A DNA stretch of 64,000 nucleotides from Lutjanus erythropterus (Eukaryota > Chordata > Actinopteri > Lutjaniformes > Lutjanidae): the NCBI GenBank assembly GCA_020091685.1, contig CM034613.1, positions 4,749,878-4,813,877 of the forward strand. Direction: 5' to 3'. Position 1 is the first letter of the stretch; each line of letters starts with the position of its first letter. Under the pieces are notes generated by a model. The model saw nothing but the letters and a program-made list of their open reading frames with translations. It did not search any database and was not told the origin of the DNA. The position numbers were made by a program, and so were the translations under genes. This document shows positions 1-64,000 of the stretch, in pieces.

Positions 1-1489
1 GGGTGCTTGAAAATTAAATAGTTGCAACTGAAAATATTAAATTATTAACCATTATTCACTTTGATAGATTCATTCAACGAATTTTAAAATACTATTTTTG
101 GGGGTGTTTCTAAAACTCAGAGTTTCAAGTTTATTCAAAGAAGAAAAGTTATTACATGGAAATCCTGCCCACAATTTAATTCAAGATCATCCAGTGAGTT
201 TTTTGTTTGTTTGTTTGTTTGATTGTTTTGAGTGATTCTGTATTTCTAGTATTTATCTTCAGAAAACCTCAGAACGTCAGAAATGTAAATCTTTTGATTT
301 GAAATGATGAGCTGAATGAATGTACCGTACAGAGTTCTATCAACTCATTAAATTCAGTTTCTGCAGAAACATTGGCAGACTTCCTAGAAATGAAGAAGTG
401 ACTCATCAAAAGTAAATCAAATTCATGTTCATGTGATGTTCATCAGTGTGACTGAAGAGTTGTTGGTTCAACTTAATATCTTCAGGTTATTGAACATGTT
501 TTCTCAAGATCAACTGAATTATTATTGCTATCCAGTCTGTTTAAGTTTATTTGTTTTGACTCATTTCTTCAACTTGTCCTTTCAAATTCAGTCAGCTTAA
601 TTTTTTCAGGCAGCCTGGAGACTAACTTTTTAAAGCTTAAACAACTAGTTTACTTTTACAGTGTAGCACACTGTCATACTGATTTTGCGTACATTTTCAC
701 CCTTCTCTGACCCTTCCTAGTCTTCATTTCTCTCCATCCACATTGAAAATCCACCAACTTGAATTTCGGTAAAGTTTAGAAACAGAAACACTGTATTTGG
801 CAGAGATAAACCCCGACGGAGTGAATGCTGAATAAGTTTTGTGAGACAGCCAAGGAAGGGGCTCTGCATCAAGGATTTCCAGTATGCTTCCAATCATTTT
901 TTATTAGTTGTTTTTTTTAACATATCAAGCCAATTTTAACAAAATAATTCAGCAGACAACACTTTAAATAATGCAGGTTTCTGGAAAATGTTGAATAATT
1001 CAGTCGACATGAATAATATGTATCAAAATGAAAACTGTACCTACATGTGATGCCTACAGAGCTCACAGATCAAAACACAGCCTCATTATCTGGTTGATCT
1101 GGCAGGACTTCAAATTAAAAATGTACTTGTGATCTTGATCTGGGTCTGTATTCTGTGTTTTCGGTGTTTTCACGCACAAGTGAGGGGGCGGGCAGATGAT
1201 GGCAGGGTGTGCACCCTCCATGACCTCTATTGCTAGGATACTGCCTATAACTGCACCTCCTAAACTGGGGCTTATTTTAAATATTTCATCAGACTGTGGA
1301 AGTGTGTGTGTGTGTCTGGGTGTGTGCCGGGGTGTGTGTAGGAGGAAAGTGAGAGTTACTGCAAGGCTGCAGGAAGAGTGAGTCTGAATGTAATCTGTTT
1401 TCATCTAAAGGACAGCTCCAACACACAAGACATTTAGAGTGGAAATTAAATAGAAAATGTAAACTGCATTTCTCTAAATGCTTCAACAA
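1..1489. other. intergenic, no gene recognised
   Basis: AT-rich sequence with only short chance reading frames. A GTTT microsatellite lies at about 201-220 and a TG-rich tract at about 1303-1340. No repeat family, exon or promoter could be supported. Confidence 0.6.
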
Positions 1490-2230
1490 GTCGTCAAGTT
1501 ATAACATGAAACTTTTCATGTAACGCTGAGATAAATATATTAGAATGTGATATGTTTGTATGTTATAATGCAGATTAGATTAGATTAGTATCACATTAAA
1601 ATGTGAAAAGTTTATTGTTATAATAAGATTTTTTGATGATATTAGGATATACACACTTTTCACATTGTAACATGACACTTTTCTTGTTTTAACAATATAC
1701 TATTTATCTTGTTATAATATAAAACATTTAATATTGTAACATAATTATTATTTTTATAACAAACATTTCACATTAGAATGTACTAACTTGTGTTGTTATG
1801 GTGCAATAAGTTGTGTGTGTGTGTATACAATATATTTATTTTGTTAGAACAATAAGTTACAGATCATAACATGTTTTTTTTTGTAAGTTATAACAAGATA
1901 AATATATTATAATACATTGTTACATAAGGTGATAAGTTTGTATCTCATAATAACGTGAAAATACCTTGTGATGATGTGAAGAACAGCTTCTTTTAACAAT
2001 AAACTTTAAAGCAATGCATTATATTTTTCTTGTTATAACTTGAACATTTTGCTGTCATAACAATAAATTATGTATTGCTAATACAAGAACAGTTTGTCAT
2101 TCTAACAATATTAGTTATTAAATTAATATAAGTTATGTTATTACATGATTTTTTTCCTGGTATGACAAGTTGTCACAGTATAACATGGTTTGTTGTGTTT
2201 TTTGAATAAAGGTTTTTTGGTCTCTCAAAG
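1490..2230. repeat. AT-rich quasi-repeat tract
   Basis: About 740 bp built from many diverged, partly inverted copies of short words such as TTATAACAAGATAAATAT and TAACATGA. Copies occur in both orientations, so the tract could fold extensively. There is no fixed period and no coding potential. It resembles a decayed palindromic satellite-like array. Confidence 0.55.
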
Positions 2231-2276
2231 ATCAATGAGCTTCCACTTCAGTGTATCTCACAGCAGGCCACAGATC

Positions 2277-2510
2277 TCACAAAACTTTTCCCGGGGGAAG
2301 ACAAAAGTTTGAAAGGACAAGGAAAATCTTTGAGAGGACAAAACTTTTTTGAAAGAATGTAAAATTCTTGTGAAAGAACGCACAACTTTCGCAACAACAG
2401 GTAACTTTTGCAAGAGAAACTTTTTTAAAAAAGAGCAGAAAACTTTGAGAGAAACTCGACTTTTGCAAGAGAAGTCTCTTGTAAAAGAGCTCCTTTTTAT
2501 CCTGCAGTCT
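2277..2510. repeat. degenerate short tandem repeat (AAAACTTTTG...AGAG words)
   Basis: Repeated variants of CAAAACTTTT and GCAAGAGAAAC recur roughly every 25-35 bases in an AT-rich block. The reading frames through it are by-products of the repeat. Confidence 0.5.
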
Positions 2511-3949
2511 AATATATATTCCTGCATTTCCCCATATCCTGCATGAGGCTCTATAACGCTCATAATAAATCTGAAAAAGGGACTCGCTGGAGGTACATGT
2601 TTTCTGCAGTGGATGTGATTTTTACTCCAAGCCAAACCAAAAGCCTATATGGGAGGTTTGTGTGGCTGATTCATTATTGAATATATTAAGTGCACAGAGA
2701 ACATGAGGAAATAATAGTTATTAGAGTGAAACATACAATTACAGTCACTCCTATGCATTGTCTAATTGGAGTAGTTTGTGGTAAATTATAGTGGAGTCAA
2801 ACTGCAGGTCATCCCTGCATGTAAGAGCACGGTTTGATACAGAAACACTGGTACGATTAGATAAAATGTGAGTGAATGAAGCCAATCAGCTGATCAACAT
2901 CAAGATTTTAAGCCACACTATCATAACTACCAGCACTGAGGAGGCCACAGACAGCTGTTGAGTCGAAGTCTTTTGCAGTTCTCCCGCGGCTCTGTAAAAC
3001 CAATGCACATTAATCTTCATAACACCCAATTATCCGTGAAAATTTCATGACGAACAAAGCTACGTTCAGCAGCCGCTCAGCAGCATGCTAACAAGCTGGA
3101 CTCCCGCGGTCCAAGGTTTGCCTCCCCCTGAGCTGTCTGTGCGCTCAGATGATGCAAGACCTGCTTTATTCAGCCATACTTCTCATCTGCGATCACACAC
3201 ACACACACACACAAACAAGATGCTGCCACAGGCGCCCGTCAATGAAGGCCATGAAATATTTACTGAGTTTAGTTTTTGCGAGAGGTCATGCTGTGGAGAT
3301 GCACTCTGAAATTTGTCTGATTTTGCAGCTTTTCCTCAACAGTTACAATAAAATTCCCACATTATATTTCCCGTGCATAAATGTGCTGAGATGATGTTCT
3401 TATATGCAGATCTCATGTGCACATATGAGCAAATATGACAGAAAAAGCTACAAGCTATCAGTCCTTCTCTGGGGATCAGAGGTGTTTCTGGGAACTGCAG
3501 GAAGCCAAAGATTCAAGAATCAATATTTTCACTCATTCTTGAGAACTGGGACAAACCTGCTTTTTGACGGGGGGGTTTGATTTTCACTTTTCAGTTATGC
3601 TGGAAAATATATTTTAAAAGATCAAACTCTTGGCTGCTAAACCTTGTAACAGGCCAACCTCCACATGATTTTTTTGTTTTTTTTGTAGACATCAGCTCCC
3701 TCTGGAGGGAGAAAATCTGATGAAGTCGTCCTCTTAGCTGACAAAATGTAAGTTTTTCATTTCACAGCATAGTCATAGTGAGCAGCCATTTTATTTTTTA
3801 AAGTTGTTCAGAGTTCTCTGATCAAAATACAAATTTTTAAACTGTAATTCTCTACTCTACAGGGTCGACATGTTATGGCTGAGACACATATACTGATAGC
3901 AAATAGACTGATAGCAATATTATTTAATTTGATCTGAGACACAAGCTGA
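2511..3949. other. intergenic, no gene recognised
   Basis: No exon or recognised element. An AC dinucleotide microsatellite lies at about 3193-3213. The right boundary is the approximate 5' end of the L2 LINE, which could not be fixed because no target-site duplication was visible. Confidence 0.5.
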
Positions 3950-3969
3950 ACACACAAGCTAAAGTGGCC

Positions 3970-4585
3970 ATGGCCCCACTTACCTCGCCATCCGGCTGCA
4001 AGAGCTGTGTCTACCTCGGCAGAAAGATCCTTGAGCTGGAGCAGAAGATATCCACGCTTTACAAAATCCAGGAAGCTGAGACACACTTGGATACTATCCT
4101 CTTTGGCCCCGCACAAGGCTCGGTCAACGATGAAGAACTGGAGGCTACTGCTCCGTATTTGCCCGACGCCCTCGGTGCTCCGGTCGCAGGGCCTTTTCGG
4201 CCCCTCGACAACACTGTTTCCGCTGCCACTGGTCCGTCCGCTGGATTCACTCCGCCGGTTGCCGCAGCTGCTGCTCCGGCCGCTGGCTCCACTCCGCCGG
4301 CTGCTGCTGGCGTTCCGGGCGCGGCTTCGGATTCAGTGGCTGTTCCGGAGGATTCCTGGCTTCGGCTCGGGGCAAAGCGCAAAGCCCAAAGCCCCGGTCA
4401 GCTCAACGCCATCACACCCGGAGCCCTGGGTCGCTGTCGGTTTCCGCAAAAACGGGAGGCTCTCCTCTCGCACCCCTGCTGCCAATGGCATCCAGCTGGA
4501 GAACCGATTTGATGTTCTCGACCTGCATGACTTTCCACATCATGTGCAAGATTCCCAGCCTCCTAGCGAAGCACACCTGTGCTAA
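3970..4585 (+). pseudogene. L2 LINE ORF1, N-terminal part (frameshifted)
   Basis: Starts MAPLTSPSGCK, then a short heptad-like helix (KILELEQKISTLYKIQ) and an Ala/Pro-rich low-complexity segment. The reading then shifts frame; the continuation containing ENRFDVLDLHDFP is in the +2 frame and ends at 4585. This layout of coiled coil, Ala/Pro linker and RFDVL motif is what I know of L2/CR1-type ORF1 RNA-binding chaperone proteins. It is not an intact gene. Confidence 0.7.
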
Positions 4586-4655
4586 GAATGCAATGACGTC
4601 TCTGACCAAACCTCTGAAACATTAAAACGAGATTTTAACAAGCTTCTCCACTTGC

Positions 4656-4922
4656 TGGACGGCTGTGGAAAGCGTGTTTTTTATCTCCAGCCTCATACTT
4701 CCGTTTGGCCGAAGTGTCGGTCGTTTTAGCCGGATTCTTAGTCTTCACACATGTCTCCAGTCTGCTTGCACAGTGCACAACATGGTTTTTATTGACAATT
4801 TTAACCTCTTCTGGAACCGTCAGTCTTTTTATTTAAAGGACCGCATGCACCCTAGCAGGCTGGGTGCTCGTATTTTAACGCGCAACATTTTCCATTCAGT
4901 TCTTAATGCTCCAGCAATCTGA
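4656..4922 (+). pseudogene. L2 LINE ORF1 esterase-domain remnant
   Basis: This segment translates to a piece resembling the C-terminal half of an SGNH/GDSL-type esterase. It has FIDNFNLFW, a variable linker, then DRMHPSRLGARIL, where the D..HP block fits the catalytic Asp-His region of that fold. Esterase domains are known in ORF1 of many L2 and CR1 LINEs. The N-terminal half with the nucleophile Ser was not found in frame. Confidence 0.65.
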
Positions 4923-5197
4923 CTCTGTCCTGCTTCAACTTCATGTGAACAAAGGGGCTCTACCGGTCACTTCCGGTCAGGACGACTTTTTCCCCGCCCC
5001 GCCCCGCCCTCATCTTCACCTCATCAAGGTGCAGGCTTGATAGCCACCCCTTGTGCCCAGACACAATGCTCCCCCTATCGACCTCACCCGTGTGTTACAA
5101 TTCCTGTCATCTGCAGCAACAGGCCTCACTACCCTGGTAGACCTCGGGGAGGAGCTAATACCTCCAGTCTCCGCCCACTCAGCCGGAAATCTGCTCC

Positions 5198-7908
5198 TCT
5201 CTCAAAGCTGGATTCTTTGAGTAATAAAATTGGCCTCTTGAATGCAAGGTCTCTTTGTAATAAGTCCTTCATAATCAATGGTATGATTGTTGCTAACAAT
5301 TTTGACTTTTTTTGGTGACTGAGACCTGGCTGACCCCAGAAGACTCTGCTGCTGTAATAGAGGCTACTCCCCCAGATTTGAAGCATTTTCATCTCCCTCG
5401 TCCCTCTGGGAGAGGTGGTGGATTAGCTGTCTTTTATAAGAATTGTTTTAAGTGCCCTCTTGTTTCTTTTGGGAACTTTGTTTCTTTTGAGGTTTTAAGT
5501 TTTATTATCACTGGCCCTGCTCCTCTTGTATGTATCTTAATTTATAGACCGCCAGGATATAACAATTTTATTTCAGAATTCTCTGAACTCCTATCTATTG
5601 TTCTTTCTAAATATGACAGAGTGCTTATCCTGGGTGACTTTAACATTCATGTATGTTGCCCCTCCCGGCCCATGTCTCATGATTTTGTAGATTTAATTGA
5701 ATCTTTCAATCTGTTGCAATCAGTTGATAAGCCAACTCATTCCAAAGGTCATATCCTGGATCTGGTACTGTCCTCCGGCTTTTGCCCTGACAACGTGGAA
5801 GTAGTGGAAGTTTTTATATCAGACCACAAAGCTGTCATTTTTAATGCTCCTCTAGCCTCTTTGTTGTCTCCTAAACCTCAACCCTCAACACGATCACGCA
5901 TTTTTACTGCTGATTCTGCTGACAAATTTAGGGACATTTTCTCAAATTCATTGGGTACGAATACTCTCGCACAATCTTCAGATGAACTGTTATCTGTGTT
6001 TAACAGCCACTGTCTCTCTATTTTGGACCTCATTGCTCCCCTGAAAAATAGAAAGCCAAAATCAAGAACTCTCCCTTGGCTTAATGATCATACCCGCTCT
6101 ATAAAACGACAATGCAGAAAATATGAGCGTAAATGGAAACAAACTAAATCACCTGTCATTCTTACCACCTTGAAAGAACTCATGATAAGCTATCAGTCAG
6201 CAGTGAAAGATGCAAGATCAGCTTATTTCTCTCAAATTATATCAAAAAATTCTCATAACCCCAAAATATTATTCAAAGTCATTGATTCTGTTCTAAATCT
6301 TCCAACCACCGTGGATTTTGAACCTGGAAATGCTTGGGTAGAGAAATTTGCTTCGCGTTTCACTGGTAAGATAATAGCTATTCGGTCCAAGATTGTACCA
6401 AATTCGCAGCATCTAGCCATCACCTACAATAATCCTGCCTCCCTCACCCAGTTGGACTCTACTGATATCACTGAGCTCAGTAAAATACTCTTCCAACTTG
6501 TGTTTTAGACTGTTTACCAACTAAGTTTTTAAAGCAGGTCCTCCCCACCATTGCTCCTCTTATTGTACAAATTATTAACTGCTCTCTGACCACTGGCAAC
6601 TTTCCTAACAGTCTTAAACATGCAATAATTCAACCACTACTGAAAAAACCAAGCCTGGACCCACTAGTACTGGACAATTATAGACCCATTTCTAAATTAC
6701 CTTTCCTATCCTACAGCACAGAGACAGCCTTGGTGAAGGTCTGTAATGATATACTTTTAACAGCAGACAGAGGTGACTGCTCTGTCCTCGTGCTCTTAGA
6801 TTTGAGTGCCGCATTTGATGCAATTGATCACGCCATCCTTTTGCACCGTTTAGAAGCTTGGGTTGGTATTAAGGGAACTGCCCTTCAACTGCTGCACTCT
6901 TATCTGTCTAATAGAACCAGTTCAGTCATGATATCAAATGTATGTTCCTCTGTCACTCAGATTAACTGTGGTGTTCCGCAAGGGTCCATCCTTGGCCCTC
7001 TGCTGTTTTCAATCTACATGCTCCCTCTGAGCCAGATCATTGAAAACTATGGTATCTCCCATCACTGTTATGCGGATGACACACAGTTATATGTCCCCCT
7101 ACAATCCACTAACTCCAGTGCTTTAGATAATCTTCATGCTTGCCTCAATGATATAAAATGCTGGATGTCACAAAATTTTTAAAAACTTAATGATGATAAA
7201 TCAGAGGTCTTAATAGTAGGTCAAATACACCCCACGAGCCCACCTCTCAGCAAACTTGGCTCTCTTAATCAAAATGTTAAGCAGATAGCAACAAATCTTG
7301 GTGTGATTTTTGATGCAGACCTTGGTTTTGAGGCTCATGTTAAAAGTGTGGTCCAGTCTTGCTTTTATCAGCTCAAAAAAATCTCAAAGATAAGATCTTT
7401 CTTGTCCTCTACTGATTTGCACAAAATTATTCACACTTTTATTTTTTCTAGATTAGATTACTGCAATGCACTTTATGCTGGGATCAACCTGAGCTCCATC
7501 CATCGTCTCCAATTAGTTCAAAACGCTGCTGCTCGAATTTTAACAGGCACAAAAAAATTTGGACACATTACTCCAGTGCTTGCCAACTTACACTGGCTCC
7601 CAGTTTTATTTCGTATTGACTTTAAAATTCTTCTGTTAACTTTTAAAGCATTAAACGGCCTTGCTCCGAATTATTTGAAGGGCCTTTTGATCCGCTATGT
7701 GCCTCAGCGGTCACTGAGGTCTATGGATGCAGCTCTCCTGGTTGTCCCCAGATCCCAGCTCGTGTCCAAAGATGACCGGGCATTTGCTGTCAGAGCCCCA
7801 CAGCTTTGGAACAGTCTCCCTATCGAAATTAGGCAGGCTACTTCATTAGCTTCTTTTAAATCTTTGCTGAAAACCTTCCTTTATAGGAAAGCTTTTGCAA
7901 ACTGCTAA
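5198..7908 (+). pseudogene. L2 LINE ORF2 (endonuclease + reverse transcriptase), broken
   Basis: Endonuclease: GLLNARSLCNKS at about 5240, then VTETWLTPEDSAAV after a frameshift in the T-run near 5310, then YRPPG, LILGDFNIH and SDHKAVIF, the APE-like catalytic blocks. Reverse transcriptase: YRPISKLPFLS, LLDLSAAFDAIDHAILLHRL (6795-6854), GVPQGSILGPLLF and CYADDTQLYV. The 3' domain (7303-7908) includes RLDYCNALYAG and PQLWNSLP. Stops at 6506-6508 and 7180-7182, a frameshift and an internal deletion of perhaps 30 codons near 6711 make it non-functional. Confidence 0.85.
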
Positions 7909-8539
7909 TCCAAGTCATGTGGTTTTCCCACACTGCTCTGGCTTGGTTAAATTTATTTATTTATTTTTATTTTGTATTATTTATTTTTTTAAACCAGTTT
8001 TTATCTCTGTACTTGTGATGTGATTTCACCTTCTGCATTTTTAACTCCTTGTGCTTTTATGGTGTGTTGCTTTACTTGCTGTTTCTTTCTTTGTTTTGGC
8101 TGCTCATATTTTTTATTCTTTCTGAACAGCACTTTGTAACCTTGTTAAGAAAAGTGCTATATAAATAAAGTTTATTATTATTATTATTATTATTATTAAT
8201 GCATTTGTTGAAAAATAGAACATTTACCAGTGCCTGAGTGGTATTCCCACCTTTTTTAAACCAGGAAGTGAGACAGGGGTCCTTAGGGTATAGCTAACCA
8301 TTTTAATGTCTGATTAAATCATGTTTTTGCCAAAATCTGACAGTGTAAATGAAAATCTGGAAGTAAAAAGGCTAACCATTTTTAACAAGAAAAATCAAGT
8401 TGTGAATTTGTGCCTGGGATAAGGCTGTTTTCTGGCACAGACCAAGTTTAAAAGTTAAAGAAACCAAAGCAAACCAAAACATGTCATAAATTATATATAC
8501 AGTATTTCATACAGAAATCCTTAGAGAATACATTTTCCC

Positions 8540-8605
8540 CAGCCCTGTAGCTCCGTTGGTAGAGTGTCCGTCTCGTGTCCGGAGGCCGTCAGTCCTCTGC
8601 AAGCG
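8540..8605 (+). repeat. tRNA-like fragment (possible SINE head)
   Basis: Contains TAGCTCCGTTGGTAGAG, a good Pol III A-box and D-arm, followed by an anticodon-arm-like stretch. There is no convincing B box or closed acceptor stem, so it is not a functional tRNA gene. A tRNA-derived SINE head is the likeliest explanation. Confidence 0.35.
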
Positions 8606-8748
8606 GCCGCCAGTTCCCTTGCTGCGTGTCACCCCCTCCACTCTCCACGCTCCTCAGCTGTCCTGTCCAGTAACGGCAAAAAGCCCAAAAACCCTACCGT
8701 CACACGTCCATGCATCTTTTATGTTGGCATGGATGGTAAGCAATACAT

Positions 8749-8762
8749 CCACTAGAGGGCGC
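8749..8762 (+). promoter_or_regulatory. CTCF-like motif
   Basis: CCACTAGAGGGCGC fits the CTCF core consensus CCASYAGRKGGCRS at every position. Occupancy is inferred only. Confidence 0.4.
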
Positions 8763-9702
8763 CTCTCAGAGTCAAAAGTCAGTGTCAAAAGAGTCAAAGT
8801 TTCGGACAGCAACAAACACAGAAGTGGAGAGTAGTGGTCTGTGTCGCCATTAAATACACTGCGACATATAAACAGAATAATTTTCAAGAACTAATCGACG
8901 GTAAACATCATTTCCAATACGTAAGATTTTTAAAACCTCCTGTTTGTCTCCTGTAGTCATGTCTTGCTTGAACTATTGGCTACACTGCTATACTGTCCCC
9001 ACAGATATTGGTAGTGTTGTTCTGTTTCGTCTAGTTTTCAAAAAATGTGCACAATGTACATAGACCGTCATAGTTCAGAGCGTGGAGTCACTGACCAAGC
9101 TGCCGTATTTGAAGAGTTGGAGTGATCTGGTACAGAGCATCCTTCAAACACAGTTTAATGGGATGTTCCACCCCAATAAAGAGGCAGCCAGCAATTGACC
9201 CCGCTGAACTCCCGAAGAGTAATTACCTCGGTTCAGGATCCTTAAAGCACTGATGCACACAAACACACACCTTTAACCGCACGCAGACACCAACCCTCGC
9301 CCTCCAAGCATTTCATATCTCCTCTTGCATGGTCTAAAAGGTGTGACCATCAATTAGGGACCGTACGGGTGCTGTCCCCTCCTCTTATCCCCCAGCAGAC
9401 AGGTCCCCGTGTCCCAGCAGTCACACTCTGTCATCCCAGATTAAAAGCATCGAGGTTGATAACTCACCCCGGCTGCTGGGTACACACTTGGACAGGAAGA
9501 AACAAGGATCTTTGAATGCCTCACTGTCCCTTGGCGCCAGTAGTGCATGAACAAACAATATTGCAGGCATGCTTGTACTGGACAAATGTACAAGAGTATT
9601 TTCATGTTCACAATTCCATGCATAGCGACATGTACATTCTGCTCTGTGCCAACCTATATTGAACACACAATACTTATGCATTGAGGCTGATAAATCAATT
9701 TT

Positions 9703-10320
9703 AGGTCATACTTTATTTTACAGTACAGCAATAAGACATAACAAGACGTATTTTGTATCAAATTAGTCTAATAATACATAATTGGTTCAATATTAGACAG
9801 TGCTAGACTTGTTCAACCCTTATTAGACTTAATGAAAGGGTAATTAGGGACACATTACAACACAACTGTACAGTAAACTAAAGTGAAATGAGGTAAGACT
9901 GATGCCTACTTCTTTGATCAGATCACATTATCTGCCTATAATATTACAATAAGTCACAAAATATTCCTCTATCTTTTTTGCCTTCACCTGATAGAAGTGC
10001 GTCACATATTGTTTTAAATAGGGAAGTAGTGCACATGTGATTTCACTTTACTTCACAGTACAGTTCTGTTGTAATGTGTCCCTAATTACACTTGAAACAT
10101 CTAACACTTGGAAATAATACGCTTAACAATACACTTACACTTCCGTAATTGCACTTTAGTTTGCAGTACAGTTGTGATGTAATGTGTCCCAAATTACCCT
10201 CTAATAAAGTCTAATAAGGGTCTAATAAAGTGTCAAGGAATGTCTAGGATATATTATTCCTAGTTTTCTCTAATTTGATACAAAGTAAAACTTGTTATGT
10301 CTTATTAGTTTATTTTATAC
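9703..10320. mobile_element. fold-back element with ~190-bp inverted arms
   Basis: The left arm (about 9703-9900) reads through ACATAACAAGACGTATTTTG, TCTAATAA words and GGACACATTACA. The right arm (about 10140-10320) carries the same words in reverse complement, ending TTGTTATGTCTTATTAG. A further copy of the inner arm (GTACAGTTCTGTTGTAATG) lies in the centre at about 10058-10085. No transposase is encoded. It is probably a non-autonomous DNA transposon or MITE. Confidence 0.8.
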
Positions 10321-12330
10321 TCATTTATTATTTTATGCTCATTTAATACATCATAAAACTTTTCTTGCATAGCAAGAATTAAATAAAACACAATTCAACA
10401 CATACTGAGTTTATTCTCTTGTGTTGAGTGCACTTACAAAGAGTCGGGTCACATCAGTTCATAGACACTCATGTATTGGTTTACATCTCAAGTGGATAGA
10501 AGCATACCTGCTAATAGAATCTAATTACAACTCCAATCTAAATGTCTACATTTTTAATTAAGTGATGAATTGAGTGATTTATCTGGAGGCCAAAAGTTAT
10601 GTATCTAATAATTCTTGTGTGCTTTTTGTGAATTATCGGTGTCAGAGTAGGAAATGAACACAATGAGCAGATATACCTGGATGGAGTTTTCATGTTGAAC
10701 GATGCCTCTTTTTTTCTGCATTAAAAACCAAATATGCAATTTATCTTTTCCCCCTCTGTGCTAACCAGTTTGAGCAGTTAAGTGTTGTGTTATGAGGCTG
10801 AGGTCTGATGAGTGATGAGCAGAGCTGCGTCACAGCCAGGTTTAATTCTCACAGCAATCACACTGACCTACAATAAACCTTCAAGGATGATGGGCTAATC
10901 AGAGCTATGGGTGCTAGCTTTGGTTGCTTTAACCCATCCATGAGGACAGAAGAAGATGTATATGTTCCTCTTTTTGTCTGAGCTGAAAGGCAAGTGAAGT
11001 TTGACTCACGGATCTGTGAAGAACAATACTGATACTGATACTTTTGAACTGATATACACATAAAAAAGGAAGTTTTTGTAGGTTTTTGGACTGATGTCAT
11101 AGGTCTGATTCATTAAGTTGGGCAGACAATGTACAGATAATGCCCGATTTTTATGCAGAATTGGTAGCTCCTGATTAATAATATTGACATTAGTTACACT
11201 TACCCTTTTTTTATTTGGAGCCTTAGTAGAATTTGGTCTCTCCCAGACTGATTATCTTGTTAAGACAGAAGCTTTTGAAAGATCATGTGAAAATCCAACA
11301 CATAAAACATTAGACTCTTATTGTTGACATGGTTGGGGAAAAACACAATATTATTGTCTGTAGTACTGAGGTGTCTCTTAACAAAATGTACATGTATTCA
11401 CTGATACAGTGCAATGACTCGGTGGTAAAAGCCTCTGACACAGCATTTAGATTGCGTCAGCACAATATTGCTCTCCTGTAAAACTCAGGACAACCAGTTC
11501 TGTTGCCATACGATGATAAAAAGTGTTCTGCCACACTTTAAAAGGCCTCAGCTCTGTTAACTTTCAGCATCTTTAAAGCCTCTTCACTGCAGCAATAAAC
11601 ATATCAGAGCAGTTTTATTCTGCCGGTGCTTGATGTAAATTTTTGCCTTGGGAATGGAAATACGTTTCCATTTGTCAGATTTCCCCAGAGAGCCAGGCCA
11701 CTTTCCGCCATCCTTCCCGCCCACAACTCTCACTCAATCAAGCACTCCCCCCTGGGGTTTTATTTTCAACAGAGCTAAACATCTGAACACTGGTGCAAGA
11801 GCCCCCCCGGAGCCTCCACCCTCCCGTCGTCACCACCCTGGACCCGAGGTGGGGTACTGAAAGGCACCCTGCCGTAACAACGCTAATTGTTACAGATTTG
11901 TTTATTGTGCAAGGCAAACGTCTTAATTGCTGTCAAGGGAGGCTGGGAAGGAAAAGAGGATAGATGAAGGTGGAGAAGGATGAGGGGAGTGTGTGTATTG
12001 GGGGTGGATGGAGTGCAGAGGCTGGCTTGCTTGTCTATGGGGATGAGGGGAAATGTTGCGCTGTCACTTCAAGAAATGTAGCAGTGAATTATAACTCCCA
12101 CAAGTTAATCGGTGCTCAAGGTTAGTCCAGGATCTTCAGCTAGTGTCAGAAGAAGAAGAAGCAGAAGTCACAGGGGAGGTGTTGTGTTTACGTATTTCTA
12201 TATGCACGTCCTCACACAACCTCACTGTCAGCTTCAGTTTGCAATGTATGTCTACGCTAGTTTAATGATATGCAGACAAAAATTGCATTTTAAAATAATA
12301 GAGGAGGGGCAAAGCCAAGCTGAAGTCTTG
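10321..12330. other. intergenic, no gene recognised
   Basis: Mostly single-copy-looking sequence. The short open frames at 11648-11860 and 12112-12414 lack splice context or family resemblance. Confidence 0.5.
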
Positions 12331-12590
12331 GCTGTGAAGTTCCAAGTCAAGACAGGCAGGTCTCAAGTTAACACCCAAGTCATGACAGATAAGTTCCAAG
12401 TCAAAACCCAATAAAGATAGGAAAGTCTAAAATCACGACCCAGGTCAAGACAGGTAAGTTGCAAGTCAAGACCCAAGTCAAAACAGGAAAGTCCAAAATC
12501 AAGACCCAAGTTGTACCAAGTAAAGACAGCAGAGTTCCAAGTCAAGACTGAAGTCAAGACAGAAAAGTCTCAAATCAAGACCCTCTAGCA
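12331..12590. repeat. minisatellite (AAGTCAAGACnnnnAAGT type)
   Basis: Diverged tandem copies of a unit built from TCAAGACCCAAGTCAAGACAG and GTAAGTTCCAAG, period about 30-37 bases, seven or so copies. The open frame across it is a by-product of the repeat. Confidence 0.75.
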
Positions 12591-12684
12591 TGCTAGATTT
12601 CTATAATAAGATGGTGACCATTGATGATACCTGCTAAAAATCAGTATGTTGTAGTCATAGTGTCTTTACTGGTGTATTTTGAAA

Positions 12685-12735
12685 TACATTGTAACTGTGT
12701 TTTGAAAACTGTTATATAAATAAAGTTTATTATTT
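12685..12735 (+). mobile_element. L2-type LINE 3' tail fragment
   Basis: TTATATAAATAAAGTTTATT matches the 3' terminus of the LINE at 8155-8185. Only the extreme 3' end is present, as expected for a 5'-truncated insertion. Confidence 0.5.
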
Positions 12736-13689
12736 ATGATTAATGTATACATTATATAACTATATGTTTAATTTTTGGGGAGGATATGAAGTAACACTTT
12801 TTAACTGTATTAAAAACAGTTTACATTTGTCAGTTGTAGTTTGTTGCCATTTTCCCAGTTGTTGTTAGTACTCCAGTTGTTGTCTTTTCAGCTGTTGTTA
12901 GCTGCATGCTAATGACTTTTATCTGCCTTATACTTTTCCAAAGCTATAATTTTGCTAGCAACAGTGAACAGACAGAAGGATAACGATTCAAAAAGATGTT
13001 GTATTTTAAATGTTAATGAGCAGCCTTATTCTGAATTCTTCACAGATAAACAAAGAAAATAAAAACAACAACAACAACAATGCTATGTTAATGTTAAGGT
13101 CAAGGTGAAGCTGAGGATTGGGATGGGCTGGAAGGAATAGTCAATGAGAGCTCTCCTGGATTTCACCCCAAACTGTGAGACCTCCTAAATCCACCAACAA
13201 ACAATACAAATACACACTTTTGAGCAAATATGATGTTATTCATTCAACGTTTGACTTCCCAATCAAGATGCTTTTTGGCCCTGATTCCAATCTTTGTCCT
13301 TTAATATTGGCTATCTGCTGATAAATGTTGATGCGTCTGAAATAACAAACTGAAATAACAGCTGCCGACTACTAAATGCAAGACATATTTTTTCTTGAGA
13401 TACTAGACCCGAATACTGATTCAAAACTATTAAACTGAAAAACCTGAACTACTGATGTGATTAAGGAAAGTTTAAATGTGAGAATGGGACTCTTGTGTAA
13501 CTTGGGACTTCAGAATCTTTTCAAAATATTTCACATTTTTCTCATATAACATAATTAAAAGAATGCATCAAGTGAACATGTATGTTGTTAATGAGAAAGT
13601 ACATGGTGAATCATGTTTTCTGTGCATGTTCCATATATATATATATATTTTTTTTTTTTCTTTCTTTCTTTCTTTTTTGGTCTTTCTAT
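12736..13689. other. intergenic, no gene recognised
   Basis: AT-rich, with a CAA run at about 13063-13080 and a compound AT/T/TTTC microsatellite at about 13627-13676. No exon supported. Confidence 0.5.
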
Positions 13690-14213
13690 TTTAAATAGGG
13701 TGAAATTGTATTTAATGCACTGTCTATAGCTGAGGTGAGTTGTTTCCCCCTGCTGCCTCCTCCCCAGACTCGTGGACTCTCAGGCAGGCTGCAGGAACAC
13801 TGCAGGAGCACAAGACAAATACAACATTATAATTTGACAATAAAAAGCAAAGAAGAGTCCCACACTGTAAGTTGATCAGTAAGTTTATAACTCTCAGTTG
13901 TCGGTCAATTTAAAGTTACGCCTATTACCCTGAAAACAAAATGATACAATCTGGAGTCTTCCTCAATGCCTGTCAAACTCCATTAACATTTTGCTCAATT
14001 TAACTGTTATAAACATCTACTCATTCTCTAAGATGGTTAATGATTTCTTGCAACTTATAAACAGACACTTACTCATTTGGCAAACATTCTGCATTCATTT
14101 TGGCTATAAAAAGGCAAACAAATAGTTCTTAACATGTTTCCTTGATCTCTGATGACATATCATGGTCATTTTATGATTTATTACAGTAAATATATTACAG
14201 ATTTCTCCTTTAA
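13690..14213 (+). mobile_element. TTAA-ended MITE, copy 1 (5' truncated)
   Basis: Shares long stretches with 56481-57102 and 63640-64000, for example GGTGAGTTGTTTCC-like, CACTGTAAGTTGATCAG-like, and CTGTCAAACTCCATTAACAT-like blocks in the same order. It ends ATTTCTCCTTTAA, the same right end as copy 2. No coding capacity. Confidence 0.75.
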
Positions 14214-15422
14214 TGCATCTTTATTGTACATCTAGATGTTTTCTGTGAAGGTAAATCTAGGTAAGGTGTGGGAAAGTTTGTGAAAACATTTTCTACAGTG
14301 ATTCTACTTTGCTGGCTTGCAAGACAAAGTTAGAGTGAATTTTATGTTTATATATATATTTAAGCAAACTCTACATATGATGTGCATTATTTCATAAAAA
14401 TAGAGATGGACAAAAATAATTTATAAAGGATGTACTGAGAACAAATCCTCTTCATTTCACTGTACTTCTGCATTAAACATCCATGCTTGAGTTCTGTCCC
14501 TCTCCATTACGCAGAGTGATGGGCTTCACAGATAGTGTTGGTGACAGGGTCTCTCTCTTTGTGCACTGTGAGCGTGACGCTCGGAGAAAGAAGAAAACGA
14601 TGAATGAAAGTCCTCTTTTGTGCTGAGCGCTGTCCTGTGGGTGTCACTAACACAAGAGAAAGCCTCCCGCCGGCCCCTGCTTTGGATTGCATGTATTCCT
14701 CCTGCCTCCACGACTCTTATCTGCTAGAACCAATCAGAGGCTGTTCATCAAAGCATGTGTCTCACTGCCCCCTGCTGGTGGTGCGCACACCCTGCCCTTC
14801 ACAAGCAGCTGTGGCAATCATCTGACCCCGGTGAGCTATGTTCCTGCTCTGAATCCGATCCATGTAAACAAACATCCTCTTGGTAATACTGTGAAGGTCT
14901 TGTTAGTCTTGTTGGATGAGAAGGGAAAGGGCTCGGAGAAGATCCCCGAACATGAATAATTGAACAACCTTGAATATGTTGTCTTCTAGTTTGCGTGGGA
15001 AAAGAAGAAAAAAAAAAACTTTCAAACAATCTGTATCCACCCAGCCGCTCTCAACCTTTCTTCCATTACAGGCGGGCTTTGATGTGAGGTTTATTTTCCT
15101 CCATGCACTCCGTCGGTGTCTATGCCCCTCGCTCATTTTCTGTCTTCCATCAGCCCCTCCTCCTCCTCCTCCTCCTCCTTCCTCCTGCTTTTATATGACA
15201 TTGGGTTTTTAGAAGCAAGTTGGTTCTCTGGTAAACAAACAGACAGCTCTGTCTGTCTGCCGCTCCATCCCCAAGGCTGAGAGCTCACAATGACTATTCA
15301 TAAGGGCTAAATCCTTAACCCAGATAAGCACCCAGCAAACACTCAGCACATGTCCCTGGTCCAACTCTGAGGCGTAAAGAAGCTGATTAGACCTGTCAAA
15401 GCAACATATTCCTCTTTTCAAA
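14214..15422. other. intergenic, mixed composition
   Basis: No exon could be supported. It contains the CTCF-like motif at 14765-14778 and a CCT microsatellite at about 15152-15183. The block 14480-15420 is less AT-rich than its surroundings and could be regulatory, but nothing decisive is visible. Confidence 0.4.
14765..14778 (-). promoter_or_regulatory. CTCF-like motif (reverse orientation)
   Basis: CTGCCCCCTGCTGG is the exact reverse-complement form of the CTCF core consensus. It faces the motif at 8749 across about 6 kb. Confidence 0.4.
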
Positions 15423-16330
15423 TGAGACATCACAGGTGAAAGTGCATTTTTTGGCTTTTTTTGGGGGTTGTTTTTTGATTTTAGTTTTAATAATTAAATT
15501 CTGCTGAAGGCAACATGAACACTCAAAACAACTCTAATCAAGATGTACATTTATATAACAGCTCATATATAACAGCTGTGCCAAGAATGCAAAATAACAG
15601 TAGCTTTAGCAAGACGCACCAATTTTACAAGGTCAAGAATTAACTTACAAAACTCAACTTTTAGGCCATCAGGGACGAAAAGTGCTCAGTAAAATAAAAA
15701 CTGGAACATGACAACTGAGAAAATTTCGTTTGCTGATGTACAGCCACTGTAGTCAGCTGTATTCAGCTAGCATTTTGCTAACGTTAGCTATCTGATATAA
15801 CTATATACCTAACGACTGAGCTAGGCTGGATTAGCTAGGCAGTTAGCTAGCGTTTTTCTACAGGGCAAAACGCTAGCTAACTAGTTAGCCAATGATTGAT
15901 GTTTATAGGAGTAGCTATTTAGCTAGTGTTTCACTGGCATTAGCTAACTTAAGATGTGATACGATATACCATTTACAAGTCCCCCAGCAACATCTTTTAA
16001 CTATCTTCAAAATGTATTTTCTCTTCAACATAGGGCTAGCTTAGCACATAGCATTATAACAGGAAACAGGAAAGGAGAAAGTTGACTGACTTCCAAAAAG
16101 GGGCAGGACTTAGGAAGGGTCAGTTGCTCTGACATCACAGGGGAAAGTTCAGATTTTGGCTTTTTAGGTTGTTTTTCCTTTTGATTTAATATTTAAAATC
16201 TACTTAACTCCCTGAGGCAACATGAAAAATCATCACAAACAACAACTCTAATTAATTTTTATACTTATAAATATATCTAACTTTTTATGTAACTTTTATA
16301 ACATTTATATAACAGCTGCACAATCATATA
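15423..16330. repeat. direct repeats flanking an AGCTA-rich MITE
   Basis: Two related ~180-bp segments (about 15425-15600 and 16132-16325) lie in direct orientation. Both begin GACATCACAGG, run through TTTTGGCTTTTT and end near ATATAACAGCTG. Between them (about 15740-16135) lies a MITE rich in GCTAGCTAA and TTAGCTAG words, ending CAGGAAACAGGAAAGGAG, AAAGTTGACTGAC and GGGGCAGGACTTAGGAAGG. Confidence 0.7.
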
Positions 16331-16605
16331 ATCCTGTTTTTTCCAACACAAAAAGGGCTAATCATTTGCACATTAGAGAAAGGTGGACTATTATCTGTGG
16401 TGGAGGTCTGCACTCTGTGTCCCTCTTTTAGTTTCTTGTGTGGTGAAAAATAAGCAGGGTGAGGAGGGTTACTTTAAAATGTATTCTGATACAGTTACTA
16501 TCCAAGTATTACAATATTAAAGTAATGTAACCTGATTACTTTCCGTCACTTTTGGATTACCTCAATATAAAATTTAATGAATTTGTTTAGCTCAGTATAG
16601 TGTTT

Positions 16606-16920
16606 TTAGAGCTGCAACTAACATCATTTTTATCATTGATTAACCAGTTGATAATTTTCTCAATGTATTGATTGGTTGTTTGGTCCATGAAATGTCAGAA
16701 AATGGTGAAAAATGTTGAGCAAAGCTCATGATGAAATGTTGATGAGATCAAATGTCTTGTTTTTCCCAAAACCCCAAAATATTCAGTTTACTGACAGAAA
16801 GAAGTAAAGAAACCAGAAAATATTCACATTTAAGAAGCTGAAATCTGAGAATTTGGACAGTTTTTCTTTGAAAAAAATACTCAATAATCAATCAATCACC
16901 AAAACAGATGCAGATTCATT
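16606..16920 (+). mobile_element. teleost MITE family B, copy 1
   Basis: Reads GAGCTGCAACTAACATC, GGTCCATGAAATGTCAGAAA, CAGTTTACTGACAGAAAG, ATTCACATTTAAGAAGCTG in order. I recognise this as a common non-autonomous element in fish genomes. Other copies here are on the opposite strand (27800-28062, 45408-45638, 57800-57985). Confidence 0.75.
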
Positions 16921-18109
16921 TAATTCATTAATTAATTTATTTAATTTGACCCACTGGCACTGGTCTCCACTCTCAGTTTGCATAACAGGCTCTCTGTTGA
17001 AATGACATCACAATTACATCACCGTGGTTGCTTCCTCAGATGAAGCTCCTCCAGAGCCACAGCAGACTTTATGTGACTGTTTTCACAGACTGATTCACAG
17101 GCTTCAACGTGAAGCAAACAAACAGAGTTAAAGTTTTTATCAAATGCTGCCAGTGTGAGACACAAGCCGCCTGTACGCTCTCCTAACCACCACGCTGCCT
17201 GAGTCTCTTCCCCATTAAGCACGAATCAGAAGTCTTTTAAGAGGTTCATTAATGACAGACATCAAAGTCTGACTCTGCGAGGCCTCATCAAAGCAGAAAC
17301 AAGAGAGATCCGTGCCTCACCTCATGAAACAAACCTCCTCCTAATGAGGAAGTGCCAACCTGTCTGCTCCGCTTACTGCAAAATGAAGGAGTAATTTGCC
17401 TCTGCCTCTTTTATTTTTTTTCCCCCCATAGAGGCAGCGACTGAGACGTGTGAACAGGTGGAGTCACGGGGCTGGGAAGGAGCACGGAGAAATGGCGTGC
17501 CTATCAATTAGCCCCGCCTTGTCAGATGTGTGCTGAAAGAAAAGACGAGAGAAAGAGAAAGAGAGGAAATGAAAAGGAGATTGGTGTGTGTGTGTGTGTG
17601 ACAGGAAAAGAGGCAGAGACAGATGATGTAAGGTTCCTTTTCATCCGCAGTGAGGCTGATTAGTTGACAAGAAGCAGACAGAGAGACAACACGGCTCTGA
17701 ATGAACAGGCTATAACTGGGAGTGTCAGTCAAAGAGCTGCGTGGAAGCTACAGGCAATTTGACTGTCACAGCTCTCACGTCGGCACACATCTCACCTGTT
17801 ACAGCTCCAGGTGGAGTTCAAGTAATAAACAGCATCTTTTTCTTCCATAAGTGTCGGTTTTGTTGCTCTAATTTGCCTGCTCTGAAACAATACAGACTCA
17901 AATGACATCCTTTACATGTTCTTTTAAACACCTGGAGAAATCCCCTCTGCTGCCCAAAAAGGGATTTTTACATTTAATGTGTGGAGAGATGAAATAAACA
18001 GAAGAACTGGACAAAACAATCCTGTTTTTTAATGAAGGATTTGAATGCTTAAAGGCACAGTTAACCCCTAGATCAAACCTCTAGATTTACCCTCAGGCCT
18101 GTAGTGCTG
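16921..18109. other. intergenic, no gene recognised
   Basis: Relatively repeat-poor, apart from a TG run at about 17583-17600. No exon supported. It could contain conserved noncoding sequence, but this cannot be judged from one genome. Confidence 0.4.
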
Positions 18110-18137
18110 TTTATCCATTGAGACTGTTTTGTGAGCA

Positions 18138-18790
18138 AAGGTGACAAAAGTACACACATTCTGTACTAAAGTAGAAGTACAGATACTCGTGTAAAAAAAG
18201 AAAAGAAAAAAAGACTTGTAAAAGTCGAAGTATTGATTCAACTTCTTTACTCAAGTAAAAGTGAAAGAGTACAGGCTCTGAAATGTACTCAAAGCATAAA
18301 AGTAAAAAGTCGAGTCTCCCTCTTGTCTTTTTCATCTTTTTACATCTTGCAATGTCTTTTGCATCATTTTTGTCTTTTTATATCTGTTACATCATTTATC
18401 TTGTTTTCATCTTGTTGGTCTTTAATGTTGTCTTAGTCTTATTACATTTTTTATTTTGTTATTGTATCATTTTAACATTGTTACTTTTTTGTTGCGTCTT
18501 TTAAATTGTTTTTGTCTTGTTATGTCCTTTTTGCCTTGTTACATCTTGTTTTGTGATTTTGTCTTGTTACTTTTACTTTTACATTGTTTTCATCTTGTTA
18601 TGCAGTTTTTGCATTGTTATGACTTTTATGTCATTTTTGTCTTGTTGCATCTTAAATGTAATTTTTGCCGTATTATATAATTTTCATTTTGTTATATCTT
18701 TCACATATCTCTTTTCCTGTTGTGTATTGTAAAGTCTTTTTGCATTGTTTTCATCTTGTTACATCTTGTTACATTTTTTTGAAGTTGTTT
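18138..18790. repeat. AAGTAC MITE followed by CTTGTTACATC minisatellite
   Basis: 18138-18310 is a MITE fragment (ACATTCTGTACT, AAGTAGAAGTACAG, GGCTCTGAAATGTACTCAAAG) with relatives at 23160-23506 and 50937-51060. It is followed directly by about 480 bp of irregular repeats of CTTGTTACATC(T)TTTTG. The same two-part order recurs at 50937-51230. Confidence 0.7.
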
Positions 18791-19379
18791 TTGTCTTGCA
18801 TTAAAACTGAAATAACAAGCATGTTTTGAAAATGTAGAGAGTAGAAAGTATGTTAAAATGTGAGGAGGTTAGCCCACTTTAACAGCAAGTAAACTAGTCA
18901 ACCGCTGTCTGTCTATCAGTTTACTTTGTAAGCTAAATCATCAAAATCACTATATTTGGGTGCAGGAAATTATGCATGACACCTTTACAAAAGCATTAGA
19001 CAGTGTGATAAAACTAGATGATCTTTATCTTTATTATTATTTATATTATTTTACCATAAGGTTTAAGTTTTTTTCAACCATATTATATGTTGATGTCACT
19101 TGTAAGATCTTAATGCTCTTAAATAATCCTAAATACTTAAATGTAACAAGGGAACTGAATACAACAACTCTATCAAGTATTGATTTAAGTGAGTCTTATT
19201 TTGTATTCCACATTATACATTAAAGCACTGAATGTATACTAGTAGACAGTTTGAGTTGAATAACCAGGAGATGAGTAACCTTCTGTTTGATAAGGCTTTT
19301 TAAAAACTGTCCTTGGTCACATGTGTATCTTTCACCTTTAACTTCAACTCAACCAAACTACAACTCCTCGTCAAACGCT
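18791..19379. other. intergenic upstream of grpel1
   Basis: AT-rich, no exon. A short segment at 18860-18930 resembles 25195-25265 (GCCCACTTTAACAGCAAG and CTGTCTGTCTATCAG words), a minor dispersed repeat. Confidence 0.4.
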
Positions 19380-19521
19380 TCCCTGAATCTGATTGGCCAA
19401 TTGGGAGAGGTGTACTTCCTTCCGACTCCCGATTGGCTCATTCCGCGCGCTGCTGCCAGCACGGTTGAGCGTCCCGTCAGCGTGTGTTACAAGGAGGTTT
19501 TACCTGCACAGTTGTGGAAAA
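19380..19521 (+). promoter_or_regulatory. grpel1 promoter with CCAAT boxes
   Basis: GATTGGCCAATTGGG at 19391-19405 gives overlapping CCAAT boxes on both strands, and a second inverted box (ATTGG) lies at 19432-19436. A local CpG-richer stretch (CATTCCGCGCGCTGC) lies near 19440. No TATA box is evident. This is consistent with a housekeeping, NF-Y-dependent promoter; the start site itself is not determined. Confidence 0.6.
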
Positions 19522-22500
19522 ATGGCGAGCTGGTGTGTACGAGCTGTGAGACAGAGCTACTCACTTGTAGCTTCACCTGCGTTAATGAGGTAACAGAATA
19601 CTGCTTAAATGTAACCGAGCAGTGGTAGGTTGTTGTGGCTGGAAGAGCAGCTTCTGTCATCTTCGAGAACGGTAGTTAGCCAGCTAGCATGGTTAGCTTT
19701 CGTAAACGACCATGGTCCTTAATGTTGACCTTTATGTGAATAATACAGACATAAACTGACTGTTGAGACGACTTGTGTGTTTGTTGGTGATATCCTGGCT
19801 CAGACTTAACTGTTTTAAGCTTAACCAGTTCATTAGTGTGTGTGTCATTGTTAGCATGTGACTGCTAGAAAGAGGATGATGACATAACGTGACATATCGT
19901 TAATGTAGTTAGTTTAATATGCTACCTTAACGTTCAGGCTGTCTGTTATGTAGGGGTTGGCTTTGGATGTGTGTGTGTTTGTATGTACGATGTATATGTT
20001 GTTAGGTATTTAAATTTTATCAGCTGAAGTACGTTTCAGAATATGCTATCTGTCTTTTCTGAACGCAGAGAATGCCAAACCAAACTTCGTTTGTAATTCT
20101 GCTAATTTCATGTTTTCCGTATCGTGAACTACTGAAGGTTACATAAATGAATGACCTGTGAATGGAGTTTGGCGTCATGTCTTCACACTCTTCTATCGGC
20201 ACGAGAGAGATAATGTCATGCATAAATGTTGTCTTTTCTTTTATGTAGAGAGTGCTAAAATTTTAGGTGTACTTTATAGTTAGCGATTGAATCATAAATA
20301 AATGAGTAATCTGTGAATAGGGTTGGTGTCATGTCTCCACGCTACTTTATCGGTTTATCTTGTTGAATGTGGATAATGCCAGACCAAACTCCATTCAGAA
20401 ATCTGAGAATTCCTTTCCTTTATGATAAGTGATAGAAGAATTAAAAAATGAATAATCTGCGAATTGAGTTTGGTGTCATGTCTCCACACTACTCTGTCGC
20501 CCAGAGAGAGATGATGACTTGCATTAGTGTGATCTGTTTTTTTGTTTTTTTTTGAAAGTAGGAAATGACTTCATTCATAAATCTGCTAATTTAATGTTTC
20601 CTTTATTGTCAGTGAGTTTGTAATCTTTTTGCTTAAAGCATTGTGACATTAAATGAATAATTAGAAAATGGAGTTGGCATCATGTCTCCACACTACTATA
20701 TTGAGTAAATTGTTAATGACTTGTGCTAGTATGATTTGTCTGTTCCTAAATTTAGAGAGTACCAAACCAAACTCCCTTCGTATATGTGATAATTTTACAT
20801 GTCCTTTATTGTTAGTAAGTGGCTAAAGCTTTGTAACATTAAATGAATAATCTGTGAATGGAGTTTGGCATCATGTCTCCACACTACTCAATTGGCTAGA
20901 GAGATGATGACATTGTGAAGTAGGTTTTTCTGCTGCTCAGAATGCTTCTAACAAAATTACTCTTGTAATTAAGCTGTATATTGTATGTAAGTGGGTGTTA
21001 ATCACTGAATGACATAAAAGCTAGTTGTATAACACTCTTAGTAAGTACTACTGGCAGTTGTACTGTTGGCAGCAGAGCAAATTAAGCTGTCTGATACCAT
21101 CAATTAGCATGTCTGGACAAAGAACCAGAATATCCTGACCTCTGGAGAAGAAGTAAAATAATATGTACAATAGTCACAGATGGGGTCACACCTACAGAGG
21201 CTAATCAGTTGATAACATAACAAAATTAAGTCAGGCAAGTGAGCGGGCAGCCAGCAACACTCAACAAATGACCTGTTATTATCTGTGTGCTTCCCATCCA
21301 GAGCGTCTCCACGTCTGTTATGTACTGCCACCCAGCAGAAGAATGGCCACGGGTCAGAGGAGGAGGCAGAGAAGCCGGAGCAGAGCGCAGCAGAGAAAGC
21401 CCTGATGGAGGAGAAGGGCCAGCTGGAGGGGCAACTCAAAGACATGACAGTAAGTCTGCAGACAGGGTCACTCACCCGGTCAGTAGAGATGAGCAGGTAC
21501 TACGTCTGCTTTAAGTGCATGGTATGATGTTAACCTTACGGTGGCAATAGTCTGAAGAATTTATCACACATAGAAATTAGGGGTGTATTATATTAGATTT
21601 TTGCAGGTATTTTCCAGCTCATTTTGGCCCACTGCTGATACAGATCTTTCTCCCACATAGTTAAAGAGACCATCAAGTCTTATGTAGTGGATTTAAGCGC
21701 CAGTCTTATCATCCTGTCATATTGCTAAAAATGTTCATTTCAGGTCGATAACGATATTTCATTGTAAAGTGTTTATCATACAATACTAATGGCATGCCAA
21801 TAGGACTGTGCATCCCCAATAAAAATCATCTTCCTTACCTTTATGAAGTGACAATCCTATCAACCATCACTAACTTTTAAGGTGTACTAATAAGCCTGTG
21901 GTGACCGTGCTCATTTCACTGAAGCATAAGCTTCCTGTGCATCGTCCATCCTGCATGTTCCAGTGTTCCATGACATGATAACTGCAGTTTGCTGCACAGG
22001 GCTTCACTGCTTAATGTTGATATGACTGTGTTTTTCAGCCGTGGCTTACTGTTTGTACCATCTTTTCAGGAAAAGTACAAGCGGGCCTTAGCAGACACAG
22101 AGAACCTCAGGACGAGGAGTCAGAAGATGATAGAAGACGCTAAATTATACGGTAATGACCAGTTTTCCACATGTCAACAGGGTCCAACACATAACATCAA
22201 GTTTATAATGGAGAGATCCTGGAGACAGTCATCTCTGTGGCCTTGATCCAAAATCCTGCAGTTGTATGTTCCCACCACTGGATGTCACCAAAAGGCAACT
22301 TTAGCCTATCGACTAAATTGTCCTTTTATAGTACTTAAGCATTTTGTGTAGTTCCCTTAAAATTTATATTGGCATTATAATGCATCATGCTTTTATTTTT
22401 GACGTGAGGCCCTTTGTCCAATCTGAATTATGCATACATAACATTTTTACATATCCTTGTTATTAGACATAAGCTTCAGTGTGTTCAAACATTGAAATTT

Positions 22501-24480
22501 GTGGGAGTTTAATGTATCCATTGAGAAAAGCAGAAAGCAAATGTAACATGGTGTGGTGCAAATTTTCACCCATAGATAAAGATAAAGCAAAATTCTCTAT
22601 TTGTGACAGCAACAACACAAGAAACAACAGTCCCTTCAAATTATAAGGAGGCTGAACAAAACAAGAAGATAATGATTTATTTTATCATTTCATCATAGTT
22701 AATCTGTAAAATATAATAAATATTATTTTAATTGTACTCAAATTTGCCTTTGTAATAGATTTCTTATTAAAGGCCTGTATGTGTCATGTGATTTTCTAAC
22801 CTTTTTCCCCCCAAAATGTTGAAAAAATACTTACCCATTTAAAAATATATATCAGCATTGGTATTGGTAAAATTGTGAGGAAAAAATATAGCAATCATAT
22901 TAAAGTTTGATATCATCCATCACTTCTTTAAACCCACTGACTCAATAAAAATTGTGGGAAATTAAAGGCCATAACAGTTAATGAGCTATAAAATTGTAAT
23001 TGTCACTTGTGGCCTCCCTTCAGCAGTCATCATTATTAAGGGTGTCACAATTTTAATAAGAAGAAGATTAAGAATAAGAAAGAAACAATACTTCAAAGAC
23101 ATCGCAGCGTAGCTTGTCGACTGTAAAATCACACAGGATACCACATAGACTGTCTTTTTCAGAGGTGGCAAAAGTTCATACATTCTGTACTGAAGTAGTG
23201 GTGCATGTATTTGTTTTAAAAGTAGAAGTACTGCTTCAACTTCAGTACAGGCTCTGAAATGTACTCAAAGAATAAAAGTAAAAAGTCGTCCTCTGAAGGA
23301 CATTTCTGCTGACTGTTGTTGTGTTATTGTTCATTTAGGCTGAAATCGGTCCAGATGTTGGGACACTAACGCACAATGATACATAATCAGTAATTCCCCT
23401 CAAATGCATTTAAGCTATAAAATCAAACCATAAGGGAGTAAAAGTAAAAAAGTTACAATAGTACAATAACAAAGTATTTGTACTTAGTTACCTCCCTCCT
23501 CTGATCTTTTAAAAGAAGAAAATGTAAATGACTGTTGTCAAGGGAATTAAACCAATGATATGTTGATCTTTACACATCAAAACTCTGTAGTCTAACAATA
23601 GCATAGTAATCAATGCTAAAACAGTTTAAACTGAAAACTTGAATCGTGACCTGAGAGACTGAAAGTCAGTAGAATCGTGGAATCGTTGAGAATTGCGACA
23701 CTCCTAATAAATTATAGTGGGTTAGGGTTACCCTAGAAGAAGTTACAACCTAATTACACCTGATATTAAAAAGTGATCTATATCCTTATACATTATCCAT
23801 ACTGTTGTACAGATTGTTTACACCTACCTGAGATCTGAACACAATGCAGGCTAGACTGCTTCCATATGTGGTCAGGTACATCTGATCACTTTCAGATCAC
23901 ACAGCATTTACACCATGGATTAACATTATGCATTTTGGCGTATATCTGGATAACGTATCCAGATACAGATCACATTTTAATACCAGGTATAAATTTGGTG
24001 TAAAAAGTTTAGTAGTCATGCCCCAAGTGTTATCAAGTAGAACCTGAATGATGTGACAGTATAGATGCAGAACATTTATGATACAAAGTCAGAGTTTTAA
24101 AGCATGCAGGATAATGTTCTAACTTCCTTCCATCTCCAGGGATCCAGGGCTTCTGCAAGGACCTGCTGGAGGTGGCCGACATCTTGGAGAAGGCCACGGA
24201 GAGTGTGCCCAAGGAGGAAGTGACGACCCAGAACCCCCACCTGAAGAACCTGTACGATGGCCTGGTGATGACCGAGGTCCAGATCCAGAAGGTGTTCACC
24301 AAGCACGGCCTGGTCAAGCTCAACCCCGACGGCCAGAAGTTTGACCCCTACGAGCACGAGGCCCTATTCCACGCTCCCGTGGAGGGCAAGGAGCCCGGCA
24401 GCGTCGCCGTAGTAACCAAAGTGGGCTACAAGCTCCACGGCCGCACCCTTAGGCCGGCGTTGGTGGGCGTTGCCAAATGA
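19522..24480 (+). CDS. grpel1: GrpE-like 1, mitochondrial nucleotide-exchange factor
   Basis: Co-chaperone of the mitochondrial matrix Hsp70 (mortalin): it releases ADP during protein import and folding. Four exons were read from frame and splice sites: 19522-19589, 21302-21449, 22070-22151 and 24140-24480, giving 212 residues with stop TGA at 24478-24480. Human GRPEL1 is 217. The start MASWCVRAVRQSYS is a basic, Ser-rich mitochondrial targeting sequence with no acidic residue. Residues about 40-100 form the charged dimerising helix (QLEGQLKDMTEKYKRALADT). Exon 4 carries the GrpE core and wing (HLKNLYDGLVMTEVQIQKVF, FDPYEHEALFHAPVEGKEPG, KLHGRTLRPALVGVAK). Exon 4 is GC-rich at third positions, unlike its introns. 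The gene converges on tada2b downstream. The only nearby paralogue alternative is grpel2, but the sequence fits grpel1 better. Confidence 0.96.
20040..20930. repeat. intronic tandem repeat, 5 units of ~145-210 bp (grpel1 intron 1)
   Basis: The core GAATGGAGTTTGGCATCATG followed by TCTCCACACTACT recurs near 20155, 20312, 20455, 20665 and 20851. Other unit parts recur around it: GAGAGATGATGAC, AGTGTGATTTGTCTG, ACCAAACTCC, CTGCTAATTT and CTTTATTGTTAGTAAGTG. Units are diverged and of uneven length. Confidence 0.8.
21565..21830. repeat. degenerate dispersed repeat in grpel1 intron 2
   Basis: GGGGTGTATTATATTAG at the left and a CGATAACGATATTTCATTG-like stretch resemble a decayed non-autonomous element of the 'cgatat' type common in fish. 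Boundaries are uncertain. It sits between exons 2 and 3. Confidence 0.35.
23160..23506 (+). mobile_element. AAGTAC MITE in grpel1 intron 3
   Basis: AGAGGTGGCAAAAGTTCATAC, CATTCTGTACTGAAGTAG and GGCTCTGAAATGTACTCAAAG at the left; TTTGTACTTAGTTACCTCCC with CCTCTGATC at the right, roughly the inverse. This is the most complete of three copies (others at 18138 and 50937). Confidence 0.7.
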
Positions 24481-25140
24481 TGTTATAACTGTGACAAAGT
24501 GGGATTAGTTTTGTTGCCTGGGCGATGGATGAGCTCAGGTACAGAAGACTGGTCGAGGCACCCTGCCACCCTTTTCCCACAAGTCTGTCCTCACATTACC
24601 CCCCATCCCACCCTAAGGTGCCTCAAAGAGACGGGAACCCAACTGAACTGAACTTTGTATCTGGACAGAATCCACCAGTTTTTAAACAGATACACAACAC
24701 TTTGTCTGGCACAGGACAGTCTTTACAGTAACACTCGTCAGTCATGTCATGTGAGGTTGTTAATTTAAAAAATCTCACCAGATCACAGGAGAAGACTTTC
24801 ATTGTTTAACTGGAAGAGAATCAGGTGAAATATGATGAAGTTTAATTGATGATCATAAACCCCTCAGTAAAACTTTATTGTAACAATTTTGATGACATAA
24901 ACATGAAGGAGTCTTTATGTTCACGACCGTTGTAAATTGTTTGAGATGTCTTAGTTGTATCAACTTGACCTTATAAAACGTTTGCCCAGGCCAGGTCATG
25001 CAGAGAGCAAGCTGACTCTGGCCAGACTTGGATGTCTCGGTGAACACGGCTGTCAAACACATCCTCTGAGACTGAAAGTGGAGAATACAGTACCAGGGTG
25101 GTTTTCTTACCCGGTTTGGCTCCTGGCACCGCAGGGCTGA
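24481..25140 (+). other. probable grpel1 3' UTR and downstream sequence
   Basis: No coding exon. The 3' end is not fixed. A candidate AATAAA lies at 25828-25833, but it is preceded by repeats, so the UTR may be shorter. Confidence 0.35.
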
Positions 25141-25665
25141 GTCAGCTAATTAGGTCGCTAGCTCCATGGCTAATTGAGCTAAGTAGCTAACAGTAGCTAC
25201 ATTTCAGCAGACAGCCATTAGCCTACTTTAACAACAAGAAAAGTATCTAACTGCTATCCGTCCATCAGATAATTCTAAGCTAAATCACTTGGTACTGTAC
25301 TCTGTTGTCAAACTGGCCTCATAACATTTAATGACATCCTTATGACAAGTCTAAATTGTTCCACTATACTTGAGGTTGGAAGAAATATTCATGACACACT
25401 TGTCTCATAATGAAATGCCAAAACCAATCACATATGATAGTATAATGTCATGTTAAAACATAAAGCTAATCAGTGTCTTTAAGTCTGATAATGTCAAGTA
25501 GTCAAGACAAAGACGTTGACAGGTTATGCTGTCTTGGTAAATGTCAAGTTGTCATAACAGAGACATCTTAAACGATGTCAACTTTACATATAAAAAGCCT
25601 TCTTCATGTTCATGACATGGTTATGAGTCATGTCTTATGACCGCCCCTTTAAATAAAGTGTAATC
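25141..25665. repeat. dispersed repeats downstream of grpel1
   Basis: 25141-25265 has TAGCTA-rich words like the AGCTA MITE. 25300-25665 has GTCAAGTAGTCAAGAC, TGTCATAACAGAGAC and CTTTAAATAAAGTGTAATC, typical of the 'ACACTTTATTT' class of fish MITEs. No coding content. Confidence 0.45.
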
Positions 25666-26225
25666 AACCCCTTTAGTTTGGAGACTTTTTTGGGGATTAA
25701 CTACGATGTAAAATCCATCCACAAGCTGAGTGCTGTTGTTATCATTCCGGACTTTTCGTTAAAGCCCTCATAATGTTGAACTTGACTCTTCAGTTTTTTT
25801 GTTTGTGAGTGTAAAATTCATTCTGTGAATAAAGTAACAGGAAAAGTACTTGAGGATCTGAAGAAAGGTTCGAGATGTTACTTTGTACTGAGGTGGGCTT
25901 CCCGTTCCAAAGCCTTTATGGTCAAAACATTTTTTAGCTAGTTAACTCGGATGTCATCAGGCCCCGGTCAGCAGGCTTCAGTCGCTGTAACGTCTCCAAG
26001 CCATGATTTGGCTCAGTAGTGCTGGGCAGTGATGTAAGAGCGTTACCTGTAAACCATTATAATAATAATGTATATGGACCATTGTCCAAACTCCCAGCAT
26101 CAGAATAAACTGGTCAACTTTGAAAAAAACATCTTGACTTAATGTTTGTCTTTGAACACAATAAGACCTTATGAAGGATAAACCCAGTATTATATTTTAA
26201 ATTTGACCATATACATTTAAGCATT
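25666..26225. other. intergenic, no gene recognised
   Basis: No exon. AATAAA at 25828-25833 could end grpel1 transcripts. AT-rich otherwise. Confidence 0.4.
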
Positions 26226-26623
26226 CATGGAAGGCCACTTTTGCCAGCAAAAAAAGAAAAATCCCCATGCTAAGTCATCGTTATGAGCTAAAAAGTCATA
26301 ATTATGAAGTAAAACGTCTACATAATGAGTCATAATTATGACATTTACGAAAACAATGAGAATAAAAAAATCTGACCCCCATTATTGACTTTTTATATTT
26401 TTAACTTTATCTCATAATATTGACTTTTTACATACTAATTATGACTTACCTCAAACTTTGACTTTTTAACCTCAGAATTATAACTGTTTCTCATAATTTT
26501 GACTTTTTTGAAAAAATCTTTTTTTTTTTTTTTCAATTATGAGTTTTTTTCCTCATGAATTTTTATCTTATTGCCATGGGGATATTTTTTCTTTCCTTGG
26601 CATAAATTGACTTCCATACATAT
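26226..26623. mobile_element. fold-back element with TCATAATTATGAC core
   Basis: The left end ATGGAAGGCCACTTTTGCCA with AAAAATCCCCATG is mirrored by the right end CATGGGGATATTTTTTC with TAAATTGACTTCCAT. The core is a palindromic array of AGTCATAATTATGA words on the left and their reverse complement (ATAATTTTGACTTTTT) on the right. There is no coding capacity. Confidence 0.75.
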
Positions 26624-27799
26624 CGCACCTTTAAAATGCATTTAAATTTCTACTTTTCTCCACTGACATTAAATTTTAATTATAATTTTTGTTTTTCATC
26701 ATTTGAATATATCTCTATTACCCATGATGATAACTTTAAGTGTTAAATATCGTAAAATTCTAGTTTTCTCCTAACATTGTAGCCTCATCAATATGCTGCT
26801 CTCGTGTAGCTCTTCAGCCTTCAGTTGCAGCTCAGGAAACAAGCCCTCTCTGTCACTCACATTTTGTCTTTTTGACAGGGTTCATTTTTCCTCAAAGATT
26901 GACCTGTACTCCAATGATTAAAGAGCAAACAGGACTCTTTAGAATTATAAAGTATTTGCACTTTTAATACATGTCCATACACACCTTGTCATGTGCAACA
27001 ACAACAGGACAACAAAACAGCTCAGTGACAAGATTAAAGACAGCTCCACAGCATGCCATCACTATACTCAAGGCCTCAGAAAATGCTTCTCTGTGATCCA
27101 AAATCTGTTTTTTTTTATTACAAAAACTATAAACATTTCCATGACACAAAATACTGTACATTTCACAGGTCAGTAATTATAGTTTCTTTTTCCCGTTTAT
27201 CTTACAAAAGTATTTACATGGTCACTTAAAGTAAGCAAAACCCCCCCTTACAAAAAAAATATTCCCCCACTGAGGGACAAAAAATCAAATCGCCATATTT
27301 TCCATTGAGACATTTACACCAAAACAGACCATTCTGGAACAATTTGGAACATTTGGTTGCACATGCAGAACGATGCAAAATCTGGGGAAAAAACAAAATC
27401 TATAAGCTACTAAATGAATAAACAAAAGGGGACATTCAAACAAAGGAGCGCCATCAAATTCAACTGGCAGTTTTAGGTCATTGCTGTTTGGTTTACAGGC
27501 GTCCTCTTTCTAGAACATTATTCCAACACCAATGCAATGCTCATACTTCCCCCTCAGCTTCCATAAAAAATGCCCAGCCCGCTGTTTGATCAGCATCTTC
27601 ATTAAATAGTACAAGTAGCTCTGATCAGAACACGTTAAAGGGATAATATGCAGCAGCAAAAGTCTTAACTCCTTGATCCCACCGTGTGTCTTGCTTTTTA
27701 TGTGTTAGTGACAATTCTATGTACTGTAGGTGACCCAATACAAGTGATGCAAAGCTGATAATAAATCGTCCACACATACTTTAGGTCAGTAGTTCTCTA

Positions 27800-28062
27800 A
27801 ATTAAGGTTGAGTTTTGTTTGGATTTTAATAATTCTGATTACAAATTTGAGTCATTTTAAAGGGAAAAAAGCTCTGAATTCTCAGATTCCAGCTTCTACA
27901 AAGCTCTATGACAGTAAACTGAATATCTTTGGGACATTTCAGGACCTCATCTTGGACTTTGGGAAACATTTTTCACCATTTTATGGACCAAAAAACTAAT
28001 TGATCAATCAAGAGAAAAATCAACAGATTAATCGACAACTGACCATTAGTTGCAGCCCTAGT
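27800..28062 (-). mobile_element. teleost MITE family B, copy 2
   Basis: On the plus strand it reads CAGTAAACTGAATATCTTTG, CATTTTATGGACCAAA, ATTAGTTGCAGCCCTA, the reverse complement of the copy at 16606-16920. Confidence 0.75.
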
Positions 28063-29609
28063 ACATGGTTTAATTTGAAACTGGCGTAAATTACATTTCT
28101 GAAGGAAACGATGAGCAGAATTGAAATTAAAATTTCTTCATGCTAATTTGGAATAAATAAATACATAAATATTTACCACTAATGGCTTGATTCCATTGGG
28201 CATGGCTGCGTCATGTTATGGCTGCACACACCGGAGCTGATCACAGCTACACAGTCCTTGTGAGCGCGTCCATGAAGCAGCTCTCCACTCTACTCAGCGG
28301 AGAATACGCACACAGCATATTTTTGATGGATGCTGAGTCAAGCTGCATGGAGCAGATATAGCGGACACAAAGTCAGACAGAAACTACATAGAGAATCCAG
28401 TCCATTTTCATAATAAAAGACCCTGTCCAGACTCACGATAATAAAAACAAAAAACCCTACTTGGCCATGTACCCTACGTACCCCGGTGTTAGTAAACAGC
28501 AAGGAGAAATGACAAAAACAACACAATCTGAGTCAGACAGGTAAACACTGCAGGTGGGGCATGAAGCAGTGTAGAGAACAAATCAGAACTGCGTCGCAAA
28601 TTCGTCATGTACAGTGGAATCAAGGAGTTAGGCCTGGAGTCAAGAAACAGGTTAGGTTCTCATCATTAAAAAGATAAGACTGTCATTACTAGATATTTTT
28701 TTATTATCAACAAATCCCATTAAGAAAAAGTTTGTCCACTTCTTAATACAATCCACCTTCCCTTCTCTGTGTCTATCACTCAGCTTCAAGCCAATTGGCC
28801 AATTGGTCAGAAATTGTGTATTTGCTGGGGACTATTTTCAGCTGCGGATTAATACACATTTGGTGTGCTAGTGAGTGTCAAAATAAACTCTAAGCCAGAC
28901 AGTACTTGTTAGATAAATCAATTCATTGTTGGTTTTGGTCTTTTCGTGGGATTTGTGACAATAAGAGAGATTTAGAATAAACCAGGTGTCCTTTTGAGGC
29001 CGCTGATCGTGTTTGACTACAATGATGAGATAAAAAGATTCAGAACCTCACGTTCTACAACAGAGGCCGTTCCTTTTCGATGACCACAAAAAACGCAAAG
29101 CTCCACTTGTACAGCAAAGCCTTCTGTACCACTACAGAATTAATGCCACTCATTACTCGCATTTCACCCCAAGAAGAACAATTATCCAAAAGAGCCAAAG
29201 AATATGAATCAAGCACATATTCCAGCTTATGCAGCATCCACACATTCACACGCTTCTCTTCTCTTTGATTTTAGAGCTCCTGCTCCCGCTGTGAAATGAC
29301 AGCCGATTCAATAACTTCATTTACATTTAAATAGCACAATGGCCACCGCTCAGCTCGGCTTGAAGGAAAAAAAGAAATAAGGAAAAAAAAAAAGGCAGGA
29401 AAATGAGAATGAGTCACCAGTGCTGCTCTTATGCTTCTGCCTTCAAGACAAAGTGAAACTAGCTGTGGAAAAACTAATAAGTCTGCAGGTGACACCGGGT
29501 TTGACAGAGAAGCTGTGGTCAACCACAGGCCTGTTGTTTGGTGTCAGGACTGTGGAAACTCATGAATATAACAAGGAAGAACGCTGCCATCCAAGTGCAA
29601 AACATAAAA

Positions 29610-29880
29610 CCATGTAATATTAGTTCAGTCAAATTTCTCCTTTCCTGTTTCCTGCTATGTGCTAGGCTCGTCTATGTTGAAAGCTACATTCTGAAGATGG
29701 TTAAAAAAAGATGTTGCTGGGAGACCTCTTAAAGCAACATACATATAGTTAAATCTCAAATTAGCTAATATTAGCAAAAAGCTAGCTGATTAGCAAGCTA
29801 ATCTACATCATTCCTTTGCTTGTTAGTTAGCTAGCATTTTGCTCAGTAGCAAAATCCAAGTAGTATCTAAACTTCTCCAG
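29610..29880. mobile_element. AGCTA palindromic MITE, left-part copy
   Basis: Begins AAATTTCTCCTTTCCTGTTTC with CTGCTATGTGCTAGGCTCG, then the TTAGCTAGC-rich interior. The right terminal repeat is missing. Confidence 0.65.
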
Positions 29881-30011
29881 CCAAACAATTTCTGCATTCC
29901 ATCCTTTTGGTACTCGGATCTAGAAAAAATGACTATTTGCAACAGGCTCGTTGGATTGTTGATTATTTAGCATGAATAGAGAAATACTTATGATCTGTAG
30001 CCAAGTATTCA

Positions 30012-30300
30012 GGGGCTATAAAGGACCGATGTGTAGGATTCAGTGACATCTAGTGCTGAGGTTGCAGATGGCAACCAAATTAATACCACTCAACTCACCC
30101 TCCCTTTCCAAGCCTGTAGCAGAGCCAACATTGGCTAAGAAACTCTTGGAATACGTGAAAGACCGTATCTAGAGCCAGTGTTTGGTTTCTCCATCCTGGG
30201 GTACCATAGAAACATGACAGCATCCATGGAAGAGGCCCCTCTCTGTCAACAACAACGGCTCATTTTAAGGTAAACAAAACACAACAAATTCCCAAAACTT
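30012..30300 (+). mobile_element. non-autonomous element ('GTGTAGGATTCAGTGACATC' family)
   Basis: GTGTAGGATTCAGTGACATC, CTAGTGCTGAGGTTGCAGAT, CTAGAGCCAGTGTTTGGTTT and CCATAGAAACATGACAGC in this order are familiar from a widespread fish element. A short piece (CTGGAGCCAGTGTTTGGTTT) recurs at 43974-43993. Confidence 0.6.
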
Positions 30301-31699
30301 ATGAGTTAAGTTTTTTCCCCCAACATAAAAAACATAACCTGAATGAATATTTTTGCTAAGAACCCTTTAAACTTTTTTTTGTTTTGTTTTTTGCCAAAAT
30401 GTGACCATCAAATTTTCTGAGTGGTTACAGTGTTACAGTTGAATAAATTTGTCAGTGCCTTCTGGTGGACAGACTATGTAATGGCAACAATGTTTATAAT
30501 TCATCTCTTAACTTATTCTTTGGCATTTCTGTACTGATATTTCTTACTACTTGGTGGCTATATTTGCTAATACTGATATATCCACAATAAGCTAACATCA
30601 GAAGATATATGGGTACGGGTCATTACCCGTAACCTACATCTGTCAAACTCACAAATCATGAATACAACTTGTGCTCAAGCAGCAACAAGTGCTCATTCCA
30701 GAGAAAACTAGACAATGGTCCAACCCTCCTGCTTCTCCTTTTCCTTCTCTTGTAGACAGTAAAAAAAGCAGGAAAAAAATAGTCCAAGAATTGAGAATGT
30801 ACCCAAGTTGCACATGACAATTTCTAGGAAATAAAAGTCTTAAAATGTTAGAAGCTTTTAAATCAAATCCTGAAAAACAACTTGTGTCACCCATCAGTGC
30901 CATGCTGTCGAACACTCACCCCAAAAATTACACCTCATATTTCTCCATCATTTAAACATGAAAATTTGCCCCATCACTGCTTAGATTCAAAATAGTCTGG
31001 ATGCACTGATCAGTGTCAGCTGATATTCACCTTGTTGATTGCAATGGGCCAGTCTGCAAATCAGATGACATTAACCGATGGCATCTGTTGTGTCGCATCA
31101 ACTTTGTGCTCACTATATGCTGTGTTAGTTATTTCAGACTTGGACAACAGTAGCTAGCATACCTGCTGCTGTTTTGGAGGAGGAGCCACTGGCTGGACAC
31201 AACTCTGTTGTGTTTCTGTAAGAGGACCACAGGTAGGGCTGTGATGGTACTGATTTATGCCTTACCATGGTGAAAAGACAACATAGTCTAGCAGGATGGT
31301 GGTTTAGAGGGATAAATCCAACACTTAATGTCTTAGCATGCCATTAGCTGTCCAGTGACAATCCCCTGACGTCTTGAGTTGAGTCTTTCAACTAATCAGA
31401 GGCTGTATTCTTGACTTCCTGACTTGTCGTGTATGGCAGCACTGATCCATAGGTGTATTAAGAGATACATGCGCTGATCTGAATCGCAGTGTGAGATTGA
31501 CCTTTCAAAATAAAATCTGCTGTGATGACAGTCATGTGCTCAACCCCACTGTAGGCATGACGTGACCGCAACAGGTGCCAGATGTTTTATGATGAAGATT
31601 TCTTTGTATCCATGGCACAAAAGGGTGAATAAATAACAACAAAGACAAAATAATCATCCACAAAAAAAACATCAGCTATCAGCCAAATTGTTATTTTAA

Positions 31700-31970
31700 A
31701 CATCGGTATTAGCTAGGGCTGAGTATCTTTACTCAATTCCTTAAAGGTACTACTCAATTACTTAAAGGTACAATACCTGCATTCAATCCTTTTGGTACGC
31801 AGAAGTAGAAGAAATGACAACATGGCTTTGCTCGCAGCCAATCACCACAAGGGTTCTTAACAAAGAAAAACTTTCACCAAAGTGAAGTACTCCACTGGTA
31901 TCAGCATAACTTTATGGGTACTTTTACTGTAATTTTTTTAAACGATATCCAGCCCTTGTATCAGCCAAGA
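31700..31970. repeat. degenerate dispersed repeat
   Basis: AGCTAGGGCTGAGTATCTTT, CAATTCCTTAAAGGTAC and CATTCAATCCTTTTGGTACG resemble a decayed non-autonomous element. Part of it (ATCCTTTTGGTAC) also occurs at 29902-29914. Confidence 0.4.
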
Positions 31971-32348
31971 ATTTCACCAGTGCATCCCTACAAAATAGTA
32001 TTTCTCCATAGACATCTTCAACAAGCCTGTTTCGATAACACTAAAATATCTCCGTGACTACGTTAGCATTGTAGTTCTCATCCTGTAGTAACAATATGGA
32101 CACAAAGTACTTTGAACCCACAGTTGTTTTTCACCCGTGTCCCATTCCAAATGTAAAAATATAGGCTTATTTTGTTCTTAGCCTCGGTATTAAAATATAT
32201 GGTTTTCCAATGGGGCGTCCTCTTTCTTTGCAATTTACATATTCACAAGATCACCTTTGAAAAGATGGTGAAAGCCAGTAGTTTTGTCCTTTTAGGAACT
32301 CAGCTATCAGCGATCTTCAAGTTACTTCTTCTTGACCATGATGGACCG

Positions 32349-35300
32349 CTAAGAGGCGTCTCGGGATATCCAGCCACTTTCTGTGAGGAAGGTCAGAATG
32401 CGCTTCTTAAGGACCTTGTCAAGGTAGCTGGGCAGCCGGCTCTTGGCCGGGATGCCTTGCCGTTTCTGCAGGTGATCTTTGATGATGATGGTTTTGACAG
32501 TCAGGTAGCGCGCCGGGCTCAGGTTCAGAGAGTTACAGAGAACCTTCTCCCTGTCCGACAGCAGCTCAAAGCCTGTCAGATTCTCAATGGCGGCAAACTC
32601 GCCGTCTTTGCCCTCTTCTTTGATCCCACCACCGACCCCCAATCCTCCAGCGACGCCTCCTCCACCTCCAGCCCCACTCCCGAGTCCCATACCAGAGCCA
32701 AGCCCACCCCCTCCTCCGCTGCCTCGTTTGGAGGTGACCACGCTCTTGTTCTCCTTGCGCTTCTCCCGTTTGTGGCGCGCTGCTTCATATTCAGCGGACT
32801 CTTCCAGACGGGTGATGCCATTGCGGCGGTAGCGCTGCAGCTCACGCACCTTGGCTCTCAGCACACGCTCTTTATGCATGTTCTCGAAGAAGTCTTCAAA
32901 CTCACGATGGGCCATGAACTGGCAGAGCCCCCGCAGCCTCACCCGCTGCTCCTTCTCCTCCTTGGTGATCTTTCTTTTGGGTGTACTCGGAACAGGACCC
33001 GATCCTGCTGCTGCCGTGGAACCTGATCCAGCAGTGCCGCCGCCAGCTCCTGCCCCGCCCACACCACCAGCTGTGCCGATGACTCCCAGCGCTCCTGGTT
33101 TCTCCTTCTCCTTGTCTTTCTTGTCTCTGCCCAGGAACGCAGGCACCAGGTTGTAGTCACGGGCGATGTTCTTGCGTCGCTGGCGTTCCCGGAGCTTGCG
33201 CACATACATGTCCACGTGAGCACGTTTCATTTCAATTTCCACATCCTCGTCGTCGTAGTTCACAGACAGTCCGCTGATAAGCTTCTCTGCGTCCTGGTCA
33301 TATTCAATCTCATAGTCGTCACGTAGCGGCATGTAGCCAAGCTGCTGCTGCTCAGCCAGGCTGATATCCAGAGGGGGGAGCGGTGTGGTGAGGCTGGGCG
33401 ACAGGGGCCCCCCACTCGGGCAGGTGTGGTCCGTCACCCGATTGGGAATGCTGTCAGGGATGCATGCCTTACCCAGGTTTCCGTGGATGTACATGGTGAC
33501 ATAGTGTTCCATGACTTCCTGAGGAGATCGGGACGCTCCGACATGGGTGGCCATGTCCTCCTGAAAAGCAACACAAACACAAAGTTCTTATTCATGAGCA
33601 CAAAGGAGGACATACAACAGTATGCTTGCTGCTCATTAAGTTATTTACCAGCGGAGTTGGGCGACTGGACAATGAATCAGCTGTCAGCGATTGGCCATAG
33701 GTTGTCTTGTGGGGCTGATTTTTGTCATTTTATTTTGCTAATTTAATGCTGAATGGGGGAGAGACACTGCTCAGCCACTGACTCCCAAACAGCCGCACAG
33801 TGCACACCCACTGAGTCCCACAACAAGTCAGAGGGAAAAACCCTGTGTAGCCTGAATGTTTTCACATTTAACACGGTGCATTATGGATTTATTTCGACCA
33901 GACCAGATTTGGTGATTGTTGGAACCGTGGAAAGACGAGCCAAGTTTTACTATGGTTTTCTTTCAAGTCTGAATGAAGTGTGTTTCACAATGAGCTGATG
34001 AGGCAGGTAAGCTCATCTTAGTTAAATTAGGGAGACAAACTTGAATTCAGAAAATGTACAGTTGCATTTTACACCCATGTTGAAAACTGGTCAAAGAATA
34101 TTTCTGTTCTTGATCAGACTTTAAACCAGAGTAATGCTGAAATGAACAATCAATTAGCCAATCAAGATAAAACTGACAGCATTTTTGTTCATCAATATTG
34201 AAGTCATTTATGCAAACACACTTCATCCACAAAGTCTACACATTTTTCCTCTGCTCCAACAGTCACCAGTTCTGGTTTGAATGAAGTGTCCTTTACAATG
34301 AGAAAATTACTGTCTGTGAGTGGAGTTTTGTGCCCTTACTAGCTGTTTCTGGTAAAACAAACTCATCTTACTCTTTAAAAAACATGGTCTTTGTAGGGAT
34401 CCTTTTACATAATATTGTCAAATTCTTAGAGTGACAATCTGAGCCTGTGTGCCATTGCCCATAAGGATTACATTGCAGACTGTTTCGTGGCAACAGTGGT
34501 TTTGCTAAATAGTTACCCTTTAATATCTTTGTAAGTTTATTATTTTTTAATGGACTGTCGCTCTGGGAAAGCATGATGAACATTTGATACAATTTTAGTT
34601 AACATTTTATTTTAATGGTTTGTAATTTCCGTGTACACTTCCAGGAAAGAACAGTGTAATTTAATACTAAGAATAGGGAAAATAGTATAGTTAACTCAAC
34701 TAAATGATGACTTAATGTTAACTTGGATTTAGATGGAGCTATTCTTTCAAGAAAATGTTTTACCAATAATTTGTGCCAAATTGCAGCTGATTTTTTGCAG
34801 TAAGTTTCAAAGGAAATCTTTTTTTAATTACAGACCTGTAAAATAAAGCATCTCCCTACGCACAGTAATGATGTGTGGACTAAAACAATTATTGAATTCG
34901 TTAGAAAAATAATTAGAAAATAACACATTCAGTAATAATTAAAATAAATGTTTGTTGCAACCCTAAACCACTCTAAAAATTATGAAACAGTAACCGTGTT
35001 TTCACAAAGCTTACATTAGTTGAGGACTGGGCAATATAGTAATATAACGATATTGTGATATTATATTAGATGTATTAGATTTTGGATATTGTCATTTTGG
35101 TGATATGGCATAAGTGTTGTCTTTTCCCGGTTTTAAAAGCTGCATTACAGTAAAGTGATCTTTACCCACTTAGTCATTATTATATCCACATTACCCCTGA
35201 TTATTAATCTAAAATATCACTGTATTTATGTTTTGGGAAAGCACCAGTAGTCATTACTATAATGCTGATAGAGGCATTTGGTCAAAACTTTAGTTTGATT

Positions 35301-36624
35301 TTGTCCATATTGCCCACCTTTAATCTACAGCAATGCATCATATTCTATAAGATCGTACTATGTTTGAATTATTTACAAAATGTGAATATCAACATATATA
35401 CCTTCTAATGCAACACATTAATTTATTATATTTATTTAAAATCCATACCACACAACTTTAAAAGGATAGTTCACCCAAAATTCAACCATTTTCTATTAAC
35501 GCTCATGCCAACTGAATGTCAGGTTTAGTCCTGTAGTCCACAAAACACTGCTGGAGTTTCACAGGAAAACTGAAAACTGGTCACCAGTGACTTCCATTGG
35601 TTGGGAGATTCTGCAACACTGTTCGCCTGTGAAACTCCAGCAGTGTTGTTTGGACTAAAAAACTAAATCTCTGATCGAGATGAGTGTGAGCAGACGATGA
35701 CTGAATTTTCATTTTTAAGTGAACTATCCCTTTAAGGTTGTCAACAATAAAATATCCATTACTTATAATATTGTACCAAAGCTGTGGGGAAAAAAAAGTG
35801 TTCACACAAGACCTCAGTTCAGTTCAGTCGCTGTCCTGACTTGAGTTTGCAGCACAAAACACAGACAGTGTTAAGTGACTTTTCTGTACCAGCAGTATAT
35901 TTAAAAAATGACTAGCCTAAATATCCTACTTTGTGTGTTTGGGACTTTTTTCTTTTTGCTCGGTATTGAAAGAGGTAATATTTAATGCTAACATTGTATC
36001 AAAGCTGAAAATTCTGGTATTGTGACAGCTCTCGTCGGTACAGTTGTATTTTTGTGTCGCAGTCGTAAGATCCTATTCTCAATACAACAAAGTATTAACG
36101 CCTTATTGTGCTTTTGATATAGAATAAAAGCGCTGTGTTATAAGTTGCAGAGTTTATATCCCGCTCGTATTTAACGTGAACAGTCAGTCGTTCAACTTTT
36201 ACGAAAGGACGAAGAGAAAATGACTGACATAAAGGTCACCCGAACATTATCATTACCAGCTAACTTTTGCTGTTGATATTTTCTACGCAATTTTAAGAGA
36301 ACTCTTTTAAGCGCAAGTGGCGTATTTTGGAGATGAAGTAACTTAAAAAAGTACCCAGTTTCCAAATCCATATTGCTCGATAGCATCGAGCAGCGACTGC
36401 TCTTCCCTGCTGGTCCATCCTCCCTCTGCCTCGGGACCCCAGAGAGAGAAGCGCCCGCCGTCGACTTGCTGGTAGCCGTGCCATCTCCGGTGGTTCCCGA
36501 TTTCTGCCCCCGCCGAGAAGCACTCCGGACACAGCTCGATATCGGTGCAGTCGGTGCAGCGGAGCCTCAGGTTCGTAACGTCTGCGAGGCAGTTCACGCA
36601 GTACTTCTTCCCCAGGTCGGCCAT
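32349..36624 (-). CDS. tada2b: Transcriptional adaptor ADA2b (SAGA complex)
   Basis: Nuclear adaptor of the SAGA histone acetyltransferase module, pairing GCN5/PCAF with ADA3. Two coding exons, 36624-36355 and 33560-32349, joined in phase 0 after the TGG codon of FGNW; 493 residues, stop at 32349-32351. The start MADLGKKYCVNC is chosen by homology; an upstream in-frame ATG-like extension is not conserved. A ZZ zinc finger occupies residues 5-50 (Cys 9, 12, 23, 26, 32, 35; His 45, 49). A SANT domain follows, from about 65 to 120 (GGWTSREEQSLLDAIEQYGF), spanning the exon junction. The C-terminal SWIRM-like region ends FLTESGWISRDAS. Human TADA2B is about 420 residues; the excess is two Gly-rich inserts (about 245-284 and 368-402). 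The gene is head-to-head with ccdc96. Confidence 0.96.
34870..34975. mobile_element. family B MITE fragment in tada2b intron
   Basis: TAAAACAATTATTGAATTCG and TTTGTTGCAACCCTAAACC look like the terminal part of the family B element; short and diverged. Confidence 0.4.
35018..35325 (+). mobile_element. 'GGGCAATATA...GATATTG' non-autonomous element in tada2b intron
   Basis: GACTGGGCAATATAGTAATA, GATTTTGGATATTGTCATTT, GTGTTGTCTTTTCCCGGTTT and TCCATATTGCCCACC are blocks of a fish element I recognise, with roughly inverted termini. Confidence 0.65.
35456..35737. mobile_element. MITE with AGTTCACCC/GAACTATCCC termini
   Basis: Left end TTTAAAAGGATAGTTCACCC; right end AAGTGAACTATCCCTTTAA, its near-perfect inverse, bounded by TTTAA. 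An internal inverted pair (TGCTGGAGTTTCACAGG and CCTGTGAAACTCCAGCA) extends the hairpin. About 280 bp, non-coding. Confidence 0.85.
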
Positions 36625-36872
36625 GTTGCCTGGCTCCTGCTTCTTGTTGTTGGAGGCAGAACTACGCGCCTGCGCACTGCGAGCCTCCCCGCGCGACCTA
36701 CTCACATCCTGCTGGTTAATATTAATGAGCAAGGGTCAGGCCGCGCGTGATTGGCTCCCGAGCCAGTTTCCAGGACAACCGAAACAAAACGATGAGTTAC
36801 ACTTTGACTGGAGAAGAGTCCGAGCTATAGACGAATTGAATTATACTTTTGGGATTTTTTTTAAACTGATAA
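36625..36872. promoter_or_regulatory. bidirectional tada2b-ccdc96 promoter with X-box-like motif
   Basis: 248 bp separate the two start codons. The segment is CpG-rich near 36660-36745 (GCGCACTGCGAGCCTCCCCG). An inverted CCAAT box (ATTGG) lies at 36750-36754. GTTTCCAGGACAAC at 36766-36779 matches 11 of 14 positions of an RFX X-box (compare GTTGCCATGGCAAC), about 95 bp before the ccdc96 ATG, the usual place in ciliary genes. RFX binding is inferred from family knowledge. Confidence 0.6.
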
Positions 36873-39800
36873 ATGGATGTAGATGCAGAAAAAGAAGAAA
36901 ATGGGAAAAATGGCACAGAGAAGTTGGTGTCAGCACATTCGTCAAAAGAAGAGCACATCTCTCCTGTTACAGTTAATGGAAATGAAAAAGAAGAAAATGA
37001 GGTAAAGACTGACACAGAAAGGTTGAGACCAGCAGATTCGTCCAACGAAGAGGACATTTCTCTTATTACAGTTAATGAAAATGAAAGAGAAGAAAATGAG
37101 GTAAAGAATGACACAGAAAGGGTGGGGTCAGCACATTCCTCCAATAAGGAGGGCATTACTCCTGTTACAGCTGCTGAAAATGAAAAAGAAGAAAATGAAG
37201 CGCAGAATGTCACAGAAAGGTTGAGACCAGCAGATTCCTCCAATAAGGAGGACATTTCCTCTGTTAGGGTTAATGGAAATGAAATAGAAGGAAATGAGAT
37301 GAAAAATGGGGCAGAAAGGGCAGTGTCAGCAGATTCCTCCAAAGAAGAGGATTTTTCACCTGTTGCAGTTAATGGAAATCAAACTGAAGGTGTCCCAACT
37401 GAAATGGTTGTATCAGATCATGACGAAAACAATTATGAAAGTATGAAAGCCACTGAAGAGGCCCCTGATGAAGAGGCAGCCATCTTTGAGCCAGAGGAGA
37501 AAAGTGGGAATGAGCTCCCTGCTGTGGACAACATCACCACAACTGAAGACTTGGCTGATGAAGTCACTGAGCAGCCGATGTCCCATGAGGAGAGTGTTGT
37601 TTTTGAGATCAACAGCAACGATGGCGATGGACCTCCCAGACTGCATCTCGAGAGCCCAGAGAGGGAGAACATCAGTCCTACAGAGGAGGAGGAGGAGGAG
37701 GAGGAGGGTGAAGAAGAGGAGCCCACTGTTGATGCTGCTCCCTCAGATAAAGAAGACATCAACTATGAGGAGTACGTCCAGCTGCTCCAGGAGCTGTGTG
37801 CAGAGAGAGATGAAGCCAGCCAGCACAGCAGCCAGCTGCAGATGAAGCTGGCGGAGTACTTCCGCAAGAAGACCGCCAGGGACGCCGCCCAACTGGAGTG
37901 GGAGCAGCCGGTGTCAGAGCAGGAGTACAAGAAGAACGTGAACATCCTGAGTGACCTGAAGCAGCAGCTCATCACTGAGTCAGAGACGGCTCAGCAGCAG
38001 GCAGAGGAGCTGAGCAGACTGTCCCAAGACAAGGTTGGTCTTACTGATATGGCTTATGTAGGTTTTCTCATAGGTTAATGTCTAAAAATTTGGCGAAAAG
38101 AATTTAATCATTTCCTATTTAAAAATGCTGTAAAGTGCACAAAAGTTTTGATAAAATATAATAATTAGATGTTTTACTTTAAAGAGCTATGTGAGGTGAT
38201 GTTTTTAATATTATACTAGTATTAATACTGTAACAGCATGGATGGATTATTGAATGGGGACAGGCCTTAGGGCCCAAGGGGTTAGGTGGCAAAGACAAAA
38301 TAGACCAAAAACAAATACAAAATGACCACAAAATGACCACAAAGAAATACAAAATAACCACAATGAGACACAAATGGACAACAAAATGAAAACAAATTGA
38401 CAACAAAGTGAAAAAACTACATCAAAGAGACAAAAAAACAACAGCAAAAAGAAATAAAATGACATCAAAGGGACACAAAATGACCACAAAAGAAAAAACA
38501 GCAACAAAAAGACACAAAGCGGCAACAAAGAGACAAAACGACCATGATGTGAAACAAAATTACATCCAAAACACCACCAAGATAAACTAAAGAGAACTAC
38601 AATTACACAAGCAACTTTCAAAAAACAAAATGACTACGAAAAGACACCAAGTGACAGCAAAGAGACAAAAATGACCACATGGAGACACCAACTACCTAAA
38701 ACGCAACTACAAAGAGCCACAAATGACTACACAAAGACACAAAATGGCTACAATTAAAACAATATGACAACAAAAGGAAACAAAATGACTGCAAAGAAAT
38801 TTAAAAACACCCACAAAGACACAAGCAACTACAAAGAGACACAAAACTAATACAAAGAGATACAAAATAGCTATAAAAAAGTCGCAAAACGACTACAAAC
38901 ATCCCTAAGTTGTTGTTTGTGTCTCTGACATTGTAGTTCATCTGCAAAATGTGTCTCAACAGCATCACATTGTGTTGTCTCTTTCACTCTGGTGTAATCT
39001 ACGTAGGAGGGGCCTTTTACATATTTGCGCCCAGGGGCCCGTTGCCTCATAATCTGTCCATGATAAACAGGATTTGATTATCCAGTAAATTTACAGTTGG
39101 CAAAATTAAGTATATTCAAAAGTCATTTCATGCTGAAAAAATGAGGAAATTTTGACCATGCTGTTGATGGACACCATTGTCCCATGTGGATAAAGGAAAT
39201 GAAGGCAGTACTCGCACTAACAAAAACTCAAATCAATGGCAGATGGTGGTGAGATGACAGAAATAGCAGGACAAGCAGGGAACACAGAAAATGAAGGTGC
39301 AAGACACTCTCCTCGAAAAAAAAAAAGTCTAAAAGGCTTTATTTAGATGTCTCTTTCATGGTGCACATGTTAAAACAGAGCTGAGTTTAAACTCGCATGT
39401 AGCCCCACAGACAGCCTTCTTCAGGGTGTAGCCCTCACCATACTGTTTCCTCTTCAGTAGATACAAGATGATTGAAAACACCTCGCAGGTCACACATGCA
39501 AAATATGACCAATAGATGGCTCTACAACCTGTATAAAAGGGTAAAAGGAAAAACTAATGAGAACAAAATAAGACTAAGGGTTGTTGTTATGTGCATTGTA
39601 AAAGTATTTAGCTTACAACAATCCAAATTTGGTTTTCTGATGGGATACTTGCATACATAAATGGTACACAATAAATGTAGTGTTACACCATGTTATACTT
39701 GAAGTCATTTAGTTGCTTTCACTCTTTTATTTTAGCTCAATGGTTACAAACGCCGCAGTTCTAAGTACCCTTAAATGTTCGATTTTCAAGGGCTTTAATG

Positions 39801-42800
39801 GTCTCCTGTCTCTCCAGGGAAAGGCAGTACAAGGGGTCTACACATGCTGCTGTGGAGTGAGCTGGGTGGATGTGACCTGCATACTGAACTATGTAGACCC
39901 TGCTGTCAGGACTGTGCCAACAGGGGAATGCTTTAGGAACAAACAATTTGCAAATACAGCTCGAGAGTCTGGAAAAAATGTGGAATTTTTAACCATGCAG
40001 AAACGCATGTAGGTACCCTTATTACAACTGCCTCTTGGTCAACTTTCTCCTTTCATGCTCCCCAGAGCTTACATAGATATGCTGTGTGCTAGTGTATGTT
40101 AAAAAGAAACCCAAATTTTTAAGATTGTTAAAAGATGTTGCTGAAAGGACCCTGTAAATGCAACATCTACAGTATATAATCACATCTTAAATCAAAGCTG
40201 TTGGTAAAGCATTAGCTAACTAGCTAATTACATCAGTCATTATTAACTAGCTAGCTAGTGTTTTGCTCTGTAGTAAAATTATGGCTAATTAGCTAGTTAA
40301 TCTAAAACAAGGTTAGCTAGATAATGTTAGCAAAATGCTGACTAAAAAGCTAGCTAGTCTACATCAGTCATTAACTAATATTTTGCTAACATTAGCTAAC
40401 TTAAGATGTGATTATATGTAGTTTTTACAAGTCCCCTGGCAGAATTTTTTAACCATCTTCAAAATTGGGTTTTCTTTTCAACACAGACAAGCCGAATACA
40501 TAGCATATCCAAGTAGACTACAGGAAACAGGAAATGAGAAAGTTGATCGAGGTTCAATCAAGTAGCCTACTAAGCTTGTTCAGCTTTTATCGGAGCACCA
40601 AGCAAAAAGGGCGGGACGAAAGAAAGGTCAATTGCAGCATTTAGCAAGTATCCTGACAGACATGACTTCTTCTACACATCTTCCTATGACTGTTACTGCA
40701 CATCAAACAATCTTACATCCAGTAAATGTTGATTATGTGTGTTAGGGTCACTGATCAATGTTTCATCTTCATCCTCAGGTGGAAAATGAATGGCGAGCGT
40801 TCGTGGCCCTAAAGCAGGACGTAGCTGTGACCATACTAAGCCGACATCTGGGTAAACATGCCGCTCAGGCCAAAGTGGAGTCGACCCTGGCGGCAGAGCA
40901 GCTCCGCCAGGATGAGTTGATCAAGCTGCGCCTCAAGCACATCAAGCTGAGGATGAAGGTTCACAGGCTAGAGGCGGAGCTCCGTGAAGGGGAGGAACAT
41001 GCCAGGGACCCCCTACAGCTCCAGTTTGAGAGGCTGCAGGCTGAGAGGCTGGAGCTGAAAAAACTTGTGGAAAAGCAAAATGAGGAATCATTAAAGATGC
41101 AGAAAAAGATCAGCAGCAGCTTGGAGGTAGGTTTGAAGAATCCACAGGTAGAGATTGCATCAAAGTGGTTGTGCAACCCTGATTCCAAAAAAGTCAGTTC
41201 AATTGAATATAGTGCAAAGACAAGACACGTAATGTTGAAACTGATAAACTTTATTGTTTTTCTGTAAATATACAATCTTATTCAGAATTTGATGCCCGCA
41301 AAACATTACAAAAATGGGGACAGGGGCAACAAAAGACTGGGAAAGTGGTGGAATGCTCAAAAAACACCTGTTTGGAACATTTCATGGGTAAACAGGTGAA
41401 TTAATAACAGATAACAGTATCACAATTGGGTATGAAAGGGGGGTGACCCTGAAAGCCTCAGTCATTCACAAGCAAGGATGGGTGGATGGTCACCACTTTG
41501 GGAAAGACTGCATGGCCAAATAGTCCAACAGTTTGAGAACAGTGTTTCTCAATGCACAATTGCAAAGAATTTATGGATTTAGCAAACCATAATATCATTA
41601 AAAGATTAAGAGAATCTGAAGAAATCTCTGGAAACCAGGCTGGCAACCGACATTTAATGTCTGTGACCTTCAGTCCCTCAGGCAGCACTGCATTACAAAC
41701 CATCATTATTGTAAAAAGGATACTACATGAACCTGGGAACACTTCGGAAAACCACTGTCGGTAAACACAGTTCATCGCTACAAATGCAAGTTCAGACTCT
41801 ATCATGCAAAGAGAAAGACATATATCAACAACATCCAGAAACGCTGCAGACTTCTCTGAGCTCGAGTTCATCTGAGATGGACTGACGCAAAGTGGAAGAG
41901 TGTGCTGTGGTCTGACGAGTCCACATTTCAAATAGTAGAACATGGACATTGTGTCCTTCAGGCTACAGAGGAAAGGGACCATCCAGATTGTTACCAGCAC
42001 TAACTTCAAAATCCAGTTGTATGATGGTGTGTTAGTGCATCATGGGTACCTGTCACACCTGTGAAGGCATCATTGATGTTGAAAGGTACATAGAGGTTTT
42101 GGAGCAACAAATGCATCCATCCATACATTGTTTTGTTTGTTTGTTTGTTTGTTTTTTTAGGGACGTCCCTGTTTATTTCAGCAAGACACATTCTGCACAT
42201 GTTCCAACAACATGGCTTTGTAGTAAAAGTTCAGGTACTAGGCTGGCCTGCTATTCCAGACCTTGCTGCCTTTGAAAATGTGTGGCGTATTAAGAAGCGC
42301 CAAATTTGACAATGGAGACCCCAGACTGTTTAGCAACTTAAGCAAATCAAATAAACATAGGAGTGAATTTCACCTTCAGTTAGTGTTCTCTGTTCCCAAA
42401 CACTAAAAGAAAAGGTGATGCAACACAGTTGCAAACATGTCCTTGTACCTATCTTGTCTTTGCACTGAATTCAGTTAAATATAGGTCGGAAAGGATTTGC
42501 AAATCGTTGTATTCTGTTTTTATTGACATTTTACAGGGTCTGTAGTTCACAAACTATGATTTTCTGTCAGTAAGAGTCCATATTGTGTTGTCTTCTGCAC
42601 CATCAGCTCCTGTCAAATGTGAAGGAGAAGCTGTTCTGGAGCCAGATGGAGGTTCAGGCCAAACGAGAGCAGCTGGCCGAGGTGGAGGCCACGGTGGCCA
42701 GGAAGAGAGACCTCTTGACCAGGACAAAGCAGGCACGCAACAGCCCGCAAAGAGACAACCTGAGGCTGAAGGTGCATCGCGGACTGCTGGGGAACAGGGT

Positions 42801-42918
42801 CCTGCTGTGGGACTTTGAGGACACTGTGGACGCCTCCGACCAGCTGGAGGAGCAACTGGAGAATCTGAAGCGCCAGCAAGCTGAGATTGCCTTCAACTGT
42901 AGCAGATGGAGGAAGTAG
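36873..42918 (+). CDS. ccdc96: Coiled-coil protein CCDC96 / CFAP184
   Basis: Axonemal/centriolar-satellite coiled-coil protein of motile cilia. Three exons, all phase 0: 36873-38033, 40779-41126 and 42607-42918; 606 residues, stop TAG at 42916-42918. Human is about 555. Residues 8-171 are five 33-residue tandem repeats (core EENEVKxDTERLRPADSS). A Glu run lies at about 270-286, followed by the conserved domain from EDINYEEYVQLLQELCAERD. Exons 2-3 form one long helix-rich coiled coil (LRLKHIKLRMKVHRLEAEL; EATVARKRDLLTRTKQAR). The C-terminus stops at SRWRK, shorter than I remember for mammals. AATAAA at 42926-42931 starts only 7 bases after the stop; further signals lie near 43555. The head-to-head neighbour is tada2b. 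Confidence 0.93.
36894..37385 (+). repeat. in-frame 99-bp minisatellite in ccdc96 exon 1
   Basis: Five consecutive coding units of 32-33 codons, each with an acidic EENE start, TER, a SADSS- or SAHSS-type core and a VNGNE-type end. The DNA words GAAAATGAGGTAAAG and CAGCAGATTCCTCCAA recur every 99 bases. Confidence 0.85.
38237..39062. mobile_element. TIR element carrying ACAAAATGACCAC minisatellite (ccdc96 intron 1)
   Basis: Left end CATGGATGGATTATTGAATG with GGCCTTAGGGCCCAAGGGG. Right end GGGGCCTTTTAC, CCAGGGGCCC, CATAATCTGTCCATG is its approximate inverse. The interior (about 38283-38900) is an irregular minisatellite of ACAAAATGACCACAAAGAGAC words. Open frames on either strand are by-products of the repeat. 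Confidence 0.75.
39063..40017. other. ccdc96 intron 1, remainder
   Basis: The open frame at 39713-40012 has no splice support or family resemblance. No recognised element. Confidence 0.4.
40018..40636. mobile_element. AGCTA palindromic MITE, full copy (ccdc96 intron 1)
   Basis: Left arm TTGGTCAACTTTCTCCTTTC and right arm GAAATGAGAAAGTTGATCG with GGGCGGGACGAAAGAAAGG; the interior is rich in TAACTAGCTAGC words. Same orientation as the copies at 29610 and 60829. Confidence 0.75.
41174..42540 (+). mobile_element. degraded Tc1-like transposon in ccdc96 intron 2
   Basis: Left terminal repeat starts AACCCTGATTCCAAAAAAGT; the right one ends TTGTATTCTGTTTTTATTG with ACATTTTAC, partly its inverse. 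Decayed transposase reads GTGCTGTGGTCTGACGAGTC (the LWSDES catalytic block, about 41905-41925), TTGTTACCAGCAC, GAAGGCATCATTGATG and GTTTATTTCAGCAAGACAC. Many stops and deletions; a TTTG microsatellite (42130-42152) interrupts it. The exon 2 open frame of ccdc96 runs past its donor into the left repeat, which is not coding. Confidence 0.9.
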
Positions 42919-45219
42919 ACAACTTAATAAATGAATGAATGAATTAGTCTGATCAGACTATACAATATTAGTCTGAAAAAAGCCTGAGCCAACAATTACA
43001 ATCAGTAGTTTTATCTCCTGTAGTGTGTCATTGTAGACAACCACCAGTTCTGCATTTAGGCTCAAAAACATGGTCTATGTTCCACAAGTCCACTGAAATG
43101 GCTCTCCAGCCAGGTCTCATTCCCAACTTGTCCCATAACAACACTTCATCACCACCAAAATGGCTGTATAGAGACACAAAACCTTAAGGAGAGACAAAAT
43201 GACCACAAAAAGACATAAGCTGTACAACAAGCTAGAGACCCAAAATGACTAATCACCCAAATCCGCTTGATAGTGAGTGCAAATTCAAACCAATACTAAT
43301 AAAAAGACTGCTGAACACAGTTTTGTCAACCATGACATCCAATCACAGACACATACAGTGGACACTCTGCTTTACCGTCTCAGACATGACATGCTGTTTT
43401 CACTTGCAGTCAGTAGATGGCAGTACTGTACAATAGTGTGTCTGCAGACACCTGCAAGGAAAATTCACAGTTGTAGACAAGTATTGTAAGACGTGCATTC
43501 ACAGTTTGTATAGAGAGTTTAGCTCATTTCACTTTAATATTTTTAAATCAGTGTAATAAAAAAATATAATAAAATACTGATTGTTGAGAAACAATAGAGA
43601 CTCTACAGCCATGCTAGTGGCTCTGCAACAGTCTGGTGCCATTTTCTTGGCTTCTTCCTATCTTCTCAAAGGCTGATCTGTCAGTTCTGAGATTTGCTGC
43701 TTCAGATTTTCCATCTCTAAGAAAAAAATAAATTGTATGTTCATAATAAAACACTGACTATTAAATAACTTATATTTTCTCCTTTTCACCTTTCACCTCT
43801 TCTTTCCTGGACAATCGATCGTTGCATCATTATACTTATGCAGCAACGTAGGGATGGTAACGTGCTTAAAATGACAGCTTAAAATACTGATGTTAAGCAA
43901 AAGTTCACCATTTTCATGATCCTAGTCATGCAGAAGAATCTGTAGTGGCCATGAATTTCTCAATACGCCCTATCTGGAGCCAGTGTTTGGTTTGGGCCTC
44001 ATGCTAGAAAGCATGTACAAAACAGTAATTATTTATGTATAGTTTTATATATGAATGTATATAACATTATTTGTAGCTATAATCATGATAAATTTTTTTA
44101 TAGTTATCTAAAGATAAAAAAAACAGTTTTTCAATATTTTAGGGGTTTTAATCTGTTGGTGGGACAAAACAAGTCATCTGAAGATGTATTTTGAACAGTA
44201 ACCATAAACTGCAATTTTAAAAAATCGAATTAAAAAGTCAGACAAGTCAAAAATATACTAAAAATCACAATTACTAATACTGTTTGTTAAATATTTTTAT
44301 GTTTATGATCAGGCTGCATGAGGCCACTGGTTCTTATTTTCAGGTGGTTATGCACTATAATGTAAAGGTAAAGGTCGACTTTATTGTCACACATAAATTA
44401 TACAGAGTATAACATACAGTATATTGTTAATTAATTTGTAATGGAATTTTATAGTGTAAAGCTATAATATGTTATATTTCTGCACTGAAAAAAAGCTAGA
44501 TCTATGTTTTATAAGGATAAAAAGACAACATCACATAAAAACCATTCTATAAAAATGTGTTTTTAGAGGTGATTTTAAAGATATTACAGATTCTGCAGCC
44601 TTCTCTCCTCAGGCAGGCCGTTCCAAAGTCGATCATCACAAACATTATTTGACACATCAGTAGAGATGATTTACAGGTTAGAATTACAAAATCTGTCACC
44701 AAAAGACACATTTCTTCTCATGTGTGGGAACAAAATTGACATTTAAGTTTTATAGAAATTGGAAAAGAAAAATGTATGAAATGAATGTTTGCCCAAACAT
44801 ACAGGGAAAAAAAACATGAAAAAATAAACACATTCCAGGTTAAAATCTTAACAACTATATGTACTTATGGGTACCTATTTATATTTACTTTTTCACAGCA
44901 TCTGGTGGTTAAAATTAAAATTCATAGAGGCTGATTTTTACTTATTTTCTAGAGTCAAAAATACCCATCATTGCAGAAACATCCATATATGTCTTTCTGT
45001 ACTGAATAGTTGTAAATGGTCGCAACGTCAACATGATGACGGGTCATTGATGGTGTGATTCATCACAAGATGGTTAAGATAGTGTTTTGTCAATAATGAC
45101 TACGGGTTTGGGGAGTAACAGATTACACGAAACAGAATTGTGTACAGATAAAAATTAAGAAATCAGATTACAGATACATTTAGTAAAAATGGGGATCATT
45201 GTAGAATCATATTAACAAT
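42919..45219. other. intergenic, ccdc96 to MS4A region, left part
   Basis: No exon supported. Small repeat scraps only: an ACAAAATGACC-type stretch at 43190-43215, an element fragment at 43930-43995 and a CTF-like word (TCAGTAGATGGCAG, one mismatch to the CTCF core) at 43410-43423. Confidence 0.45.
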
Positions 45220-45645
45220 ATTCTACCATGCACAGTGTTCACACAGCTGCCAATTCATTATCATGACCTCTAGTGAAAAACTTCACTGGGTGGAAATTTC
45301 ACCATTTTTTGTCTTTAAAGCAATCAATCAATCAGTCAATCAATAAATCAATAAATTATGCACAACAAAGGAAGGAACAGCTCAACAAACTAGTAAACTT
45401 GACAACAAACATAAAACACTTGGATATCAGCTTCTTAAATATGAATATTTTCTGCTTTCTTTACTCCTCTCTGACAGTAAACTGAATATTTTTGAGCTGT
45501 GATTAAAAGAAGACATTTGAAGATATCATCTTGAGCTTTGATCAACATTTTTCACCTTTTTCTGACATTTTATGGACCAAACAACTTATCGATTAATTGA
45601 GAAAATATTTGGCCATTTAATTATTAGTTGCAGCCCTAAAAACAT
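45220..45645 (-). repeat. duplicated segment, copy 1 (with family B MITE)
   Basis: ACACAGCTGCCAATTCATTA, TTCACTGGGTGGAAATTTCA, ACAACAAAGGAAGGAACAGC, GCTTCTTAAATATGAATATT and ACTCCTCTCTGACAGTAAAC occur in the same order at 57650-57985. The right half (45408-45638) is a minus-strand family B MITE ending ATTAGTTGCAGCCCTAAA. Confidence 0.75.
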
Positions 45646-46262
45646 TATATTGGGCTCAACAGTTCCATCATATTCTATAATGAGATAATCCAAGAGTAAC
45701 ATAAAGTAATCATTATTTTAATACTGTGATACTTGGATTATGTTACTGACTACATGTTTTAACAGATCATTAATAACTGTATAGGAACACATTTTTAAAG
45801 TGACCCTCCCAACCCTGCTGACTAGAGAACACAGGCACTTCAGGACACAAATAATTAGATATTTTTTTCCAGTAGGTAGAAGACAAAAGAAGGCTGCTGC
45901 AGAAAAGAAAAAAACTCTCACTGTGAGTCTTATCAACTAACCAAAAGTTTCAGGTCGTAATGATAAGCTGTGAGTATCGGTCAGACAGCCATTTGTTAAG
46001 ATTTGTCCATTACCAAAACAGCTTCTTATCTTACACAACAAGAGTGTGGTTTCCCTGATACTTTATGTACACAGCACTGCGGGTCATACTGACACTTTTC
46101 TTTACACTTTGCAGAACAGAACAGAAAATATTTTATTTCTGCAATGCATTTACATGCAAATGGCAGAAACACATTAAAAATACATACACATGCACACACA
46201 ATAGAAACTACATTAAAAAGAGAGACCAGGTGCTCGTCACATTGCCTTCAAGGGGTATTAGA
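45646..46262. other. intergenic, no gene recognised
   Basis: AT-rich, no exon and no recognised repeat beyond short A-runs. Confidence 0.4.
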
Positions 46263-46560
46263 TAAAAATCAGATATGAAAAAATCTGTGATCTTTGTGTT
46301 TATCTGAATGATCAGCAAAGGGTGAAGTGCAGTTTGAGGGACGTATTTTGGGAGCAGGTGACCAGTACCTCCTCTCCTTCTCTTGCAAACAGTAACTGTG
46401 CAACAAACGTGCAGTCAGACAGATTTTGTGAGGTGGAGAACAATCATTTAAGGTTTTCCTTCTACTTTAACAGACACAAAAAAGGTAAGACTTTATTTTA
46501 CTTTTGATTCAATCTGTGAAGTCTTCAGTTTTACATGCAGATTTTATTTTATTTTCTCAG
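46263..46560 (+). promoter_or_regulatory. duplicate of MS4A promoter / noncoding first exon (upstream copy)
   Basis: Parallels 49006-49320: ATCAGATATGAAAAAATC, CAAAGGGTGAAG, CTCTTGCAAACAGTAAC, CAGTCAGACAGA, CATTTAAGGTTTTCCTTC, CAGACACAAAAAAG then donor GTAAGACTTTATTTTA (exon end about 46484). No MS4A coding exon follows before the second copy, so this is either an alternative first exon or a relic. Confidence 0.6.
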
Positions 46561-48404
46561 GGGATCCACTTTTTAAAAACAGCAATCTTTGATGATGCAG
46601 TTGACGTAAGGGCCTTATCAATAAATCTTAGGAATTTAAATGCTTATTTGTGCATAAATGAATGTTTCTGACCATTTTAGTGCCATTTCCACCTCACCTT
46701 ATATTATCTGTGTATGTATGTTATGGAAAACATGACACGTAAATACTTTTAATACTCCGATCGTCTATAACAGATCAGTCAGCATGACAGCTGGAGCAGC
46801 TGTAGTGTTTTTGTCTGTGTGTTTATTGGGATCCAGAAAAACACAGATTAAACTATTATGATCTATAACATATAAAATGAACCAGACGTTATATCTGGCC
46901 CGACCTGGGGAGAAAAAGTCCTGTGTGCTTCTGTTCGAGCCTGATGCTGATTGGATATACCCGTTAGATAAATTTGTGCAATGGTTTTACTCGCATCATC
47001 TCTCTCCCCTCTTCTCACTTCTCTCCCTGACTCCTGCCCATTGCCTCCTTCTTCAGGAGCTTCAGCCAACGAAGCAGCATAACAACAATGATGATGGTGA
47101 TAATGAATTCTAAAATATAACATAATTCCGAGGTGTTTCAATGTAAAATATAACCAGTTACAGATCTGCTTGACTTTTATGGTTCATGTATTATATTACT
47201 TTGTGTTGATGTAAAACTATTTACACATGAAGCTACTTTGGAGGCGTCCTGCCGTCTCCATGTATTGTGCGCTCTCGCGCTTTAACTTCTCAAACCATGA
47301 GATCTGCCTCCTTGCTTTAAAAGGTAAATCCGCCGTCATGCTGCCACTGCTTGCACTCCTGGTGCATCTGCTTCTTAGAGGTGATGAGAGCCGACTTTCT
47401 GATTGGTTTATTGCGTGCTTGGCCTAAACTTGCCCATGAATTTATCAAGGCACTTGGGCACAGCTGATAGGTGTGTCTCACTGTGTGCTGCTGATGCAAA
47501 GGGTGGGACAGGGTATCTTATATTTGTATATATATTAGGATATATTTGTACACACCTTTAATACATTAAATCCGCTGCTTTCCACTTGTGCTTTAGATCA
47601 GTGTAAGAGAGCACCTTGTCATTACCAAAGCCAGTTACACCTTTTTACTTACAGTAACAGAATCATAAACATGAGCGCAGGCTTGACTTATCAGCATGAT
47701 TTGCATCTTGCACTTTGCATGCCCAGTCAGCTGCCAGTTTATTTGGCAACCTGGACCAGAGAGGTATAATATGTGGTGACCAAGCCAAAAGCTCATCCTG
47801 CTGTGTTGTTGGGCGCCAGTCAAAACAACATAAAGACAAGGCGATGACGCCATGACAAAATAAATCAGAGGAATTCGCAAACTGTCAAGAAAGGAAATAT
47901 TCTTACACCTATTTTCCTTATTGAACAGAAAAATACAACCAATCACCTTCTGAACTGAAGTCTCTCTTTAATAAGATGAACATAGGTTCATACCAAGTAC
48001 CTCAAACTTAGGGCCTTTTGGTCTCAGGGGCCCCAAAACCCTTTTTTAGGATATGTTTCTGCTGAAATTATGTAAATAGAAATAATAAGGTACTACAGTT
48101 ACATATATACACTCATATGAGGATTACTGCTGTTATAATTCTAAATATAACTCAGCACATTGCTAAAAGGGCAAAAAAAAAAAAAAAAACTTCTGCTTGA
48201 CAAATACTCATGAAAAATGAGTATCCTGATGCACTACAATACAGTTGTCAGCCCTCTAATAATCACTGCTTAATTTAGTAGATAATGAATAATAATTGCA
48301 TGTTTTATAACGCTATATAAATTTAACTTGCCTCACCAATCTATCAACACAAATGAGGTTTTTCTGTTTTTGAAAATCACTATTTTATGTACTACTCTAC
48401 TACG
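46561..48404. other. intergenic between duplicated first exons
   Basis: No coding exon supported. A G+C-richer stretch at 47225-47510 (CCTGCCGTCTCCATG, GCGCTCTCGCGC) has an open frame but no splice or family support. Roughly 900 bp longer than the matching interval of the second copy. Confidence 0.4.
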
Positions 48405-48470
48405 ACTGTGTCATGTTCATCCATTTTAACAGTCCAAGTTGCAACTGATGTTCAGATTGAAAAATTTTTA
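48405..48470 (+). repeat. duplicated segment, second block of the upstream copy
   Basis: CATTTTAACAGTCCAAGTTG CAACTGATGTTCAGATTG here matches AATTTTAACAGCCCAAGTAG and CAACTGCCTTTCAGATGTG at about 50233-50272. It preserves the order seen in the 46263/49006 pair. Confidence 0.6.
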
Positions 48471-49005
48471 GCAGCCCCCTACGTACCTTTGGTGTTGAGG
48501 TGTCTACAGTCTCTGCTTTCACTGATATCTTCTACGTTTTTCTTTACACTTTTCCTAACATCACTACTACAGAAACTGAGAATTTGTGACATTAGTGCTT
48601 GACATATTTGATGTACTTCCTATATAAATAACAGTTCCCATTTCAAATGTTGCTGCAAGTTATTGTTGTCTTTGTTTGACAAAGGTGTGCCCTGTCTCAT
48701 TACCCAAACATGAACATGGACCTTTGTCCTGAAGGGTAGTTAGGAGTGGCCACACTGATGTCAGCTTCACTGTGTGTCTACATGTTTGTGTGTTCTTTTC
48801 ACAGTTCTGATGACCCAGATCTCTACACACACTACACCTGCTAAAGGAGGCTGCCACCATCACAGTTTTAAAGACACGCTCTATTCAAAGCTATCATGAG
48901 TGTCTAACAAACAAAATATGAAAGTATGTGTCAGTGGTTCTTTAATTCTGACATGTTCAGGTGCTCTTGTGTTTGTGTTATTTACAGTGTTTGTCTTCAA
49001 CAAAA
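48471..49005. other. intergenic, no gene recognised
   Basis: A start codon with acceptor-like context (CTTTTCACAGTTCTGATGAC, about 48797-48816) opens 28 codons only. It is not recognisably MS4A. Confidence 0.4.
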
Positions 49006-49320
49006 TTCAGATATGAAAAAGTCAGAGCATTTACAATTATTTTATTATCTATGTAGCTGAATGACCTGCAAGGGGTTAAGTTTACTTAGTTTTATGATGG
49101 GGGCGTATTTCTCGGAACAGGTTAACACTTCTTCCTCTTGCCCTTCTTTTGCAAACAGTAACCGCGACATACAGTACAGTCAAACAGACTTTACCAGGAG
49201 AGCAGTCATTTAGGTTTTGCTTCAACTCAGACACAAAAAGGTAAGACTTTATTCTATTTTTACTTCAGTTTGTGAAGTAACCTAATATAATTTTAGATTT
49301 AGATTTTATTTACGCCTGAA
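49006..49320 (+). promoter_or_regulatory. probable MS4A promoter and noncoding first exon
   Basis: This copy is nearest to the MS4A coding exons. The inferred noncoding exon ends at 49240 (CAGACACAAAAAG, then donor GTAAGACTTT). The transcription start is not fixed. The sequence TTCGGAA-like TTCTCGGAACAGG at about 49110-49122 is a possible STAT-type site, which is speculative. Confidence 0.5.
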
Positions 49321-50373
49321 CCACGCGCTGTAGTAAGATGATTTAAGTATTTTGGCAGGTACTTTTCCCAGCAATTATTGTATTTTTCAGTTAACTAACT
49401 AACCTGTAAATATCATTACTATGGAAAAAGTATTTTTGGGACCGTGGGTGATAATGCTGGTGACCAAGATAAGTTTTTCTCAGTTTACTTAAAGTTTGAG
49501 TGAATAGCTGTTGAACTAAGTACATTTAAACATGCATAATTACCACTGTTAATCTAAACTTGCATTTACAAATAACAAAGGAAGGAATAGACTAGCTGGA
49601 AAAACCTAAATAAACCTACAACAAACATTTGGTATTTGGTTTTGAGGTTATCCAAAAGTAACAGAAAGTAATCAAGTTATGTTGCATTAACATTGTGAGT
49701 TAGGCCCATTGTTGAGTGACTGCATCCTGGTACGGAAACACACAGGCATCATAGCTTCAGTGGCTAACTTTAGCTTTTGGAGGAAAAAAATCATGACGTC
49801 ACTTAAGCAACTTCTGGGCGTGTAGTATTTCTAATTACGTATCTTGACATCCTCGTCTTAAACTAAGATACATTGTGACTTGAAAAAAATATCTTTTAAA
49901 TGGACAAACGCCATTTGTGGCACAATTCAAATGGGATCAAAAAATAATTTGTCTATTGCCACAGATCGTATTTTTTTTCCGAAGTTAGGACCTGATGTCC
50001 CACTGGAAGGGGAGTGACTTAGGCACTCTGTGGGGTTGTTACCTCTCTAAAATCAGTGGAATAAATCACAACTTAATTTAGAAAATAATTTAAAATAATT
50101 GCAAGAAAAGTTTTCAGTTTTCAAAGTGACAGGAGTATCACATAGTTTTCAAAAAATGTATATTATTTCAATGATTACAATATTTATGATTCACTTTTTT
50201 ATGCATTATTTGGGGAGGAGTGTTGTGCACATGAATTTTAACAGCCCAAGTAGCAACTGCCTTTCAGATGTGAAAATACTAATGACATTCGGCAACAATC
50301 ACCATAACCTGTTCCAGCAGATGTAAAGTTTATATACTCTCTTGTCTCTGTCAGTCCACAGGGGGCAGGCAGG
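49321..50373. other. 5' intron of the MS4A gene (inferred)
   Basis: No coding exon. ACAAAGGAAGGAATAGACTA at 49577-49596 is a short relative of the duplicated segments at 45368 and 57747. The acceptor before the first coding exon is probably CTGTCAGTCCACAG at 50348-50361. Confidence 0.4.
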
Positions 50374-53300
50374 ATGTCTGTGACCGTGGCCAAGGGTGAT
50401 GGTGTCACCGTGTTCACTTTGACCTCTGACCCCCAAAGCGCTTGGCCTCCACTGTGCCAAATCCTCAAGAACCTTTGCTACAGCCCCGTGTGCTGCTCTG
50501 TGTCTCAGCAACTGCGCACGATCCAGAGAACCTCTCAGTCAATACTGGGGGTGAGTTACAACCTTATGTTTGACGTGTCACTTCTTTACTACAGTTATAC
50601 TGTACAAGTGTTGTTCATACCGTGTGTCCTCCTCAACAGGCGCTGCATATTATGGTTGGATTGCTCAACATTGGCCTTGGGGTGATCCTCACTGCCAGTT
50701 ACTATGGCTCTTCATGGCAAATGAGAACAACTGGATTTCCTTTCTGGTTAGGAGGAATTGTAAGCCAGTTAATGTTGTATTTCTTTCTTTTTTTAAAGTT
50801 CTTTTTCCTTACAAAGTTTACATCTGTTTACTCCCAAGTCTCTCACAAAGCTATAGTGACAAATACAACTTTATATGGGCTGTGCACTTGGCCGTCTGAA
50901 TACACACTGAGCTCTCTTTGAAGTGTCAAATTATCAGACGTGGCAAAAGTACAAACATTCTTTACTCAAGTAGAAGTAGATACTTGTGTGAAAAAAGACT
51001 AGTAAAAGTAAAAGTACTTTACTTATTTACTTAAGTAAAAGTAGAAAAAGGACTGAAGGACATTTTTACCACTTCATCTTGTCGTTGTTTTTGTCTTGTT
51101 GTCTGGTTGCATCTTTTTTGTCTTATGTCATTTTTGTGTTTTATTAATCATTTTTGTCTTGTTACGTCTTTTGCGTAATTTTTTGTCTTTTTGTTACATC
51201 GTTTTCTTCTTGTTATGTATTGTTGTCATTTCGTACAGATATGTACAGTACAGATATTTGTGTTCAAATGCAGGGAATGTAAAAAGTAACAGGTAAGTTA
51301 TATAAAGTTTTTGGAGCCAGCCTCAAATGGCCAGTTCAAGGAGCCACAGCATTTTGCACTGCCTTTCAGCCCTGGAAGTTGACCAGATTGCACCATGTTC
51401 CAAGCTTACTCAGCTTTTCTTGAAAAAGAGACCAAAAGGGACGGGGGCATTGGAAGATGAGGTTGGATGAGGGATATTTAATTGCAACCTGGAACTATAA
51501 TCCTACTAAATACTACACACTGGTCCTTTAAATGGGGGTTTAATAATTATGACATGGTTGAATTACCAAAAAAAAAAAAATGCTTCTGCGAAACAATTAT
51601 GTTACACATTTTCAAAAATATTTCTCTCAACATGTTAATGCAATTTATTAAAATTCTAGATCTTCAGAAAACCCTTCATGTGTAAACTATTTTCTGCTCA
51701 GCAGGGTTGAATAAGTTACAGTGCAATTATGTATAATTTTTAGCGCTTGTGTGGATAATTTAAGTTGACATATTTCGTCTTTTTCTAGTTTATCTTTTTT
51801 GGCGCCCTGAACATTTTGTCTGAGAAGTGTCCCAGTCCATGTCTGGTGAGTAGTTCAGCTTTTCTCATTCTCATGTTATCTCATTTTTATTCAAGACAAT
51901 AGAATGGAGGAGAACTTTGTACTTGGTACATCTGACGTCACATATCCTTCGACATTATACACACACACACACTTGTTTCAGATACAGTAAGGGAGAGCTG
52001 GTACAAAAGAAGAAACTTTTCAGATAAATAACACTAAAAGATAACGTCACAGACAAAAAATAATTTTCATTATAATCTCCAACTCACGTGTTGTCTTCGG
52101 TTTGAACAGAAGTAAGACAAAGGTGAGTCAAACGCAACACAATGTTTATAATATTATTGTTTTTCTCAAAAATATAATGTCCTTGTTAATATGTTATTGT
52201 AAACAGTTCTGTTTTAAAAAATAAATAAATAAATAACAGTACAACAGTGTAAAATAATTTAAATTAAAGAATTGTTAAATTTTGGATGTGCCACATTATT
52301 TCAGTCATCATTTTGAGATAAATCATTATTTTGAAATAATATGTCATTATATTGAATTGCTAGCTCTTTATTTTGAGATGCTAACTCATTAGTTTGAGAT
52401 AATAAGTCATTATTTTGAGTTAAGTTTCTCATTAAAATTAGTTACAGGATCTTTCTTTCATTACATTGGAGGCGATGGGTCTCCATAGTGACAGCACATG
52501 TAGCGCTGCAGAGACAAGAAGACACAGAGACGTGCAAATAACACAGATCTAGCTGTTCGTCACTGTTAACAGAGACTCTAGTCTGCGGTGTGAACCACAG
52601 AACTGTAGAGTAACATCAAGCACACTGATTGAAGAAAGTTTATATCACGTTACATATCTGTACACTTCATTTCAAGACTTTCTCTTTCTCCTTCTCCCTC
52701 TGTAACATTTAAAGAGCCTGGTAGTTTCCCAGCAGCTCATATCAGCCTCCAGATCTAACCCTAGAGTGAGATAATCTGTGACTTTTTATATCCCATGAAT
52801 ACACTGTGTGCTGTTTAATGCCTGGTTTGGTTTTGCGTTTGGTTGGACATAAACTCTATCTTGTATTTCAGGTCATCATCAACGTGATTCTGAATGTAGC
52901 AGGAGTTGGTTTTGCCATTGCAGCCATCGTACTCTACAGCGACAATATAAATAACATGGAGATGTGGGACATGTGTGCTAATAATTATTACAGGTCACGA
53001 TACAATACATCATCTTTTGATCCTTACATGCGGATGATCATGAACAAAAGATGTGAGGAGGGCATAAAACTGGTTATGGTAAGTGTGGAAAATGTCATCC
53101 CAGCAGCCAAAACACATATTCTATCTGATAAGTGGAAAAAAAGGTTAATCATTTTACAGATACCATCTATGATTACCATCTACAGCCTTTTAGCCAGTTT
53201 ATTTGGAGGAACCAGTTTATGCCGTGGACTAATTATCTATTGGCATTTTATTTGACTACTTCTGATATTTTATAGACAAAATGATTTTTTGAACTGAATA

Positions 53301-55300
53301 AAACTCATTTCCTTCTTGATTTTAACAGTGTTAATGATGTTATTTTTATTATTTTGAGATAATAGTCATTATTTTAAGATACTAACTCAATTTGAGATAA
53401 TAAGTCATTGGTACAACGTTCTACTGCTGTGTCTCAATTCGTGTACTTCTGTACTTACACTTCCTGTTTTGAGTGCATAAGCGCATTCACATTGAGGTTT
53501 AGGGCAAAAATGAAGTGTAGTGCAGATGTTGTACTCAAGACAGCCGCTCAATTCAAGCCTCCTCAAGCTTGTCCTCAGATAAAAAAAGACACACCTTGAA
53601 ACAGCTAGCTATGTTGTAACTGAAATGCAAACCCCTGCCGTGTTAGGCTAACGGACCGAGTCAAACCGAGTCGAGCCAGGCCAGCTCTGTGTATGGAAAA
53701 TAGGCCAATAGTGTGCCAAATGTACTACGTCACAGTGTGCTAAGAGACGTATCCAAATTGAGACACATCATACATTTTCAGCGCATGACCCCATCTTGAT
53801 ATGTTGTTGGATGTTCTTCATATATAAATACACGTATAAAGGAAATAAATCAAGTAAAAACAAATTCTACAAATTCAGTTACATCTATATGAAGATTTTA
53901 AAGTTATTGCTGTTCTTTTGTGCCCCACCAGATGCTTGTGAAAAGCATCAATGCTGTGCTTATCGTCCTGTCAGTCCTGGAGCTCTGCGTCGCCGCCACT
54001 TCTGCCATCTTGGGGATCAAGGCTCTGTACAGCAGCAGCAGGAGGCAAAACAAGGTCTGCAAAACCATATCTCACTGTTAAACCTGTAGAGGTTGAACTC
54101 TCATTTTCTTTTTTTTACACAACTTCTTGTTGACTTAGAGAGTCGCGTAAGTCACATTGTAATTTTCTCCCTCCAAAAGCAAACTTTAGCCGCTGAAGCT
54201 ACAATGACTGTATTTTCTACGCTACGAGTTCACTTGAAGGCAGCAGTAGTCATATAAGTAACGGTTCTTGCCTGTTCTTTCACTTCCTGGCTGGTAAAAA
54301 GGACCAGGAGTCGCTGCACAAAACACTTCAGGTTAGATAACGTTACAAGGCAATACTGATGTTCATGACGTCTATTGTGCCGGATGAGAGATATAGTTCA
54401 CTGATCAGTTTCACACAAACCTACGCTAAACTACGACAAACTTATCAGGAAATGCAGCTTTCTCATCTTGTAAAACAGTCTTTTAAATTGCCAAACATCT
54501 TATGTGTGATTTGTAACACAGTTCAAACTGGAAGAAAAACCTTTTTGTCTCTCACCTTTGACTACCAAATTTTAACTTTTCCTAAAGTTAGGTCGCATGA
54601 GACACACCAGAAGGGGACGTACTTTGCCTCTTTACTTTATAAAATTTGTACCGTTCATGTATTCCCAGCCACCTGCAAGTGAAAATATGGCAGCATGTCT
54701 CCGCCTTATTAGCATCACTGTTAGCGAACAAACTTCACCCTGCCTCTGAGCATTCAAACTAATCTTTATTGACAATGCAGGCGATTTACTCATAGAGTAG
54801 TTGTTGGAACAGTTTGTCATTGTTTGGGTTTTTGTGCCAGTTATTTCCTGTTTTATTTTTAAAGTTCTTCCCTCCTGTTCGTGTGTCTTTACTGTCTGTC
54901 TTTGTCTGTTTTCCCGCCCTTTTGATTTCTGATCGGTTCCACCTGTTTCAGTTGTCAGGTCGTCTGCATTGTGTTTCTTTACCTCCTTGTGTTTCTGGTT
55001 TGCTTTAGTGTTTTTTTTTTTTCTTTATTGTTCTTTGGATTCCCTGATTTGGATTTATCCTCTGCCCTATTTTTCCTGAGCTCTTCAGCTAACCTTTACC
55101 ATGAAGTGTCCCTTTCCAGTCAGTTTAATTAAGTTAAAATGTTTTGTTCAGTCACTCCCATAAATTTGACGCATTTCTAAAATCGAGCACAGCTTTTCAT
55201 GTGTTTTCCTGATATATATATTTTTTCTCTTTAGTGCACTGATCATCCAGAACAAAATGAACCACTACTGGAGAAAGTCACCAGTTATCCTACAGTCTAA
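50374..55300 (+). CDS. Membrane-spanning 4-domains subfamily A (MS4A) protein
   Basis: CD20-like tetraspan membrane protein, likely of leukocytes or epithelium; ligand unknown. Six coding exons: 50374-50550, 50640-50759, 51789-51845, 52872-53078, 53932-54054 and 55235-55300, all phase 0, 249 residues, stop TAA at 55298-55300. The cytosolic N-terminus is residues 1-59. TM1 60-81 (ALHIMVGLLNIGLGVILTAS), TM2 about 92-110 (FPFWLGG|IFIFFGALNIL), TM3 119-141 (VIINVILNVAGVGFAIAAIV), TM4 about 192-219. The TM3-TM4 loop has two cysteines and an Asn-Thr-Ser sequon (YNTSSFD). The short acidic tail ends LLEKVTSYPTV. Exon layout and the ALHIMVG start of TM1 are MS4A hallmarks. I could not choose a paralogue (fish ms4a17a-like is possible). 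AATAAA at 55637-55642. Confidence 0.9.
50937..51230. repeat. AAGTAC MITE plus CTTGTTACATC repeat (MS4A intron)
   Basis: GACGTGGCAAAAGTACAAAC and CTTTACTCAAGTAGAAGTAG, then TTTTTGTCTTGTT-type repeats, in the same order as at 18138-18790. Confidence 0.65.
51340..51480. mobile_element. AGCTA MITE right-end fragment
   Basis: CTGGAAGTTGACCAGATTGC, CCAAGCTTACTCAGCTTTT and AAAAGGGACGGGGGCATTGG resemble the right arm of the copy at 40540-40625. Confidence 0.45.
52290..52440. repeat. ATTTTGAGATAATAAGTCATT minisatellite (MS4A intron)
   Basis: About six diverged ~21-bp units; a second short array of the same unit lies at 53335-53412, after the next coding exon. Confidence 0.7.
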
Positions 55301-56480
55301 ATGAAAATGAGTGAAAAATGAAATGAAAATCTCTGTTTGTGCTGTCCGTTACTATAATCCTCTGCATTTACATTATTGATTGTATGTTCTGTAACACTGA
55401 TGATTTACAGAAATGATCCAGTAGTCTCTGTCAAACTTGTGGTCTTCACAAGACTTGTTAAAGAATATCTGCACTCATATTTTAGAGAATTTTTGGTTAT
55501 AATCTGCAGTTAATTATATATGCTGTTGTCTATTTTACTCTTGATGTTTTCTCAAAAGTTATTCTGTTTATCATGATTTTCTGTTGAGTTATGTGCCTTA
55601 CAGTCAGCTATTTTACAATATTAAGCAATTTTAAAAAATAAAGGCTTCAAAATGACTTATTTTTACATATTTCACTGTATTTCTGCCAACAGTTAAATGA
55701 CTAGTTGTAGATAATGTAAGTGCATATATATATATGGAAGGGCTTGTGTTTTTAATTTATAATTAATAAACTGAATACATCAAAACACTTGAATAGCTTC
55801 ATGTGGTTTCATGACATGTCAGCTGAGCAGCAGCTATTTGCTCTTTAACACTGATGCCAATATATTTCATGCAGTATATTTATATTTTACCATTTTTAGT
55901 TACAAAATATAAATCGTATCAAAATAAAAAGAGCAAAGCATTTCTCTGCTTTGGACTATTTTCCTACCAATGTGGGAAAAGCCCTGTAAATTGTGTTTAG
56001 ATAATCAAATTTACATAGTGAGATCAAAATTTACAGAAAATATAATTAAACTGTAAAAAAAAAAGAACTCAGTAGAATTCTTGGGTGATGGCTTGGGGGA
56101 AGAGGGACCTCTAAACTTCTGGCTATGGCCCTGCTCGTCACTAACACCTTTTCTTTGTTTAATATAGAATACAGCCTAAGTTTTAAAAAAAATAGTATTC
56201 ATAGTAGTTCATAGTTCAGTGGTTCCCAAACCTTTTCTGAAGCTCTAAAGACTTCACGTCCTCCCACATCACACAGTTTTTAGCAATCATTAACAATAGT
56301 TGAGGAAGCAGCTAATAAAAAAGAATTCAAGCTGAACTCAGTACAGTAAAGGTCAGCATGACGGCATAAGCAGACTCTTGTTTGTTTATTTCACCTACAT
56401 AAATCATATTCATTTCACTTTATATCATTCTGTATATCTCCTCTGGTCATTCCCCGCCTCCCCAAATAAATATCTGAGCC
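55301..56480. other. MS4A 3' UTR and intergenic
   Basis: 3' UTR to about 55660 using AATAAA at 55637-55642. The rest is AT-rich without exons. Confidence 0.5.
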
Positions 56481-57102
56481 TTAAGGGAGCAATATGTAGC
56501 CATTGCACATGAAAAAATGAGTGCTGCAGTCCAAATAATGAGTTGGAGCCAAAGGCTGTATATTAAATAGGTTGTAATTGTCTTTAATAGGCAGTCTGTG
56601 GTTGAAGTGAGTTGTTTCTCCTCGCCTTCTCCTCCTCAGACACAGGAGAGACAGGCAGGCTGTGCGCAACCTCATAAATTAAAACTAAGAAGCGATGATG
56701 AGTCCTTCACTGTAAGCTGATCAGCTGTTTATAACTGTCAGTTGTCTGTCAATGTAAAGTTAAACCTGTTATTCTGAACAAAAGCCCACTGCTCTGAAAG
56801 TCCACACTCTGAATGATGAGATAAGCAGCTGTGTGTCTTCCTGCCAAACTCCATTCACATTTTTCTCAATTTAACATCCATAAACATCGACGTCTTCTAC
56901 AAGATTATTGATGATTTTTTACAACTCATAAACAGACACTTACCAGACACAACAGGCACACTTAAACTCAGCATTAATTTTAACTCTAATTAATGTGAAA
57001 TGGACATACAAAAAAGTTTTGAATGGAGATTTCAAAGGGAGAGACTACAGCATTCATGTCAGTAGAGTATTTCAATTTGATAAGTATGGATTTCTCCTTT
57101 AA
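56481..57102 (+). mobile_element. TTAA-ended MITE, copy 2 (complete)
   Basis: Left end TTAAGGGAGCAATATGTA; right end TATGGATTTCTCCTTTAA, near inverse, both bounded by TTAA. Internal blocks GATGAGTCCTTCACTGTAAG, CTGATCAGCTGTTTATAACT and GTTGTCTGTCAATGTAAAG match the copies at 13690 and 63640. The TTAA ends suggest piggyBac-type mobilisation. Confidence 0.8.
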
Positions 57103-57649
57103 GTCAAACCCAAAAGTATAAACTTTAAGAGCTTCATGAACAGCCCAAATAAGTTACAAAAAAATCCTGAATTAATTGACAGCTCATTAAACTGAGTAAA
57201 ATAAGCACTTAACTTTATTAGCAGAATTTTTATCACTATCTTTATTCCTGTTGTTAAATTGTTACAGTAAGGGTTACAGTGGGTTACTAGGTTACATAAG
57301 ACAAAACACAGATGGAGATCGGGTTTAACCCACTGTTAAAAAACAGATTTACAAAAATACAAATACTATAAAAGGCAACACATAAAAATTAATGAACAAT
57401 AAAAATGCAACATATACATAAAGAGGTTAAAGCCTAAATCAGGCTTAAATTTAAAAAAGGAAAATAAATGAGATTAAATTGTGAAGTATGTGTCATCAGG
57501 ATTATCAGTTCATTACATTTAATTACATTTAAAAAAAAAAAAGGTAACTGTGTTCCAGTGCAGTTACAGATTAAAAAAAACATGCAGATACATTAAGTTA
57601 AAAAAAGAGCATTATTAGTAGAATTACATTTTTAAGATAAAGAAGGATA
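57103..57649. other. intergenic, no gene recognised
   Basis: AT-rich with A-runs. 57540-57650 is weakly similar to 45120-45220, so the duplication at 57650 may begin here. Confidence 0.4.
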
Positions 57650-57985
57650 TACACAGTGCACACACAGCTGCCAATTCATTATCATGCTTCACTGGCTGGA
57701 AATTTTACAATTGTTTGTCTTTACCAATCAATAAATTGTGCAGAACAAAGGAAGGAACAGCTGGACAAACTACTAAACCTAACAATGTAACATTTAGAGC
57801 TCAAGGACTATTTTACAATACTGAAGTCAGAATTCTCAGATTTCAGCTTCTTAAATGTGAATATTTTCTGATTTCTTTACTCCTCTCTGATAGTAAACTG
57901 AATATCTTTGAGCTGTGGACAAAACAAGACACTTGAGGATGACATCTTGGACTTGGATCAACATTTTTCACAGTTTTCTACCAAC
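57650..57985 (-). repeat. duplicated segment, copy 2
   Basis: Same order of blocks as 45220-45645 (CAGCTGCCAATTCATTATCA, AACAAAGGAAGGAACAGCTG, TTTACTCCTCTCTGATAGTA, ATCAACATTTTTCACAG), but the family B MITE end is truncated at about 57985 where LINE sequence begins. Confidence 0.75.
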
Positions 57986-57989
57986 AAGG

Positions 57990-58320
57990 AGTGCATGAGT
58001 TTGATCACTGTGGAGCAAAGTTGTGCGCAAACCAAGATTTAATTACCAGTGAGCAGTCAGAGGGGGAGGTGGGAAGTGGGCTTGGTAGAAACATAGAACT
58101 GGGTGTCATCCACGTAGCTATGGACGTGGATGACAAACTTTCTGAAGAGTTTACCGAGGGGTAAAAGATAATTAGGCCCAAGACAGAGCCCTGGGGAACG
58201 CCACTAGTAACAGGAAAGGTTTGGCAGCTAAAATATCTCGGCCATACAATCAGTGTGGCCCGGAAGATAAGAATTAAACCAGGCAAGGGGGGTGCCAGTG
58301 ATGCCAGTTGAATCCTAATC
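57990..58320 (-). mobile_element. L2-type LINE reverse-transcriptase fragment
   Basis: On the minus strand GVPQGSVLG is followed, after a frameshift, by LLPLGKLFRKF and SYVDDTQFYV, corresponding to the YADD region of the LINE at 7070. Inactivated by indels. It ends a few bases from the stop codon of the CC chemokine exon. Confidence 0.8.
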
Positions 58321-58323
58321 CCT

Positions 58324-58759
58324 TCAGTAAGATGCTCTGTGAGATCTGAGAGATCTTTGACTTAGTCTCCTTACCGTGAGCATAACCCACTGATCGTTTG
58401 GATCAACACAGATGAGTTTGCGCTTTTTTGTGACAAATCTGGAAAGAGAAAATAAAGATGATCATGTCATCTCATAGTAATAAGTCTGAATCAAATATCA
58501 CATTATTGTTGAATGATTGTTTCTCTCATTAAAAAAAAACATGACAGAATGTTATGCCATGTAGATTCATCTGAAGATATGAAGACTACACTCAAGCAGC
58601 ATGAGCCAACAGCTAACACAAACTAACTAACATAAACTACAACTTTTACTTACATAATGGCATTAATGGAGCACCCATCCCACGATGATTGTTCTCTGTA
58701 TCCCTTTATGGACGCCATAGGTATATTAATCCTACTATAACTCACACAGCAAGACCTTG
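58324..58759 (-). CDS. CC chemokine module (partial gene, last two exons)
   Basis: Secreted leukocyte-attracting cytokine domain. Exon A, 58759-58654 (106 nt, phase 1 in, phase 2 out), follows acceptor ATATGTTTTAG and ends at donor GTAAGT. It encodes RSCCVSYSRINIPMASIKGY then SSWDGCSINAI. Exon B, 58438-58324, follows acceptor CTCTTTCCAG. It encodes FVTKKRKLICVDPNDQWVML and a basic tail, with stop at 58326-58324. The four cysteines (CC pair, GC, IC), the AIIF strand across the junction and the DP..QWV helix start are diagnostic. Exon sizes and phases are those of CC chemokines. The closest group I can suggest is fish CCL20-like (NAIIF, WVM). The signal-peptide exon was not found; an in-frame ATG just upstream is discussed in the findings. 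Confidence 0.87.
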
Positions 58760-60169
58760 CTAAAACATATCCAGTTTTAAAAGACAGAGAGAGAAAAAAA
58801 ATCATAATTTTCAGTACACCTTTTTTTCACACACTTTTACAGCTACAGCTTTTAGATAAAATGTATTGTCAAATTAATTCTGAATTATTATTATACTATT
58901 AATTCTGAAAAAGCTCTTGATTCTGAGATGGCCGAGGAGATGACAACACCAACCGTTCCACTGTTTTTAGATTTTCGTTTGGGAATTCTTGACTTCTCTC
59001 CCAATTTCTGTGTGTGTATACACATTCAGAGTCATGCTCTCATATGGGTATTAGTGGGGCATTTCACCTTTTGACCTAGCTTTTTCTTCTGACATTTCTT
59101 AAGAACAAATTTAAGGAAAAACTTTCAAAAAATAATGATAAGTGAGGTCCAATGAATACAAGTAGTAGTTTCAACTGTCAGTTTTTCATTTAGTTTCCAT
59201 TTATTAATTGACTTCCTGAACTGCACAGACAACATGTGGTATACATCAAGGATCAATCCTTGGATCAGTTCTGATTTCACTATTATCATTGCCTATCTGC
59301 TGCCATCTCGTTTCACTGTTATGCAGACGACACACACTTATATCACTCATCTGAGTTCAACAAGCTGACTTTGGATCACACTAAATTTCTCAGTTTAAAA
59401 CAGAGGTCCTTATCACTAGCCCTGAGCAGCTCTGTAAGTAAATCTAGCTATTGATTGACACCATTATATATTCAAAATCTGAGCAAATCTTGCCTTTAGC
59501 AATGCTGAAAAATTTAATTAAGATTTTATCTTTGAGGTCTAAGCAGGGTCACTATACATTTTCCACCTCAAAATTGCTCTACTCAGAAGATTTTTCAGAC
59601 CATATTTAGTATCTAAGTACAAATAGCCAGATGTTTCTTTTGTAAATTAATGATTTTAAAGTACTACTACTAACATTTATGTTACATTCTGACTATATAT
59701 GATCACAGGACTGGGACGAGACAGCTGGAATCATAATATCAATAAGTCAGTTTTTTGCAGGCACTTGACTGTGGACTGATGGGAACATAAATCTTATGCC
59801 TGATTAAATACACTAACCAATGCACTGAACAGCTGTTCAGTTACTGACTGAATCTCTGGTGGTAGATGACTGCACAAACATTTGCATGTTTTTGTACATG
59901 GATGGCAACAGCAGCTTGTTTAAATGCTGTCAAATTTGCACTGATGAAAAAAGGAGGAGAAATTGCAGCATGTGGGGAAAATCCTGGATGGTGAGGCATG
60001 AGTGGCGTGGACTGTAAAGCCAGAGGGAATTGTAAGACAAGCTAACTTCATGGTAAGCTGTTCCTTTACTGGTATGTCTCCCTCAGGGGACACACAAGTG
60101 ACATCACCACCAGTATCAGTCGCAAATATGAACACGTAAGACTATAATCTTTATATGTCACGCACTAAA
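58760..60169. other. intron or intergenic between chemokine modules
   Basis: No convincing exon. It contains the L2 fragment at 59210-59590. Several minus-strand ATGs were examined; MLQFLLLFSS at 59971-59942 is hydrophobic but has no usable donor. Confidence 0.45.
59210..59590 (+). mobile_element. decayed L2-type LINE fragment
   Basis: HQGSILGSVL (cf. GVPQGSILGPLL) and, in another frame, FHCYADDTHLYH at about 59311-59346 mark the reverse-transcriptase core. Later 'CTTTGAGGTCTAAGCAG' and poly-T words fit the thumb region loosely. Many indels. Confidence 0.7.
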
Positions 60170-62041
60170 TTATTTTATTTGCTGACTGTCAGCACTAACT
60201 AAACTTGGCCCCATCAGTTGTCCTGCACAAGTCATAATCGGCACAGCAGTTGTAAAGAGTGTCTTGGTTGGTATAAAAAAGTTAAAATAGATGACACGTA
60301 GGCTACAAAAAGAGACAAATTTTGAGGACCCATACTCACCACTTGAGGCTCCTCTCCCTCCTTGATCCTGATGGCCTCCTTGTTCGACAGGAGCTTTTGA
60401 ATGATGTGTGTCATCTGTTGGTTGGACAGGAGCTGGGTTTTCATCTGTTTGCTGGACGGGATCTCTTGAATGATGGGTGCTGTCTGTGGGCTGGACAGGA
60501 GCTAGGTTTTCATCTGTTTGTTGGACAGGAGCTTTTTCATTGCTGGTAGCAATCAAGCCAGAGGCTGTAGTGGCCTCTGAAGAAGTCAGTCCCAGCACAG
60601 GAGAGCTTCTATTATGCAAATACAAAATACATGTCAGTATAAGGCAAGACTGTAAAACAGATTTGGTCAAACAGAGTTCTCTATGCCAACCTTGGAGAAA
60701 AAAAAACAAAATGTTATTTTTCTCATGTATTTTCTGCTTTGAATGATAAAATGTGTGAATGGGCAAAAACAATATATTTCCATAGACTGTGCTGCTCTGC
60801 TCTTCTTCTGTGCATAATGCAAATGTACAAGTGACTCTTCTTAAGTCCCACCCCTTTTGGCACTTTGCTCCAAGTATAGGCGAATAACCTCAGTCAACTT
60901 GCTCCTTTCCTGTTTCATGTACTCAGATATGCTACGTGCTAGGCTCATCTATGCTGGAAAAAATTGCTGGGGGACCTGTAAAAGCGATATACGTAGTCTA
61001 CATCAATGGGTAACTAGCTTGTTACATCTGATAGTTAATTTGATCAAAAATCGTAAATCGCTAGCCAGCCAGTTAGGTAGCATTTTTATACCATTAGCTA
61101 ACTTAAGATGAAGATTTGGTTTTCCTTTAAACATAAACAAGCTTATCAAATATCTAAATACAGTTAAACAAGAAAGAAGAAAGTTGACCGAGCATGGTGT
61201 GCAAAGGGGCGGGACTTGGGAAGGGTCAATTGACCCTTTGCTAAGTCTTGACTCTAAACAAGAACTATCCAATCATAGGTTAGCAACCATAACTAGTGAA
61301 CTGCATTTTAGTACCAATGTTATATCATGTATGCAGCTGTTTGCTAACTTTACATATTTATGACACTTTAATACAGTTCTTGTTTTAAAATGTCTCAGAT
61401 GGAGACATTAAAAAGTAAGTTGAAGGCGGCCTTTAGCAGTCACAGCCTAACATACCGAGTGCTGAGGCTACATATGGAGCTCAGAGTTACGTTTGTTGTT
61501 ATTATTGTAAACATGTTTTCTTTAACATTCAGAAACACCCAAACATCCAGAACTTACGTAGTAAGTGGAGCAATGGCAGACAAGTAGATTTCCACATCCA
61601 TACACACCTCCATGTTACGAAACGTCAGGCTAGTCAAAAAGACATGAGAAGAAAATAATAAAACTAAACTGTTCTATTTTATCTGTTACTGCATGTGGTG
61701 ATTATTCTGCAGATACTACAACAAATAGTACTGTTAGCATTATTACTAATGATATTACTAGCATTTGCAAATGCTACTATCAACAATGCTATTAACCACT
61801 GTTCTACACTTGTGATGAGGAAAAACTGTAGTAATTACTTTAAAGCATAAACAGTAACTACTGACTTACATTATCTTAGGTTCACATCCCGGTGCAGGAG
61901 GTCTGAGCTCTATATGTGACAACTTTGAAGAATACCAGTCTCTTTGTTGGATATTTGTATTGTTGCACTGACAGTCATGCTGAATTTTGGTCTTATTGAT
62001 GGAGTGAACTCCATCCAGTGTGAAGGTGCTCTCCCTGTTTG
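60170..62041 (-). CDS. CXC-like chemokine with repeat-rich C-terminal stalk (partial)
   Basis: Three exons seen. Exon A, 62041-61870 (acceptor TTTTTTTTACAG, donor GTAAGT), encodes a leader-side segment, then DCQCNNTNIQQRDWYSSKL and IELRPPAPGCEPKI. The CXC motif and the IELRP-PGC block are family features. Exon B, 61629-61558 (acceptor CTTTTTGACTAG, donor GTAAGT), encodes LTFRNMEVCMDVE, giving the fourth cysteine. Exon C starts at 60608 (acceptor TTTGCATAATAG) and encodes SSPVLGLTSSEATTASG, then 23-residue Gln/Thr/Pro repeats. Phases agree throughout (1, 2, 2). Exon C either runs unspliced to the stop at 60172-60170 (145 codons, AATAAA at 60179-60174), or uses the strong donor GTGAGT after 60340. 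C3-C4 spacing is 13, two shorter than usual. No signal-peptide exon was found. CXCL16-like architecture is possible, but no clear TM is seen. Confidence 0.65.
60395..60532 (-). repeat. tandem 69-bp coding repeat in the chemokine stalk exon
   Basis: Two 23-codon units (APVQQTDENLAPVQPTDSTH and DPVQQTDENPAPVQPTDDTH cores), plus the start of a third (APVEQGG). Each unit is itself a diverged dimer of APVQxTD. Confidence 0.8.
60829..61237. mobile_element. AGCTA palindromic MITE, full copy (in chemokine intron)
   Basis: Left arm CTTAAGTCCCACCCCTTTTG and GTCAACTTGCTCCTTTCCTG; right arm GAAGAAAGTTGACCGAGC and AAAGGGGCGGGACTTGGGAA, its inverse. It lies in the intron between chemokine exons B and C. 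Confidence 0.8.
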
Positions 62042-62262
62042 CTGTAAAAAAAATTTAAAAAAATAAATACACACAAACAACGTGTGGATGTTAGCCAGAA
62101 GATTAAGTGGACTATGAAAGCGATGCCCCACAAGTTATAGGTTCCTCTACTTTGAGTCAGTTAGCATCTACGTCATCCATCACAGTCACTGAATGTAAAA
62201 GCTAGGAGGGTATGATCAAAAAGGGCAGGAACTATACTATGGTCAAACAGCCAGTGTCGAGG

Positions 62263-62310
62263 ATGTATCGTGCAACCATAATGCTCCTTCTGACATTAAC
62301 TAACCACACG
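62263..62310 (+). CDS. possible signal-peptide exon of an unseen plus-strand gene
   Basis: ATG opens MYRATIMLLLTLTNHT and is followed at once by donor GTAAGC (62311). A short basic start plus an ILLL-type core fits a first exon of a secreted or Ig-type receptor gene. No downstream exon was recognised before the window ends, so this is a weak call. Confidence 0.3.
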
Positions 62311-63639
62311 GTAAGCCCTGTTTTGAACTGGTCTCTCAGTACCCTGGTGGCAACAAGTTGAGGCTTCAATGTTAGCTTTCTGGCTAACATTAAATTTAGA
62401 AAAATTTAAATATTTAATAAAAGTCAAATCTTTTTGAGTCTTCTGTTTCATGTCTAAATCAAGGTCAAGTCAAGGCTTCCACCTGTGTTAGCCGAGCACA
62501 TCTCAAGTCTTCAAATATGGAACTTGTCTGATTCGAGTCATGTGACTTGAGTCCAAGGAATGCATGAATCTTCAGGAAACTTCACAGTTTACATAATTAA
62601 AATAAAAAAATGCAAGACACTAGTGTTCACAAATGACTACTGCAGTTAAAATAATGAACTAGGGCCATAAACAATATGTTAGATAGGTCGATACATCCTT
62701 AGACACCATCTACCGATGGGCAATGGGTTTTATGCCCCCCAAAGTTCAACATGGGAGTGCAATGACCCCCCAGTCCTGGGGCAAAGCAGAAAAAAAAAAC
62801 ATTGTAAAATTGCCATAAACACATAAATTTAATTGGTGTTTTGAATGGATCATTATGATTTTTCAGATTTAATTTATATGATGAGACACAGTGTGCATCT
62901 TACCAGCAAAGCACACCAAGTGCTTTAATTAACCAATTAACAAGCACAAAGCACCATGAATTCAAACACTTCTGACCATTAACACAGATAGTACAGTAAC
63001 TTCTGGCTCTCCCATCTAAAGACTAACACAAAGCTGTGTCTGTCACCAGCTCTGCATGGAAATACTTAAAAAGATTAAACAATGAGGATGCAAAGTGTGC
63101 GCTGCAGGGGGTAAAATGCGCTGGCCTGAGATTTACTGTGACTTCTGGAATCTCAGACAAAATTCCAAGTGCAAGCCCAGAGCTTTAAGAACACTGGATT
63201 CATACTTTATCGAAAACACTTCTGGCTGGAATACCAGCAGAGATGGCAGTATGTGACAGATTTACCCCCAACAGCAGCTGCGGCAAAATGCGCCACTCAC
63301 TGAAGAAAGACAGCCTGTAGGTTCCTGAAGAATCCATTCAAAATCTCATACCAAGTGAGTGAGAGTTTTCTTAGTTTTACACTTTAACTGTGAGTGATCA
63401 TTAACTTTATTAGGCAGATTGTTTCTAACATAGTGGTTCACATGGTGCCAACCTTCAGCTGGAGGCGCACCAGCAGCCTCTGAGTGAAAACAGAATATGG
63501 AATATGTCTCAGCTCAATTGAATGACATTAAAAGCACAAATTAACTTGGTTTAACAAATTTCATTTGCTTAAAATATGAAGAATTGTAAAATATTGCTTC
63601 CATGAGGGTGTTCAGTCAGACAGCGACGTCTTGGCATTT
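62311..63639. other. intergenic, no gene recognised
   Basis: Searched on both strands for chemokine leader exons, Ig domains and MS4A exons; none supported. CAAGTC-type words near 62455-62555 (CTCAAGTCTTC, GACTTGAGTCC) are a minor repeat. Confidence 0.4.
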
Positions 63640-64000
63640 CATTCTCAAAGCAAGTTGTTTTCCCCCAACCCCTCCTCCCCAGACTCGAAGCTAAGGCAGT
63701 TTGCCTGCAGGCTGCAGGAACTCTGAACAGAGACGAGCATTATATTTTTCGCGATAACAGGCGACGATGAGTCCTTCACTGTAAGCAGATCAGCTGTTTG
63801 TAACTGTCAGTTGTCTGTCATTTTAAAACTAAGCCTGTTATCCTGAAAACAAAAACCATCTGCTCTGAATGAGTGTGTGCCTGCCTCAGTGACTGCCAGA
63901 CTCCAGTAATATATTGCTCAATTTAACCATTATAAACATCTATTCCTTAAAAAAGACTACTGCTGACGTCTTAAGACTCATAATCGGACACTTACTCATT
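63640..64000 (+). mobile_element. TTAA-ended MITE, copy 3 (cut by window end)
   Basis: GATGAGTCCTTCACTGTAAG, CAGATCAGCTGTTTGTAACT, GTCAGTTGTCTGTCA and GGACACTTACTCATT follow the same order as copies 1 and 2. The right end lies beyond 64000. Confidence 0.75.

Follow-up and report, generated by a model that had tools for sequence, protein, structure and literature searches.

By the usual description, a chemokine is one small domain that works alone or in a loose pair. Zebrafish CXCL-chr24a/b/d are chemokines that carry a mucin-like stalk and terminate in a transmembrane segment (PMC2416438); the accessible part of that work gives no description of two chemokine domains in one protein, nor are two such domains per protein described in the accessible part of a survey of 553 genes (PMC3568907). 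CXC/CC pairs, according to the accessible part of PMC10380872, are known as loose pairs or as engineered links and were locked chemically for study. Among the entries examined in our literature search there was no natural two-domain chemokine; coverage was incomplete, with most subscription journals absent and predicted proteins in sequence databases outside the scope of the search.

We analyzed a stretch of 64,000 nucleotides (the window, G000:C23:4749878-4813877) from the 937.6 Mb genome of Lutjanus erythropterus. We propose, with a probability of roughly 0.65, that its chemokine locus is a real, fast-evolving CXC-stalk-CC fusion gene, set within a small and turbulent chemokine array.

Results

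Gene model and neighborhood

On the minus strand, seven exons (82+150+172+72+269+106+115 nt) combine to one frame of 966 nt for 321 residues, stop-free until its end and with consistent phases through both chemokine domains. The missing gene start was found just outside the window, where two leader exons lie within the next 10 kb. The exons, all belonging to the minus-strand gene of the window, are as follows.

L003:677-596, exon 1, leader; beyond the window edge, ends in phase 1 (splice model)
L003:430-281, exon 2, 50 residues; beyond the window edge, ends in phase 1 (splice model)
61870..62041, exon 3, CXC-like, CQC...C; phase 1 in, phase 2 out (borders, CXC similarity, counterparts in L003 and C375)
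61558..61629, exon 4, CXC-like, final strand (fourth cysteine) plus a short helix (C375 counterpart 3281-3210 is open)
60340..60608, exon 5, Thr/Pro/Gln/Ser stalk, 89 residues; phase-1 donor GTGAGT
58760..60339, intron between stalk and CC exon, 1580 bp; genome-wide repeats, AATAAA at 60179 (C375 counterpart 171 bp)
58654..58759, exon 6, CC chemokine, ARSCCVSYSR...; phase 1 in, phase 2 out (Pfam, PDB, borders)
58324..58438, exon 7, CC chemokine; stop codon TGA at 58326-58324 (Pfam, splice model)

Exons 3–7 and their phases had been proposed in an earlier note on this DNA and proved correct, i.e., all spliced borders are AG/GT and a single frame runs throughout. The join of stalk and CC exon in phase 1 claimed there was reproduced as well: the donor is CAAGTG/GTGAGT, the CC exon enters in phase 1 and the junction reads Ser-Ser-Ala-Arg-Ser-Cys-Cys. 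We considered an additional donor at 58374 leading to a fourth CC exon and dropped it, as the ordinary CC gene CC-A and the C375 unit described below end without it and read-through gives the usual helix, as judged by eye.

The predicted protein consists of a hydrophobic leader, a 50-residue sequon-rich segment, a CXC-like domain, an 89-residue Thr/Pro/Gln stalk and a CC domain, in this order. Predicted net charges are −1 for the CXC domain, −8 for the stalk and +9 for the CC domain. Compared as a whole with Pfam, the protein gave two IL8 stretches at E values up to 10. The leader exon L003:677-596 encodes MQWTVQIIVVLLNIVWIIFFLQQDPPS, and the stretch from residue 65 to residue 104 includes the starts of six N-glycosylation sequons. 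In Kyte-Doolittle analysis with 19-residue windows the leader reached 2.46 and the best value elsewhere was 1.19, which makes the leader the sole strongly hydrophobic segment; it is probably either a signal peptide or a signal anchor, and the protein would be either secreted or anchored by its N-terminus.

No transmembrane segment was found after the stalk, as no 19-residue window outside the leader exceeds 1.19. A transmembrane exon past the stalk was also sought in the gap ahead of the CC exons and rejected, since the gap holds three hydrophobic open pieces above 1.4, compared with 4.6 expected per 1,580 bp of strand. Read-through of the stalk donor was discarded as a source of such a segment too, because its hydropathy reaches 1.2 and it is hence not strongly hydrophobic.

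Neighbors are a GRPEL1-like gene (GrpE, 1e-31), a TADA2B-like gene (ZZ_ADA2, 3.5e-15), a CCDC96-like gene and a CD20/MS4A-like gene, the matches of the latter two falling below Pfam cut-offs. A TBC-domain gene, which we take to be TBC1D14, lies about 18 kb past the right window edge; the corresponding human synteny is that of 4p16. The chemokine exons are located between the TBC1D14-like and the CCDC96-like gene.

Related copies in the genome

A genome search with the CXC module yielded two matches besides the window, on L003 (49%) and C375 (54%), and the search with the CC module landed on C375 as well. C375 is an unplaced contig of 14,109 bp carrying a diverged second unit with the same domain order as the window. 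One strand of it contains, in order, a copy of the last exon of the neighboring gene CC-A, leader exons, CXC exons, stalk and CC exons; a search of C375 for exact strings of the first two CC-A exons found none.

C375 3684-3518 and 3281-3210, CXC exons; same strand as the rest of the unit
C375 about 2683-2523, stalk; donor CTGCTG/GTGAGT, phase 1
C375 2351-2249 and 2121-2041, CC exons; intact frame ending in TAA, acceptor in phase 1

The intron between stalk and CC exon spans only 171 bp in C375, with matching phase, so that a separate promoter plus signal exon would hardly seem to fit in. The single-gene reading of the earlier note gains support from this unit of the same order and phases, together with the complete seven-exon frame in the window. 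That note had also cautioned that phases at the join would agree by chance in about one case in three; a second case with so small an intron answers this concern.

Leader exons are present upstream of the CXC exon in all three CXC copies found. Compared with the window gene (substitution identity, gaps left out), C375 is 96% identical in exon 1, 99% in exon 2 and 78% in intron 1, and the L003 copy 84%, 98% and 78%, respectively. C375 and L003 share 93–100% with each other in exons 1–4, in intron 3 and at the beginning of the stalk, and 88% and 80% in introns 1 and 2 (gaps left out). Two of the three CXC copies, L003 CXC-1 (5853-3304) and C375, have frame breaks caused by small indels in their leader or CXC exons, and exon 2 of C375 is also short of some 33 nt; either both copies are decaying, or both stand in poorly polished assembly. 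The L003 copy loses homology after the stalk, at L003:3298, and neither CC query of the genome search matched behind this stalk. In a third fragment (C23:3594267-3594542), a stalk end with donor GTGGGT is followed by an intron of 162 bp and the first codons of a CC exon, after which the fragment breaks off. The same leader also occurs ahead of other exons elsewhere, on C23 before a VWA exon and on C13 before repeated stalk-like exons.

A 3′ flank shared by C375 (1484-1208) and the window (57034-56743) was rejected as evidence of whole-unit duplication. It repeats genome-wide (best 40 of 5,315 candidates scored) and hence counts for nothing. Collections of genome contigs and viral contigs, where fish are not expected, contained no relatives in other organisms.

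The two chemokine modules

The CC module matched Pfam IL8 (PF00048) with an E value of 2.5e-18 over positions 2–60 of 60, and it contains the adjacent cysteine pair and two more cysteines. Its best PDB matches were CCL20 (7.9e-15), the XCL1 ancestor and CCL21; we regard the predicted domain as a basic one of CCL20/CCL21/XCL-ancestor type, following an acidic stalk. It shares 49% identity with a stand-alone gene on C13 (C13_32124) and 36% with the CC module of C375. For the pair with C13_32124 we obtained a dN/dS of 0.13 with dS saturated, for the CC exons of window and C375 a dS of 1.42 and a dN/dS of 0.38 (61 codons). Measured against C13_32124, its closest paralogue, the CC module is constrained. 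A six-row tree of CC modules, with two of its three inner branches open and none starred, does not settle the kinship of window, C375 and C13.

The matches of the CXC module are weaker. Its match to PF00048 (E 0.0047, 17.5 bits) lies below the curated cut-off of 21.3; one of the other two copies scores 0.12 and one has no match. PF4/CXCL4 was its nearest PDB match (E 0.13), and a profile of the three copies found no PDB chain at E 10. We compared this profile by hhalign with six human CXC chemokines. It scored 28.3, higher than every one of 300 shuffles (maximum 21.1) and every one of 300 further shuffles that keep the cysteines (maximum 23.5); its score against CC modules was 11.7. The module thus has the C-x-C motif, four-cysteine spacing and, by the shuffle test, similarity beyond the cysteines. 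As in the CC module, its internal intron is in phase 2 and directly follows the third cysteine. We interpret the module as a divergent CXC domain.

Between window and C375, CXC exon 3 has a dS of 0.24 and a dN/dS of 1.09 (45 codons), and exon 4 a dN/dS of 3.5 that derives from 23 codons with one synonymous change; between window and L003, dN/dS of exon 3 is 0.54 (36 codons). The CXC exons evolve about neutrally. The CC domains of window and C375 are not each other's closest relatives. They are far more diverged than the CXC parts, so that kinship between the CC halves dates back much further than between the CXC halves. The CXC part may have been homogenized, CC heads may have been exchanged, or the fusion may have occurred more than once.

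The stalk and the stalk-CC intron

Stalk exon 5 contains an in-frame duplication of 69 bp. Its donor scores 5.2, as strong as the remaining donors of the model, and is kept in C375. The last 58 nt of the stalk pair with C375 at 34 of 58 positions, ungapped up to the donor, a value equaled by none of 20,000 shuffles; this pairing was picked by eye after looking, and MAFFT alone left the two 3′ ends unaligned. Ungapped homology that reaches the donor suggests that the donor is old. In the 1,580-bp intron of the window at least four stretches recur elsewhere in the genome (the best 40 of 197 candidates were scored, and the 41 listed matches include the intron itself). It therefore resembles a short intron that repeats have enlarged.

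The earlier note had found no signal-peptide exon belonging to the CC module itself, and our scan of 60339 to 58760 for an ATG, a hydrophobic stretch and a phase-1 donor likewise detected none with a phase-1 donor. The scan recovered the signal exon in three of three ordinary CC genes, CC-A (L004:789), C13:32147897 and C13:32123999/32124014, the last of these, the closest paralogue of the window CC module, with a donor that only just reached the threshold (score 0.0). Applied to the 171-bp stalk-CC intron of C375, it gave no candidate. Chance hits arose in 17 of 40 window tiles of equal size on the plus strand and in 10 of 40 on the minus strand, so that the empty gap alone is weak evidence.

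Discussion

The exons could instead belong to two adjacent genes, a CXC-stalk gene polyadenylated near 60179 and a CC gene that has lost its signal exon or starts at an ATG at 58805. An AATAAA in the would-be intron, to which the earlier note had drawn attention, is present at 60179-60174, one base ahead of the read-through stop at 60172-60170. It would allow an early end, and transcript forms ending near 60179 are possible. The ATG at 58805, overlooked in that note, is unspliced, in frame with the CC exon and opens with a hydrophobic start (MIFFLSLSFKTGYVLA-RSCC); moreover, the closest CC paralogue, on C13, possesses its own signal exon. However, the ATG sits on a polypyrimidine tract and its peptide is this tract read as protein; in C375 the ATG is not kept and a stop directly precedes the CC exon in that frame. 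The short C375 distance without candidate signal exon and the strong, conserved stalk donor also speak against separate genes, and we consider this arrangement unlikely.

We likewise find it improbable that the array is decaying and non-functional, the fusion being a chance product of duplications and deletions of which one copy is still unbroken. Frame breaks in two of three CXC copies, near-neutral dN/dS in the CXC exons, repeats within intron and flank and the broken stalk-CC fragment at C23:3.594 Mb would fit such decay. It is at odds with a window copy open over 966 nt in seven exons, with the constraint on the CC module and with leader exons more conserved than intron 1, the difference for L003 exon 1 being slight (84% versus 78%). 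A single transcription unit might also have alternative outputs, its leader being spliced either to the CXC-stalk block or directly to the CC exons so that the two domains rarely share a chain. Phase 1 is common to the ends of the leader exons, the CXC acceptor, the stalk donor and the CC acceptor, the CXC-stalk block measures 513 nt, and the leader stands ahead of the VWA exon (C23) and the repeated stalk-like exons (C13), too. Phase compatibility is merely permissive, though, and we rate this arrangement as quite improbable.

For the CXC-stalk-CC fusion gene that we prefer, we suggest that a CXC-leader-stalk gene fused with a neighboring CC gene, the signal exon of the latter being lost. The leader would direct the protein into the secretory path; sequon-rich segment, CXC domain and acidic stalk together would bear the basic CC head. 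To activate their receptors, chemokines normally need a free N-terminus. As the stalk caps the N-terminus of the CC domain, the full-length protein would serve as a carrier or be latent, with a CC head that is probably silent. An active CC chemokine might be freed by cleavage near GGRGASSAR-SCC or, alternatively, by splicing past the in-frame CXC-stalk block (exons 3–5, divisible by 3), and the uncut protein could act as a built-in, tethered CXC/CC heterodimer. Judged from sequence, the odds are about even that this is a natural bifunctional chemokine, i.e., CXC and CC on one stalked polypeptide that serves as an inactive carrier and releases its CC head through proteolytic cleavage or alternative splicing, and that across the array the carrier half stays alike whereas the CC heads differ.

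If true, a gene encoding CXC and CC on one chain would amount to an obligate pair occurring in nature. It would also pose the problem of how an N-terminally capped chemokine signals and would show fish arrays building new immune ligands through exon joining.

Single parts of the gene resemble known chemokines. With CXC chemokines the window module has C-x-C, a third and fourth cysteine and the phase-2 intron after the third cysteine in common. In contrast to them, about 100 residues including the leader and an extra exon precede its C-x-C, cysteines 3 and 4 are spaced by 13 residues rather than the 15 of CXCL8, and overall similarity is weak. Ordinary teleost CC chemokines (CC-A in L004/L003, C13:32123999-32126196) share the CC exon borders, the phase-1 and phase-2 introns and the fold signature, but possess their own signal exon, of which none was found in the gap ahead of the window's CC exons.

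CX3CL1 and CXCL16, transmembrane chemokines with mucin stalks, and the zebrafish CXCL-chr24a/b/d of PMC2416438 share with the window gene a Ser/Thr-rich stalk behind a chemokine domain; after their stalk comes a transmembrane segment, whereas in the window gene a second chemokine domain comes next. CXCL4-CCL5 heterodimers and the engineered obligate heterodimer OPRAH, as covered by the accessible part of PMC10380872, likewise hold a CXC and a CC chemokine together. These consist of individual proteins that were joined by chemical means in the laboratory, whereas the window would encode both, if joined, genetically on one chain.

Leader exons in front of other putative ectodomains

Leader exons 1 and 2 of the CXC-stalk-CC gene were also found elsewhere in the genome:

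L039, a stretch of C23 (C23:3592000-3601999), 4779-5095 and 6778-6878: leader exons 1-2 and a VWA/I-domain-like exon (Pfam VWA)
L036, a stretch of C13 (C13:32135000-32144999), 6347-8544: further leader gene with short Ser/Pro/Thr exons

On C23, the same leader exons lie upstream of a VWA/I-domain-like exon (Pfam VWA, 1.6e-6). Directly after these exons begins a run of N (3598878 to 3633877), and immediately beyond its end stands a second leader exon 1 on the opposite strand. The leader gene on C13, a different chromosome from that of the window, sits within a CC chemokine cluster (C13:32.124-32.159 Mb). Its exon 2 contains stops, and its leader exons are followed by three short, mutually similar Ser/Pro/Thr exons, by eye of the DADAAPVTPPSVSTNSSQHSKKRE type. 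Different ectodomains seem to share one reused leader.

Stalk and CXC copies

The stalk exon in the window contains an in-frame tandem duplication:

60380-60536: tandem duplication, 69 bp (23 residues)

Its two repeats are 82% identical; the stalk on the unplaced contig C375 is shorter and lacks this duplication. The CXC copies on C375 (L018/L019) and beside the window (L003:5853-3304) carry numerous small insertions and deletions, i.e., either decay or unpolished sequence. As a guess, C375 may represent another haplotype or a piece belonging in the C23 N gap.

Other features of the window

58005-58361 and 59275-59454: reverse-transcriptase-like motifs in open frames (by eye)
3928-7908: long open frames of LINE type, endonuclease and reverse transcriptase (by eye)
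50308-54089, plus strand: CD20/MS4A-like membrane gene (Pfam CD20)

The CD20/MS4A-like gene adjoins the chemokine array; its Pfam CD20 match (0.0019) was below the cut-off. Reverse-transcriptase-like frames with CYADDT and similar motifs flank the CC exons on both sides and are putative old LINE fragments. The frames at 3928-7908 are typical of a LINE element.
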